Below, in pieces: positions 1 to 39,811 of a DNA stretch of 39,811 bases. This DNA comes from a virus. A program made the translations under genes and the position numbers. Under the pieces are notes generated by a model. That model ran no database searches and was not told the DNA's origin. It saw only the letters and a list, made by a program, of their open reading frames with translations. How positions within the stretch are numbered: the stretch's first letter is position 1; every line of letters begins with the position of its first letter. The stretch covers positions 1 through 39,811 of the IMG/VR virus record IMGVR_UViG_3300006805_000013. The stretch is one strand, 5' to 3'.

Positions 1-123
1 CTGCATTAGCAGCGTGACCAGCGATGAGGTAGCTAATACCTTCACCAGTTGCATCGTTAATTACGAACTGACCATCAGCGTACTGGTCGGCTGTTGCCGC
101 AGTAGCACCTAGGTTAATAGACA
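1..123. repeat. 123-bp terminal direct repeat, left copy (circular contig overlap)
   Basis: Bases 1-123 are identical to 39689-39811. The repeat lies inside one reading frame that is continuous across the join, so it is best read as the overlap left when a circular or circularly permuted genome is assembled into a line, giving a 39,688-bp circle. A short physical terminal repeat cannot be fully excluded from sequence alone. Confidence 0.93.
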
Positions 124-346
124 CTTTACTTGCACCGGCCGACACAGTTGCGGCAATAGTTCTGTTCAAGTGGTTAGCAACCGAAGCCGCCGCCACTGTC
201 AACTTACCCGGGTCAAGAGTAACACCACCAGCTAATGCGTAGCGGTATTTGCGACCGTCAACTGTCTCGTCTAGGACACCGAATCGCTCCTGCTTGACCG
301 AACTAATATCTCGAAAACCTTGTGCTCTTACTTTAGATACACCCAT
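1..346 (-). CDS. Virion-associated protein, N-terminal part (gene spans the contig join)
   Basis: This gene starts at ATG 346 behind the site AAGGAG, 14 bases after the capsid gene stop. It runs off the left edge and continues at 39688 down to 39315, giving a 239-aa protein in the circle. The visible N-terminal 115 residues begin MGVSKVRAQGFRD and are rich in Ala, Val, Gly and Thr, typical of beta-structured virion proteins. Position directly after the major capsid gene suggests a capsid decoration or cement role, but I do not recognise a named family. Confidence 0.85.
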   Translation of the reverse strand, partial: MGVSKVRAQGFRDISSVKQERFGVLDETVDGRKYRYALAGGVTLDPGKLTVAAASVANHLNRTIAATVSAGASKVSINLGATAATADQYADGQFVINDATGEGISYLIAGHAANA

Positions 347-360
347 TGTTAGCTCCTTCC

Positions 361-1431
361 TTAAACCGTTGTTATAGCGGAGTACTTACCGTGACGGCGA
401 GTCTGACCACTGATTAAGTTACCAAGCATTATGAACTGACCGATTTGAGCGTACTGGTTGTAAGGCTTGTCGAATCCTGACCATTGAATTGGGTACACTT
501 GATTGTACTCAGATGCAACGCCGTCAACTTGAACCTTAGGAACTTTGTACTGTGTCAAACCAACACCCTTGAGGTTGTACCAGTGTAGGTAGTCCTCGTT
601 GATGAAGAACATCGCACCGCTATCTGCCTTTTCGTCAGCAACGATAGGGATACCACGCCAGTACAATGCTTCAAAGCCTTGATGTCCTTTAAGACTGTCT
701 TGGTCCTTGTATGCAACACCCGGCTTGCTATAGGTCGTGATTTGTACACGGCTTAGAGCATCGTAGTTACTGGTGATGTTCGGTTGGTAAAGACTCTCGA
801 GTAGGTCAAAGACTGTTTCTGTAGTCACGACAATCGAAGGTCGTTGTCTACGTGAACCAGCGGCACTTGCACCACGCATAACAGTTGCCATACCTGTGAA
901 GGTAACTGCACCACCTGAAGCGGCCAAAAGCGTACTGTTAAGTTGTGTATAGCTTGTACGTGTCAAACCAGCATACGTGCTAGTGTTTGTACCATCGTCA
1001 ACTATTGCCCCAAGGCCTAGGAATGAGTTACCGGTACCTGTTCCATAGAACTGGTCCCCGATGGAATCCATAGCGGCGTTCTGAGCTTCTTGTAGTGTTA
1101 CGTACATAAGGTCAAGAACTTCACCGTCAGTCTTGTTAAGACTTGCTTCGCCACCACCGATAGACACGTTCTGATAGAACTGTGCATGACTGAATGTTTG
1201 ACGAACTCTTGTATCTTGTAGTGCAGTGTCAAAATCACCTACACCATCGAATGACCCACCGGAAGTAGGTTTTGCAAACTGCAACGGAACCATCATTTGA
1301 CGGCCTGACCACTGCTTCTGCTCACGCATAAAAGTACGTGATGTGAACACGTTAGAGTTGAGTATGCCATCGATTGACGCTGGAACATACGCTTCTTCCG
1401 TGATTGAGATTACCCTGTTAGATAATGCCAT
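361..1431 (-). CDS. Major capsid protein, HK97-fold type
   Basis: A 356-aa protein that would form the icosahedral shell. It follows portal and scaffold in the usual head-gene order. It shows the pattern of HK97-fold capsid proteins: an N-terminal arm, an alpha/beta core with a helix rich in Gln and Ala (about 112-125), and a late segment where a Tyr-Trp-Arg-Gly turn leads into a strand and a Phe-Phe-Ile-Asn stretch (about 258-280). The start has a good ribosome site (AAGGAG, about 9 nt before ATG). It is separated from the scaffold by a terminator-like hairpin at 1462-1493, which may tune capsid level relative to scaffold. The call rests on gene order and general sequence character; no search was possible. 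Confidence 0.88.
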   Translation of the reverse strand: MALSNRVISITEEAYVPASIDGILNSNVFTSRTFMREQKQWSGRQMMVPLQFAKPTSGGSFDGVGDFDTALQDTRVRQTFSHAQFYQNVSIGGGEASLNKTDGEVLDLMYVTLQEAQNAAMDSIGDQFYGTGTGNSFLGLGAIVDDGTNTSTYAGLTRTSYTQLNSTLLAASGGAVTFTGMATVMRGASAAGSRRQRPSIVVTTETVFDLLESLYQPNITSNYDALSRVQITTYSKPGVAYKDQDSLKGHQGFEALYWRGIPIVADEKADSGAMFFINEDYLHWYNLKGVGLTQYKVPKVQVDGVASEYNQVYPIQWSGFDKPYNQYAQIGQFIMLGNLISGQTRRHGKYSAITTV

Positions 1432-1458
1432 ATCTGTTACTCCTTGTTAAATAAATAG

Positions 1459-1493
1459 AAAAACCCGAACTTATCTTACGAACCGTTCGGGTT
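1459..1493 (-). terminator. Hairpin with T-tract between scaffold and capsid genes
   Basis: On the minus strand AACCCGAAC pairs with GTTCGGGTT (plus 1485-1493 and 1462-1470, 9 bp, 14-nt loop), followed by TTTTTC and an A/T-rich run, then the capsid ribosome site. It has the form of an intrinsic terminator, but it lies between scaffold and capsid genes without a clear new promoter between, so partial read-through is likely. A 5' end made by RNA processing is another possibility. Confidence 0.75.
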
Positions 1494-1536
1494 ACTTACT
1501 TAACAGTAAAGCATACTGAAAGACATATTGCAATAG

Positions 1537-2448
1537 CTAGTTGAGTCCAGAGTATTTAGCATGAACTGCATCGAGACTTGTTCCTGCTGGCAATGGTTCT
1601 GTCTCTTTCTTGGTTCCAGATGGCGTTCCACCACCTCCACCCATGACCATGCTACCCCTTTTCTTAGTAGCCTCAGCCTTAGCTTTATTTGCTTTAGCCT
1701 TGGCCTCTTGCTCACGATCGAACTTCATAGCTTTGTTAGCGGCCGCAAATGAGTCAATAACAACACCATCACTTAGGTTCTTAGCGATGTAGGCGTAAGT
1801 GTCGCCCACTTCTGCTTCGCGTTCTTTTTCATCAGTTGGCAAAACACCGCCCTTAGTAAGCACTTCAATCTCTTTGTCCCATCGCTGAGTTACTTCATCA
1901 ATCTCGGCTTGTTGAGTCTCGGCATCTTTACGGGCACGCTGTTCTTCAGCGACTCTAGCATCTGACTGAGCTTTTACAGCCATCTGCGAGTTGAATACGC
2001 CAAAAGCCTTATAGCTTTCTGGTTCAAAATCATCCGGCAACTCATCCATGTTATTGAAGTAGTACTGGTTGCCTTCACTATCTTTTATCCCGATTTTCCC
2101 ATTACCATTCTTCGTGATGTCTGTGTCTAATACAGGTTCTACTACGGGTGCAGGTGTCTCAACTTTTGGCTGTGGTGCTTCAACGGTAGGTGCAACTTCA
2201 GGCGGTACTGTTGTCGTATCATCGCCTTCTTCACCCTCACCGGCTTCGTCATTATCAGGCTTTCCGGCATCGTTGCCAGAATCATCTTGCTCATTCTCTG
2301 GTGTAACTGAATCATCGTCTTTGCTTTCATCTTCTTCGTTGGCATGTGCCGTTTCCGCCTCCAGCTCATTTACAGTTTGTTCATGAACACGGTCAAGGTC
2401 GACCGGTGGGTTTTCCTCAATCTTATCGTTATCTTCTAATACTGGCAT
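1537..2448 (-). CDS. Capsid scaffolding protein
   Basis: A 303-aa protein located between portal and capsid genes. Residues about 25-110 are very acidic and low complexity (Asp, Glu, Pro, Thr). Residues about 150-205 and 235-262 are charged helices, probably coiled coil, rich in Glu, Lys and Ala. A Gly-rich stretch near 269-275 precedes the C-terminus. This composition and position fit scaffolding proteins, which guide procapsid assembly and leave before or during DNA packaging. The start is ATG 2448 with AAACGGAGG upstream, and an extended -10 promoter lies just before it at 2480. Confidence 0.85.
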   Translation of the reverse strand: MPVLEDNDKIEENPPVDLDRVHEQTVNELEAETAHANEEDESKDDDSVTPENEQDDSGNDAGKPDNDEAGEGEEGDDTTTVPPEVAPTVEAPQPKVETPAPVVEPVLDTDITKNGNGKIGIKDSEGNQYYFNNMDELPDDFEPESYKAFGVFNSQMAVKAQSDARVAEEQRARKDAETQQAEIDEVTQRWDKEIEVLTKGGVLPTDEKEREAEVGDTYAYIAKNLSDGVVIDSFAAANKAMKFDREQEAKAKANKAKAEATKKRGSMVMGGGGGTPSGTKKETEPLPAGTSLDAVHAKYSGLN

Positions 2449-2479
2449 ATTTGGACCTCCGTTTAACTATCTTCTATGA

Positions 2480-2488
2480 ATTATAGCA
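2480..2488 (-). promoter_or_regulatory. Extended -10 promoter before the scaffold gene
   Basis: On the minus strand the sequence reads TGCTATAAT, a perfect TGn extended -10, about 30 nt before the start codon and just after the portal stop. No good -35 is evident, which extended -10 promoters tolerate. It would give scaffold and capsid genes their own transcript. Confidence 0.7.
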
Positions 2489-2498
2489 TAGATTGCCA

Positions 2499-4631
2499 TT
2501 ATGCTTGAGGTAGTTTAGCCGCTTGAGCCACACTTGCCTGTGGTGGGACTGCACCCTTTTCAGGTTTAGGTTGGTTCATAGCTTGGCCTTTTGTCGGTGG
2601 TTGGTTGCCCTGAACTGTACTTGGCTGTCCACCGCCATCAATCATGCGGTCTTGTTGTGCATTTTCTGCTGACTTCTGGTTGGCAAGCTCTTGCTCCTGA
2701 GGACTTGGTAACTGTGTCTCTAGCAATGCCAGTGTTGCTTGAGCTATTCGCTGACATTCAAGTAAGTGTTGGGTATAGAGTCCAGCCACTTCAGGTTTAC
2801 CGGCTATGGCCTTTTGGTAGTCTGCTGTGGTCATGTACTTGTTGAAGAAACTTAGGTACTGTTCGTTTATATCATCACGTGGGATAGGTAGTTGGCCAGA
2901 GTTCAATACCTGAATATCCATGAGTGCATTACGATCGAACTCGTCTGAAGCGGCCATACCAGCAAATTGCATAGGGTTTGTCTTGTAGGCCATAAGTCGC
3001 TCAAGCATCTTCTTAGGACTTGGCATTGGTGCACCAGAACCTACTTCATACAGCGTCAATGGGTCAATCATACCGAACTTAGCGAGGTTGGTAGCAAACA
3101 CTTGCTGTGCCTCTTTGTTCATTGGCATGGTCGAACCAGCGTCAACAGTGATGTCGATACCATCTTCAACCAAGTCATTCTTCATGCGAACAAAATCAAA
3201 CTGTCCATCTTCACCAGCTACCTTGAACCAGTGTTCTTCGGTATAATAGACTTTGAACATCTGTGCAAGGTAACGGTAGTACTTAACTGCCATACGCTCA
3301 ACTGCACGACTAATATCGTCCATGCGTGTGTAGTCTTGCTGTACTTGAATCTGGTCTTGCCCAAGCGTCTTGTTGCCGGACTGTCGGCCTCTACTAATAT
3401 CGTGAGTACCAAAGATATCATCAATCTGCTGTGCTGAATACAATTTATCTTCAATGACATAAGCAGGAAGTGGTGGTGGTGCGACTCTAGCAACGGCGGC
3501 ACGAACATCACCCTTAACTCCTATACGTTCATCTGGTGAACCTGTGAGCTTAGCAATGTCTGACTTAGTTATCATTATAGTGTTGAATACTAGGCCGGAA
3601 CCAGCTTGGTCAGCGTTCTCCATAATCTGAAAACCACGTCTGTTGTGTATCTTCTGCATTGACTCTGACTGCTCAACCATTGAGGTAACGTCTACGTAGC
3701 TACTACCATCGTTAAGGTAGTTGATAGGGATAAATGGTGGCTCAGGAGTATCAAGTATGTTAGAGACTGCACCTTCCTCAGTTTCGCCCTCATCGTCATA
3801 GTTCCAGTTTGGGTTACGCATCTTACCTAGAACGGTGGTGAAAGTATCGTCAACCCACATCAAGCCACCCTTATACTCAAGGTCCTCGTAGTATCTAAAC
3901 CATACTTCATAAATGGTCTGCTTCTTGGCAAGCTGTGACTTGTAGGCAACTAGCTCACCCTTCTTGTTCCGGCGTTGCACACCAGCTAACTCGAGTATCT
4001 TCTGCTCGCTATCAGGGAACAACGAGATAAGTTCTTCAAACGTCTTATTCTTGATACGCTGTGCAATGAATCGAGGGACTTCACCATACTTAGCGTCTTG
4101 GTCGATAATCAGGTCCTCAGGCATAACCAGTTCAGGGACAATCTCACCATACTTACCGACTGATGGGTCAAACCTTAGCTTGAGATATCCAGCACGTTTA
4201 AGCAATAGGTTGCGTGTACAGATACGGAACAGGTCATTTGTTCTGAACTTGTCTGAGTGAGCATAGAGTCCAGTTTGTACATCCTTAGCAAGCTGTGTTG
4301 ATGTTGGGCTATCATGACCCGGACTGACTGAAGGCTGAGCGATACGTGCATTGACCACTGAACAGATGGTTTCAACTGAAATGAATATGCGTGGGTTCTG
4401 GTATAAGTTTTCTTCTTGGAAGTCATACACTTCAGTGTTCTGATAGTGCTTAGGTAGCCACAAGTTCATGTTGTTTTCACGGACTGAACGTAGCTTAAAT
4501 GTCTCGTTCCAGTAGACTTCAGATTCTTCGAGTGGTTTCTGTATAAAAGTTAGGAGGTCTTTATCCTCCATAGCTAAATCGAAGATGGCACCGCTGTCAC
4601 TATTTGTCTCTTGGTCTGTGTAAGTATTCAA
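2499..4631 (-). CDS. Portal protein
   Basis: A 710-aa protein that would form the dodecameric portal at one capsid vertex, through which DNA is packed and ejected. It lies between the terminase and the scaffold/capsid genes. The size and character fit podovirus-type portals: a helical N-terminus, an alpha/beta clip and wing region, a long helical stretch around residues 420-480, and a low-complexity Pro/Gln-rich tail (about 640-710). Initiation appears to be at TTG 4631, with AGGAG 8 nt upstream. The next in-frame ATG at codon 21 lacks an equally good site. Its leader can fold so that the AGGAG lies in a hairpin loop (4632-4660). Confidence 0.88.
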   Translation of the reverse strand: MNTYTDQETNSDSGAIFDLAMEDKDLLTFIQKPLEESEVYWNETFKLRSVRENNMNLWLPKHYQNTEVYDFQEENLYQNPRIFISVETICSVVNARIAQPSVSPGHDSPTSTQLAKDVQTGLYAHSDKFRTNDLFRICTRNLLLKRAGYLKLRFDPSVGKYGEIVPELVMPEDLIIDQDAKYGEVPRFIAQRIKNKTFEELISLFPDSEQKILELAGVQRRNKKGELVAYKSQLAKKQTIYEVWFRYYEDLEYKGGLMWVDDTFTTVLGKMRNPNWNYDDEGETEEGAVSNILDTPEPPFIPINYLNDGSSYVDVTSMVEQSESMQKIHNRRGFQIMENADQAGSGLVFNTIMITKSDIAKLTGSPDERIGVKGDVRAAVARVAPPPLPAYVIEDKLYSAQQIDDIFGTHDISRGRQSGNKTLGQDQIQVQQDYTRMDDISRAVERMAVKYYRYLAQMFKVYYTEEHWFKVAGEDGQFDFVRMKNDLVEDGIDITVDAGSTMPMNKEAQQVFATNLAKFGMIDPLTLYEVGSGAPMPSPKKMLERLMAYKTNPMQFAGMAASDEFDRNALMDIQVLNSGQLPIPRDDINEQYLSFFNKYMTTADYQKAIAGKPEVAGLYTQHLLECQRIAQATLALLETQLPSPQEQELANQKSAENAQQDRMIDGGGQPSTVQGNQPPTKGQAMNQPKPEKGAVPPQASVAQAAKLPQA

Positions 4632-4660
4632 GGCAATAACTCCTAATTGATATTACTGCC
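4632..4660 (-). promoter_or_regulatory. Portal leader hairpin with the ribosome site in its loop
   Basis: On the minus strand GGCAGTAA pairs with TTATTGCC (7 of 8 positions), and the loop holds the AGGAG ribosome site (plus 4640-4644). The downstream arm ends one base before the TTG start. The fold could modulate portal translation. Just upstream lies CGCTCAAACGGC, similar to the TAGCTCA leader elements at other late loci. Confidence 0.5.
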
Positions 4661-4677
4661 GTTTGAGCGTTAATTGC

Positions 4678-4686
4678 ATTATACCA
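4678..4686 (-). promoter_or_regulatory. Extended -10 promoter before the portal gene
   Basis: On the minus strand the sequence is TGGTATAAT, followed 8 nt later by CGCTCAAACGGC, so the transcript would begin at about that motif. It sits in the 91-nt gap between the zinc-ribbon gene and portal. No convincing -35 box is present. Confidence 0.72.
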
Positions 4687-4722
4687 TGCTCCAACTACTA
4701 TTGCACCTCTGTTTTGTTTCGG

Positions 4723-4992
4723 CTAGTTTCTAGCGATAGGGTTTATCAGTAGTCGATATTGTTGACCGCATAGCTTACATTTTATGTTGACGGCTATACC
4801 AAAATCTTCAACTGGTACGGGTGTACTGATGGCTAAGTCAATCCTGCCTTTGATGTCCATGATTGTACGCTTGCACCATATACAACTGAGCTTTTCCATC
4901 TCACTCGCTCCACCATCGTCAAGTACGTAGAAACTTATGGGTGGTGTGCTGTGGTGGTCCTTATAGGGTTTAGTCTCGTATCGGTCACTCAT
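4723..4992 (-). CDS. Small zinc-ribbon protein between TerL and portal
   Basis: An 89-aa protein with two CxxC knuckles, Cys37/Cys40 and Cys72/Cys75, spaced as in a zinc ribbon. The gene starts 4 nt after the terminase stop and there is no strong ribosome site at normal distance. Instead, TACAAT lies exactly 6 nt before the ATG, raising the possibility of a leaderless transcript. A DNA-binding or packaging accessory role is plausible from position, but the function is not known. Confidence 0.8.
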   Translation of the reverse strand: MSDRYETKPYKDHHSTPPISFYVLDDGGASEMEKLSCIWCKRTIMDIKGRIDLAISTPVPVEDFGIAVNIKCKLCGQQYRLLINPIARN

Positions 4993-4996
4993 AATT

Positions 4997-6724
4997 CTAT
5001 TGTATCCTCTTTCGTTTATTCTTTGCTATAGATTTTTCAACCAGTGTCTCAAAGTCCATGTGTAACCCTTCCTCAACAGGGATAGTACCATCAGCACGGA
5101 CTCCGGGTGCTGAAGGCTTTAATTGTTTATCTGCACGACTAACGCCGCCTGTCTCTCCACTAACTAATATCTGTGAAACGCCAACACGCCAGTAAGCAAG
5201 TGCATGAGCCCAGTGGTCTGGCTTACCTTCCTTAGTCTCCCATCTTGCTCGGTCAATGCCTTTGGTATCCTTCTCAACAATGCGGTAGGTATTACCAACG
5301 TGATAGACTAGCCCCTTACCATCTTGACCTTGCAACTGCTTGAAGGACTGGTAGAATCGTATCTTTTGATTAGCAACCTCACCGGCCAGCATGTCGAACA
5401 GTTTGGTTCTATCAGACTCGAGTACCCCAAAGTCTGCACTCTCCTTCTTGTTGGTCGTGTCCATGTTCTTAGTGTCATGTCGGTAGTAGTGAACAAACAC
5501 ACGGCCGGGATACTTACGGGCTAAGTACTCAGGCACAGTAAAGTCAGGGAGGGCATCAATCACTGCAGTCGCATTGAACAAGTTGATGAGTGTTTCGATG
5601 TCTGCCCACTCAGAAGTAGTGCCATAGTTGAATACACCAAAGCGGTTGCCAATAACGTAGTGCTTGGTCTTGCCAACGTCTACACCAATAATCACGTCAG
5701 TCTTATCAGCGATTCCCGGTCGACATGCTCTAGCTATGGCATCAGCATTAAGCATGAACTCACTTGCTTGGTACGGTAGTCCGAGTACCATGTTATGAAA
5801 TGTCTGGATGTCCATGTCCTTCTCTTGCTGAAGTATCTTGCGTGCTGAAACATACGGCACTATCATTTGTGATAACCAGTAGCCACGTCTGCCTACGTTC
5901 TCGCCGTTTTCTACGCGTGGACTGTTCTGAGGGTACTTTGGCACCCATTCGCCGTTCTGACGGGCTGTATTGCTTATTTCTTGGTGACAATTACCACATG
6001 CATAGATAATGCGTTCACGATCAACGTAATGATTACGCTCTACATCGTCACGCTCAAAGCCAATGTACCAGTCATGGCCACATGCTTCACACTTAACGAA
6101 CCAGTGCATCTGGTCTGACTCTTGCCATAGTTCATGCACTCCGAAGCTCGGTAGTGATGGGTTACTGAATCGCCAGAACCAGCCATAATCTGATGCGTTC
6201 AAACGTGACTGATAAATAGTCAACACGCTCTGGTTAGATACGTCATGCTCGTCAGATACAACAAGGTCAGCGGTAGTGGTGATGGCCTCACCTTTATGAA
6301 ATGCACCTCTGAAGTATATCCATCTGTCATTGATTTGCTTCAGCGATGTACTGTCACTACCCATCACCATGCCACGTATCACAGGGTTACGGTCAATCAT
6401 CGGGTTTACCTTAGGCAGTACGAAGTCGTGCATAGCGTTACGCGTTGGTAATACGTAGATAACATTGAGCTTGAGCAGTCCGGCCGCATGAATTGATTTA
6501 AGTATGGCTAGAACTGACCAGCCAACCTGTGCCGACTTCATTATCACTTGGTCTGGACTGTTATCACAATAAGGCTGAATCATGTACCTATGCTTATTGA
6601 ACTCGAAAGGCTTTTGGTTTTCGTTGATAAACTCGTTATCGAGTACCCACAAACCAGCGTTGAGTTGGTGAAGATAGGCCTTCATTTCAATCTCGTCAGT
6701 AGGCTGTGGTGCTTCCGCTTGCAT
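4997..6724 (-). CDS. Terminase large subunit, GpA-like
   Basis: A 575-aa ATPase-nuclease motor that cuts and packages DNA. The N-terminal ATPase has a GpA-style Walker A, KSAQVGWS (about 63-70; compare KSARVGYS in lambda gpA), and a Walker B, LVVSDE (about 154-159). Four cysteines in two CxxC pairs (212/215 and 243/246) form a zinc insertion as seen in the GpA family. The C-terminal RNase H-like nuclease starts with GVDVGKTK (Asp 349). I chose ATG 6724 rather than an upstream alternative codon. A TATAAT lies 7 nt before it, directly after a strong terminator, so the mRNA may be leaderless. Clear family, high confidence. Confidence 0.95.
   Translation of the reverse strand: MQAEAPQPTDEIEMKAYLHQLNAGLWVLDNEFINENQKPFEFNKHRYMIQPYCDNSPDQVIMKSAQVGWSVLAILKSIHAAGLLKLNVIYVLPTRNAMHDFVLPKVNPMIDRNPVIRGMVMGSDSTSLKQINDRWIYFRGAFHKGEAITTTADLVVSDEHDVSNQSVLTIYQSRLNASDYGWFWRFSNPSLPSFGVHELWQESDQMHWFVKCEACGHDWYIGFERDDVERNHYVDRERIIYACGNCHQEISNTARQNGEWVPKYPQNSPRVENGENVGRRGYWLSQMIVPYVSARKILQQEKDMDIQTFHNMVLGLPYQASEFMLNADAIARACRPGIADKTDVIIGVDVGKTKHYVIGNRFGVFNYGTTSEWADIETLINLFNATAVIDALPDFTVPEYLARKYPGRVFVHYYRHDTKNMDTTNKKESADFGVLESDRTKLFDMLAGEVANQKIRFYQSFKQLQGQDGKGLVYHVGNTYRIVEKDTKGIDRARWETKEGKPDHWAHALAYWRVGVSQILVSGETGGVSRADKQLKPSAPGVRADGTIPVEEGLHMDFETLVEKSIAKNKRKRIQ
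4999..5004 (-). promoter_or_regulatory. Possible leaderless -10 box for the zinc-ribbon gene
   Basis: TACAAT on the minus strand is followed by exactly 6 nt and then ATG. If it is a real -10 box, transcription would begin at the start codon. No clear -35 or TGn element is present, so this is tentative. Confidence 0.3.
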
Positions 6725-6731
6725 AAGTATT

Positions 6732-6737
6732 ATTATA
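6732..6737 (-). promoter_or_regulatory. -10 box directly before terminase start
   Basis: TATAAT on the minus strand lies 7 nt before ATG 6724 and immediately after the T-tract of a terminator. Initiation 7 nt downstream would fall at the start codon, giving a leaderless terminase mRNA. No Shine-Dalgarno is seen for this gene, which supports the idea. Confidence 0.45.
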
Positions 6738-6739
6738 AA

Positions 6740-6768
6740 CAAAAACAGAGGTAATTGATACCTCTGTT
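6740..6768 (-). terminator. Intrinsic terminator upstream of terminase
   Basis: On the minus strand AACAGAGGTA and TACCTCTGTT form a perfect 10-bp stem with a 5-nt loop (plus 6744-6768), followed by TTTTTG. It ends transcripts coming from the microprotein genes and the small terminase operon, or it acts as a leader hairpin for the promoter at 6794. Confidence 0.88.
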
Positions 6769-6793
6769 AATTGCGGCGGTCAAGCGTACTTAT

Positions 6794-6823
6794 ATTATAG
6801 CTTGATAAGTAAGAAGTGTCTAA
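6794..6823 (-). promoter_or_regulatory. Promoter just before the terminator
   Basis: TTAGAC, an 18-bp spacer and TATAAT read on the minus strand. The -10 is flanked by the inverted repeat TCAAGC/GCTTGA, a possible operator. A transcript would meet the terminator hairpin within about 50 nt, the same promoter-hairpin-gene order seen at other loci. Confidence 0.5.
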
Positions 6824-6857
6824 TTACTTGCCATAGGCTTGTTTTTTCGTAGCTCAT
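6795..6857 (-). CDS. 20-aa microprotein ORF overlapping the preceding one
   Basis: The ORF begins MSYEKTSLWQ and is coupled by an ATGA overlap to the 24-aa ORF before it. It has no separate ribosome site. Its stop lies inside the -10 box of the next promoter. No homology is recognised. The overlap is the only positive evidence. Confidence 0.35.
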   Translation of the reverse strand: MSYEKTSLWQVIRHFLLIKL

Positions 6858-6928
6858 ACAACTACCAAGACTCTTTCATAAAAGAAACACTTGGCTGGTC
6901 GTTCGATGTATTTTATTTTTATGCTCAT
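6854..6928 (-). CDS. 24-aa basic/hydrophobic microprotein
   Basis: The ORF begins MSIKIKYIERPAK and ends in a hydrophobic Val-rich tail. It has one of the best ribosome sites in the genome, AAACGGAGG, 5 nt before ATG, and a TTGACA promoter at 6955-6983. The same AAACGGAGG site precedes scaffold, groES, YopX and an acidic protein gene, so it is a real initiation signal here. It could be a leader peptide or a small membrane-active peptide; the function is unknown. Confidence 0.6.
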   Translation of the reverse strand: MSIKIKYIERPAKCFFYERVLVVV

Positions 6929-6954
6929 TGTATCCTCCGTTTGGTTACAATGAC

Positions 6955-6983
6955 ATACTATGACAATGCTTATGCTATGTCAA
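6955..6983 (-). promoter_or_regulatory. TTGACA-type promoter for the microprotein pair
   Basis: TTGACA, a 17-bp spacer and TAGTAT read on the minus strand. The 13-mer ATTGACATAGCAT at its -35 is also found at the -35 of the early promoter at 18605-18634, suggesting shared recognition by sigma or a regulator. It overlaps the region just downstream of the small terminase stop. Confidence 0.65.
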
Positions 6984-7000
6984 TAATGATATGTTGTGCT

Positions 7001-7570
7001 TTATTCAACAGGTGGGCTTTTAGTCTTTTCCATGAGTATCTTGATAGTCTCATCAGCTAACTCTCTAGCCTTTGGTGCGTTCGGGTTGATAGTGTTGTTA
7101 CCTATGAATGTATTGTACGTGTTGCCACCAGCATCAGCCGGTCTGTCGTTCTTGCTCAACTGTCCTTTAACCTCATAGCCTAGCTTAACTGCCTTCAACC
7201 TAGTCTGGTGGTCTGCGATGAAATACCATGCATGAGTAGCAGTCTCACCATGTTTGAACTTCTGGACAACACCACCGAACTTTTCAATGAGCTCAGTTAT
7301 TTCTTCGTCAGACATTGATAGTGGGAATACTTGGTGTGCTAAACCTTTGGCTTCAAGTGTTTCGAGGTGTACCTTCTGAAGTAAATCGTCTGGCATGTTT
7401 TCTTCAAGCAGTTCTTGAAAACCTTTGGACTTGGTTACTAGCTGTGGCTTCTTTGATACTTCTATAGAATATCCAGCCTGTATGAGTACTTTACCGAGAG
7501 GTATAGGCTTAGGGTTTCGGATGTTTTCGGATAAAAACGTGAACGCTTTTTTTTGCTTTAGTGTGGGCAT
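7001..7570 (-). CDS. Terminase small subunit
   Basis: A 189-aa protein that would recognise the packaging site and recruit TerL. The first 55 residues form a helix-turn-helix-like region (a Lys/Gln-rich helix, then a Gly-Tyr-Ser turn and the KSKGFQELLEE stretch), as in TerS proteins of the Terminase_2 type. The middle is helical, and a conserved TRLKAVKLGYEVKG stretch lies at about 142-155. It stands just before TerL in transcription order. No good Shine-Dalgarno is present, and TACAAT lies exactly 6 nt before the ATG. Confidence 0.82.
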   Translation of the reverse strand: MPTLKQKKAFTFLSENIRNPKPIPLGKVLIQAGYSIEVSKKPQLVTKSKGFQELLEENMPDDLLQKVHLETLEAKGLAHQVFPLSMSDEEITELIEKFGGVVQKFKHGETATHAWYFIADHQTRLKAVKLGYEVKGQLSKNDRPADAGGNTYNTFIGNNTINPNAPKARELADETIKILMEKTKSPPVE

Positions 7571-7576
7571 AGGTTT

Positions 7577-7582
7577 ATTGTA
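7577..7582 (-). promoter_or_regulatory. Possible leaderless -10 box for the small terminase gene
   Basis: TACAAT on the minus strand is followed by 6 nt and ATG 7570, the same geometry as before TerL and the zinc-ribbon gene. It lies in the 15-nt gap after the upstream gene. Tentative. Confidence 0.3.
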
Positions 7583-7585
7583 ACC

Positions 7586-7786
7586 CTATCCTTTAGCAAT
7601 AGGGAACTTGTAAATAATGTTAATCATAAAACCTGTGTAGTATTTACGATTCAGTCGTACACCCTCCAGTGGTAGGTACTTTAGTTTGAATATGCCGAAA
7701 GTGAATTGTCTTACAAATGGGTCGTAGTATTGAACACTGCGTCCATGTTGGAATACCATCTGCCATTTACCTATCTCTTTTTTCAT
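7586..7786 (-). CDS. Hypothetical 66-aa protein upstream of TerS
   Basis: A small basic and aromatic protein starting MKKEIGKWQMVF, rich in Tyr, Phe and Lys. It has an AGGGGTAGGT ribosome site just before ATG. It lies 15 nt before the small terminase gene in the same orientation. No family is recognised. Confidence 0.65.
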   Translation of the reverse strand: MKKEIGKWQMVFQHGRSVQYYDPFVRQFTFGIFKLKYLPLEGVRLNRKYYTGFMINIIYKFPIAKG

Positions 7787-7862
7787 ACCTACCCCTGTTG
7801 CTATTTATTGTGCGACATCCCCATTCATGTTCGGAGGGTAATGATATACCCCCCTGACATGG

Positions 7863-8333
7863 CTAGGATGCCTGTGGTTCTGTCGTTTGTGCTGGTTGAG
7901 CTTCTGCTGGTGCTAGTTGAGTGGCTGGTTCACTAGGTTCTTCGGCTTTGGTAGTTTCAACAGCTTCACTAGGATTCTCTGCCGTTTGCGTGGTGACATT
8001 TGTGGCCACTGGTTCGCTAACTTGAGTATCGCTAGTTGTCGGTTCACTTGGTGCCTCCTGAGCTGTTTCTGGTGCTGTTACGACTGGACTGCCTTCGACT
8101 GGTGCTTTGGCTTCTTCAGGAATACTAAGCTCCATGACGGTAATTGTCTTGAAGTCACCTGATAGCTGGAATTGTGTACGCTCTGTAACTTTGTAGCCTA
8201 GGCGACTACCAACGATTGTTGAGAGCAACCCACTAAAGATAGCGTTTTGATGATCGTTCACGTAGCTAAGCATGTTAGACTCGTGAGTTGTTAGGCCGTA
8301 CTGCTTTGGTTCTGAATTAGTTGTTGGTGACAT
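7863..8333 (-). CDS. Hypothetical protein with acidic Thr/Pro/Ala-rich tail
   Basis: A 156-aa protein with two parts: a folded N-terminal region (about 1-75) and a disordered tail rich in Glu, Thr, Ala and Pro. It starts behind AGGAGG and overlaps the preceding gene by 17 nt. That neighbour also ends in an acidic Glu/Ala tail, so the pair may share a design. Function unknown. Confidence 0.78.
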   Translation of the reverse strand: MSPTTNSEPKQYGLTTHESNMLSYVNDHQNAIFSGLLSTIVGSRLGYKVTERTQFQLSGDFKTITVMELSIPEEAKAPVEGSPVVTAPETAQEAPSEPTTSDTQVSEPVATNVTTQTAENPSEAVETTKAEEPSEPATQLAPAEAQPAQTTEPQAS

Positions 8334-8694
8334 TTGGTGTGTCCTCCTGATTAGTTTGTTGTTCTGGTTCTGCTGACGCTACAGTATCAGCGAGTCTAGC
8401 TTCTTCGGCTTGGACTTCCTGCTCTGCGTGTACTTCAGCTTCGGTGTCTACGTTGCCTATCTCTGGCTGTGGCATGTCTGATGGGATGAAGTCGACATAA
8501 TACTCTTTGTTTATTTCGAACTGCCCTACGGCTTCAGCACTGACGGTTTCAAGATAAATCTGACCGCCGGGTGTGTAGCTATAAAATTCTTCATTCTCTT
8601 TACTACCGCCTATGACTGGAACAAGCTGGACAATAAACCCACCGCTTGCTTTCTCTGTGACGTTCTCTACTCTAAACTTTGCTCTGACACTCAT
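8317..8694 (-). CDS. Conserved-type small phage protein (beta-rich, acidic tail)
   Basis: A 125-aa protein. Residues 1-75 resemble a common small phage protein with a strand pattern of the form RAKFRVENV, ENEEFYSYTPGG and EINKEYYVDF. This family is widespread near early or structural genes, but its function is unknown. Residues about 80-125 are an acidic Glu/Ala/Gln tail. The gene overlaps its upstream neighbour by ATGA and has a strong GGGGGA ribosome site. Confidence 0.82.
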   Translation of the reverse strand: MSVRAKFRVENVTEKASGGFIVQLVPVIGGSKENEEFYSYTPGGQIYLETVSAEAVGQFEINKEYYVDFIPSDMPQPEIGNVDTEAEVHAEQEVQAEEARLADTVASAEPEQQTNQEDTPNVTNN

Positions 8695-8960
8695 CGTGTC
8701 CCCCTTTCTGTGGCGACAAGTGTTTGAATCTCATCGTCCGTTAATTTCTTTGCGAAAAGCTCGTCAAGTTCTTCGTTCAAGCTATACCACTTCCGTCTAA
8801 CTTGAGTTAATAACTTTTCGAACCATTCACTCTTTCTAGGTGGCATTGACTGATTAGCCAACACGGTGTGTGTATGTATCTGTGGCCTGACTATCAGTAT
8901 TTGCTTTTTTAATTCAATCGCACGTAAAAAGTGCTTCGATGGTTTATTCTTATTGAACAT
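8691..8960 (-). CDS. Hypothetical 89-aa basic helical protein
   Basis: A Lys-rich, mostly helical protein starting MFNKNKPSKHF, with a helical C-terminal half (EWFEKLLTQV onward). Its ATG overlaps the end of the 58-aa gene upstream by 11 nt and has CGGAGG 8 nt before it. No family is recognised. Confidence 0.75.
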   Translation of the reverse strand: MFNKNKPSKHFLRAIELKKQILIVRPQIHTHTVLANQSMPPRKSEWFEKLLTQVRRKWYSLNEELDELFAKKLTDDEIQTLVATERGTR

Positions 8961-9126
8961 TTGTGGCCTCCGACACTAGTATTATAGCTATCCATACACG
9001 TACTTTCTGGTCGAACTCGATGAGTGAAATAGTGATGCCCTCATTGTTACGAAGTTCTTTGTTTAACTGGTCTGTCAACATTTCGGCTGTCTGTGCCCGT
9101 AGTGACTTGAATACATTTCTAGCCAT
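8950..9126 (-). CDS. Hypothetical 58-aa protein
   Basis: The ORF begins MARNVFKSLRAQ and shows an amphipathic helix followed by alternating strands (ITISLIEFDQ, VRVWIAIILV). It overlaps the upstream gene by 8 nt and the downstream gene by 11 nt, filling what would otherwise be the only gap in this run of small genes. That fit is the main support. No function is recognised. Confidence 0.7.
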   Translation of the reverse strand: MARNVFKSLRAQTAEMLTDQLNKELRNNEGITISLIEFDQKVRVWIAIILVSEATNVQ

Positions 9127-9397
9127 GATTCTCTAACTCCTTCTCAGTAAATATGTCCTTAGCTTCTTCGGGATAGTTGCGTATAAACTCTCTGTTTGGT
9201 ACGCCGTTTCTGTCCCAAGGCTGAAGCAAGTCTTTTGCATTATCTTCTCTGTCCCTGTCTCTGCTCCACTGAGCAAAACCTGTCGACTGTGGCCGGTTAG
9301 CTAATGTCCGGCAATCTCTGCAGTACTGGCCAAACCTTCCCTTAATGATAGCTCCAGTGGTTTCACGTAGTTGAGTGCATCCGTCACAACTGTTCAT
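9119..9397 (-). CDS. Small zinc-knuckle protein
   Basis: A 92-aa protein with two CxxC pairs near the N-terminus (Cys4/Cys7 and Cys26/Cys29), as in a zinc ribbon, followed by an Arg/Asp-rich middle and a charged C-terminus. It is coupled by ATGA to the membrane protein gene upstream. A nucleic-acid-binding or regulatory role is possible but not shown. Confidence 0.78.
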   Translation of the reverse strand: MNSCDGCTQLRETTGAIIKGRFGQYCRDCRTLANRPQSTGFAQWSRDRDREDNAKDLLQPWDRNGVPNREFIRNYPEEAKDIFTEKELENHG

Positions 9398-9663
9398 GGT
9401 CGTGCATCCTTTATTCTGGCGTTACGTTCTTTCATCCGGTTGGTCAACACTTGGTCCGGTGATGGTCGCATAATACCACCGGTATCTGATGTGAGGTCAA
9501 TCTCTTGTATAGGCTTCCTAGTAACTCGGCTTACTTCCGGCTTTACTACACCGGCTTGGTGTGCATCGAACTTCTCTCTAAGCATATTGTATGTACTGTG
9601 AGTGTAGTCATACACGCTTCGTCCGTAAAAGCCTAGAAGTAAGCCGAGTACTAGGTACATCAT
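9394..9663 (-). CDS. Single-pass membrane protein
   Basis: An 89-aa protein with an N-terminal hydrophobic segment (about residues 2-13, MYLVLGLLLGFY), then a basic and polar cytoplasm-type tail. The short segment could be a membrane anchor or uncleaved signal. The gene has ATGA overlaps on both sides. Function unknown. Confidence 0.72.
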   Translation of the reverse strand: MMYLVLGLLLGFYGRSVYDYTHSTYNMLREKFDAHQAGVVKPEVSRVTRKPIQEIDLTSDTGGIMRPSPDQVLTNRMKERNARIKDARP

Positions 9664-9881
9664 GCCTTTACTTCCTCCGATGCTGTCAAATCGACTAGCT
9701 TCATGTCTGCTACGCCGTTACCAAGGGCTACAGCGATAGCCTCACAATCAAACTTCTGTAGCCCATCCTGTATGTGTGCAATATCATTCATGGTGATGCT
9801 TTTCCTATCAAAAACTAACAAGTACTTATGACCGGGCTTGAGTTCATAGGCTGTAGCTTCTTTGATATCTACGGCACTCAT
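9660..9881 (-). CDS. Hypothetical 73-aa protein downstream of groEL
   Basis: A small alpha/beta protein starting MSAVDIKEATAYEL. The order strand (YLLVFD), helix (MNDIAHIQDGL), strand (AIAVALG) is clear. It begins 2 nt after the groEL stop without a strong ribosome site of its own, so its translation is probably coupled to groEL. No family is recognised. Confidence 0.75.
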   Translation of the reverse strand: MSAVDIKEATAYELKPGHKYLLVFDRKSITMNDIAHIQDGLQKFDCEAIAVALGNGVADMKLVDLTASEEVKA

Positions 9882-9883
9882 GA

Positions 9884-11521
9884 TTACTGAATACCGTTTT
9901 GGGCTTTGTTGAGTGCAATCTGCTCTAACTGCCAGTCTCTATCAATCGTGATGGTGTATGGAATAGTGATAGCGATACCGGCAAAACTACAAGCGTTCTC
10001 AACAACTGACTTAATGACTTTCACAGGGTCAAGGATACCAGCCTCTAGCAAGTTGATTGGTGCGTTCGTGATGTTCTTAACATCAAAGCCATAACCGCTA
10101 TCACTTGATAGCACTTGCATTAGACGGTAGCCACCATCTTCACCGGCATTAGTCATGAGTTGCTTGAATGGTTCAACTAGAGCTTCCAGTACTACCTTGA
10201 AGCCTTCAAGCTCATCGCCTTGCAACGTGAAGTCTGGTGCAGTCTCCAGCTTAGACATTCGGGCTAGGGTTGTAGCACCACCGGGAACAATACCATCTTC
10301 TGAAGCGGCTCGAGTTGCATGTACAGCATCTTCCACCCTAAACTTCATTTCCTTCACTTCAGTCTCAGTGGCACCACCAACTTTGATGATACCGATTTTA
10401 CCATTAAGTTTAGCGAGTCGCATTTCCATGCGTTCCTTCTGGAACACTGAGTACTTATCCGACTTGAGCTGTTCTTTAATCTGGTCAATACGCATAGCCA
10501 CATCTTCCTTGGCACCAACGGCACCAAAAATAGTGGTGCTGTACTGTGTGACAATGGCCTTCTTAGCCTGACCCAAGTAGTCCGAAGTAACCTTATCTGA
10601 TGGGAGGTTGTTGGCCAAAACCTTACCGCCGGTCATTACAGCAACGTCCTCTAGGAATGGCAACTCTTGATCGCCGTAGACTGGTGAGCTAACAACGCAT
10701 ATCTTCACTTTGCCAATCTGGTTAGTCAAGGCACAAGTCTCTAGGGCTTGGCCGTCTACCTTACCGATGATAAGCAAGGTCTTGTGCTCTGTATTCGCGT
10801 AAACCATTTCAATGATAGGCACAATGTCTTGGTTCTGCTTCAAGGCTTTCTCAGTCGCGAGGATACTAACATTCTCATGGACTGCTTCCTCGGTCGTTCG
10901 GTCGGTCACAAAGTGCGGTAGCTTCCAGCCCTTTTCAAAGTATAGGCCGTCAACTACTTCCTGATAGACTCCAAGGCCTTCCCACTCCTCAACAGTGATA
11001 CCGACACCACCAGCTTTAATAATAGTATCAGCGACTAATTTACCGACTTCCGGGTCACTCGCACTTATAGTAGCTACTTCAGCTAACTTTTCTTCTGGCA
11101 CTGGTACCGCTAACTTATCTAGCTGTTCCTTGACATAGAACGATGCCTTGTCTATACCACGTCTTAATGCCATAGCGTTCGCACCGGCGGCTACTCGCTT
11201 ATGAGCCTTCTGGAATATGTGATAGCCTAGCATAACTGTTGCAGACGTACCATCACCACTGATAGAGTTGGACTTCTCGCTTGCCTGAACCAAAAGTCCA
11301 GCACCGATATCCTCTACAGAATCTTCCATGTATACGTCACGGGCAATAGTTACACCGTCATGAGTGACGACTGGCTGGCCGTAGTTCTTCTGGATAGCTA
11401 CGTTCCCTGATACTGGACCATAGGATGCTGAGACTGCTTCGTAAACCTTCTCGGCACCTACTAGAATCTTGCCTCTTGCTTTGTCACCTTTTGTAAATAT
11501 CTTTGCTTCACCACGTGCCAT
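9884..11521 (-). CDS. groEL: Phage-encoded chaperonin GroEL (Hsp60)
   Basis: A 545-aa protein of full GroEL length that would form an ATP-driven folding chamber. ATP-site motifs are present: SYGPVSGNV (33-41), THDGVTIAR (53-61) and SGDGTSATV (88-96, Asp90). The hydrolysis region is kept as RVEDAVHATRAA, with the Asp equivalent to E. coli Asp398. The C-terminus lacks the Gly-Gly-Met repeats. The GroES gene lies directly upstream and overlaps it by one base, so they form a two-gene operon. A likely role is folding of virion proteins, or supplementing the host chaperonin. The Thr-to-Ser-Ala change in the DGTTT-type loop is notable. Confidence 0.96.
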   Translation of the reverse strand: MARGEAKIFTKGDKARGKILVGAEKVYEAVSASYGPVSGNVAIQKNYGQPVVTHDGVTIARDVYMEDSVEDIGAGLLVQASEKSNSISGDGTSATVMLGYHIFQKAHKRVAAGANAMALRRGIDKASFYVKEQLDKLAVPVPEEKLAEVATISASDPEVGKLVADTIIKAGGVGITVEEWEGLGVYQEVVDGLYFEKGWKLPHFVTDRTTEEAVHENVSILATEKALKQNQDIVPIIEMVYANTEHKTLLIIGKVDGQALETCALTNQIGKVKICVVSSPVYGDQELPFLEDVAVMTGGKVLANNLPSDKVTSDYLGQAKKAIVTQYSTTIFGAVGAKEDVAMRIDQIKEQLKSDKYSVFQKERMEMRLAKLNGKIGIIKVGGATETEVKEMKFRVEDAVHATRAASEDGIVPGGATTLARMSKLETAPDFTLQGDELEGFKVVLEALVEPFKQLMTNAGEDGGYRLMQVLSSDSGYGFDVKNITNAPINLLEAGILDPVKVIKSVVENACSFAGIAITIPYTITIDRDWQLEQIALNKAQNGIQ

Positions 11522-11811
11522 TATTTTGCTCCCTCGATTACTGCCATTACGCGACTAGCCTTGAACAAGGCCATATCTTTCTGCTCTAGCTCTTTTGGCG
11601 TGTCAGCCTCAGCGTGTTCCTGAGTGTAGACGATATCACCGGCTTTTACTGACGGCTTAATAAATACACCGAACTCAAATACCCCTTCGCCAACCGCGAC
11701 TATCTCGTATAGCTGGTGAGTGTCCCGGATATCTGAACCTGTGACGGCACCTGTATCTCGCTCGACCTTCTTTGCTAGGCAGTAGTCAAGTACTGGTTTT
11801 ATATTTTCCAT
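11521..11811 (-). CDS. groES: Phage-encoded co-chaperonin GroES-like
   Basis: A 96-aa protein with the GroES beta-barrel pattern: YEIVAVGEGV (about 35-44), PSVKAGDIVY (53-62) and a final ASRVMAVIEG. It would cap the GroEL ring. The region of the GroEL-binding mobile loop (about 17-31, TGAVTGSDIRDTH) lacks the usual Gly-Gly-Ile-hydrophobic motif, so it may be adapted to its own GroEL partner. It starts behind AAACGGAGG and has an unusual structured leader at 11832-11897. Confidence 0.88.
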   Translation of the reverse strand: MENIKPVLDYCLAKKVERDTGAVTGSDIRDTHQLYEIVAVGEGVFEFGVFIKPSVKAGDIVYTQEHAEADTPKELEQKDMALFKASRVMAVIEGAK

Positions 11812-11831
11812 TTTGTCCTCCGTTTAATTAA

Positions 11832-11897
11832 GTATTACAATGGCCAGTCCAAACGGAAGTAAAGACTGGCCACTACAATACTCAATTACTTCCGTTT
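11832..11897 (-). promoter_or_regulatory. Structured groES-groEL leader with alternative pairings
   Basis: On the minus strand the order is: AAACGGAAGTAA (plus 11886-11897); a strong hairpin with 9 bp TGGCCAGTC/GACTGGCCA plus GTATT/AATAC below; its loop TTACTTCCGTTT (plus 11851-11862), a perfect 12-bp complement of the first segment; and then the real ribosome site AAACGGAGG (plus about 11816-11824), which can also pair with the loop's CTTCCGTTT over 9 positions with one G-U. Loop pairing with the 5' segment or with the ribosome site would be mutually exclusive. This suggests translation control of the chaperonins, possibly by temperature. It is an inference from sequence only. Confidence 0.72.
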
Positions 11898-11907
11898 TCA
11901 TATATCT

Positions 11908-11916
11908 ATTTTATCA
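11908..11916 (-). promoter_or_regulatory. Extended -10 promoter for groES-groEL
   Basis: TGATAAAAT on the minus strand, a TGn extended -10 with one mismatch to TATAAT. It overlaps the stop codon of the small membrane protein gene. Transcription would begin near 11901, just before the leader structure. Confidence 0.6.
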
Positions 11917-12060
11917 CATAAGCACGTTTAGCCAAATACGGCAGTCTCCTGTAATTAAAGTGTAAAGTATCAAAGCATCGAAAATAAATATCGCCGTCCA
12001 GAATATCACACCGATATAGTTGATTCTGTGCTGAATGGGTTGACCGTAAACGTACTTCAC
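11914..12060 (-). CDS. 48-aa single-pass membrane protein (GTG start)
   Basis: The start is GTG 12060 with GGAGG 5 nt upstream; the ribosome site overlaps the stop of the CAP gene. The product begins MKYVYGQPIQHRI and carries one hydrophobic segment of about 22 residues (YIGVIFWTAIFIFDALILYT). The size and form resemble small phage membrane proteins. A role in lysis or superinfection control is possible but unsupported. Confidence 0.7.
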   Translation of the reverse strand: MKYVYGQPIQHRINYIGVIFWTAIFIFDALILYTLITGDCRIWLNVLM

Positions 12061-12061
12061 C

Positions 12062-12610
12062 TTAACCTCCAAAATGTACTACTGTTAAATTTATCCCACT
12101 CTTGAAAGTGCAGTATCCTACTCCAAAACTGCTATAGTCTGACGACATCAACACTTCTTTGTGGGTCGGGCTGTTTAGCCATGCCTGATGCTGTGCGTCT
12201 GAATCTCCACCATAACCCTCAGCGAGAATCTCTCCCTTTAGGCCATACCCGGTAATGAATGAGTGCCACTTAGTGCCATCAGGTGCATCGTGTGCCCAAT
12301 AGTCGTTGTCGCTCATGTGCTGACACTTCCTTGAAGCTGAGGTGTCCAACTTACTCACACGCTTTAATTTTCGTAACCCTGCTCGCTCACGGCTTTGGTT
12401 GATACGCATTAACGCCGGTTCAGTGGTGTAGGCTACTGCTGGTCTAGCTACCGCTGGCTTTACTGGCTTAGGTGTATCAATAACTGGCTTTTCTGGTACA
12501 GGAACCGGTTGCTGTATCACTACCGGTACAGATACCTCTGGCACTGGCTTGCTTATTAGTGGGCTTGGGATGCTAAAAGATAGCAGTCCAATGACCAACT
12601 CAGCAAGCAT
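12062..12610 (-). CDS. Secreted CAP (SCP/PR1-like) domain protein
   Basis: A 182-aa protein. An N-terminal hydrophobic stretch (1-18) looks like an export signal. It is followed by a Pro/Val-rich linker (about 20-60) and a CAP domain (about 65-182). CAP landmarks are present: MRINQSRERAGL, the His107 region (YWAHDAPDG), GEILAEG with Glu127, then WLNSPTHKEVL with His150 and the final GVGYC and VVHFGG strands. Bacterial CAP proteins act outside the cell, but their biochemistry varies. Here it could modify the host surface. It is unusual cargo next to YopX and HNH genes. Confidence 0.88.
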   Translation of the reverse strand: MLAELVIGLLSFSIPSPLISKPVPEVSVPVVIQQPVPVPEKPVIDTPKPVKPAVARPAVAYTTEPALMRINQSRERAGLRKLKRVSKLDTSASRKCQHMSDNDYWAHDAPDGTKWHSFITGYGLKGEILAEGYGGDSDAQHQAWLNSPTHKEVLMSSDYSSFGVGYCTFKSGINLTVVHFGG

Positions 12611-12798
12611 TATATTTTCTTCCTTCTACGTAAATGAATCGCAACATCGTTCAACACACTGTTTATTTCTTCTGGTGTTCTTGGTCTGAGTACGCTTACC
12701 CGAGGTACCGCGACAGGAAGTTTAACCTTTTTATCCCACCTATTAACGTACATCTGACTGCTTCTGTCTAATGTCCAGTCGACTAGTTCAGTTTCCAT
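12610..12798 (-). CDS. Hypothetical 62-aa basic protein
   Basis: I chose ATG 12798 (product begins METELVDWTL), because it has CTGGAGG 6 nt upstream, rather than ATG 12828, which lacks a site. It overlaps the YopX gene end by 11 nt and shares one base with the CAP start. The C-terminus is basic (HLRRRKKI). The function is unknown. Confidence 0.72.
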   Translation of the reverse strand: METELVDWTLDRSSQMYVNRWDKKVKLPVAVPRVSVLRPRTPEEINSVLNDVAIHLRRRKKI

Positions 12799-13141
12799 CG
12801 CTTGCCTCCAGTAGTTCAGGTTTTTCATATATACTACCGATGACTTCTCCCTGAGTTTGGATTACCCACCAACCAGTAGTGTTCACCATATATTGCTCAA
12901 AACCAGAATGTCGCCACTTAACTTCTCCTATCGCTCCTCCATCATCCTTAATAATATCCCCCTCATAAATCTCCACCCCGTTCTTGTCCTTGAGGCCAGT
13001 GAATTGCATTGTCGGCACTTCATCATCCCACGCCCACCGACCGGCCAACTCTGCTGACTTTTCGCACATTCCCCTAAGTGTTACGCCTCGGGTCATTCTC
13101 TTGTTTTTGGCATCCCACGCTCTAAACTTAATCTCTCTCAT
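12788..13141 (-). CDS. YopX-family protein
   Basis: A 117-aa protein matching the YopX pattern: N-terminal MREIKFRAWDAKNKRM, then MQFTGLKDKNGVEIYEGDII (about 45-64) and C-terminal VIGSIYEKPELL. YopX proteins are common in Gram-positive phages and their role is not established. The gene starts behind AAACGGAGG and abuts the HNH gene with a one-base overlap. Confidence 0.92.
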   Translation of the reverse strand: MREIKFRAWDAKNKRMTRGVTLRGMCEKSAELAGRWAWDDEVPTMQFTGLKDKNGVEIYEGDIIKDDGGAIGEVKWRHSGFEQYMVNTTGWWVIQTQGEVIGSIYEKPELLEASDGN

Positions 13142-13521
13142 TATTTCCCTCCGTTTGTTTGTGCCATATACTCAGGTATTTCTTCCAAGTCACGGCTACC
13201 TTTCATTTTGTTACATGGGTCGCACGCTCCTCTGAGGTTCGTAACTTCAAACTTCAGTTCAGGATACCGTACCTTTGACTTAACGTGTTCCAGTCGGATA
13301 GTCGAACGGGTTAGTTTTATGGGGCACTGAGGACTGATACGTAAATAGCAGTACCATACACCTCTGCCGTCTGGTGGGTTTAGTTCAAACCACAACCGGC
13401 TGACTTCAGTTCGCTTGTCTTTTGTCTTGTCTGACTCTTTTTTTATAGCTCGGCGTGGCTTGTTGAAGCACATGAGCGTTGAGTGAGTGACACCACAACC
13501 ATCACAGTATTTGTTTTTCAT
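13141..13521 (-). CDS. HNH-type zinc-finger nuclease-like protein
   Basis: A 126-aa protein. The C-terminal half has an HNH pattern: LEHVKSK (His79), a Tyr-Pro-Glu-Leu-Lys-Phe stretch, then Asn95 and RGACDPCNKMKGSR (Cys100, Cys103, Asn104). An N-terminal CDGC (Cys6/Cys9) may bind a second zinc. It may be a nicking or recombination nuclease (NinG-like position among recombination genes) or a homing-type nuclease. The small terminase lies far away, which argues against the HNH-with-terminase packaging type. Confidence 0.8.
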   Translation of the reverse strand: MKNKYCDGCGVTHSTLMCFNKPRRAIKKESDKTKDKRTEVSRLWFELNPPDGRGVWYCYLRISPQCPIKLTRSTIRLEHVKSKVRYPELKFEVTNLRGACDPCNKMKGSRDLEEIPEYMAQTNGGK

Positions 13522-13523
13522 TG

Positions 13524-13871
13524 CTAGATATATTCCTCCTTATGGTCGCATAGATGTATATGCGGTATGCCCTTGATACTCCGCAGTCTCCTGAAATTTA
13601 TCTTTCCGTAATGGTACTTCTTGTCTGCCCATTTGAGGACAATATACCAAAGTTCACATAATTCTTCTAGCGTGATATTCCAGATACTACACTTGCGTTT
13701 GAGCACAACCATGTGGTGCCGTGTATTGAGCTTATCGTGAGGAAAACGATTTACGACCAGTGCCCAATATACCCACTCTTTAATTGTTTTTTCTTCATTG
13801 ATCGGTGTCAGGTCGCCTTTCCTTCTTGCTTCCTGATACTTAGCTTCCATTTCCTCAGTTCTGGCTGTCAT
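13524..13871 (-). CDS. HIT-like family protein, divergent
   Basis: A 115-aa protein resembling the HIT fold: VVNRFPHDKLNTRHHMVVLKR (39-59 region) and an ending PHIHLCDH (His104, His106, His110). Classical HIT proteins carry HxHxH for nucleotidyl hydrolysis, and here the third His is shifted, so activity is uncertain. The Phe-Pro-His-Asp and His-His-Met pattern recalls HIT proteins I associate with Saccharibacteria, which hints at the host. It overlaps the upstream gene by 17 nt. Confidence 0.6.
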   Translation of the reverse strand: MTARTEEMEAKYQEARRKGDLTPINEEKTIKEWVYWALVVNRFPHDKLNTRHHMVVLKRKCSIWNITLEELCELWYIVLKWADKKYHYGKINFRRLRSIKGIPHIHLCDHKEEYI

Positions 13872-14148
13872 TGACTCGCTCCAATACCTCTAGGTCGTTA
13901 ATAGGTATGATATGCAGTATGACGTGTGGGTTACTCTTAACTGGTTGAGTCGGGTAGGTTCTGGCTTTCTTTCCGGATATATATAGAGGTTGTGGGTACA
14001 CTCGTTCTGTTGAACCAGAGTGCGTATACAGTATTCGAACTTCATTATGAATACCTATCTTATACGTGGCCAGTCCGACTTTACGGCCTCCCCACACTGG
14101 CGTATTTATCTCAAACACTTGTGCTGGTGTTGTCCTGCCTAGCTTCAC
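13855..14148 (-). CDS. Hypothetical 97-aa beta-rich protein
   Basis: The product begins MKLGRTTPAQVF and reads as alternating strands (VFEINTPVW, KVGLATYKIG, EVRILYTHSG, HVILHIIPIN). It starts right after AGGAGG and overlaps the upstream gene by ATGA. No family with a known role is recognised. Confidence 0.78.
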   Translation of the reverse strand: MKLGRTTPAQVFEINTPVWGGRKVGLATYKIGIHNEVRILYTHSGSTERVYPQPLYISGKKARTYPTQPVKSNPHVILHIIPINDLEVLERVNDSQN

Positions 14149-14363
14149 TGTATCCTCCTTTTTCGAGGTGCACGTGGTTTTACATCTAATATCTTCTCTG
14201 CTTCAACTTCAAGTTTTTCTTTTGTTCTTTTAGTGAGCTTCACAACACAAATGGTAACTTCGGCACCAAAGATATCTTTTTGGGTAAAGCTGTCTAAGAT
14301 ATACACGTGCCTCCATTTATTGTTGAGTTGGTAGTAGCCCCTCTTGAGCTGGTCATTGTCCAT
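14145..14363 (-). CDS. Hypothetical 72-aa protein
   Basis: A small protein with an N-terminal beta part (YYQLNNKWRHVYIL) and a basic C-terminus (PRAPRKRRIQ), possibly nucleic-acid binding. It has a strong AAGGGGGA ribosome site. Function unknown. Confidence 0.75.
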   Translation of the reverse strand: MDNDQLKRGYYQLNNKWRHVYILDSFTQKDIFGAEVTICVVKLTKRTKEKLEVEAEKILDVKPRAPRKRRIQ

Positions 14364-14393
14364 AACTTTTCCCCCTTAGTTTATTTAACACGC

Positions 14394-14480
14394 CTATTTA
14401 ATCTTCCTTTCGATTCTTACTAGTGTTATGGCAATATACGTAATTAAAAAACCCAACGTGAATTTATCAATGGCACTCAT
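14394..14480 (-). CDS. 28-aa membrane microprotein
   Basis: The product begins MSAIDKFTLGF, has one short hydrophobic segment (LGFLITYIAITLV) and a basic end (RIERKIK). The ribosome site AAAGGAGT is 6 nt before ATG. It sits in a 200-nt gap between longer genes. The clear site and membrane-like sequence favour a real gene; function unknown. Confidence 0.55.
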   Translation of the reverse strand: MSAIDKFTLGFLITYIAITLVRIERKIK

Positions 14481-14564
14481 AATTGACTCCTTTTACGCCT
14501 TAAACAAATTTCACTAAAATCAGTTCGTACATGCCACTGATGTCCAAGTATCAAACAAATCAGG

Positions 14565-14873
14565 TTACTCATTCGTATCCACTTTCTGAATCAGGTCTAG
14601 GGCTTTCTCACACTCGTTCTTCCAGTAATCGTACCAACTGATTCGACTTCCAGTTCTACGGATAAAATGACTCTTGGCCTTTTCTTTTGTGTCGTATGCG
14701 TAGGTATTATGGGCATCCTTCCGGATACCCCTTTCCGCATCGCCCCAATAATATCTTTTGACATAATACATTTTTTCAGTCTGTCTGATAACCGGCAACT
14801 CCATTAGCCTAACATCAGTATCGTTATCTTCACTTCTGTAATCGATAATGTACCTGTAAAGTACCTTGCTCAT
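14565..14873 (-). CDS. Hypothetical 102-aa protein
   Basis: The start is taken at ATG 14873 (MSKVLYRYII), with GGGGAG upstream and an ATGA overlap, rather than the upstream ATG 14927 inside the neighbour. The sequence is Tyr- and Lys-rich, with strands followed by two helices. No family is recognised. Confidence 0.75.
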   Translation of the reverse strand: MSKVLYRYIIDYRSEDNDTDVRLMELPVIRQTEKMYYVKRYYWGDAERGIRKDAHNTYAYDTKEKAKSHFIRRTGSRISWYDYWKNECEKALDLIQKVDTNE

Positions 14874-15136
14874 ACACTCCCCGTTTCTAATAATCGTATT
14901 ACTTCGCTTTCTATTATTCGCTGACAAAGCACTCGGTGATAGGGTTCTTCTGATTTAACCTGTTCACCTGCAACAACATGGTGAACCATTCGCGGTGTCC
15001 ATATATCTATGACGTGAGTTGCCCCCATAATCCTAACCTGATACTCATTTAACCAATGAGACTCGTATCCCTCTGCAGTAAGAATCTTCAACAGCTCTCT
15101 TTTGTTGTTCTCGTGATATGATGGTCGCCTACTCAC
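14870..15136 (-). CDS. Hypothetical 88-aa protein
   Basis: A basic protein starting MSRRPSYHENNKREL. The middle reads like a small alpha/beta fold (VRIMGATHVIDIWTP), followed by a helical end. It lies 2 nt after the HTH gene stop. Function unknown. Confidence 0.72.
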   Translation of the reverse strand: MSRRPSYHENNKRELLKILTAEGYESHWLNEYQVRIMGATHVIDIWTPRMVHHVVAGEQVKSEEPYHRVLCQRIIESEVIRLLETGSV

Positions 15137-15138
15137 AC

Positions 15139-15345
15139 CTATTTACCTCGCACGATTCTGAAAACTGCCCTTACGTTGATATCGTTTTCTCTTGCTATCA
15201 CTGATGGCGGTTTGCCGTTCTCGTACTGCTTTCTTAAAGCGTCTGCGGTAGCCCACGCGTACTTTAGAGCCTTGCTCCGCTTCATTGCTCCGGCCTTTGA
15301 TGCTATTTCGCTTCTTCGTTCTTTTGATAGATGTTGAAAACCCAC
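15139..15345 (-). CDS. Small helix-turn-helix protein (GTG start)
   Basis: A 68-aa protein starting at GTG 15345 with AGAGGAGG 7 nt upstream. The N-terminal LSKERRSEIASKAGAM resembles a short KGG-like repeat. The C-terminal PPSVIARENDINVRAVFRIV fits a DNA-binding helix-turn-helix. It may be a regulator. A second frame is open over the same bases (ATG 15397 to 15143, 84 codons, very Arg/Lys-rich). I take the HTH frame as real because of its ribosome site and motif. Confidence 0.68.
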   Translation of the reverse strand: MGFQHLSKERRSEIASKAGAMKRSKALKYAWATADALRKQYENGKPPSVIARENDINVRAVFRIVRGK

Positions 15346-15422
15346 GCTTTTGCCTCCTCTCGCTCTCTAGTTTTTCATAATCAAAGTCTATTTCGTCCAT
15401 AAAAGGTGCCCCATACCCTCCT

Positions 15423-15836
15423 CTATAGGTAGTGCCTAGCTCTCTCAATTTCATTTTCAATCTGCCGTAACCACTCTTGGTCAGTTGCCAAAGGTAACTC
15501 GCAACCGGCTTCCTTGGACTTTTCCATGAAGCGGTCAATGGTTTTTGCCATTGCTTCTTTATCCAAGTCTGCTGAACTCCGATAAAATGTACGACCTTTT
15601 TTCTCGTAGGCGTAAATATCACTGTTAATCTCCTTGTAAATCAGTTTTGCCTCACTAACAGTATAGCCAAAATGAACACCGAAATATCCGATAATCAGAT
15701 GCAAGTAACTGTTTTGCTTCAGCGTGCGGTTGGGGTTTATCTTCTTGACCTCAACCAGCGACTTCTTATTAGCTAATCGCATAAAGTAGCTAAACGCTTG
15801 CTTCTTTTCTTCTTTAACAGCGGTGTTGAATTTCAT
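15423..15836 (-). CDS. NinB-like recombination protein (putative)
   Basis: A 137-aa protein with the sequence RTLKQNSYLHLIIGYFG, a pattern I associate with phage NinB/Orf-type recombination mediators and related proteins. SSADLDKEAMAKTIDRF follows, and a helical end. NinB-like proteins load recombination proteins onto single-stranded DNA. The ATG 15836 start overlaps the upstream stop by ATGA. The gene stands two genes downstream of the exonuclease. The family placement is moderate. Confidence 0.68.
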   Translation of the reverse strand: MKFNTAVKEEKKQAFSYFMRLANKKSLVEVKKINPNRTLKQNSYLHLIIGYFGVHFGYTVSEAKLIYKEINSDIYAYEKKGRTFYRSSADLDKEAMAKTIDRFMEKSKEAGCELPLATDQEWLRQIENEIERARHYL

Positions 15837-16153
15837 TTGCCACACCTACTAGTATCTTGTGGTGCACTAGTAACTGGCGTTTCTGGTATAGTCGGTTGCT
15901 CTAGTACTACTTCGCTCTCCGGTTCCTTAAATTTATCGCACTCGTCCATAGGGATAGAGTCACCGTAGGGGCACCCTGTTGGTTCTAGCTTACAGATAGG
16001 TACGCCTTCTTCGATTTGACCCACTTCAAAACTCCCGGGTGGGCATGTTGCTGGTACTTCTTCGACTAACGCGTTTACCTTGCAAAATATGACTAGCGTA
16101 AACAGTATCAGGTAATAGACTGCTGTTAGTATTAAGAACTTCTTGTTGCTCAT
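15833..16153 (-). CDS. Exported or membrane-anchored Cys-rich protein
   Basis: A 106-aa protein with an N-terminal hydrophobic segment (about 6-24, FLILTAVYYLILFTLVIFC) after basic residues, so it is probably exported or anchored. Outside the membrane there are five cysteines and a Pro/Glu/Thr-rich tail ending SRCGK. Function unknown. GGAGT precedes the ATG. Confidence 0.75.
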   Translation of the reverse strand: MSNKKFLILTAVYYLILFTLVIFCKVNALVEEVPATCPPGSFEVGQIEEGVPICKLEPTGCPYGDSIPMDECDKFKEPESEVVLEQPTIPETPVTSAPQDTSRCGK

Positions 16154-16154
16154 G

Positions 16155-16712
16155 TTACTCCATTCCTAGCTTAATTCTAAATCGCTTGAACAGTATATGG
16201 TCTGGTAGCAGTCGGTGAACCTTGAAACACAAACTAGAATCTTCGATGTCGGGGTTGTAGAAAATCAGATCAAGGTCATCAAGCTCGCCTATCATTTCAC
16301 CGAACTCACACTGTGCGTACACTTCTGTAGGTATCTCATCTATACAGGCCAAGTGTTTTTCTTCTTTGAAGCACTTAACTTCAATGCCACGCCTATGACC
16401 ATCAACGCTTACTATGAGTAGGCCTATGCCACCGTCAGGACTCCAACCGCATTTTGGATACTCCGTGTTCGTGACAAAACCAATACGTTCTACCTTAACG
16501 CCATATACTGACTCGTAGATGTCGATAGCTTCATCTTCGAGTATATGACCACGTTCTGCCCAAAAACCAGTCCCACGTACTCCAAACTTGTTTGAAGCGG
16601 CATGTTTGCCCTTAGTCAATAAGACGTAGGCTAGACTAGCCGTGTGTGGATACTGGACACGTAAACCGTGCCACTCATCCGTTCCTTGCTTAACTGTGTG
16701 GGTTATCACCAT
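16155..16712 (-). CDS. YqaJ/lambda-type exonuclease
   Basis: A 185-aa nuclease of the PD-(D/E)XK fold. Visible motifs are QGTDEWHGLR (9-18), RGHILEDEA (54-62), the catalytic SPDG (Asp93) followed by EVK (Glu111, Lys113), and YAQ (Gln134). It would degrade one strand of duplex ends and hand single-stranded DNA to the RecT annealase, encoded directly upstream with a 23-nt overlap. The pair forms a two-component recombinase acting in recombination-dependent replication or repair. Confidence 0.92.
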   Translation of the reverse strand: MVITHTVKQGTDEWHGLRVQYPHTASLAYVLLTKGKHAASNKFGVRGTGFWAERGHILEDEAIDIYESVYGVKVERIGFVTNTEYPKCGWSPDGGIGLLIVSVDGHRRGIEVKCFKEEKHLACIDEIPTEVYAQCEFGEMIGELDDLDLIFYNPDIEDSSLCFKVHRLLPDHILFKRFRIKLGME

Positions 16713-17445
16713 TTGTTTGAGCCTTTGCTATGATATCTGCACGCTTATTATCTGAGGCTTTTACTCTATCTGCAAGCCCAAACATTTCATTGTCGACCTT
16801 ATCCAGTTCAACCGTGATGTCGTTAAAGTGTCGCTTACATGCACGCTTGATAACTGACTTCAGCCAAAACTCTGATTCCCATTTATCCCACGTACTCTGA
16901 TTCTTACTGGCACCACGCATTTCAGTGTAGTCACGCTTGTTCAAAGTTTCAAGATACTCGTTGCCACCAAACTTAATGACACAATATGCACCTTTAATCT
17001 TAGGTGTTTCGTCCGCAAATGGGTCACTAATATCGTGGCTGTAGACTACCGAACCGGACTCTTTAGCCACACTGAACTTATCGCCCTCACGAACTAATTG
17101 CACGTCAAATGTAGCATCAGGGTAAATCTGCTTCACCTTGTTCTTGTAGCCGTGAAATGTAGGCAGTGCCATGCCCCTACCCGTAATGACCACGTTAATA
17201 CTGTCAATGGTTAAGCCTAAGCCCCAAAATTTGAAGAACATGGTGTATAGCTGAATGTCAGTGTTATTGAGCACTGGCGTATACGCATCTGACTTCTTAG
17301 CTTTGGCCGCTCGCTCTTTGGTCTGTTCGCCTTGGATGTAGGCCATGAACTTATTTATCTCAGAAACAGGTACTTTGAGTTTCTTCAGCCGTTCACGCAA
17401 TGGTGTTTTTTCGGTGATGTCAGCACCTTCATCTATATCGGCCAT
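16690..17445 (-). CDS. recT: RecT-family single-strand annealing protein
   Basis: A 251-aa protein with the RecT core. The stretch GAYCVIKFGG (152-161), followed by YLETLNKRDYTEMRGAS (164-180) and WDKWESEFWLKSVIKRACKR (186-205), is characteristic. It anneals complementary single strands made by the partner exonuclease, whose start lies inside its 3' end. With no recognisable phage polymerase or helicase, this pair is the main sign of phage DNA metabolism. Confidence 0.93.
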   Translation of the reverse strand: MADIDEGADITEKTPLRERLKKLKVPVSEINKFMAYIQGEQTKERAAKAKKSDAYTPVLNNTDIQLYTMFFKFWGLGLTIDSINVVITGRGMALPTFHGYKNKVKQIYPDATFDVQLVREGDKFSVAKESGSVVYSHDISDPFADETPKIKGAYCVIKFGGNEYLETLNKRDYTEMRGASKNQSTWDKWESEFWLKSVIKRACKRHFNDITVELDKVDNEMFGLADRVKASDNKRADIIAKAQTNGDNPHS

Positions 17446-17906
17446 TACAATCCAGCCTCTAACTTCTTCGCGTTATACTCTGCCTGAGTGAGTTCTTTGT
17501 ATGACATCGCCTTCAAATTCTTCATCTTTTCGCCGGATAGTATGCTTTCAACCTCAGCTATTTCCTTCTTGGCCTTCTCAATATCTTCCTGAGCCTTCTG
17601 AATCTCTTTCTCTTTTTTCTTCTTAACGTCGCCTAGCTCTAGGTTCAAGTCTGCTGGTGTCGCTGGAAACAGTTTATAGTCTCTGTCCCCTCGAAGTACC
17701 TTTAGTTCAATCTTGAGGTCTGACCATCGATAGCAATACTCTACTGCTTCAATAATAGCTGTCTCGCCATCGTTGTGTACCGAGTTGACTATCCCATAAT
17801 AAACAACATCGTCTGAATCGCCATATCGTTTGTATACGTCCCCGGCTGAAATACTAGTAACTCTAACTACATTTGCACTTGATTGAATCGCCTGTTGTAC
17901 TTGCAT
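17445..17906 (-). CDS. Hypothetical 153-aa protein with coiled coil
   Basis: An N-terminal beta part (about 12-85, with DVYKRYGDSDDVVYYGIVN) is followed by a highly charged coiled coil (about 92-125, Lys/Glu-rich) and a helical end. It directly precedes recT with a one-base overlap, so it could assist recombination, but no family is recognised. Confidence 0.78.
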   Translation of the reverse strand: MQVQQAIQSSANVVRVTSISAGDVYKRYGDSDDVVYYGIVNSVHNDGETAIIEAVEYCYRWSDLKIELKVLRGDRDYKLFPATPADLNLELGDVKKKKEKEIQKAQEDIEKAKKEIAEVESILSGEKMKNLKAMSYKELTQAEYNAKKLEAGL

Positions 17907-18034
17907 TATTTTTTCACCTTTGCTGGTTCATTAAATTGCTTGTGACTCTTGTGCTTACAGTTTTCGTTGCCACACCAACCTGAACCAGCCGGTCTTGGTC
18001 GGTCTACTAAAATACCTTTTACTGCATCTGTCAT
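17906..18034 (-). CDS. 42-aa Cys/His microprotein
   Basis: The product begins MTDAVKGILVDRPR and contains W-CGNENCKHKSHKQF, a compact possible zinc site (two Cys and two His within ten residues). GAAGGTG lies before ATG, and the stop overlaps the next start as TAATG. It resembles the 35-aa Cys/His gene 430 nt upstream in style, not in sequence. Probably a small zinc-binding regulator. Confidence 0.72.
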   Translation of the reverse strand: MTDAVKGILVDRPRPAGSGWCGNENCKHKSHKQFNEPAKVKK

Positions 18035-18036
18035 AG

Positions 18037-18444
18037 TTATTTCACCTTCTTGTTTAGTCGGTAATAACTTCCATCTGCTGTTCCTGCTGGTAGTTCGTTG
18101 TAAAGTTCAAAGTGCTTTTTGATTTTGTCAGTCTCAGGTACTTCAACCATCTTCTTGAACTCTTTAGGTAGTTCATTTACATCGACAACCTTAATGCCAA
18201 AGACTCGGCTGACAGATACGCGGAAATTCTCATTTTCAATAACGTCAAAATATCCAGCATCAATAAGAGTCTGCTTTACACCGTCCCACATTTTAGCGAC
18301 TTCACGGTTACGCTCATCTTGTTGTTTCAAGAACTTAGCGAACTCTGCATTTTTTAGTGCAAATTTCTGTTCAATAGCTAAAACTTCAGCTTCTTTTTTG
18401 GCCGCCTTCTTTGCTAGTTTTTCGGCTTGCTTTACTGCATCCAT
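18037..18444 (-). CDS. Hypothetical 135-aa early protein with coiled coil
   Basis: The start is taken at ATG 18444 (MDAVKQAEKL), with AACGGAAGG upstream. An upstream in-frame start would overlap the 35-aa gene. Residues 5-60 form a Lys/Ala/Glu-rich helix, probably coiled coil. The rest is alpha/beta (FRVSVSRVFGIKVVDVNELP). It is the second gene of the early operon. Function unknown. Confidence 0.75.
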   Translation of the reverse strand: MDAVKQAEKLAKKAAKKEAEVLAIEQKFALKNAEFAKFLKQQDERNREVAKMWDGVKQTLIDAGYFDVIENENFRVSVSRVFGIKVVDVNELPKEFKKMVEVPETDKIKKHFELYNELPAGTADGSYYRLNKKVK

Positions 18445-18466
18445 ATTTTTGTGCCTTCCGTTTAAT

Positions 18467-18574
18467 TTATTCTTGGTGGGTGCATGAACCATCTGAACAA
18501 TCGTGATGCAACCAACAGGTTGTTCCACCATCATCCTGACCTCGAGTGCTACACCGACACTCATCTGTTGCCAT
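18467..18574 (-). CDS. 35-aa Cys/His-rich microprotein, first gene of the early operon
   Basis: The product begins MATDECRCSTRGQ and carries five Cys and three His in 35 residues (CxC, then CWLHHDC and CTHQE), a likely zinc-binding knuckle. The ribosome site AACGGAAGG is well placed, and the strongest promoter of the genome (TTGACA-18-TATAAT with TGn) is 31 nt upstream of ATG. First position behind that promoter suggests very early expression, perhaps as a host-directed regulator. No homologue is known to me. Confidence 0.7.
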   Translation of the reverse strand: MATDECRCSTRGQDDGGTTCWLHHDCSDGSCTHQE

Positions 18575-18604
18575 AAGAGTTCCTTCCGTTATTTATGTCC
18601 CTTA

Positions 18605-18634
18605 ATTATATCACAGCTTGTCATGCTATGTCAA
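18605..18634 (-). promoter_or_regulatory. Strong consensus promoter of the leftward early operon
   Basis: TTGACA, an 18-bp spacer and TATAAT with TGA extended -10 read on the minus strand. This is the closest match to a sigma70/sigmaA consensus that I see in the window. The -35 region shares the 13-mer ATTGACATAGCAT with the promoter at 6955-6983. Confidence 0.88.
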
Positions 18635-18687
18635 TGAGATTTTTTGACGAAGTAGTTGTGAGTGGTGTATGATTCAATTCTATTTTA

Positions 18688-18749
18688 CTATTCAATGTAG
18701 ACAAAATAGAGAACCGCCCTAAAAAGGACGGTCTGCTATTCAATGTAGA
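18688..18749. repeat. 14-bp direct repeats flanking a hairpin in the control region
   Basis: CTATTCAATGTAGA occurs at 18688-18701 and 18736-18749. Between them lies a hairpin, ACCGTCCT/AGGGCGGT on the minus strand (8 pairs with one G-U, TTTT loop, plus 18713-18732). The second repeat starts right at the presumed start site of the upstream promoter. The arrangement looks like paired operator sites or a short attenuated leader. It does not code. Confidence 0.7.
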
Positions 18750-18754
18750 TTTAC

Positions 18755-18782
18755 ATTATAGCACACTTCTCTGTTAGTCAAC
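18755..18782 (-). promoter_or_regulatory. Second leftward promoter in the control region
   Basis: GTTGAC, a 16-bp spacer and TATAAT with TGC extended -10 read on the minus strand, 150 bp upstream of the main early promoter. Its transcript would cross both 14-bp repeats and the hairpin between them. Confidence 0.72.
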
Positions 18783-18925
18783 AAGTAAAATGGGGTTGGG
18801 GCAGGGTTTTGTACTACCCACTAGGCAACCTAAACATGTACCTAGCACAACCCTGAGCAATCAGGCCACAAGTACAGACTTCCGCTAGTCGTATGGCGGT
18901 GTGATACGACCCACAGACTGTATGG
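18783..18925. other. Non-coding region with several inverted repeats
   Basis: This stretch has no credible gene. It holds a nested fold AGGGTT (18803-18808)/AACCCT (18849-18854) enclosing CTAGG (18821-18825)/CCTAG (18841-18845), and a 7-bp stem GTCGTAT (18888-18894)/ATACGAC (18904-18910) flanked by two ACAGACT copies (18874-18880 and 18913-18919). It is the only large intergenic region and lies between divergent transcripts. It could be a replication origin, a regulator-binding region or a small structured RNA; the sequence alone does not decide. Confidence 0.5.
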
Positions 18926-18956
18926 TTACAGTGCTCCTTAAAAAAATTGTTATACT
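18925..18956 (+). promoter_or_regulatory. Plus-strand extended -10 promoter, leaderless start
   Basis: TGTTATACT (18948-18956) is a TGn extended -10. A weak -35 candidate GTTACA/TTACAG lies at 18925-18931 with a long spacer. The ATG at 18963 follows after 6 nt, so transcription should begin at the start codon and no ribosome site is present. Confidence 0.65.
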
Positions 18957-18962
18957 AGACTT

Positions 18963-19172
18963 ATGAAAAAGGGTTGGTTCAATAGGATACACTTAACTTT
19001 TGTAGAAGTTATCCCTTTGAACGACACCCGTGAGCACTTACTCGGAGATGAATGTTGGTGTGGTCCAAGACTGGAAAAAGTACCTTATGGTAGGCCAGAC
19101 TTAATGATCGTTCATCATTCAAACGACAAACGTGAACTTATAGAAAAAGGGATAGTAGTAACTTCAAGCTAA
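18963..19172 (+). CDS. Only plus-strand gene: small Cys-containing conserved-type phage protein
   Basis: A 69-aa protein containing VIPLNDTREHLLGDECWCGP (about 19-38). The ND-x-x-EH-x(5)-CWCxP pattern is one I recognise from many small actinophage-type proteins of unknown role, so this is a real gene. It is the only gene facing right and is probably read from a leaderless mRNA. Divergence from the early operon suggests a regulatory or very early role. A 7-bp hairpin follows the stop (19173-19191), but it has no T-tract. Confidence 0.8.
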   Translation: MKKGWFNRIHLTFVEVIPLNDTREHLLGDECWCGPRLEKVPYGRPDLMIVHHSNDKRELIEKGIVVTSS

Positions 19173-19270
19173 CACTTCTCATACAGGAGTGGTGCAAAAA
19201 GAAGGGTTGCCTGTACCGGAGGGGTAGAAAAAAGCAGGTTTATTTGTCGTGGTTTTAAATAGTTACTAAT

Positions 19271-19450
19271 TTATACGTAGTCACCATTGATATTAAAACC
19301 GTGCTGTTGTGCTACTTCTGGTGGTGTTACAGGCTGTGCTTCAACTATACCGCTTACAACTGCTTTTACTGCTAGTATTCTCATTCTCTCTCGTCTTGAG
19401 AAGTTCTCCAAGTGCGTGTTCGGTGATTCAAATTCTGGTGTGTAGCTCAT
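19271..19450 (-). CDS. Hypothetical 59-aa protein at the end of the lysis module
   Basis: The product begins MSYTPEFESPNTHLENF and has a hydrophobic middle helix (ILAVKAVVSGIVEA), then a Pro/Gln-rich end. It starts 2 nt after the stop of the holin-like gene, without a strong ribosome site, so coupling is likely. It may be an accessory lysis protein from position only. Confidence 0.6.
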   Translation of the reverse strand: MSYTPEFESPNTHLENFSRRERMRILAVKAVVSGIVEAQPVTPPEVAQQHGFNINGDYV

Positions 19451-19452
19451 GG

Positions 19453-19665
19453 CTAATAGTTCTTCACATCCTTGCGGAATAGGTTAATTATAAAACTAAT
19501 GACACCGGCACCAGTAACTATGATTGGTACAAAAGCAGGGTAGTACTGAGTGACAATTTCCATAACTTCAGGTACAGCGACTAAGGCAACTAGGAAACTT
19601 CCTAGAGTCTGTAGTGCTGTTATAATTGCACGCCACGTTGCTGAGTCTAATCTTGGTAATCGCAT
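19453..19665 (-). CDS. Holin-like membrane protein
   Basis: A 70-aa protein with two predicted membrane segments (about 13-32 and 45-62), short polar ends and a basic C-terminus (NLFRKDVKNY). The size, topology and position just after the endolysin gene match small holins, which open the membrane for the endolysin. AGGAG precedes ATG. Confidence 0.75.
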   Translation of the reverse strand: MRLPRLDSATWRAIITALQTLGSFLVALVAVPEVMEIVTQYYPAFVPIIVTGAGVISFIINLFRKDVKNY

Positions 19666-19674
19666 ATTTTTCTC

Positions 19675-19743
19675 CTATGCTGGTTTAATTCTATTGTTAT
19701 TATTAAAAAATTCTAAAAAAGTTTGATACATTCTTGTAATCAT
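19675..19743 (-). CDS. Possible 22-aa microprotein between endolysin and holin
   Basis: The product begins MITRMYQTFLEFF and is Asn-rich at its end. GAGGTAGGT from the endolysin 3' end immediately precedes the ATG. It could be translated, but there is no other support, and the AT-rich bases may simply be a spacer. Confidence 0.3.
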   Translation of the reverse strand: MITRMYQTFLEFFNNNNRIKPA

Positions 19744-19745
19744 AC

Positions 19746-20318
19746 CTACCTCACCCTGAACTTCTGGCCTACGTAAATAAGGTTGACGTTGGCAACGCTA
19801 GGGTTCAGCTCCTTGAAACGGTCCAAGCTAATGCCATAAAGCCGACAAATTGCATTTACTGTATCGCCACTCTTAACCGTGTAGTACACGGGCTGAACTG
19901 TTGGTTTTGCTCGCAACAAACCAACAACTCTCCAGCGTGGGACATAACGCAATCTGATGGCATCGCCACCGACACCTGAACCGTGACCGGTCGCACCATT
20001 CTGCTCTAAAATCTGGACGCTAAGCAAGTTCATGTTTCCAGTAGCAATTCCGATATGTCCGTAAGGGTTGCCGTTGATACCTTTGAGTACTACAATGTCA
20101 CCTCGCTGAACATTTGAACCGCTGATTTTATCGTACTTGCTGGATACAACGTGGTGAGTTTTGTACCAGTAGTCAACTGCATTGCCGTATGCCCCGTTCG
20201 GGATACCCTGAGTCTCAAGCATATACTGCTTGACTAAATCAGCACACTGGTAGCCATAGAGCTTATCAATGTCTACTCGACCACCTAACCATTTGTTTTG
20301 GAACTGTTGATAATCCAT
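19746..20318 (-). CDS. Endolysin: CHAP amidase/peptidase with LysM
   Basis: A 190-aa cell-wall hydrolase. The CHAP domain (about 1-135) has YGYQCADL with catalytic Cys25, YGHIGIA with His88 and an EQN at 105-107. A LysM cell-wall-binding domain (about 145-189) starts YTVKSGDTVNAIC and ends YVGQKFRV. There is no signal peptide, so it should need a holin. CHAP-LysM architecture fits a host with an exposed peptidoglycan wall. AAAGGAG precedes ATG. Confidence 0.94.
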   Translation of the reverse strand: MDYQQFQNKWLGGRVDIDKLYGYQCADLVKQYMLETQGIPNGAYGNAVDYWYKTHHVVSSKYDKISGSNVQRGDIVVLKGINGNPYGHIGIATGNMNLLSVQILEQNGATGHGSGVGGDAIRLRYVPRWRVVGLLRAKPTVQPVYYTVKSGDTVNAICRLYGISLDRFKELNPSVANVNLIYVGQKFRVR

Positions 20319-20329
20319 CCTCGACTCCT

Positions 20330-20641
20330 TTACGCTATTACTACTTTTTGCATAAACTGAAAAATTTTTTCGTTTATCTCAGATTGTTTAGCCATGTGAA
20401 CTTTTATCTCATCCAGAGGGATGTTCTGAAGTACATCAATCTGTCCCTGCATTTTTGAGATAGCCCTTACATTTACTTCGTGCTTGTCCTGCCACTGCTT
20501 GTTATCATTTTTCAGCTCGGTGTTCTGCTCTTTCAAAAGTTGGTTTGTCTCTTTTAGTATCTTGAACCACCCAAAAGCAAAAACACCTACCCCAATGAAA
20601 ACAACAAGGCCTACGGCTTCCGTTAATTGCACGAAGTCCAT
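20330..20641 (-). CDS. Membrane-anchored coiled-coil protein of the lysis module
   Basis: A 103-aa protein with one N-terminal membrane segment (about 9-28, AVGLVVFIGVGVFAFGW) and a long coiled coil (about 30-75). This form is common for phage holin accessory or type III-like holin proteins next to endolysin genes. Exact role unknown. Confidence 0.7.
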   Translation of the reverse strand: MDFVQLTEAVGLVVFIGVGVFAFGWFKILKETNQLLKEQNTELKNDNKQWQDKHEVNVRAISKMQGQIDVLQNIPLDEIKVHMAKQSEINEKIFQFMQKVVIA

Positions 20642-21105
20642 TATGCCGCCACCACACTTCCGTTAGATGAATATGGTCGCCACATACAATAGTACTCAAG
20701 TGCTCCGGCCGTTATGTCTGCTGTACCTATAGTCTCTATGATATCTTGACCGGCGGCAATAATAATCCCACTCGAGAAGTCAATCGCCTCAAGTGTTGCC
20801 GGGGTTCCATCTACATAGCTTTCGCCAGCATCAAGAGTTGTTGCGTCAGCTATCTGTGCAAGGATGCCAGCCGTATTTCCGGCAATTCCTACTTCAAGCG
20901 TACCAGCTCCAACAAGGTCTACACTGCACGCACCAAATACTCGTACTGCCACAACACCAGTTACGGTAAATAAAGTAGTTGCACCTTGAGCACCTAGCCC
21001 ACTAGTACCAGTATAGGTACGGCTTTTTACAGCTTTAAAAGGCAAGCCTCCCGGAACAACACCATAGCTTGCATCACGATCGAGGTTCTGCTCGTACTTG
21101 CTCAT
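20641..21105 (-). CDS. Putative virion protein, beta-rich
   Basis: A 154-aa protein, Gly/Ala/Thr/Val-rich with regular strands (TTLFTVTGVVAVRVFGA, TLEVGIAG, GIIIAAGQDI). The composition is typical for beta-sandwich virion proteins such as fibre or decoration proteins. It is coupled by ATGA to a 23-aa ORF upstream and shares one base with the membrane coiled-coil gene. No named family. Confidence 0.72.
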   Translation of the reverse strand: MSKYEQNLDRDASYGVVPGGLPFKAVKSRTYTGTSGLGAQGATTLFTVTGVVAVRVFGACSVDLVGAGTLEVGIAGNTAGILAQIADATTLDAGESYVDGTPATLEAIDFSSGIIIAAGQDIIETIGTADITAGALEYYCMWRPYSSNGSVVAA

Positions 21106-21173
21106 GACTTCTTGCCCATTTTCTTGGCAAGTGCTTTTTTCATGACTGCCATTTTATATGCAAAACTAGACAT
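21102..21173 (-). CDS. 23-aa highly basic microprotein
   Basis: The product begins MSSFAYKMAVMKKALAKKMG, with nearly one third of residues Lys. It starts one base after the upstream stop (TAATATG) and ends by an ATGA overlap with the next gene, which is the usual coupling here. It might bind DNA or act on membranes. No function can be assigned. Confidence 0.5.
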   Translation of the reverse strand: MSSFAYKMAVMKKALAKKMGKKS

Positions 21174-21174
21174 A

Positions 21175-21477
21175 TTAAACCGCCTTTGCTTCGTTTATCT
21201 CAAACGTAGCGTAAATCTCTTTATTCTCTCCGGGTTCACTGAACTCGTACTCATCACCCTGTCGCATACTCTTTTGCTTTACAGTCAGAATAATCTTGTA
21301 CTCACCGCCAACTTTCCAGTTCTTGATATCTGGCAAGTTATCTGTGCTTAGTCTCAAAGTCGGCTTCATTTCCGGCATAGGCTTTTCAGCAATCTCTACT
21401 TTGTTAATCACCTTGACAGGAGTTGCCTTGCCTTTTAGTGCCTTACTGAGTACTGCTTTCTTCTTCTCGTATAACAT
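21175..21477 (-). CDS. Small beta-barrel-type protein of the virion region
   Basis: A 100-aa protein. The C-terminal 65 residues contain RLSTDNLPDIKNWKVGGEY (about 42-60) and alternating strands, resembling small phage proteins sometimes annotated as capsid staple or unknown. The N-terminus is Lys-rich. It has its own promoter and TAGCTCA leader hairpin (21496-21548) and an AGGAG site, so it heads a transcript. Confidence 0.65.
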   Translation of the reverse strand: MLYEKKKAVLSKALKGKATPVKVINKVEIAEKPMPEMKPTLRLSTDNLPDIKNWKVGGEYKIILTVKQKSMRQGDEYEFSEPGENKEIYATFEINEAKAV

Positions 21478-21495
21478 GGTTTTACTCCTATAAAT

Positions 21496-21532
21496 AAAAA
21501 ATCACACTGACTGTTAAAGCCGTGTGAGCTAT
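21496..21532 (-). promoter_or_regulatory. TAGCTCA leader hairpin with T-tract (locus 1 of 5)
   Basis: On the minus strand TAGCTCACACGGC opens a hairpin (TCACAC/GTGTGA), followed by TTTTTT and then AGGAG. It begins 8 nt after the -10 box, at the expected transcript start. Confidence 0.8.
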
Positions 21533-21539
21533 TACAGTC

Positions 21540-21548
21540 ATTGTATCA
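21540..21548 (-). promoter_or_regulatory. Extended -10 promoter, TGATACAAT
   Basis: TGA plus TACAAT on the minus strand is the promoter for the 100-aa gene and probably the lysis genes that follow. It lies in the 94-nt gap after the 2017-aa gene. It is the only one of the five TAGCTCA loci whose -10 deviates from TATAAT. Confidence 0.7.
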
Positions 21549-21571
21549 TAAAATCACAACAAGCAACACAA

Positions 21572-24500
21572 CTAGCGTTTTCTTCGATAGTAGTCGTAGG
21601 TCCCCTTAGGGATAGTCATGTTTGCTTCTTTGGCTTTCGCCTCGGCTTCGGCTTCTTTTCCGTCAGTGAGTAACGCCCGTATCTGCTGTTCTGCATCATT
21701 GCGTTGCTCACGCCTCATCTGCTTAATAGCATCTTCGGGGTTGATACGCGATATATAGATACCGGTCAATGCACTAAGCAGTATGTCTGAGCGATATAGT
21801 TTAATTTCCTTCTCAGAAGTAGACTTTTCGCTAATCGAACGTGTCTCACCCTCATCAGGGATATCGACAGTCCGTCTGTCGCCTCTATACTTGAGTCGTG
21901 TTTCTTCGTTACCGAAGGCTGGTAAGCTACCGAATACACCCTGTACGAAGGTTTCTGGCCTACGCGATACAGGGTCTTGGTATCTCCCTACGTTTGAAAG
22001 GATACGAAAACCCGGTATGAATGACGCGACTTGCTTACCGACTCTGGCTTCCAGTGGTGTATATGTTTCAAACTTATTCGTGTAGCCAAGTAATGCGAGG
22101 CCGGTTGACGTGTACGGTCCAATGCTTCCTACCTTTTCAGCAACAATGTCACCGGCCGCCTGAAATTGCTTATTGATGAGTGCCTTTCCGGTTGATGCGA
22201 TATCTACAAAAGGATATTTCGATATACGCATGAACAGTTCATTTTCTCCGCTAGTCCCTAAGTACAAGCGACCACCCGGACGCAATGAGGCTGGTGTTTT
22301 CTCAGTACCTTCAGGAGTTTTTCTCTCCTCGTCACGCCAACCAAGTAGCCCTAGTGCCGCACCAACTAAGGTGGTGAGGGTTAATAGCTTTGCCATACGG
22401 TCGGGCACAGGTAATGTTTTATCAAAAGCCCCACTAGCAAGGTCCGTTACCATCTTTGAGTACTTATACGGGTACTTCATGAACGGCTTAACTAAACTAC
22501 CGGCAGGGTTTCGACCCCATGCTTCCATCCATGCCGGTACGTTGTCGTAGTCGTAAGCATAGAAGTCAGCCTGATTGTTCATTTCGGCTATCATTTGCTC
22601 CTCAAGCCTACTAAACTCAACCATCTGAGTGCCTAGTTCTTTCTTAGGCATGGTCTTTGCACCCTCTGACAGAATGATGGCTTTCTTCCAGTACGATTCT
22701 ACTGTTGCAAACGGTAGCAAGACAACATCACCAATCTTATCCAGTACCTTTTCAGTTCTGTCTGCAGTCATAAATTGACCAACTTGGTTGTTTCGAACTC
22801 CACCATACAAATAGTCTGGTGCTTTCGACCAACCGTGAGGCAGTAGAATCTCTACCATAGAGGCAATGTTTCTTCTCGTCTGCGGTAGTGTTACTTTGGC
22901 CGTTAATAGCTCAACATAGAAGTCGTTAAGTATCTTTGCTGAGTACTGGATACCACCACCAATGAAGTTGGTCGCTACCGTACCGGCATCAGTTAGCACG
23001 TTGATTGTCCAGAATTTGCTGAGGTTCTTCGTGATACGAAGTGCAGTGCTAATTTCCTCTGGTATCTGACGGATGTTTCGATAATGCTTAGCTAGGTTTG
23101 TCGGTACCTGATATCTAGCTTCTGGCCTCATGAAGCCATACTGTTTACGCTCACCGGTCATGACATCTTCTTTGTCTATACTGACTCGCTCGCGTCCACC
23201 TTCACCCGGCAACATAACACCACGCTTCCTATCGACAACAACCTCAGTCCATCCCTTATCTGGCATCTGACCTTTAGCTATAGGCTTAGATATCCTTGCC
23301 AGTTGCTTATGAATAAACTCGTTGTTTATCTGTTCGTCACCAAGTTCAAGCAATGCCTTCTCCATCTGCTTCTGAAAATCTGCAAGATAACTGTCGCTGT
23401 CTCCACGCATTTTTTTTGCACCGGCTTTTTGCTCTCGAAGTTTAGCTTTCTTACCGCTTATCGTCATGCGTCCCTTGACCTTATCGACCAAACCAGTTTC
23501 TTCTCGTAAACCACGATGAACCCATCCCTCAAGTTCGCTCTTGATTTTAAACACATCTTTAATAACCTCACGGTTAAAGAAGTCTTTGGCTTTCTCTCTC
23601 TGAGCCGTAAAGTCTCTGACTAGCTTTTGTCCCTCGGGGCTAAGTGATTCAAATAGAGCCTTACCTTCTTCCTCGGTATAGCGTTGTTTCGCAAATATGG
23701 CAATTTCTTTTCCGTCCTTATCCAGTATCGTATTTACGTGAGTGTAACCGGCTTTCTTCAAGTCTTTCGCTTCATCGGCATTTTGAGCCCGTTGTAGGTC
23801 ACGCGTACCATAAACAAGGTTCCCATCATCATCAGTCATTTTGATTGATTCAGCGGCCTTAAATAAAGTCTCGGGGCTATCTTTTACGCCCTTGAACTTT
23901 CTCTTGATGAGCTTTGATACATCATCACGCCACTTCTGGACTTTTGCTCGTCTGATAATTTCAGCATTGTAGGCTTCGGTTCCAGCACGTTTGCCTAGGT
24001 TCTTCTGGTAGGTCTGCTTCAGATCGCGATACCAGTTCGGCACTTTATTGCGGAACCCTTTGTCTAATTCACCTTCGAGTGCATCAATCAGGTTCTTGAG
24101 TTCCGGGTGACGTTCAACCGCCTGGTCATATCTCTCAGTTAATAGCGGTGCCAGCTCTACAGCCATAGCCTTATCTAAGAACCGTACCTGTACGTAACGT
24201 GCAAGTTGTTCTGTTGGTCGGTTGAAGTATGCCGGGTCTGACGCTATAACATCCGGTGTTTCAAGCCACTCAACAATAGCAGTTAGTTCTTCACCAATCT
24301 GCTTTCTCTCACCAGCGGTCAACTCTCCAAAAAGCTCATACGTCTTTTTTGTTGAACCAAGAACCTGAAACTCTGAAGCGTGCGATAGCTCGTGTGCAAG
24401 CGTACTGACATATTGTGCCGGGTCGTTTATGACGGCATCCTGTAGCATAATACGTTCTTTGCCTTCCAGCTTACCGCCCCACTGAAAAGCTCCAAGTGCC

Positions 24501-27500
24501 TTCTTAGACTTACTACCACCACGTCTAAGCATTGCGTTGGCTTGACCGGCTTTGTTTAGGTCTTGAGCAAGTTTGACTAAATCTTCAACCGTTCGAGTAG
24601 TCCCATGAATCATCTCTGCTTTATTGCTCTCGTCTTGAACAATTTTGTTCATTTTACTGTCGGGGTTGAACAATGCAAAATCACCCTTGCTTGAGGTTTT
24701 GCTTGATGGCTGTTTCTCTTTTATGAGCTCCTTCGTTTTTTCGACACCAGCCTTCTCTATCTTTGACTGAGCATCAGCCAAAGCACTTGCTTGAGTCTTG
24801 CCCTCTCCAACCTTTAGGCCAGTAGTCGGTTCGGTGACATGCCACACCTTTGTGCCCTCGGGACCTATCGGCCTATGAGTAATAAGCTCGATACCTTTAT
24901 ATGACTGTGCCGGTGTAGCAGTTACCTTCTTGGCTATCTCTCCACCCTTACCGTCAGATACTCGGATAGTGTAGGAACTAGTTGCCTTCTTGTTCAATGG
25001 TTTAACTGCACCCTTTTTGCGTGGTGCGTACCCTTTAAGTTTTTTGACTCGTTCGGACAATGCCTTATTAGAACCGAACTCAGGCAATTCAATCAATCTC
25101 GTCAGTACACTTGATGCACCTTCGGTATCACCTTCATCAATACGCTTGATATATTCATTTGTTGCATCGACCACTAAGGATGTACTGTGGCCAAACTGCT
25201 TTCTGTCTCCAGCCGTGATAGTCCAGCCATTTTGTGTTTTTCCGTCTACTATTGAATCATTTTTTTTCAGTGTTTTTACGGCACCCTTTTTAACCTGAAC
25301 ATTTTGCTCGGGGTTATTAGGGTCTATTTTATCTTTCCACTTCGCACCAAACTCCTGTTCCATTCCGACCTGTTCTGCGACAAGAGAATCAATCTGCGTC
25401 TGTATTTGTGTTTGCTGAGCTTTTGGTGCAGTCTTTAGATCGCGTGTAAGTTTAGATACCTGTGCATCTAACTCACCGTACTTCTCGGCGTACTTAGTTT
25501 CCCACTCTTTAGCAGAATCAGTCGGTTCTACCTCGGGAGGGTTTGCCGGTTTACTTGTCGACTCCTGCTTAATGTTCGAACTCTCCAGTCCTGCCTGATT
25601 TGTCCAGATTGACTTAGTAGCACTACCATTAGGGTCAACTAGTTCGTACTTCGTATCGCCATCTGTCTTGAGTACATTGACGATAATCATTTTTTTACCA
25701 TTGAAGTCTACTGGCTGGTCAACTGCAAACTGTTGAGTCCCCCCGCCCTGCAACTCTTTAACGATACTATCGCCATCTGTAGGGATATCTGTCGGCTGTG
25801 CACCAGTAGGCACTGCTCCATTATCCTCACCTTGTAGTGCCTGAACAATCGCATCTCCGTCTGTAGGCAAGTCTGTAGGTTGCCCACCGGCAACAGGCTG
25901 TTGCGTCCCGTCTACTGGCAATGCTGGCTGTTCTTCCCCCTGCAACGCTTGAACTATAGCGTCGCCATCAGTCGGCAAGTCCTGACCAGTACCGTCAGTA
26001 ACCGGCTGACCAGTTCCATCGCCCTGCAACTGCTTTACTATATCGTCCCCATTAGCATCGGGTAGTTCTTCGTTAGCAATTTGCTCAACTTTCTTTGAGA
26101 CTTTTTCGGCCGTATCTCTTGCTACATTTTCCGGTACACCTTTAGCTATCATATTCTCAGCTAAGGTTATAGGTAGTGAACCAGCTCCACCAATAAGTGC
26201 ACCATAGCCACCTTCTTCAAGTGCTTGCATCAATGCATCACTAAAATCGACAGAGGTATAGGTAGACTTTACTGCACTCTGTGCAAATGATTGACTCGCT
26301 TCTTGTAGCCCCTCGGATAGTGCACGCGTAATGAACTGTTTTGTTACATTACCAGTAGCCCCTAAGAACTTCTCAACACCAAGTTTCTCTAAGTACCCTT
26401 CAGCGGCACCAGCCACCAATGAAGTAGCAAATGCTTGAAAGTCGCTTTTGCCAGCATCTAATGCACCTATATATTGTTCAGCTCCAGCGTTGGTACCAAA
26501 CACACCACCAGCTACGCCGGGGTTGAGTGCTTGCCTTGCCTTATCTATCCAGTTGACCGCTTGTGACCCTTCGCCACCAGCGGTAAGCCCTCCTAAGAAT
26601 AATGATGAAGCCAATGAACCAGCCCCGGCCGACACAGTACCAACAAAACGGTTATCGTTAGGGTTTGCCCCGACACCTTGGTCAATTAATTGTTGGTCTA
26701 CGCCTTTAAGGTTTTCTTTCCCTGCCTCAAATTGTTTCTGTGCAAATTTATCGACTCTTGAACCTTCAGGTGCTACAACGTCTAAGGCACCTGATGCAAG
26801 TGTCCTAGCAGAACCCGGAAACTTAACAACAGCTTCGGCCAGCCCACGCTGAAAGTTACGATTGACCTGTTGCGGTAATGCTTCTTTGCCTTGTGATGCA
26901 GTGAAGTCGCTAAAATCTTGCTCAATCTTTTTCAGTTTTTCATCGCTAATATCATCGAGTGCCTTAACAAGAGACTGTCTATAGAATGTACGCGATGCTT
27001 TAGTACTACCCTGTTGTTCAAACTTCGTAGCAGACTCCAAGTCCTTTACAGCATCTTCTTTGCCATCAAAGACACCTTCGCTTTTAGCCTTTTCTGCAAG
27101 TGACTTCCAGTCGATGTTCTTACCAACAACATCTTTTACCGGGGTAAATACGTCATTGTAGTCTGCACGTCTTTTAATAGCAGTGTCTAGGTCAACACCC
27201 TGTCTTTTGAAATAATCACGGCGTGCCGCAGTATCACCGCCGTTAAAGTCTAGGTTACTGGTACGATTCTTGTCAGAGGCTTCAGCATCTTTCTGGTCCT
27301 TGAATAGTTCTGGCTTACCTTCGGCCAAACGCTTTGCCTTATCTTCTGGACTGTTAGCCTCGAACCTGTCGCCAAATTTCTCCCAAAAACTACGCTTACG
27401 TTCCTCTGGCTTACTTTCTTTTTTAGTCTCAACTACGGCCTTAGCGACATCTTCTTTCTTATTCCAGTCCCATACCAAACTAGGGTCACGCTCTGACTGA

Positions 27501-27625
27501 GTGTAACCCTGACCATATTCTTCGTATGGGTTGTCTGTTTTCCACTTTACGTTGTCGCCAGAGGAAAGTCCTGCACTCTGAAGTCCAAAGTCCTCATACG
27601 GGTTCTTCTTCTTTTTATTAGCCAT
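21572..27625 (-). CDS. Giant internal virion/ejection protein with HELSH metallopeptidase motif
   Basis: A 2017-aa protein covering 15% of the genome. In order: a charged N-terminus with two NPYE[DE][FY]G motifs (8-14 and 32-38); Gly/Ala-rich membrane-like segments (about 330-500); four repeats of the form GD-x-IV-x-x-LQG (about 520-630); a zincin site HELSH at 1078-1082; a long helical middle; a Trp/Tyr-rich region (about 1540-1720); a hydrophobic stretch (about 1741-1762); and a basic charged C-terminus ending YDYYRRKR. Giant proteins beside podovirus tail genes are often stored in the capsid and ejected with DNA, some carrying wall or protein hydrolases. A role in crossing the host envelope is therefore likely, but it is inferred. 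Confidence 0.85.
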   Translation of the reverse strand: MANKKKKNPYEDFGLQSAGLSSGDNVKWKTDNPYEEYGQGYTQSERDPSLVWDWNKKEDVAKAVVETKKESKPEERKRSFWEKFGDRFEANSPEDKAKRLAEGKPELFKDQKDAEASDKNRTSNLDFNGGDTAARRDYFKRQGVDLDTAIKRRADYNDVFTPVKDVVGKNIDWKSLAEKAKSEGVFDGKEDAVKDLESATKFEQQGSTKASRTFYRQSLVKALDDISDEKLKKIEQDFSDFTASQGKEALPQQVNRNFQRGLAEAVVKFPGSARTLASGALDVVAPEGSRVDKFAQKQFEAGKENLKGVDQQLIDQGVGANPNDNRFVGTVSAGAGSLASSLFLGGLTAGGEGSQAVNWIDKARQALNPGVAGGVFGTNAGAEQYIGALDAGKSDFQAFATSLVAGAAEGYLEKLGVEKFLGATGNVTKQFITRALSEGLQEASQSFAQSAVKSTYTSVDFSDALMQALEEGGYGALIGGAGSLPITLAENMIAKGVPENVARDTAEKVSKKVEQIANEELPDANGDDIVKQLQGDGTGQPVTDGTGQDLPTDGDAIVQALQGEEQPALPVDGTQQPVAGGQPTDLPTDGDAIVQALQGEDNGAVPTGAQPTDIPTDGDSIVKELQGGGTQQFAVDQPVDFNGKKMIIVNVLKTDGDTKYELVDPNGSATKSIWTNQAGLESSNIKQESTSKPANPPEVEPTDSAKEWETKYAEKYGELDAQVSKLTRDLKTAPKAQQTQIQTQIDSLVAEQVGMEQEFGAKWKDKIDPNNPEQNVQVKKGAVKTLKKNDSIVDGKTQNGWTITAGDRKQFGHSTSLVVDATNEYIKRIDEGDTEGASSVLTRLIELPEFGSNKALSERVKKLKGYAPRKKGAVKPLNKKATSSYTIRVSDGKGGEIAKKVTATPAQSYKGIELITHRPIGPEGTKVWHVTEPTTGLKVGEGKTQASALADAQSKIEKAGVEKTKELIKEKQPSSKTSSKGDFALFNPDSKMNKIVQDESNKAEMIHGTTRTVEDLVKLAQDLNKAGQANAMLRRGGSKSKKALGAFQWGGKLEGKERIMLQDAVINDPAQYVSTLAHELSHASEFQVLGSTKKTYELFGELTAGERKQIGEELTAIVEWLETPDVIASDPAYFNRPTEQLARYVQVRFLDKAMAVELAPLLTERYDQAVERHPELKNLIDALEGELDKGFRNKVPNWYRDLKQTYQKNLGKRAGTEAYNAEIIRRAKVQKWRDDVSKLIKRKFKGVKDSPETLFKAAESIKMTDDDGNLVYGTRDLQRAQNADEAKDLKKAGYTHVNTILDKDGKEIAIFAKQRYTEEEGKALFESLSPEGQKLVRDFTAQREKAKDFFNREVIKDVFKIKSELEGWVHRGLREETGLVDKVKGRMTISGKKAKLREQKAGAKKMRGDSDSYLADFQKQMEKALLELGDEQINNEFIHKQLARISKPIAKGQMPDKGWTEVVVDRKRGVMLPGEGGRERVSIDKEDVMTGERKQYGFMRPEARYQVPTNLAKHYRNIRQIPEEISTALRITKNLSKFWTINVLTDAGTVATNFIGGGIQYSAKILNDFYVELLTAKVTLPQTRRNIASMVEILLPHGWSKAPDYLYGGVRNNQVGQFMTADRTEKVLDKIGDVVLLPFATVESYWKKAIILSEGAKTMPKKELGTQMVEFSRLEEQMIAEMNNQADFYAYDYDNVPAWMEAWGRNPAGSLVKPFMKYPYKYSKMVTDLASGAFDKTLPVPDRMAKLLTLTTLVGAALGLLGWRDEERKTPEGTEKTPASLRPGGRLYLGTSGENELFMRISKYPFVDIASTGKALINKQFQAAGDIVAEKVGSIGPYTSTGLALLGYTNKFETYTPLEARVGKQVASFIPGFRILSNVGRYQDPVSRRPETFVQGVFGSLPAFGNEETRLKYRGDRRTVDIPDEGETRSISEKSTSEKEIKLYRSDILLSALTGIYISRINPEDAIKQMRREQRNDAEQQIRALLTDGKEAEAEAKAKEANMTIPKGTYDYYRRKR
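25743..26062 (-). repeat. Four diverged peptide repeats inside the giant virion protein
   Basis: The translated motif GD[DAS]IV[KQ][QAE]LQG occurs four times, spaced about 30 residues and joined by Pro/Gly/Gln/Thr-rich linkers that often contain PTDGD. The DNA copies differ at many silent positions, so selection seems to act on the peptide. They may be short docking helices. Confidence 0.85.
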
Positions 27626-27639
27626 TGACTAGTCCCCCG

Positions 27640-28680
27640 TTATTTTTTGTATAGCCAATCATCGTATGGGTTAGCCGGACGGTTATACTTCGAGTTAAAC
27701 GCGTCCCAATACACCTGTCTTGCTTGATTACTTATTCCTTTACTTGCAAACCATGAGTTAGCCCATGCATCCTGTGTCTGCCTAGAAGGGTTAGCACCTG
27801 ATGCCTTAAACTGTCCGGCTATATAATCTTGAAATTCTGCCATAGGGTTTACTGAACTAGAACTGCTACTACTGCTCTTTGACTTTGAACCACCACTGCT
27901 TCCACCGCCACTACCACCAGACTTAGCGGCACTTGCTTGAGCGGCCGCAAATGCACGGTCAGTATTAGCTTGGTCTTGCTTATCTTTTGCCACCTGACGG
28001 TCATATTCAGCTTGCCACTGGCGTTTCTTTTCTTCATCGTTGCTTCGTTCAATTAGAATCTTTAGACGGTCTAGGAGTGCTGTACGGCGTGCAGACTGAC
28101 CCTGTACTTCTAGGTCGGCCTGTGTCTTACCTTCACCGAGAATCATACCGTACTCATCTTTAGCGGCACTGAACTGGTCATTGATTTTACTACCCATACC
28201 AACTATCGGTTCTGACTCCATCGCAAGCAACCGCTGTCTTTGGTTTTCAGTAACGACTGAATCCTGAGTACGTGCTGAGATGTTCCCCGGTAGTGCATCG
28301 AGTAGGTTCTGGTTGTTGATTAACGCTTGTCGAAGGGAGGTCACACGTGTACGGGCATCAGTAATTCCAAGTTTTTCCAAGGCGGCGTTGTAAATATCTA
28401 ATGGGTTCTTTGCTCCAGCATCGAAAGTATTGAGGTCATTGAATGTCGAATCTGCTTGTGACTGATATGAAGGAGTCGCTGGTGCTTGAGGTGCTGGTGC
28501 TGGTGCCGGTGCTGAGCTCGCTTGAGGTGCTGGACTATTCCCACCGTAGGTTAATACTTCGCCGGGATATATCAAGTTAGGGTTGCCAGATTTATAACCA
28601 GTCAAATCACGCCAGTTAATACCGAGACTTGCTCCAATTTTTGATAGTGAATCGCCTGATTTAACTGTATATGTTGCCAT
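27640..28680 (-). CDS. LysM-domain virion protein
   Basis: A 346-aa protein. An N-terminal LysM (about 3-46, YTVKSGDSLSKIGASLG to PGEVLTYGG) should bind peptidoglycan or chitin-like glycans. A Pro/Ala-rich linker, a long helical middle (about 100-240), a Gly/Ser tract with eight consecutive Ser, and a C-terminal helical part ending NPYDDWLYKK follow. It lies just upstream of the giant protein, which begins with similar NPYE motifs. It is probably an internal or tail protein for wall contact. It heads a transcript with a TAGCTCA leader. Confidence 0.85.
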   Translation of the reverse strand: MATYTVKSGDSLSKIGASLGINWRDLTGYKSGNPNLIYPGEVLTYGGNSPAPQASSAPAPAPAPQAPATPSYQSQADSTFNDLNTFDAGAKNPLDIYNAALEKLGITDARTRVTSLRQALINNQNLLDALPGNISARTQDSVVTENQRQRLLAMESEPIVGMGSKINDQFSAAKDEYGMILGEGKTQADLEVQGQSARRTALLDRLKILIERSNDEEKKRQWQAEYDRQVAKDKQDQANTDRAFAAAQASAAKSGGSGGGSSGGSKSKSSSSSSSSVNPMAEFQDYIAGQFKASGANPSRQTQDAWANSWFASKGISNQARQVYWDAFNSKYNRPANPYDDWLYKK

Positions 28681-28694
28681 GATTTACTCCTAAA

Positions 28695-28730
28695 TAAAAA
28701 ACGCCCAGAGGTTTTAAGCCGTCTGAGCTA
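28695..28730 (-). promoter_or_regulatory. TAGCTCA leader hairpin with T-tract (locus 2 of 5)
   Basis: TAGCTCAGACGGC on the minus strand opens a hairpin (GCTCAGA/TCTGGGC, one G-U pair), then TTTTTT and TTTAGGAG. It begins 8 nt after the -10 box. Confidence 0.82.
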
Positions 28731-28738
28731 TTAACTGA

Positions 28739-28747
28739 ATTATACCA
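28739..28747 (-). promoter_or_regulatory. Extended -10 promoter, TGGTATAAT
   Basis: A perfect extended -10 on the minus strand ahead of the LysM virion gene, located just after the stop of the preceding gene. It probably drives the LysM gene and the giant virion gene. Confidence 0.8.
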
Positions 28748-28754
28748 CAAACAT

Positions 28755-29228
28755 CTATTTACCTACAGGTGCAGTTACTTGCCACGCTGTTCCATCAAAA
28801 CTATCAGTTGAAAACTCATCGAGATAGAGTTTCACGTGAAAGTAGATATGATGCGTTCCTGTCCCGGCACTGACATGGTTGATATGAACTACAACGCTAG
28901 TCTCGGTTGTCGTCAAGTAGTATTCTTGCTTCGTAGTAATACCTTCGATAGCCCTAGCCGGAGTATGCCAGATGGGTGCGATAAATGGGTTGTAGTCCTT
29001 TCGGTAGTCGCCTGATACGCTTGGCGTTTCTGCATACCACATGTCATGAATAGGTGCAAAGCCTAGGCTGTGCGGAATTACCAAGGTAGTCTCAAACGGG
29101 GCAAGTGCTTTATTCAAAGTGTACCCAACTATAAAAGATTTTGCGGAGTGCTTGGTTAAAAACCCATACTGCCGAGGAAGTGGTGAGTGAGGTAATAGCC
29201 TATTATTTGATGTCTGTTCGTAGATCAT
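28755..29228 (-). CDS. Small virion protein, member of a tandem trio
   Basis: A 157-aa beta-rich protein with a GFLTKHSAKSF motif near residue 22-32 and a C-terminal strand HIYFHVKLYLDEF. Two similarly built genes lie directly upstream, each joined by ATGA overlaps, and one has a similar FWTKHASASG motif. They follow the tail nozzle gene and so probably belong to the tail tip or head-tail region. No family is recognised. Confidence 0.78.
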   Translation of the reverse strand: MIYEQTSNNRLLPHSPLPRQYGFLTKHSAKSFIVGYTLNKALAPFETTLVIPHSLGFAPIHDMWYAETPSVSGDYRKDYNPFIAPIWHTPARAIEGITTKQEYYLTTTETSVVVHINHVSAGTGTHHIYFHVKLYLDEFSTDSFDGTAWQVTAPVGK

Positions 29229-29662
29229 ACTACTGTGTACTCCTCAAACTGTGCGTCAAACGAATCGTTAAATATTATAGTATGGACATACTCCTCATAA
29301 ATATCCCCCGGTGGGCCAGCCTGTGAAGTGGTCTGTATCCCATAAAGGTTTTGGTTCACGTATGTCTGTTTGGTAAACCAGTCGATGTAATGAAACACTC
29401 CGTCAAAGTACGTGTAACTGTCAAAATATGGCCACGCAAACATAGGTCCTTGGTCGTCATAGTCTAGTGGGTCGTCCCTAAGCGTAGTCGTATAGTCAGC
29501 TTGCCATGACATTTGTAGTCGAGGCGTACCATAATGGGGATGATTCAGCGTAGTTGTTTGAAGCTGGTTACTGTACTGAAAAGGTAGTGTTTTCCTATAG
29601 CCCACATACCTCGATAGTATCTGTAGGTTTCCGGGATAAACGACATAGGGTGAATTGCTCAT
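29225..29662 (-). CDS. Small virion protein, member of a tandem trio
   Basis: A 145-aa Tyr- and Phe-rich protein (starts MSNSPYVVYPGNLQ) ending in a strand YVHTIIFNDSFDAQF, like the ends of its two neighbours. It is coupled by ATGA on both sides. The function is unknown; a minor tail protein is likely from position. Confidence 0.75.
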   Translation of the reverse strand: MSNSPYVVYPGNLQILSRYVGYRKTLPFQYSNQLQTTTLNHPHYGTPRLQMSWQADYTTTLRDDPLDYDDQGPMFAWPYFDSYTYFDGVFHYIDWFTKQTYVNQNLYGIQTTSQAGPPGDIYEEYVHTIIFNDSFDAQFEEYTVV

Positions 29663-30132
29663 AGGTTGTAGTCCACGTTATTCTCTATGGTATTAAATAC
29701 TTCATCGTCAAACAAGAAGAACTTTATATAGATACGCTCGGTAGTCGAACCACCTGAACCACTAAGCGACCTTCTCGAGAACCTGAGTAGCTTTCTATTT
29801 GCATCGATGAATCCCGTATAGATAGCGTCAGGGGCAAAGGTTGGCATTTTATATATAGGCGTTGTCTCTGAGTAGTCCAAGAAAGAGTCTGCTTTCCTGA
29901 ACCATGCCAGCATCTTAGGTGTTTTACTGAAGTTGTATCGAAACTCGTTAATGTCAATATCTACGCCGTCCTGAACATAGGTTAATGACGGGTCGTAGTC
30001 GATGTGGGCAAGGCCTGAAGCAGACGCGTGCTTAGTCCAGAACGGATACTTTCCGGGTAAAAAATCTAGTGTACTAGGCCTAGCGTTTCTCTTTAAATCA
30101 TCTACCAACGGCCTAGGTTTTAGCGGTTTCAT
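29659..30132 (-). CDS. Small virion protein, member of a tandem trio
   Basis: A 157-aa protein with FWTKHASASGLAHIDYD (about 31-47) and a C-terminal strand RIYIKFFLFDDEVF. It lies 3 nt after the nozzle gene stop. Similar motifs in the last gene of the trio suggest duplication, though identity is low. Confidence 0.77.
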   Translation of the reverse strand: MKPLKPRPLVDDLKRNARPSTLDFLPGKYPFWTKHASASGLAHIDYDPSLTYVQDGVDIDINEFRYNFSKTPKMLAWFRKADSFLDYSETTPIYKMPTFAPDAIYTGFIDANRKLLRFSRRSLSGSGGSTTERIYIKFFLFDDEVFNTIENNVDYNL

Positions 30133-30135
30133 GGT

Positions 30136-32010
30136 TTAATCCGATTCTGATGTATTTGTATCTCTTATCAGGGTCACACCAGTTATTATAGGGGTTACGG
30201 TAGTTGCTACTGCATCGAAGCCAACTTGTATTTCTTTGTACTGCTTGTTAATATTCAGCTTAGCCTGAACAGCACCGGCCGTTGCTGGTGTTCCAGAAGT
30301 CCAGATTGATGCTCGGTCAATCTTATACTTAGGGGTAATTGTTGCTCCTGTAGGTAAAACGTCAAAGTCAATAAACAGTTCGTCAGCACGTTTCTTCTTG
30401 TTTGGTCGTCCATCGTCTAAGGCAAGTGATTCAAAGGTTCCACTCCCAAAAGGGTCACTATTAGCGTTGACTATATCCACTCCATAAGTACTGCCGTCAC
30501 GCCAACTTATGAACATCTTATCCCCAAAATTTTTGATACATCCTATCCGTAAAGTGCCATTTGTACGCGTACCTGTGGATATCGTGTAGCTGTAGCCAAC
30601 TGACGACTGGAAGTTCCTGTCTCTTGCTCCAAAAGAATAAATACCATGCTCGATAGTTGTCGAGTTTGTTTCGCTTGGAAAAGCTCCCATAAGCACAGAG
30701 TTCCGTACTGCCATCGTATTAGGGTAGTTGACTATGTATGTTTCGGCATCAGTAAACTCGGTATCAGTATTTCTCATCTGCCATAGCTTTACAGGGTCGC
30801 CACCAGCCCATGCCCACCATGAACCACTTGCAAAATAGTAGAGTACATTTTTATGGCTGAATAGGCCATACGGTGCACCTTCAGGGATATCAAGCACAAA
30901 GTTATACGTCTGAGAGGTCCCGTCCCAAAAGAATATCTTACCTTGCTGGAACTCATTAGTTGCAGAGGTACTTCGTTTTTCAGTAGCAAAAGCCTTGTAC
31001 TCTGTGTAGTCGGCCATGCTGGTACACTCATATCCGGATGGAAATACAAGACGGTGCTGGACAAACTCTGTGGCACTTGGTGCTGACTGACTGATAGGTT
31101 CCCATACGGCAACGTAACGACCATTACCTATGAGGATGTACTGCAGGAACTCACCGACAGGATGCATCCCATTTCTCGGGGCTACAAAACGGTTGGTCAG
31201 TACTTGGTGCCGTGCTGTCGAGAAGTCTGAAACTGTAGACGTACCGATAGTAGACGCTGTTCCTGACGGGTGGGTAACATGGAAGTGATACTGAGCGGCG
31301 TTCGGCCTTACGGTGGTGCGTGCTGGAAGTGAGAATACAAACTCGTTCAATGCACCATTCACTAGCGAAGCATTAGCTACAGTTTTCTGAGCAATGATAT
31401 TATTTGCCCCATCATGCATGGTTACTACTAAATCGCCAGTACCTTTGGTTGCTACCCATATTTTTAGCGAGTAAGTAGGTTCTACTGTTGGGGTATAAAG
31501 CAACATGTGAGTTGCTGTCTCAGTGATAGAACCAGTAGTTGTATAGGTACTCGGTGAGGTGGTTGCTTCTTGATCGACCAACTGAGTAATCGCGTTAGCA
31601 CTTACGGTGAAAGAACCACCCGAAAATCGACCGTCAGCGTTAGTGATACGATGTAAGTTGTTCTGGCCGGGTATGTAGATAGTATCGTGCTGTTCATTGT
31701 ATACCATGCCCATAGCCGTGTCTGGAAGGGTTGTGCCGTCCTTTGACCATGAACCACCAGTAGTGCGAGTGTACACACCTCCTGAGCTGTCTATGGCCAC
31801 TATCTTACCGCTTGGTAACTGAATCATGTCGGTGATGAGTCCAGTGACCGTAGTGCTGGACTCTTTAACTGTCTTTGGTAGCAGTGTCAACTGCGTGGGG
31901 CTTTTGCGAAAGTCCATGTGACGGGCATAGTAAAAAGAGTTCTCAACTCCTAGTTTTAAGTCAGACGACATGCCACCGTCAAACCGCTGTTGTACTTGTG
32001 GTTTCTTCAT
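30136..32010 (-). CDS. Tail nozzle/hub protein with propeller-like repeats
   Basis: A 624-aa protein starting MKKPQVQQRFDGGMSSD, a form of N-terminus common to podovirus tail hub/nozzle proteins (P22 gp10 or T7 gp12 type). Residues about 55-135 and 270-470 contain short strand repeats (GLITDMIQLPSGKIVAID, GMVYNEQHDTIYIPG) as in beta-propellers. A jelly-roll-like insert lies at about 150-260. It directly follows the head-tail adaptor gene, as in podoviruses. Confidence 0.8.
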   Translation of the reverse strand: MKKPQVQQRFDGGMSSDLKLGVENSFYYARHMDFRKSPTQLTLLPKTVKESSTTVTGLITDMIQLPSGKIVAIDSSGGVYTRTTGGSWSKDGTTLPDTAMGMVYNEQHDTIYIPGQNNLHRITNADGRFSGGSFTVSANAITQLVDQEATTSPSTYTTTGSITETATHMLLYTPTVEPTYSLKIWVATKGTGDLVVTMHDGANNIIAQKTVANASLVNGALNEFVFSLPARTTVRPNAAQYHFHVTHPSGTASTIGTSTVSDFSTARHQVLTNRFVAPRNGMHPVGEFLQYILIGNGRYVAVWEPISQSAPSATEFVQHRLVFPSGYECTSMADYTEYKAFATEKRSTSATNEFQQGKIFFWDGTSQTYNFVLDIPEGAPYGLFSHKNVLYYFASGSWWAWAGGDPVKLWQMRNTDTEFTDAETYIVNYPNTMAVRNSVLMGAFPSETNSTTIEHGIYSFGARDRNFQSSVGYSYTISTGTRTNGTLRIGCIKNFGDKMFISWRDGSTYGVDIVNANSDPFGSGTFESLALDDGRPNKKKRADELFIDFDVLPTGATITPKYKIDRASIWTSGTPATAGAVQAKLNINKQYKEIQVGFDAVATTVTPIITGVTLIRDTNTSESD

Positions 32011-32011
32011 A

Positions 32012-32908
32012 TTAAGTTACCGTTAAATCACGTTTGATATGCTTATATCCACCAGTAGGGACTTTCTTAACTCTCAGGTATTGTGAACTACTGCTAGAGC
32101 TATAGTCGGCCTGACATTCTACCAATGCATCGTCAAAGTCCTTCTTAAATTCACGTGCCATACCTCTATCCTTACGCCTTCGGTAATAACGGAAACAAGC
32201 GTAGTCAACAAGATTTTCGTGAAATTCCTCAGGTATATCTGGTATCTCAGCAATGACGTAAGAGGCACCGGCCAGTGTATCGCCCTGATATTTTCTATCC
32301 AAAACTAGGGTTGTGCTGTTTGTGAAGTCCTCAATCTTGTACCACATACCATCACCAGACGGGTCGTCTATACGTATCCAGCGACCTTCCATTGCAATAG
32401 TAAAGGTTGCACCACCAGCTCCGGTGACAGTTGTTGAGTCGTTGGTTAAGGTAATTGTTCCAGTCGCATAATCTGCGGCACTCATGTCTCGCATACGGCG
32501 TTCGTAACGAATCGAAGCGGCGTTAGTGTTTGAGTTAGCAGGGGTAGGAAATATACCAACTTCGCTGGAACCTCTGACATAGTAGTACTCAGGGATATCA
32601 GAAGTGCTCTCACGCATGTTTAGGTTATTCCATACATCTTCATCGTCAATTTGTTCTAGTGGGTACGGGATACCACCGATAGTGATAACTAGAGTTTTTA
32701 TACGGATACAGTCTGCTGGTAAGTCATAATACTGCTGACTAGCAACAGTGCTAAATAGCCTAGTTGATGTACGCCACTCGCGACTAAGTTTTGCACCGAA
32801 CTTCTTTGCCCCCTGATTTATCCATCGTTTGATAAGGACTAGCGTGGTGGTGTCTAAGTCTTGCGTTTGCTCTTGTGTATCCTCGTACAACTTTTGGAAT
32901 GATAGCAT
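32012..32908 (-). CDS. Head-tail adaptor (gp4/gp11-like)
   Basis: A 298-aa protein. The start is taken at ATG 32908 (MLSFQKLYED), with AGAGG 8 nt upstream. N-terminal helices (KRWINQGAKKFGAKL) and DLPADCIRIKTLVITIGG, then a mid insertion of beta strands, and a C-terminal helical part (IPEEFHENLVDYACFRYYRRRKD) match adaptor proteins that sit under the portal and hold the tail nozzle. Its neighbour is the nozzle gene. A Ser-rich stretch lies near the end. Confidence 0.85.
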   Translation of the reverse strand: MLSFQKLYEDTQEQTQDLDTTTLVLIKRWINQGAKKFGAKLSREWRTSTRLFSTVASQQYYDLPADCIRIKTLVITIGGIPYPLEQIDDEDVWNNLNMRESTSDIPEYYYVRGSSEVGIFPTPANSNTNAASIRYERRMRDMSAADYATGTITLTNDSTTVTGAGGATFTIAMEGRWIRIDDPSGDGMWYKIEDFTNSTTLVLDRKYQGDTLAGASYVIAEIPDIPEEFHENLVDYACFRYYRRRKDRGMAREFKKDFDDALVECQADYSSSSSSQYLRVKKVPTGGYKHIKRDLTVT

Positions 32909-32926
32909 ATTAGTTTCCTCTAAATT

Positions 32927-32960
32927 AAAAAACAACCGACTAAGTAAGCCGGTTGAGCTA
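32927..32960 (-). promoter_or_regulatory. TAGCTCA leader hairpin with T-tract (locus 3 of 5)
   Basis: TAGCTCAACCGGC on the minus strand opens a hairpin (CAACCG/CGGTTG), then TTTTTT and AGAGG. It begins 8 nt after the -10 box. Confidence 0.83.
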
Positions 32961-32968
32961 TTAACCTA

Positions 32969-32977
32969 ATTATACCA
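32969..32977 (-). promoter_or_regulatory. Extended -10 promoter, TGGTATAAT
   Basis: A perfect extended -10 on the minus strand in the gap before the adaptor gene. It drives the adaptor, nozzle and tandem trio genes. Confidence 0.8.
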
Positions 32978-33004
32978 CAGCCAAGTTTTAAAGACTTCTT
33001 TAGA

Positions 33005-33685
33005 CTATCCAACACCAAGTAGCATCATGTTACCGGCCATATTGCCAGTAGCACCTGCAGTAGTTGTCACTGTTAATTTTGGACCAGTAACAGCTCCACC
33101 ACCGTCTGCAGACACCCACTTGAAGAAACTGCTAAGTCCCGAACTCCAGCTACCAGTAAAACTGTTGTTTATATCCCACGACAACTGTACGGAGAATCTA
33201 CTTATCCCTGTCTTACTTACGTTGGCTATTCCCGATGCGTTTAGTGTAATGTCGTTATACACAGCGTTGGTAAAACTAGCATAGCTAATCGAACCAAAAG
33301 AGGTAGTCTGACAAAGGTTATAATCTGCTGGCTCTACATTATTATCTACGGTAGGAGTTGCCCCTGCAATATGTAAGTCCGGTGATCCTAAACCATTAGA
33401 CTTCGCATTGCCATACAATGACAATACGACCGAAGTAATTGTGTCGCTATCTACTATAGAGGATGTATCGAAGGTAAGAATACCTCTATCAATTTCATTA
33501 AACTGGTTAATTGTTGTTGACGCTCCGATATAAACTAAATCAGGGTTAGCATCATACAGACTATCTGTTCCTGCACCTGACCTTATAGTAGCAAGCGTTT
33601 CAGTACCGGCTATTGCTCGACCGACAAAACCATCAACTGTAGTTGCACCGAATGATGCGTCTGGATAGAGCGTATATGTAGCCAT
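33005..33685 (-). CDS. Fibre-like protein with DNRLRE/CBM-like beta-sandwich
   Basis: A 226-aa protein. The order RGILTFDTSSIVDSDTITSV (about 68-87) followed by VLSLYGNA is the core of DNRLRE-type carbohydrate-binding beta-sandwiches. It is probably a receptor-binding or decoration protein on the virion. The ATG has AGTAGGT upstream. It is the last gene before the adaptor promoter. A short Gly/Met-rich C-terminus ends LLGVG. Confidence 0.75.
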   Translation of the reverse strand: MATYTLYPDASFGATTVDGFVGRAIAGTETLATIRSGAGTDSLYDANPDLVYIGASTTINQFNEIDRGILTFDTSSIVDSDTITSVVLSLYGNAKSNGLGSPDLHIAGATPTVDNNVEPADYNLCQTTSFGSISYASFTNAVYNDITLNASGIANVSKTGISRFSVQLSWDINNSFTGSWSSGLSSFFKWVSADGGGAVTGPKLTVTTTAGATGNMAGNMMLLGVG

Positions 33686-33692
33686 GAATTAC

Positions 33693-34184
33693 CTACTTAT
33701 AGAATACGTTTAGTATAACTTCGTTTGCTCCGGGTGCACCTGTATCTGCATCTGCTATGCCGGTAGTCGCCGCAACACAAATTGCAGTATCAAAGGTAAT
33801 CCCATAGGCAGTAGAAAATACACCTGAAATATCGTCTGATGAGTTACCCGGTAGTGCTAGAGTCAAAAGCGGTGTGGTTGACCCAACGGTGACGTTAGCA
33901 GCCGTTGCGTTATAAATCTTCAAGAATCTGGTAGTAGTGGCTAAGTTCGAGAACCACATGCCATATATCTGTCCAGCCGTAGCCTTAACTTCTTCTTCAG
34001 TTTCATCTAGGTCAAGAGTTCTAAATATGCTGAGTCCACCCGTAGTCACTGGCGTAAACGTCACATCGACCAACATGCGGTTAGTGGAAGGGTCAACAGC
34101 AATTCTTGTAGGGGTTGAGAGGTCAGCGGTACTAACACCCATCAAAGTTGTTACTCTGTTATTGTCTCGCTTTGCATCAGCCAT
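33693..34184 (-). CDS. Fibre-associated protein with shared N-terminal module
   Basis: A 163-aa protein whose first 14 residues MADAKRDNNRVTTL are identical to those of the gene at 36711-37019, and the similarity continues through DLxTPxxxxxD. The rest is a beta-sandwich-like domain (SIFRTLDLDE, IYGMWFSNL, LKIYNATAANVTVG). The shared module is likely an attachment or trimerisation head. It has a TAGCTCA leader and AAGGAG site. Confidence 0.78.
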   Translation of the reverse strand: MADAKRDNNRVTTLMGVSTADLSTPTRIAVDPSTNRMLVDVTFTPVTTGGLSIFRTLDLDETEEEVKATAGQIYGMWFSNLATTTRFLKIYNATAANVTVGSTTPLLTLALPGNSSDDISGVFSTAYGITFDTAICVAATTGIADADTGAPGANEVILNVFYK

Positions 34185-34200
34185 ATTTTGCTCCTTAAAT

Positions 34201-34236
34201 AAAAAATCAACCGGATATTTAAAGCCGGTTGAGCTA
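34201..34236 (-). promoter_or_regulatory. TAGCTCA leader hairpin with T-tract (locus 4 of 5)
   Basis: TAGCTCAACCGGC on the minus strand opens an 8-bp stem TCAACCGG/CCGGTTGA, then TTTTTT and AAGGAG. It begins 7 nt after the -10 box and is the most stable of the five. Confidence 0.86.
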
Positions 34237-34243
34237 TAACCGT

Positions 34244-34252
34244 ATTATATCA
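34244..34252 (-). promoter_or_regulatory. Extended -10 promoter, TGATATAAT
   Basis: A perfect extended -10 on the minus strand. Its TGA is also the stop codon of the upstream coiled-coil gene, so promoter and coding end are merged. Confidence 0.8.
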
Positions 34253-34696
34253 CGAACTCATACGATTTACATTACGCTCGAGTAACTGAGTCCTGTCGTT
34301 GAGTCGCTTCATCTTCATGTCTACTTCTTGTTCTTTACGAAGCAAAAAGGCTTCACGCTTGTCTAAATCTATTTTACGCATCTCATTGATACTCAACTGT
34401 TCTTGAGCCCCATTGCGTTTGATAATGGCATCGTTTCTGATACGTCTGGCTTCCTCAAGCATGTCAGTCGCTTGTTGTCTCGCTGTAGCAATTTCGGTTT
34501 CACATTGGTCTAACTGGTCGCTTCTCACCTGATTAGCATGGGCATCGTGGGAATTATTCGTAGCTTGAAGTTGCAATACTTTGGTAGCATCTTCAATCTC
34601 TTTAGCTTGTGCCTCTAGTTTTGTAGCAAGCTCGTCAAAAAAACTTCGTGCAGTTGAAACGTCTACTGTAGTTGGTGGTTTACTTCCGTTTTCCAT
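34250..34696 (-). CDS. Coiled-coil virion protein
   Basis: A 148-aa, almost fully helical protein from MENGSKPPTT, with heptad-like Glu/Lys/Gln/Leu runs (about 15-145). The start at 34696 is preferred over ATG 34714; it has TATACT exactly 6 nt upstream and no good ribosome site, so it may be read from a leaderless mRNA. It sits between fibre genes and could be a fibre chaperone or a trimeric stalk. The gene at 37064-37849 has the same character. Confidence 0.75.
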   Translation of the reverse strand: MENGSKPPTTVDVSTARSFFDELATKLEAQAKEIEDATKVLQLQATNNSHDAHANQVRSDQLDQCETEIATARQQATDMLEEARRIRNDAIIKRNGAQEQLSINEMRKIDLDKREAFLLRKEQEVDMKMKRLNDRTQLLERNVNRMSS

Positions 34697-34702
34697 ACCT
34701 AT

Positions 34703-34708
34703 AGTATA
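34703..34708 (-). promoter_or_regulatory. Possible leaderless -10 box for the coiled-coil gene
   Basis: TATACT on the minus strand lies 6 nt before ATG 34696, the same spacing and box as the plus-strand gene at 18963. No -35 is clear. Tentative. Confidence 0.35.
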
Positions 34709-34714
34709 CATCAA

Positions 34715-35959
34715 TCAAGTTATAAACTCAGCTTCGGCAGTGTAGTGTACACCTACCAAGTCACCAACAACACCAGCGGCATCGCCAGTTGAGGTAACGA
34801 CTGCACCCATATCTAGTAGTCCAGTAGTGGCCGGTGTAGTCTGTACGGCCGGTGTAGTACCGTTGATTCTATATGGGACAGCACCAGCTCCAACCGGAGT
34901 GAATAAAGTTAGCGTTGGCGTTTTCCACATTCTTACCGGGAACCTAATCTGTATAGCTGAGGCAAGAGCTGTCGCACCGGCACGCATTATCATGCCAGTC
35001 TCACCGTTACCGCCAGTAGCGACCGCTACGGAGGCGGCTGGAACTACAGTTAGTGGGAATGATTTACAAAAGAATCTCTGGCAACGGATAAGCTCCTCTG
35101 CAATAGGTGGTGCTTTAAAATCTACGATGTCAGGTCCTTGAGTCACTTGGACTTCAGCGATGGAAATGTTATCAGTTGTTCCACCAGTAGCATTTGAAAA
35201 GAATACGACTACTAAGTTCTTCGCGTTAGAAGGTACGGTGAATACAGCACTTGAGCGTGCCCATGTTGCTGAAACTGTAGTTACTTCTAGGAAATTTCCG
35301 TTAATCGTACCGTTCTCTGGCGTTGGTGAGGCATTCGGTGCTATAGGCGATAAGTTTGTCCCCCATGCAGGGTCGGTTCCTGATGAGGCTGACCATGCAC
35401 CAGTGAGAAAGGCTGGTGATGTATCAACGGTACCCGAAGATGTGAGCTGTAAGAGTCCTAGCTTATATGTCTGACCTGAACCAACCTTTTGGTTATGCTT
35501 TAGAGAAACGCGTACCTTCAACCCTCGAACGTGTGCCATTTCAGCGTTAATTATCCACTGTGATAGCATCACTTTCTTACCGGCCGTTGAAGATATTATA
35601 GAACCATAGTATCTAGAGGTTAAACCGGTCTCAGGTGCACCAGACGTATCGACTTGTTGCCAGTTCAAGTTTGATGCCACTGAGGTAGTGACCGCCCACC
35701 TATCAGCTACTTGTCCAGCACGGGTAGTAGTCGATACGGCTGGAATAGCTGTTGAGGCCACAGCGACACGTTGCTGGATGCTAAAGCCTCCGTTGGTAAT
35801 AAGGTTTCTGTCCTGCAAACCATCATTGTTCAAGGTACTAATAACACCTCTATCATCAATCATTTTTAGTTTTCTATCAGCGGTATCGACAAAGATAGTG
35901 GCCTTATCTGTTGCTGGCGTAGAGGGTGTTGCTGACTTAGTGAATGTTTCGTAACTCAT
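34715..35959 (-). CDS. Tail fibre / receptor-binding protein
   Basis: A 414-aa protein. The N-terminal MSYETFTKSATPSTPATDKA and a Lys-Met-Ile-Asp-Asp segment lead to NLITNGGFSIQQR (about 52-64), DRW (87-89) and a carbohydrate-binding-like jelly-roll. The C-terminus has ELIRCQRFFCKSF (about 290-302). This ITNGGFSIQQR, DRW and RCQRFF set is typical of a common family of phage tail fibre proteins. It would bind the host surface. Confidence 0.85.
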   Translation of the reverse strand: MSYETFTKSATPSTPATDKATIFVDTADRKLKMIDDRGVISTLNNDGLQDRNLITNGGFSIQQRVAVASTAIPAVSTTTRAGQVADRWAVTTSVASNLNWQQVDTSGAPETGLTSRYYGSIISSTAGKKVMLSQWIINAEMAHVRGLKVRVSLKHNQKVGSGQTYKLGLLQLTSSGTVDTSPAFLTGAWSASSGTDPAWGTNLSPIAPNASPTPENGTINGNFLEVTTVSATWARSSAVFTVPSNAKNLVVVFFSNATGGTTDNISIAEVQVTQGPDIVDFKAPPIAEELIRCQRFFCKSFPLTVVPAASVAVATGGNGETGMIMRAGATALASAIQIRFPVRMWKTPTLTLFTPVGAGAVPYRINGTTPAVQTTPATTGLLDMGAVVTSTGDAAGVVGDLVGVHYTAEAEFIT

Positions 35960-35973
35960 GATTTACTCCTATT

Positions 35974-36714
35974 TTACCCTATTTCTAAATACGAACCTAC
36001 ACCTATTTCATACGTGATACCGGCATCAATCTCTAGGAACTGAGGTACATACGTTGAGTATCCAGCCGTTATCGTAGTATCAACAGTAATTGTATTCTTA
36101 GTCTGCAAGTTGTCTGGCACTGAACCAGCACCGGGTGCCGCAGGAACCCAATTATTTCCAGCCGAATTGTAGGTAAGGACTTCACCGTCAAGTGGGCTAG
36201 AGACATTTACGTCAGTCAGATCGCCAAGCAATGACGGCACGGCTGGTATATCTGAAGTTAAAGCTACTGTTCCGCTGTTATCTGGGAACACGATGCTTCT
36301 GTCTGCTGTCAGTCCTGCAGTTGACTGTGTTGAATAAAAGCCACCTGATTCATGCTGGTAATACAGTGCCACTATTGTATCTGATACTGTGAGTTTATTG
36401 ATGCCGTCAAATACAAGTGCTGAAGTACCTTGAAAGACACCAGCGTTATAGTACTGCAGTTGTCCTTCACCACCACCCGGAACTGTCACCGGGGCTGGTT
36501 GCCATGTCCAATCATCTCTTAAAAACTGTGTACCGTCAGGTGTTCCAGTGATAGTAGTCTTAGCCAAAGTTATAGTGCCGTTATCTACTGTCCATACGCT
36601 ACCACTACCGCTAACAGTTATGTCGCCTTTGTCACCATCAGATATGCCACCGCCACCAGTACTAGCAGGGACTATAATCAATCGTCCTGAAAATGGGTCG
36701 TATTTTACGCTCAT
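35974..36714 (-). CDS. Tail fibre protein
   Basis: A 246-aa protein. The Gly-rich start (PASTGGGGISDGDKGDITVS) with SVWTVDNGTITLAKT and LRDDWTWQPA is typical of phage fibre shafts. It continues with SIVFPDNSGTVALTSD and VLTYNSAGNNWVPA repeats and ends in a beta-rich Tyr/Ile tip. It overlaps the upstream gene by ATGA and probably works with the neighbouring fibre proteins. Confidence 0.82.
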   Translation of the reverse strand: MSVKYDPFSGRLIIVPASTGGGGISDGDKGDITVSGSGSVWTVDNGTITLAKTTITGTPDGTQFLRDDWTWQPAPVTVPGGGEGQLQYYNAGVFQGTSALVFDGINKLTVSDTIVALYYQHESGGFYSTQSTAGLTADRSIVFPDNSGTVALTSDIPAVPSLLGDLTDVNVSSPLDGEVLTYNSAGNNWVPAAPGAGSVPDNLQTKNTITVDTTITAGYSTYVPQFLEIDAGITYEIGVGSYLEIG

Positions 36715-37019
36715 GGTGTTGTGTACTCAACTGTATTTATGTCTGCTTTGGTTGCGTCAGTGTAGGTGACAACTGTAGTCAGAACTGTTGTACCACCTGA
36801 ACCGCCAAGTTTATGCACAAATGTCTCTACAGTTGCCGAAGTCTGCTGGACATCTACAAAGTCAAAATCAACACCGGGCTGTAATGCCTGATTAGTCACG
36901 ATAGTCGTTGTCATTAAACGGCCAGAGTCAATGACTACTTTTGCCGGGGTAGTTAGGTCCTGTAGGTCTACCCCAAGAAGTGTAGTTACCCTGTTATTGT
37001 CTCGTTTTGCATCAGCCAT
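36711..37019 (-). CDS. Fibre-associated protein with shared N-terminal module (short form)
   Basis: A 102-aa protein beginning MADAKRDNNRVTTL, identical over 14 residues with the start of the gene at 33693-34184. Similarity then fades and the C-terminal domains differ. The layout suggests a shared attachment module joined to different tips, or a duplication with a swapped C-terminus. It has a promoter, TAGCTCA leader and AGGGGA site. Confidence 0.78.
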   Translation of the reverse strand: MADAKRDNNRVTTLLGVDLQDLTTPAKVVIDSGRLMTTTIVTNQALQPGVDFDFVDVQQTSATVETFVHKLGGSGGTTVLTTVVTYTDATKADINTVEYTTP

Positions 37020-37032
37020 ATTTGTCCCCTAT

Positions 37033-37066
37033 TAAAAACACACGACAGTAATTGCCGTGTGAGCTA
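37033..37066 (-). promoter_or_regulatory. TAGCTCA leader hairpin with T-tract (locus 5 of 5)
   Basis: TAGCTCACACGGC on the minus strand opens a stem CACACGGC/GTCGTGTG (8 pairs with one G-U), then TTTTT and AGGGGA. It begins 7 nt after the -10 box; its TAG is the stop codon of the upstream gene. Confidence 0.83.
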
Positions 37067-37849
37067 TGAGGTAATTATACCATGTTTGACTTCTCTGTTG
37101 AATACAGCTTTGCGTCTATCGAGGTCTGCCTTCTCTGAAGCAAGCCGTTCCTCACTAGTAAATAGCTTTGACTCGCGTTGACTTAAATCAACTTCTTTGG
37201 CACGTAATGATTCTTTCACCTCTAGCATCCGGTTCGATTCTTTCAACGTGTACTCAGCTAATTGCTCGGCCTTGGTCCGTAGTTCCTCTGAAGCCTGTTC
37301 AGCACGGAGTACTTCAGTTTCACGGGCATCTATGTCTTTTTCACGGGCATCCAGCTTAGCACTGGCTTCTCGGTTTATTTCAATGAGTCCTAAGTTGTCA
37401 GTTACAAGTTGTTCAATCTTTCGGGCTTTGTCTGCAAGTTCAGTTGCCTTCACCCCTAGTGACTCAGATTGTGCGACATTGACTTTTTCTTTATGAGCTA
37501 CATCATTCTCACGTCTGACTACATCGTCTAGCCTAGTCTGCAGAGATTGTTCTGCAGTGGCTATTTCAGCCATACGTTTGTCTGCATCAGTCGTTACTCG
37601 CTCCACATACTCATCAGCTTCACGCTTCGTAGTGGTTGCAAGGTCCTCGGCATCTTTTTTCAACACCTGTGCATCATGGTGAATACTCTCAAGAGAAGAT
37701 TGAGCACTCACAATCAAACGATTGTTATGCTCAACCTCTTTCCTGAGTACTACGTTCTGCTGTTCTAACTTTGGGTTTTCCGCTGTTAAACGCTTGTAGT
37801 TTTCTTCAAGTGCATCGACTTCTTCTCGAAGTTCTTGCCATTTAGACAT
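37064..37849 (-). CDS. Long coiled-coil virion protein
   Basis: A 261-aa protein from MSKWQELREE, starting one base after the upstream stop (TAGaATG). An upstream TTG-initiated version is less likely. Nearly all of it is helical with strong heptads, rich in Glu, Lys, Ala, Arg and Leu. A fibre stalk, scaffold-like or chaperone role in the fibre region is possible. No family is assigned. Confidence 0.75.
   Translation of the reverse strand: MSKWQELREEVDALEENYKRLTAENPKLEQQNVVLRKEVEHNNRLIVSAQSSLESIHHDAQVLKKDAEDLATTTKREADEYVERVTTDADKRMAEIATAEQSLQTRLDDVVRRENDVAHKEKVNVAQSESLGVKATELADKARKIEQLVTDNLGLIEINREASAKLDAREKDIDARETEVLRAEQASEELRTKAEQLAEYTLKESNRMLEVKESLRAKEVDLSQRESKLFTSEERLASEKADLDRRKAVFNREVKHGIITS
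37074..37082 (-). promoter_or_regulatory. Extended -10 promoter, TGGTATAAT
   Basis: A perfect extended -10 on the minus strand, embedded in the last codons of the coiled-coil gene. It drives the fibre genes at 37019 and downstream. Confidence 0.8.
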
Positions 37850-37850
37850 T

Positions 37851-38381
37851 CTATTCCTCGATTGTCGTGTTGTTTGAAGGTAATGAACTCTCAGCAATGC
37901 TGGCTATAGGAGGTGCAATTATCGTGCTTGTTGGTGCTACTCGACTAGGAAATGCTGGTGCATCTACTGTGACTTGCTCGCTCTTGCTATCTTCCTCAAC
38001 CGCATCATCTGGTGCCGTTAAGTCAACTTCGCCTCTATCGACTGGCTGTGCAGACAATGGTGCTTCTTTGATACGGATAATGATTTCTTCCTCCCACTTA
38101 GCACGTACACCAGCTTCCCACTGTGAATATACGTCTTTAGGGTCGCCTTGAATCAACTCATCAACAAGTGCCTTAACGCCTAGCGTTGCAACTGCACCAC
38201 CGGGTAACTCACTTGTTTTACCAGCACGCATACGGTACTGATACGGGTTGTTAAACTCATCTGCTACGTTGAACACAATGTCGTGCTCGAGTGGGTTGTG
38301 TACCCATACAGTTGACTGAGGATGAAAGTGTCGCCACTTTGGTTGGAACCCATCATCACGCTTAGGTTGATTAGGATTCAT
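37851..38381 (-). CDS. Putative virion protein with acidic/Pro tail
   Basis: A 176-aa protein. The N-terminal part has WRHFHPQSTVWVHNPLEHDI (about 16-35), a YQYRMRAGKTSELPGG turn and a helix (ALVDELIQG), a pattern I recognise from small proteins near phage head genes. From about 110 it is acidic, Pro/Ser/Ala-rich and probably disordered. It overlaps the upstream acidic gene by 11 nt. Confidence 0.72.
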   Translation of the reverse strand: MNPNQPKRDDGFQPKWRHFHPQSTVWVHNPLEHDIVFNVADEFNNPYQYRMRAGKTSELPGGAVATLGVKALVDELIQGDPKDVYSQWEAGVRAKWEEEIIIRIKEAPLSAQPVDRGEVDLTAPDDAVEEDSKSEQVTVDAPAFPSRVAPTSTIIAPPIASIAESSLPSNNTTIEE

Positions 38382-38709
38382 TCGAAGTGTCCTCGTCTGT
38401 CTCGGTATTTAGTGAGTCTGCTTCGTCTTGCTTCTGCTCGTCAGTACCACCATCGTCAGCATCAGTAGTATCTTCTGCATCTGGTTCGGTAGTTGCTGGT
38501 GCATCAGTAGCCTCAACATCACCTTCTGCTAGTTCATCTGAACCGGTGTTAGTTTCAGCATCGTCAGTAGGCTCGTCTACAATGCCGAGTTCCAACTTCT
38601 TTTCAGCCAAGCGTTTCTGTGCTTGCTCGAGATTACCGTTAGCTCTTGCTACTTCTTTTTCTGCTTCTTGCACTCCGGCAATAAAAGCGTTGATATTAGT
38701 GTCAGACAT
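38371..38709 (-). CDS. Very acidic protein with N-terminal helix
   Basis: A 112-aa protein. Residues 1-40 form a charged helix (AFIAGVQEAEKEVARA), and about 42-112 are almost only Asp, Glu, Thr, Ala and Ser. Such proteins may mimic DNA or act as assembly factors. It starts behind AAACGGAGG and heads the fibre-side operon with two tandem promoters upstream. Confidence 0.75.
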   Translation of the reverse strand: MSDTNINAFIAGVQEAEKEVARANGNLEQAQKRLAEKKLELGIVDEPTDDAETNTGSDELAEGDVEATDAPATTEPDAEDTTDADDGGTDEQKQDEADSLNTETDEDTSNES

Positions 38710-38737
38710 ATTAGGCCTCCGTTTATTTGATAATTAA

Positions 38738-38746
38738 ATTATAGCA
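38738..38746 (-). promoter_or_regulatory. Proximal extended -10 promoter, TGCTATAAT
   Basis: A perfect extended -10 on the minus strand about 29 nt before the start of the acidic protein gene. It is identical to the distal box exactly 100 bp upstream. Confidence 0.75.
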
Positions 38747-38757
38747 TAACCCTGAAA

Positions 38758-38830
38758 GAACAAAGAACCCCTTGCGGAGTTCTGTTGTTCTCATTTCCAG
38801 TCGTGGTAACTAAGCTAGAGCACCACTGGA
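38758..38830 (-). ncRNA. Two-hairpin leader or small RNA between tandem promoters
   Basis: On the minus strand the first hairpin pairs TCCAGTGGT with ACCACgACTGGA (plus 38796-38830) and starts 7 nt after the distal -10 box, so at the 5' end of its transcript. A second pairs GAACAACAGAAC with GTTCTTTGTTC (plus 38758-38790). There is no ORF of note. It may stabilise the mRNA or be a small RNA; the folded region is seen, the role is inferred. Confidence 0.55.
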
Positions 38831-38837
38831 TGAACCA

Positions 38838-38846
38838 ATTATAGCA
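38838..38846 (-). promoter_or_regulatory. Distal extended -10 promoter, TGCTATAAT
   Basis: A perfect extended -10 on the minus strand just after the terminator of the head operon. It opens the next transcript, whose leader begins with a hairpin. Confidence 0.75.
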
Positions 38847-38851
38847 TAAAC

Positions 38852-38876
38852 AAAAAGCCCTGCCGAAGCAGGGCTT
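38852..38876 (-). terminator. Strong intrinsic terminator with UUCG loop
   Basis: AAGCCCTGC/GCAGGGCTT form a perfect 9-bp stem closed by a TTCG tetraloop on the minus strand, followed by TTTTTG. It lies 20 nt after the 136-aa gene and closes the packaging/head transcript. It is the clearest terminator in the genome. Confidence 0.95.
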
Positions 38877-38895
38877 AATGTTAGTTATATGTACC

Positions 38896-39306
38896 TTACG
38901 CGGATACTGCTTTGATAACTGCAAAGTTAATGACGATAGCACCTGTCTCGGCTGTACCAGCCGCTACGTTACCGTTATGGACTGCGATCTGGAATGAACC
39001 AGCGGCTACACCCGTAACGTCGACTAGCGTACCACCACCGTTAGAACCTGAGCGTTGCGATAGAACGACTACATCACCTATTGCTACCTTATCGTTGGTA
39101 ACGGTGAACTTAGCTGTTCCTTCGGCCGCAAGGCTAGTTGTGTCAGTCGTAATTGCACCGCAAAGTGCATTTATTGTGACACCAGTGGTTCGGTTCGTCA
39201 GTTGTGTAACTGTTGAACCGGCACCATCACCATATCCCAAAGGAAGTTTGGTGCGAATACCACCAACTTGGCGTAAGCCTCGTAGGAAAGTTTCAACTAA
39301 TATCAT
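38896..39306 (-). CDS. Head-region structural protein
   Basis: A 136-aa protein. GVTINALCGAITTDTTSLAA (about 42-61) and KFTVTNDKVAIGDVVV, ending GAIVINFAVIKAVSA, form a beta-rich pattern I recognise from small proteins near capsid genes of many phages, where it is usually unannotated. It may be a decoration or spike protein. It lies 8 nt after the junction-spanning gene. Confidence 0.8.
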   Translation of the reverse strand: MILVETFLRGLRQVGGIRTKLPLGYGDGAGSTVTQLTNRTTGVTINALCGAITTDTTSLAAEGTAKFTVTNDKVAIGDVVVLSQRSGSNGGGTLVDVTGVAAGSFQIAVHNGNVAAGTAETGAIVINFAVIKAVSA

Positions 39307-39314
39307 TGTGACCT

Positions 39315-39811
39315 CTACTTATCTATGGTTAGGTTAATTAGCCTGTACTCAGTATCGACTGTTGCTTCAGGGGCAATACCGATTCTTGACGTCACCGTTG
39401 CGGCAACTTCAATCTCGACTGCACCGTTGACTGCATCAGATGCGATAGCACCAGCACCCTTGGTGATGATACCATCAGACAAGACTGCACAGTCACCACC
39501 GGTCTGCAACCAGCCGTAGTAAGCGTTTGTGATACTTACGTTAGGCACACCAGTTGGACGATGAGCGACTGCCCCCGGTGAAATGACTACTCCACTCCAA
39601 GGGTTTGCGATTAGTGATGCTTCACTGACTGAAACTGTCAAACCGACTTTGATAGGTTCATCAAGGTTCACCTCTAGTGCAAGACTTCCTGCATTAGCAG
39701 CGTGACCAGCGATGAGGTAGCTAATACCTTCACCAGTTGCATCGTTAATTACGAACTGACCATCAGCGTACTGGTCGGCTGTTGCCGCAGTAGCACCTAG
39801 GTTAATAGACA
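39315..39811 (-). CDS. Virion-associated protein, C-terminal part (gene spans the contig join)
   Basis: This is the continuation of the gene starting at 346. The frame stays open through the repeated 123 bases. The C-terminal part (LDEPIKVGLTVSVSEASLI, VVISPGAVAHRPTGV, AVEIEVAATVTSRIG) is beta-rich. In the 39,688-bp circle the whole gene covers 346 down to 1 and 39688 down to 39315, 239 codons plus stop. Likely a capsid decoration-type protein from position. Confidence 0.85.
   Translation of the reverse strand, partial: SINLGATAATADQYADGQFVINDATGEGISYLIAGHAANAGSLALEVNLDEPIKVGLTVSVSEASLIANPWSGVVISPGAVAHRPTGVPNVSITNAYYGWLQTGGDCAVLSDGIITKGAGAIASDAVNGAVEIEVAATVTSRIGIAPEATVDTEYRLINLTIDK
39689..39811. 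repeat. 123-bp terminal direct repeat, right copy
   Basis: This is the second copy of bases 1-123, and the reading frame of the virion protein continues through it without interruption. One of the two copies should be removed to obtain the unit genome. Confidence 0.93.

Follow-up and report, generated by a model that had tools for sequence, protein, structure and literature searches.

Some phages carry their own GroEL and GroES. The groES-groEL (groESL) operon of one such phage raises the question of whether its leader RNA controls synthesis of the chaperonin; no leader-RNA control of phage GroEL/GroES was described in the literature searched. A sequence-only reading of the locus had proposed a three-segment translation switch, in which a hairpin loop pairs either with a mimic of the Shine-Dalgarno (SD) sequence or with the true SD site of groES, possibly acting as an RNA thermometer or responding to a protein. 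We compared the leader with those of related phages and analyzed its predicted folding.

Results

Layout of the groESL leader

The DNA analyzed, hereafter the window, is the 39,811-base virus record IMGVR_UViG_3300006805_000013 of IMG/VR (positions 1 to 39,811). Genes for a portal, a GpA-type terminase, a major head protein, a tail fibre and lysis identify it as a tailed phage, and its main genes lie on the minus strand. The order on this strand, 5' to 3', is promoter, ATG 11901, segments a, b, a' and b', the SD site and groES ATG 11811 (Table 1).

Table 1. Positions of leader and operon features in the window.
Feature	Position	Strand	Basis or remark
groES (Cpn10, 96 aa)	11521..11811	-	Pfam PF00166, E 7e-7; PHROG 3188 GroES
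groEL (Cpn60, 545 aa)	9884..11521	-	Pfam PF00118, E 3e-49
Predicted promoter TTGGCT-16-TAAAAT, extended -10 (TGn)	11908..11935	-	9/12, TG present
Upstream ORF, 25 codons, MKTEVIEYCSGQSLLPFGLAIVILN	11824..11901	-	ATG 6 nt past the -10, possibly leaderless; TAA abuts SD
Segment a, AAACGGAAGTAA	11886..11897	-	Read from sequence; complement of a'
Segment b, 5' arm of 24-pair hairpin	11864..11887	-	Fold and inverted-repeat search
Segment a', TTACTTCCGTTT, apical loop of b:b'	11851..11862	-	Exact reverse complement of a
Segment b', 3' arm of hairpin	11826..11849	-	Pairs with b: 20 Watson-Crick and 4 G-U
groES SD site, AAACGGAGG	11817..11825	-	9-position complementarity to a' in the window phage

All three segments of the earlier reading, namely a, the loop a' and the SD site, were found on the minus strand. 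The loop forms a perfect 12-bp match with a, as had been claimed, and its pairing with the SD site, read from the sequence, includes one G-U among the nine positions. The loop that holds a' is 14 nt long and closes a b:b' stem of 24 uninterrupted pairs. With its 25-bp arms (11888-11864 and 11849-11825), this is the longest inverted repeat reported in the 39.8-kb window for arms at most 200 nt apart. The minimum free energy (MFE) of the leader was -40.6 kcal/mol (z = -5.9 against dinucleotide shuffles), and none of 200 shuffles was as good. A scanner for the a-b-a'-b' arrangement reported exactly one instance in the whole window.

Directly upstream of the leader lies a gene for a CAP-domain (cysteine-rich secretory) protein (12062-12610, minus strand). 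The sequence AAACGGAGG recurs at 2453-2464, 6931-6942 and 13145-13156 (minus strand), preceding the genes that start at 2448 and 13141 among others, and the groES leader loop is in part complementary to these copies.

The CIRCE/HrcA operator, TTAGCACTC-N9-GAGTGCTAA, had no match in the window with up to 3 mismatches allowed. No Rfam family reached its gathering threshold; only eukaryotic miRNA hairpin models appeared, far below threshold. A self-cleaving ribozyme was rejected because, judged from the leader comparison, a conserved core sequence is absent.

Distribution of the element among related phages

Relatives were gathered by GroEL and GroES searches of IMG/VR. Ten contigs fell in the same GroEL clade at about 58% identity or more (L001/L041, L002, L005, L006, L042, L043, L044, L045, L046 and L055), L042 and L046 being near copies. 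Eight have a readable leader, since the L001/L041 record is without GroES and L055 starts within an HNH-like gene before groES. Half of these eight (L005, L043, L044 and L045; GroEL 60-72% identical) have the a-b-a'-b' order. L005 carries a as AACGGAAGAA, a' as TTCTTCCGTT, a stem different from that of the window and the SD AATGGAGG. Segment a is CACTGTGG in L043, AATCGCTAG in L044 and TCAATCGCTAGA in L045, and in these three the exact complement of each a sits in the loop of the long hairpin.

The proposal that a mimics an SD did not extend to L043-L045, as a is SD-like only in the window and L005. The third arm, loop:SD pairing, was likewise not conserved: the energy of the duplex between loop and start region was marginal in the window (shuffle fraction 0.078) and L005 (0.058), and the fractions were 0.72 in L043, 0.53 in L044 and 0.75 in L045. 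An SD mimic combined with loop:SD pairing was therefore rejected as a general principle.

According to the sequence-only reading, relatives that conserve groES without the complementary segments would count against it. Such leaders were found in L002, L006 and L042/L046, which have groES and no element; other relatives keep the segments. On the GroEL tree, in which few branches are strongly supported, three state changes are needed. Element-bearing phages flank the element-less ones on both sides, which suggests that the element may be ancestral and was lost several times. An exact search of IMG/VR with the hairpin and with AACGGAAG...CTTCCGTT...GGAG yielded the architecture only in L005 among 34 stretches, because a and b differ among phages. 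The GroES relatives L084 and L085 were set aside as too distant, the element being absent from them, and tblastn of GroES against named phages gave no match.

HNH-endonuclease-like ORFs occur in several relatives, either separating the leader from groES or lying between the two chaperonin genes (L044 3295-3700, L042/L046 3311-3700, L045 3492-4001, L055 1-317). The one in L044 lies between the element and groES and is joined in frame to the element's upstream ORF.

Predicted order of folding

Prefix folding gave the same order in all five phages (the window, L005, L043, L044 and L045): a:a' was the MFE structure until about 4-16 nt past a', after which b:b' took over. The two states were nearly equal in L045 (-26.0 vs -27.1 kcal/mol). 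Since b' starts 0-2 nt after a', a:a' and b:b' should not be able to coexist at full length on geometric grounds.

A folding order of this kind could also serve a transcription attenuator, in which b:b' with its U-rich 3' arm would terminate transcription intrinsically or make the polymerase pause, and the earlier a:a', predicted by the prefix folds to form before b' exists, would delay it and allow readthrough into groES. A GC-rich stem is indeed followed by a T-rich stretch in all five phages (T in 6-8 of the next 12 nt), and the post-stem sequences of L044 (TTTTTGTTT) and L045 (TTTATTATTAT) are good U-tracts. However, terminators generally have shorter loops than the 12-17 nt seen here, the window has a poor U-tract (ATTGTAATACTT), and a terminator scan, restricted to loops of at most 8 nt, made no call at b:b'. 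We regard attenuation as improbable, though it deserves more weight than the other alternatives considered below.

Covariation of both helices

The letters of a and b differ among the phages, and each segment matches its own partner. When partners were swapped among the phages, every 5' region paired most strongly with the loop of the same phage or of its closest relative (window/L005 and L044/L045), and every b with the b' of the same phage. Energies for a with its own loop were -12.6 to -19.1 kcal/mol, compared with -2 to -6.6 kcal/mol for foreign loops, nearest relatives excepted; those for b:b' were -16.5 to -27.9 kcal/mol with the own partner and -4 to -14 kcal/mol with foreign ones. The 118 b:b' positions compared comprised 92 Watson-Crick pairs, 13 G-U, 1 A-C and 12 others. 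A decaying DNA palindrome would give G-T and A-C at similar rates, so the excess of G-U, together with the matching of own partners, shows that both crossing helices are real and under selection at the RNA level. By this comparison, all five phages keep both pairings by compensatory change.

At a stricter setting, the scanner found 2 a-b-a'-b' instances per 868,000 strand-bases of other phage loci; its matches in the larger contigs of the clade were the groES leaders and one tRNA-like sequence. A similar arrangement, with an SD-like sequence within b', precedes an unrelated ORF in L058 (1041-1110), a phage with a distant GroEL, and could be due to chance at this background rate. Taken as sequence evidence, these comparisons make it almost certain that the conserved interleaved RNA element in the groESL leader is real. 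That part of the earlier reading which saw a structured leader with competing pairings thus stood, the pairings being kept in related phages by compensatory change; the loop:SD third arm fell away.

Crossing helices backed by covariation, as looked for in an H-type pseudoknot, are present. A pseudoknot at the 5' end, made of part of a:a' and the upper b:b' stem, might serve as a binding site for a protein of the phage or the host, for example in autoregulation or mRNA protection, and the roughly 12-18 nt that link a to upper b might suffice to bridge a short upper stem. Against this, the 0-2 nt between a' and b' appear geometrically too short to cross the 8-12 bp of a:a', and apart from a UUU on the 5' flank of the loop no unpaired sequence is conserved; we consider such a pseudoknot rather unlikely. 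Conserved alternative helices, as expected of a leader-peptide translational attenuator, are indicated by the covariation of both helices, with their exclusivity judged from prefix folds and linker length.

The long hairpin alone, which reaches 22-26 pairs in L005 and the window, might be an RNase III site or a stabiliser of the message 5' end. This leaves the co-varying a:a' complement unexplained and the stems are interrupted in L043-L045, which makes it a poor candidate. Inverted repressor sites in the DNA, formed by a/a' or b/b' with no role for RNA, would fit the position of a just downstream of the promoter and the inversion of the repeats in DNA; the 13 G-U against 1 A-C in b:b', and a topology kept while sequences largely differ among phages, render such an operator very improbable.

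Predicted exposure of the SD site

A thermometer of the groESL type, whose SD melts out on heating, would suit a structured leader on a chaperone operon and has a known precedent in Salmonella groES (PMC4166951), but is hardly credible here, since from 10 to 45 °C predicted SD openness changed by at most 0.06 in the four leaders covered (window 0.75-0.79, L005 0.31-0.34, L043 0.38-0.43, L045 0.33-0.39). On these predictions the thermometer was rejected. With loop:SD pairing marginal or absent and predicted SD openness nearly flat, neither the three-segment reading nor the thermometer is supported in the form in which it was proposed.

Predicted SD openness with a:a' enforced was 0.22 in L005, 0.33 in L043, 0.02 in L044 and 0.19 in L045, and with a masked it was 0.48, 0.46, 0.33 and 0.48, respectively; the window gave 0.48 vs 0.63. 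Against b'-shuffled controls, closure under enforced a:a' was significant only in L044, and the SD of the window was no more closed than in controls. Masking nt 1-24 or 1-30, to imitate the footprint that a ribosome at the 5' AUG might have, left the SD open in all five (0.54-0.84). On masking nt 1-36 or 1-42 the SD closed (lowest value 0.02-0.30); its pairing partner was the loop a' in the window and mostly b' in the other four. When the 5' part up to the loop was removed, closure compared with shuffles gave Fisher p values of 0.025 (dinucleotide), 0.076 (mononucleotide) and 0.002 (genome composition); the effect was small in L043, and taken singly only L044 and L045 reached significance. L044 supports closure less than its number suggests, because the 'SD' tested there is a GGGAGG inside the HNH reading frame and probably a relic. 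These model results are suggestive of SD occlusion as the output of the element.

The 5' AUG and the upstream ORF

The earlier reading had missed a 25-codon ORF that traverses the whole element. In all five phages an ATG lies 6-7 nt past a -10-like box and just before a (TAAAATAGATATATG, TAAAATAGAAGCATG, TATAATGTAGTTATG, TATAATAGTAATATG and TACACTAGTGGTTATG), the box being at the equivalent place in L005, L043, L044 and L045. L002 and L006 have promoter-like sequence, no such ATG and no element. The ORF spans the element in four of the five (window, L005, L044 and L045), that of L043 stopping after 8 codons. In L045 the ORF overlaps the groES ATG, in L044 it continues into the HNH ORF, and in the window and L005 it terminates at the SD. 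A conserved leader peptide was rejected, the five peptides having no amino-acid similarity. Retention of the ATG while the peptides share nothing suggests that initiation, rather than the peptide, matters; use of the 5' AUG would presuppose a start of transcription that is itself inferred.

A second exact copy of AAACGGAAGTAA is located at 34680-34691 of the window (minus strand), just after an ATG 6 nt past TATACT and at the 5' end of ORF 34250-34693; pairing in trans between this copy and the groES leader loop is conceivable. A general role of such a copy as trans target was rejected, since it occurs only in the window and no comparable copy with a start codon is present in G002-G004. In L069, from the L044 phage, a repeated motif close to GCTCATACGGCTT directly follows promoter-like sequences near 1241, 13008 and 14051 (minus strand) and is possibly another leader element.

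Discussion

Comparison of the five leaders indicates that the groESL leader is a cis-acting 5' RNA with interleaved helices a:a' and b:b', and that it is probably a folding switch. As its working principle we favor mutually exclusive folding, with some reservation. During transcription, the a:a' hairpin would form first and hold b in its loop; once b' is synthesized, the stronger b:b' hairpin would displace it. If a ribosome or 30S subunit sat on the 5' AUG, a would be covered and b:b' thereby favored. Whenever b is unavailable, either in the a:a' loop or under a ribosome traversing the upstream ORF, b' or a' would be free to mask the groES SD by pairing; with b:b' formed, the SD would be more exposed. 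In this way groES-groEL synthesis would be tied to ribosome loading at the message 5' end. The full scheme of a ribosome-gated SD is put forward tentatively. Against it stand the weak SD closure in L043 and the mononucleotide-shuffle result, the window SD that under enforced a:a' closes no more than its controls, the unconserved peptide with its stop after 8 codons in L043, the dependence of the 5' AUG on an inferred transcription start, and the three relatives (L002, L006 and L042/L046) that manage without the element.

Several known systems resemble parts of this arrangement. In erm-type translational attenuators a short leader-peptide ORF passes through complementary segments that alternate beside the SD. 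The phage leader resembles this layout in its predicted upstream ORF; its helices, however, are interleaved (1:3, 2:4) instead of neighbouring (1:2, 3:4), and its peptide is not conserved. In metastable co-transcriptional hairpins, as in hok, aapA3 and the MS2 leader (PMC6733600), an early transient structure gives way to a later fold of greater stability, as is proposed for the phage leader. These examples come from toxin mRNAs or an RNA phage, whereas here both helices lie within about 75 nt before the groES of a DNA phage. The lambda cIII leader, described as adopting two mutually exclusive conformations (Altuvia 1989, as cited in PMC4166951), is another phage leader whose RNA can fold in alternative ways near the ribosome site; it is temperature dependent, in contrast to the groESL leader in silico, which in addition has interleaved helices and a 5' AUG. 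The Salmonella groES thermometer (Cimdins 2013, as cited in PMC4166951) shares a structured leader upstream of groES, but the SD of the phage leader is not predicted to melt with heat.

A new class of phage leader RNA, in which the position of a ribosome at a leaderless 5' AUG would decide whether the SD of a chaperone operon is open, is conceivable, though we hold it with little confidence. The element is small, about 90 nt, and testable in a plasmid reporter. We consider the groESL leader an alternative-fold leader whose existence is firm and whose mechanism we infer. Its a-b-a'-b' interleaving departs from the usual attenuator layout, and the retention of this topology while the letters turn over is clean evidence of selection on RNA folding.
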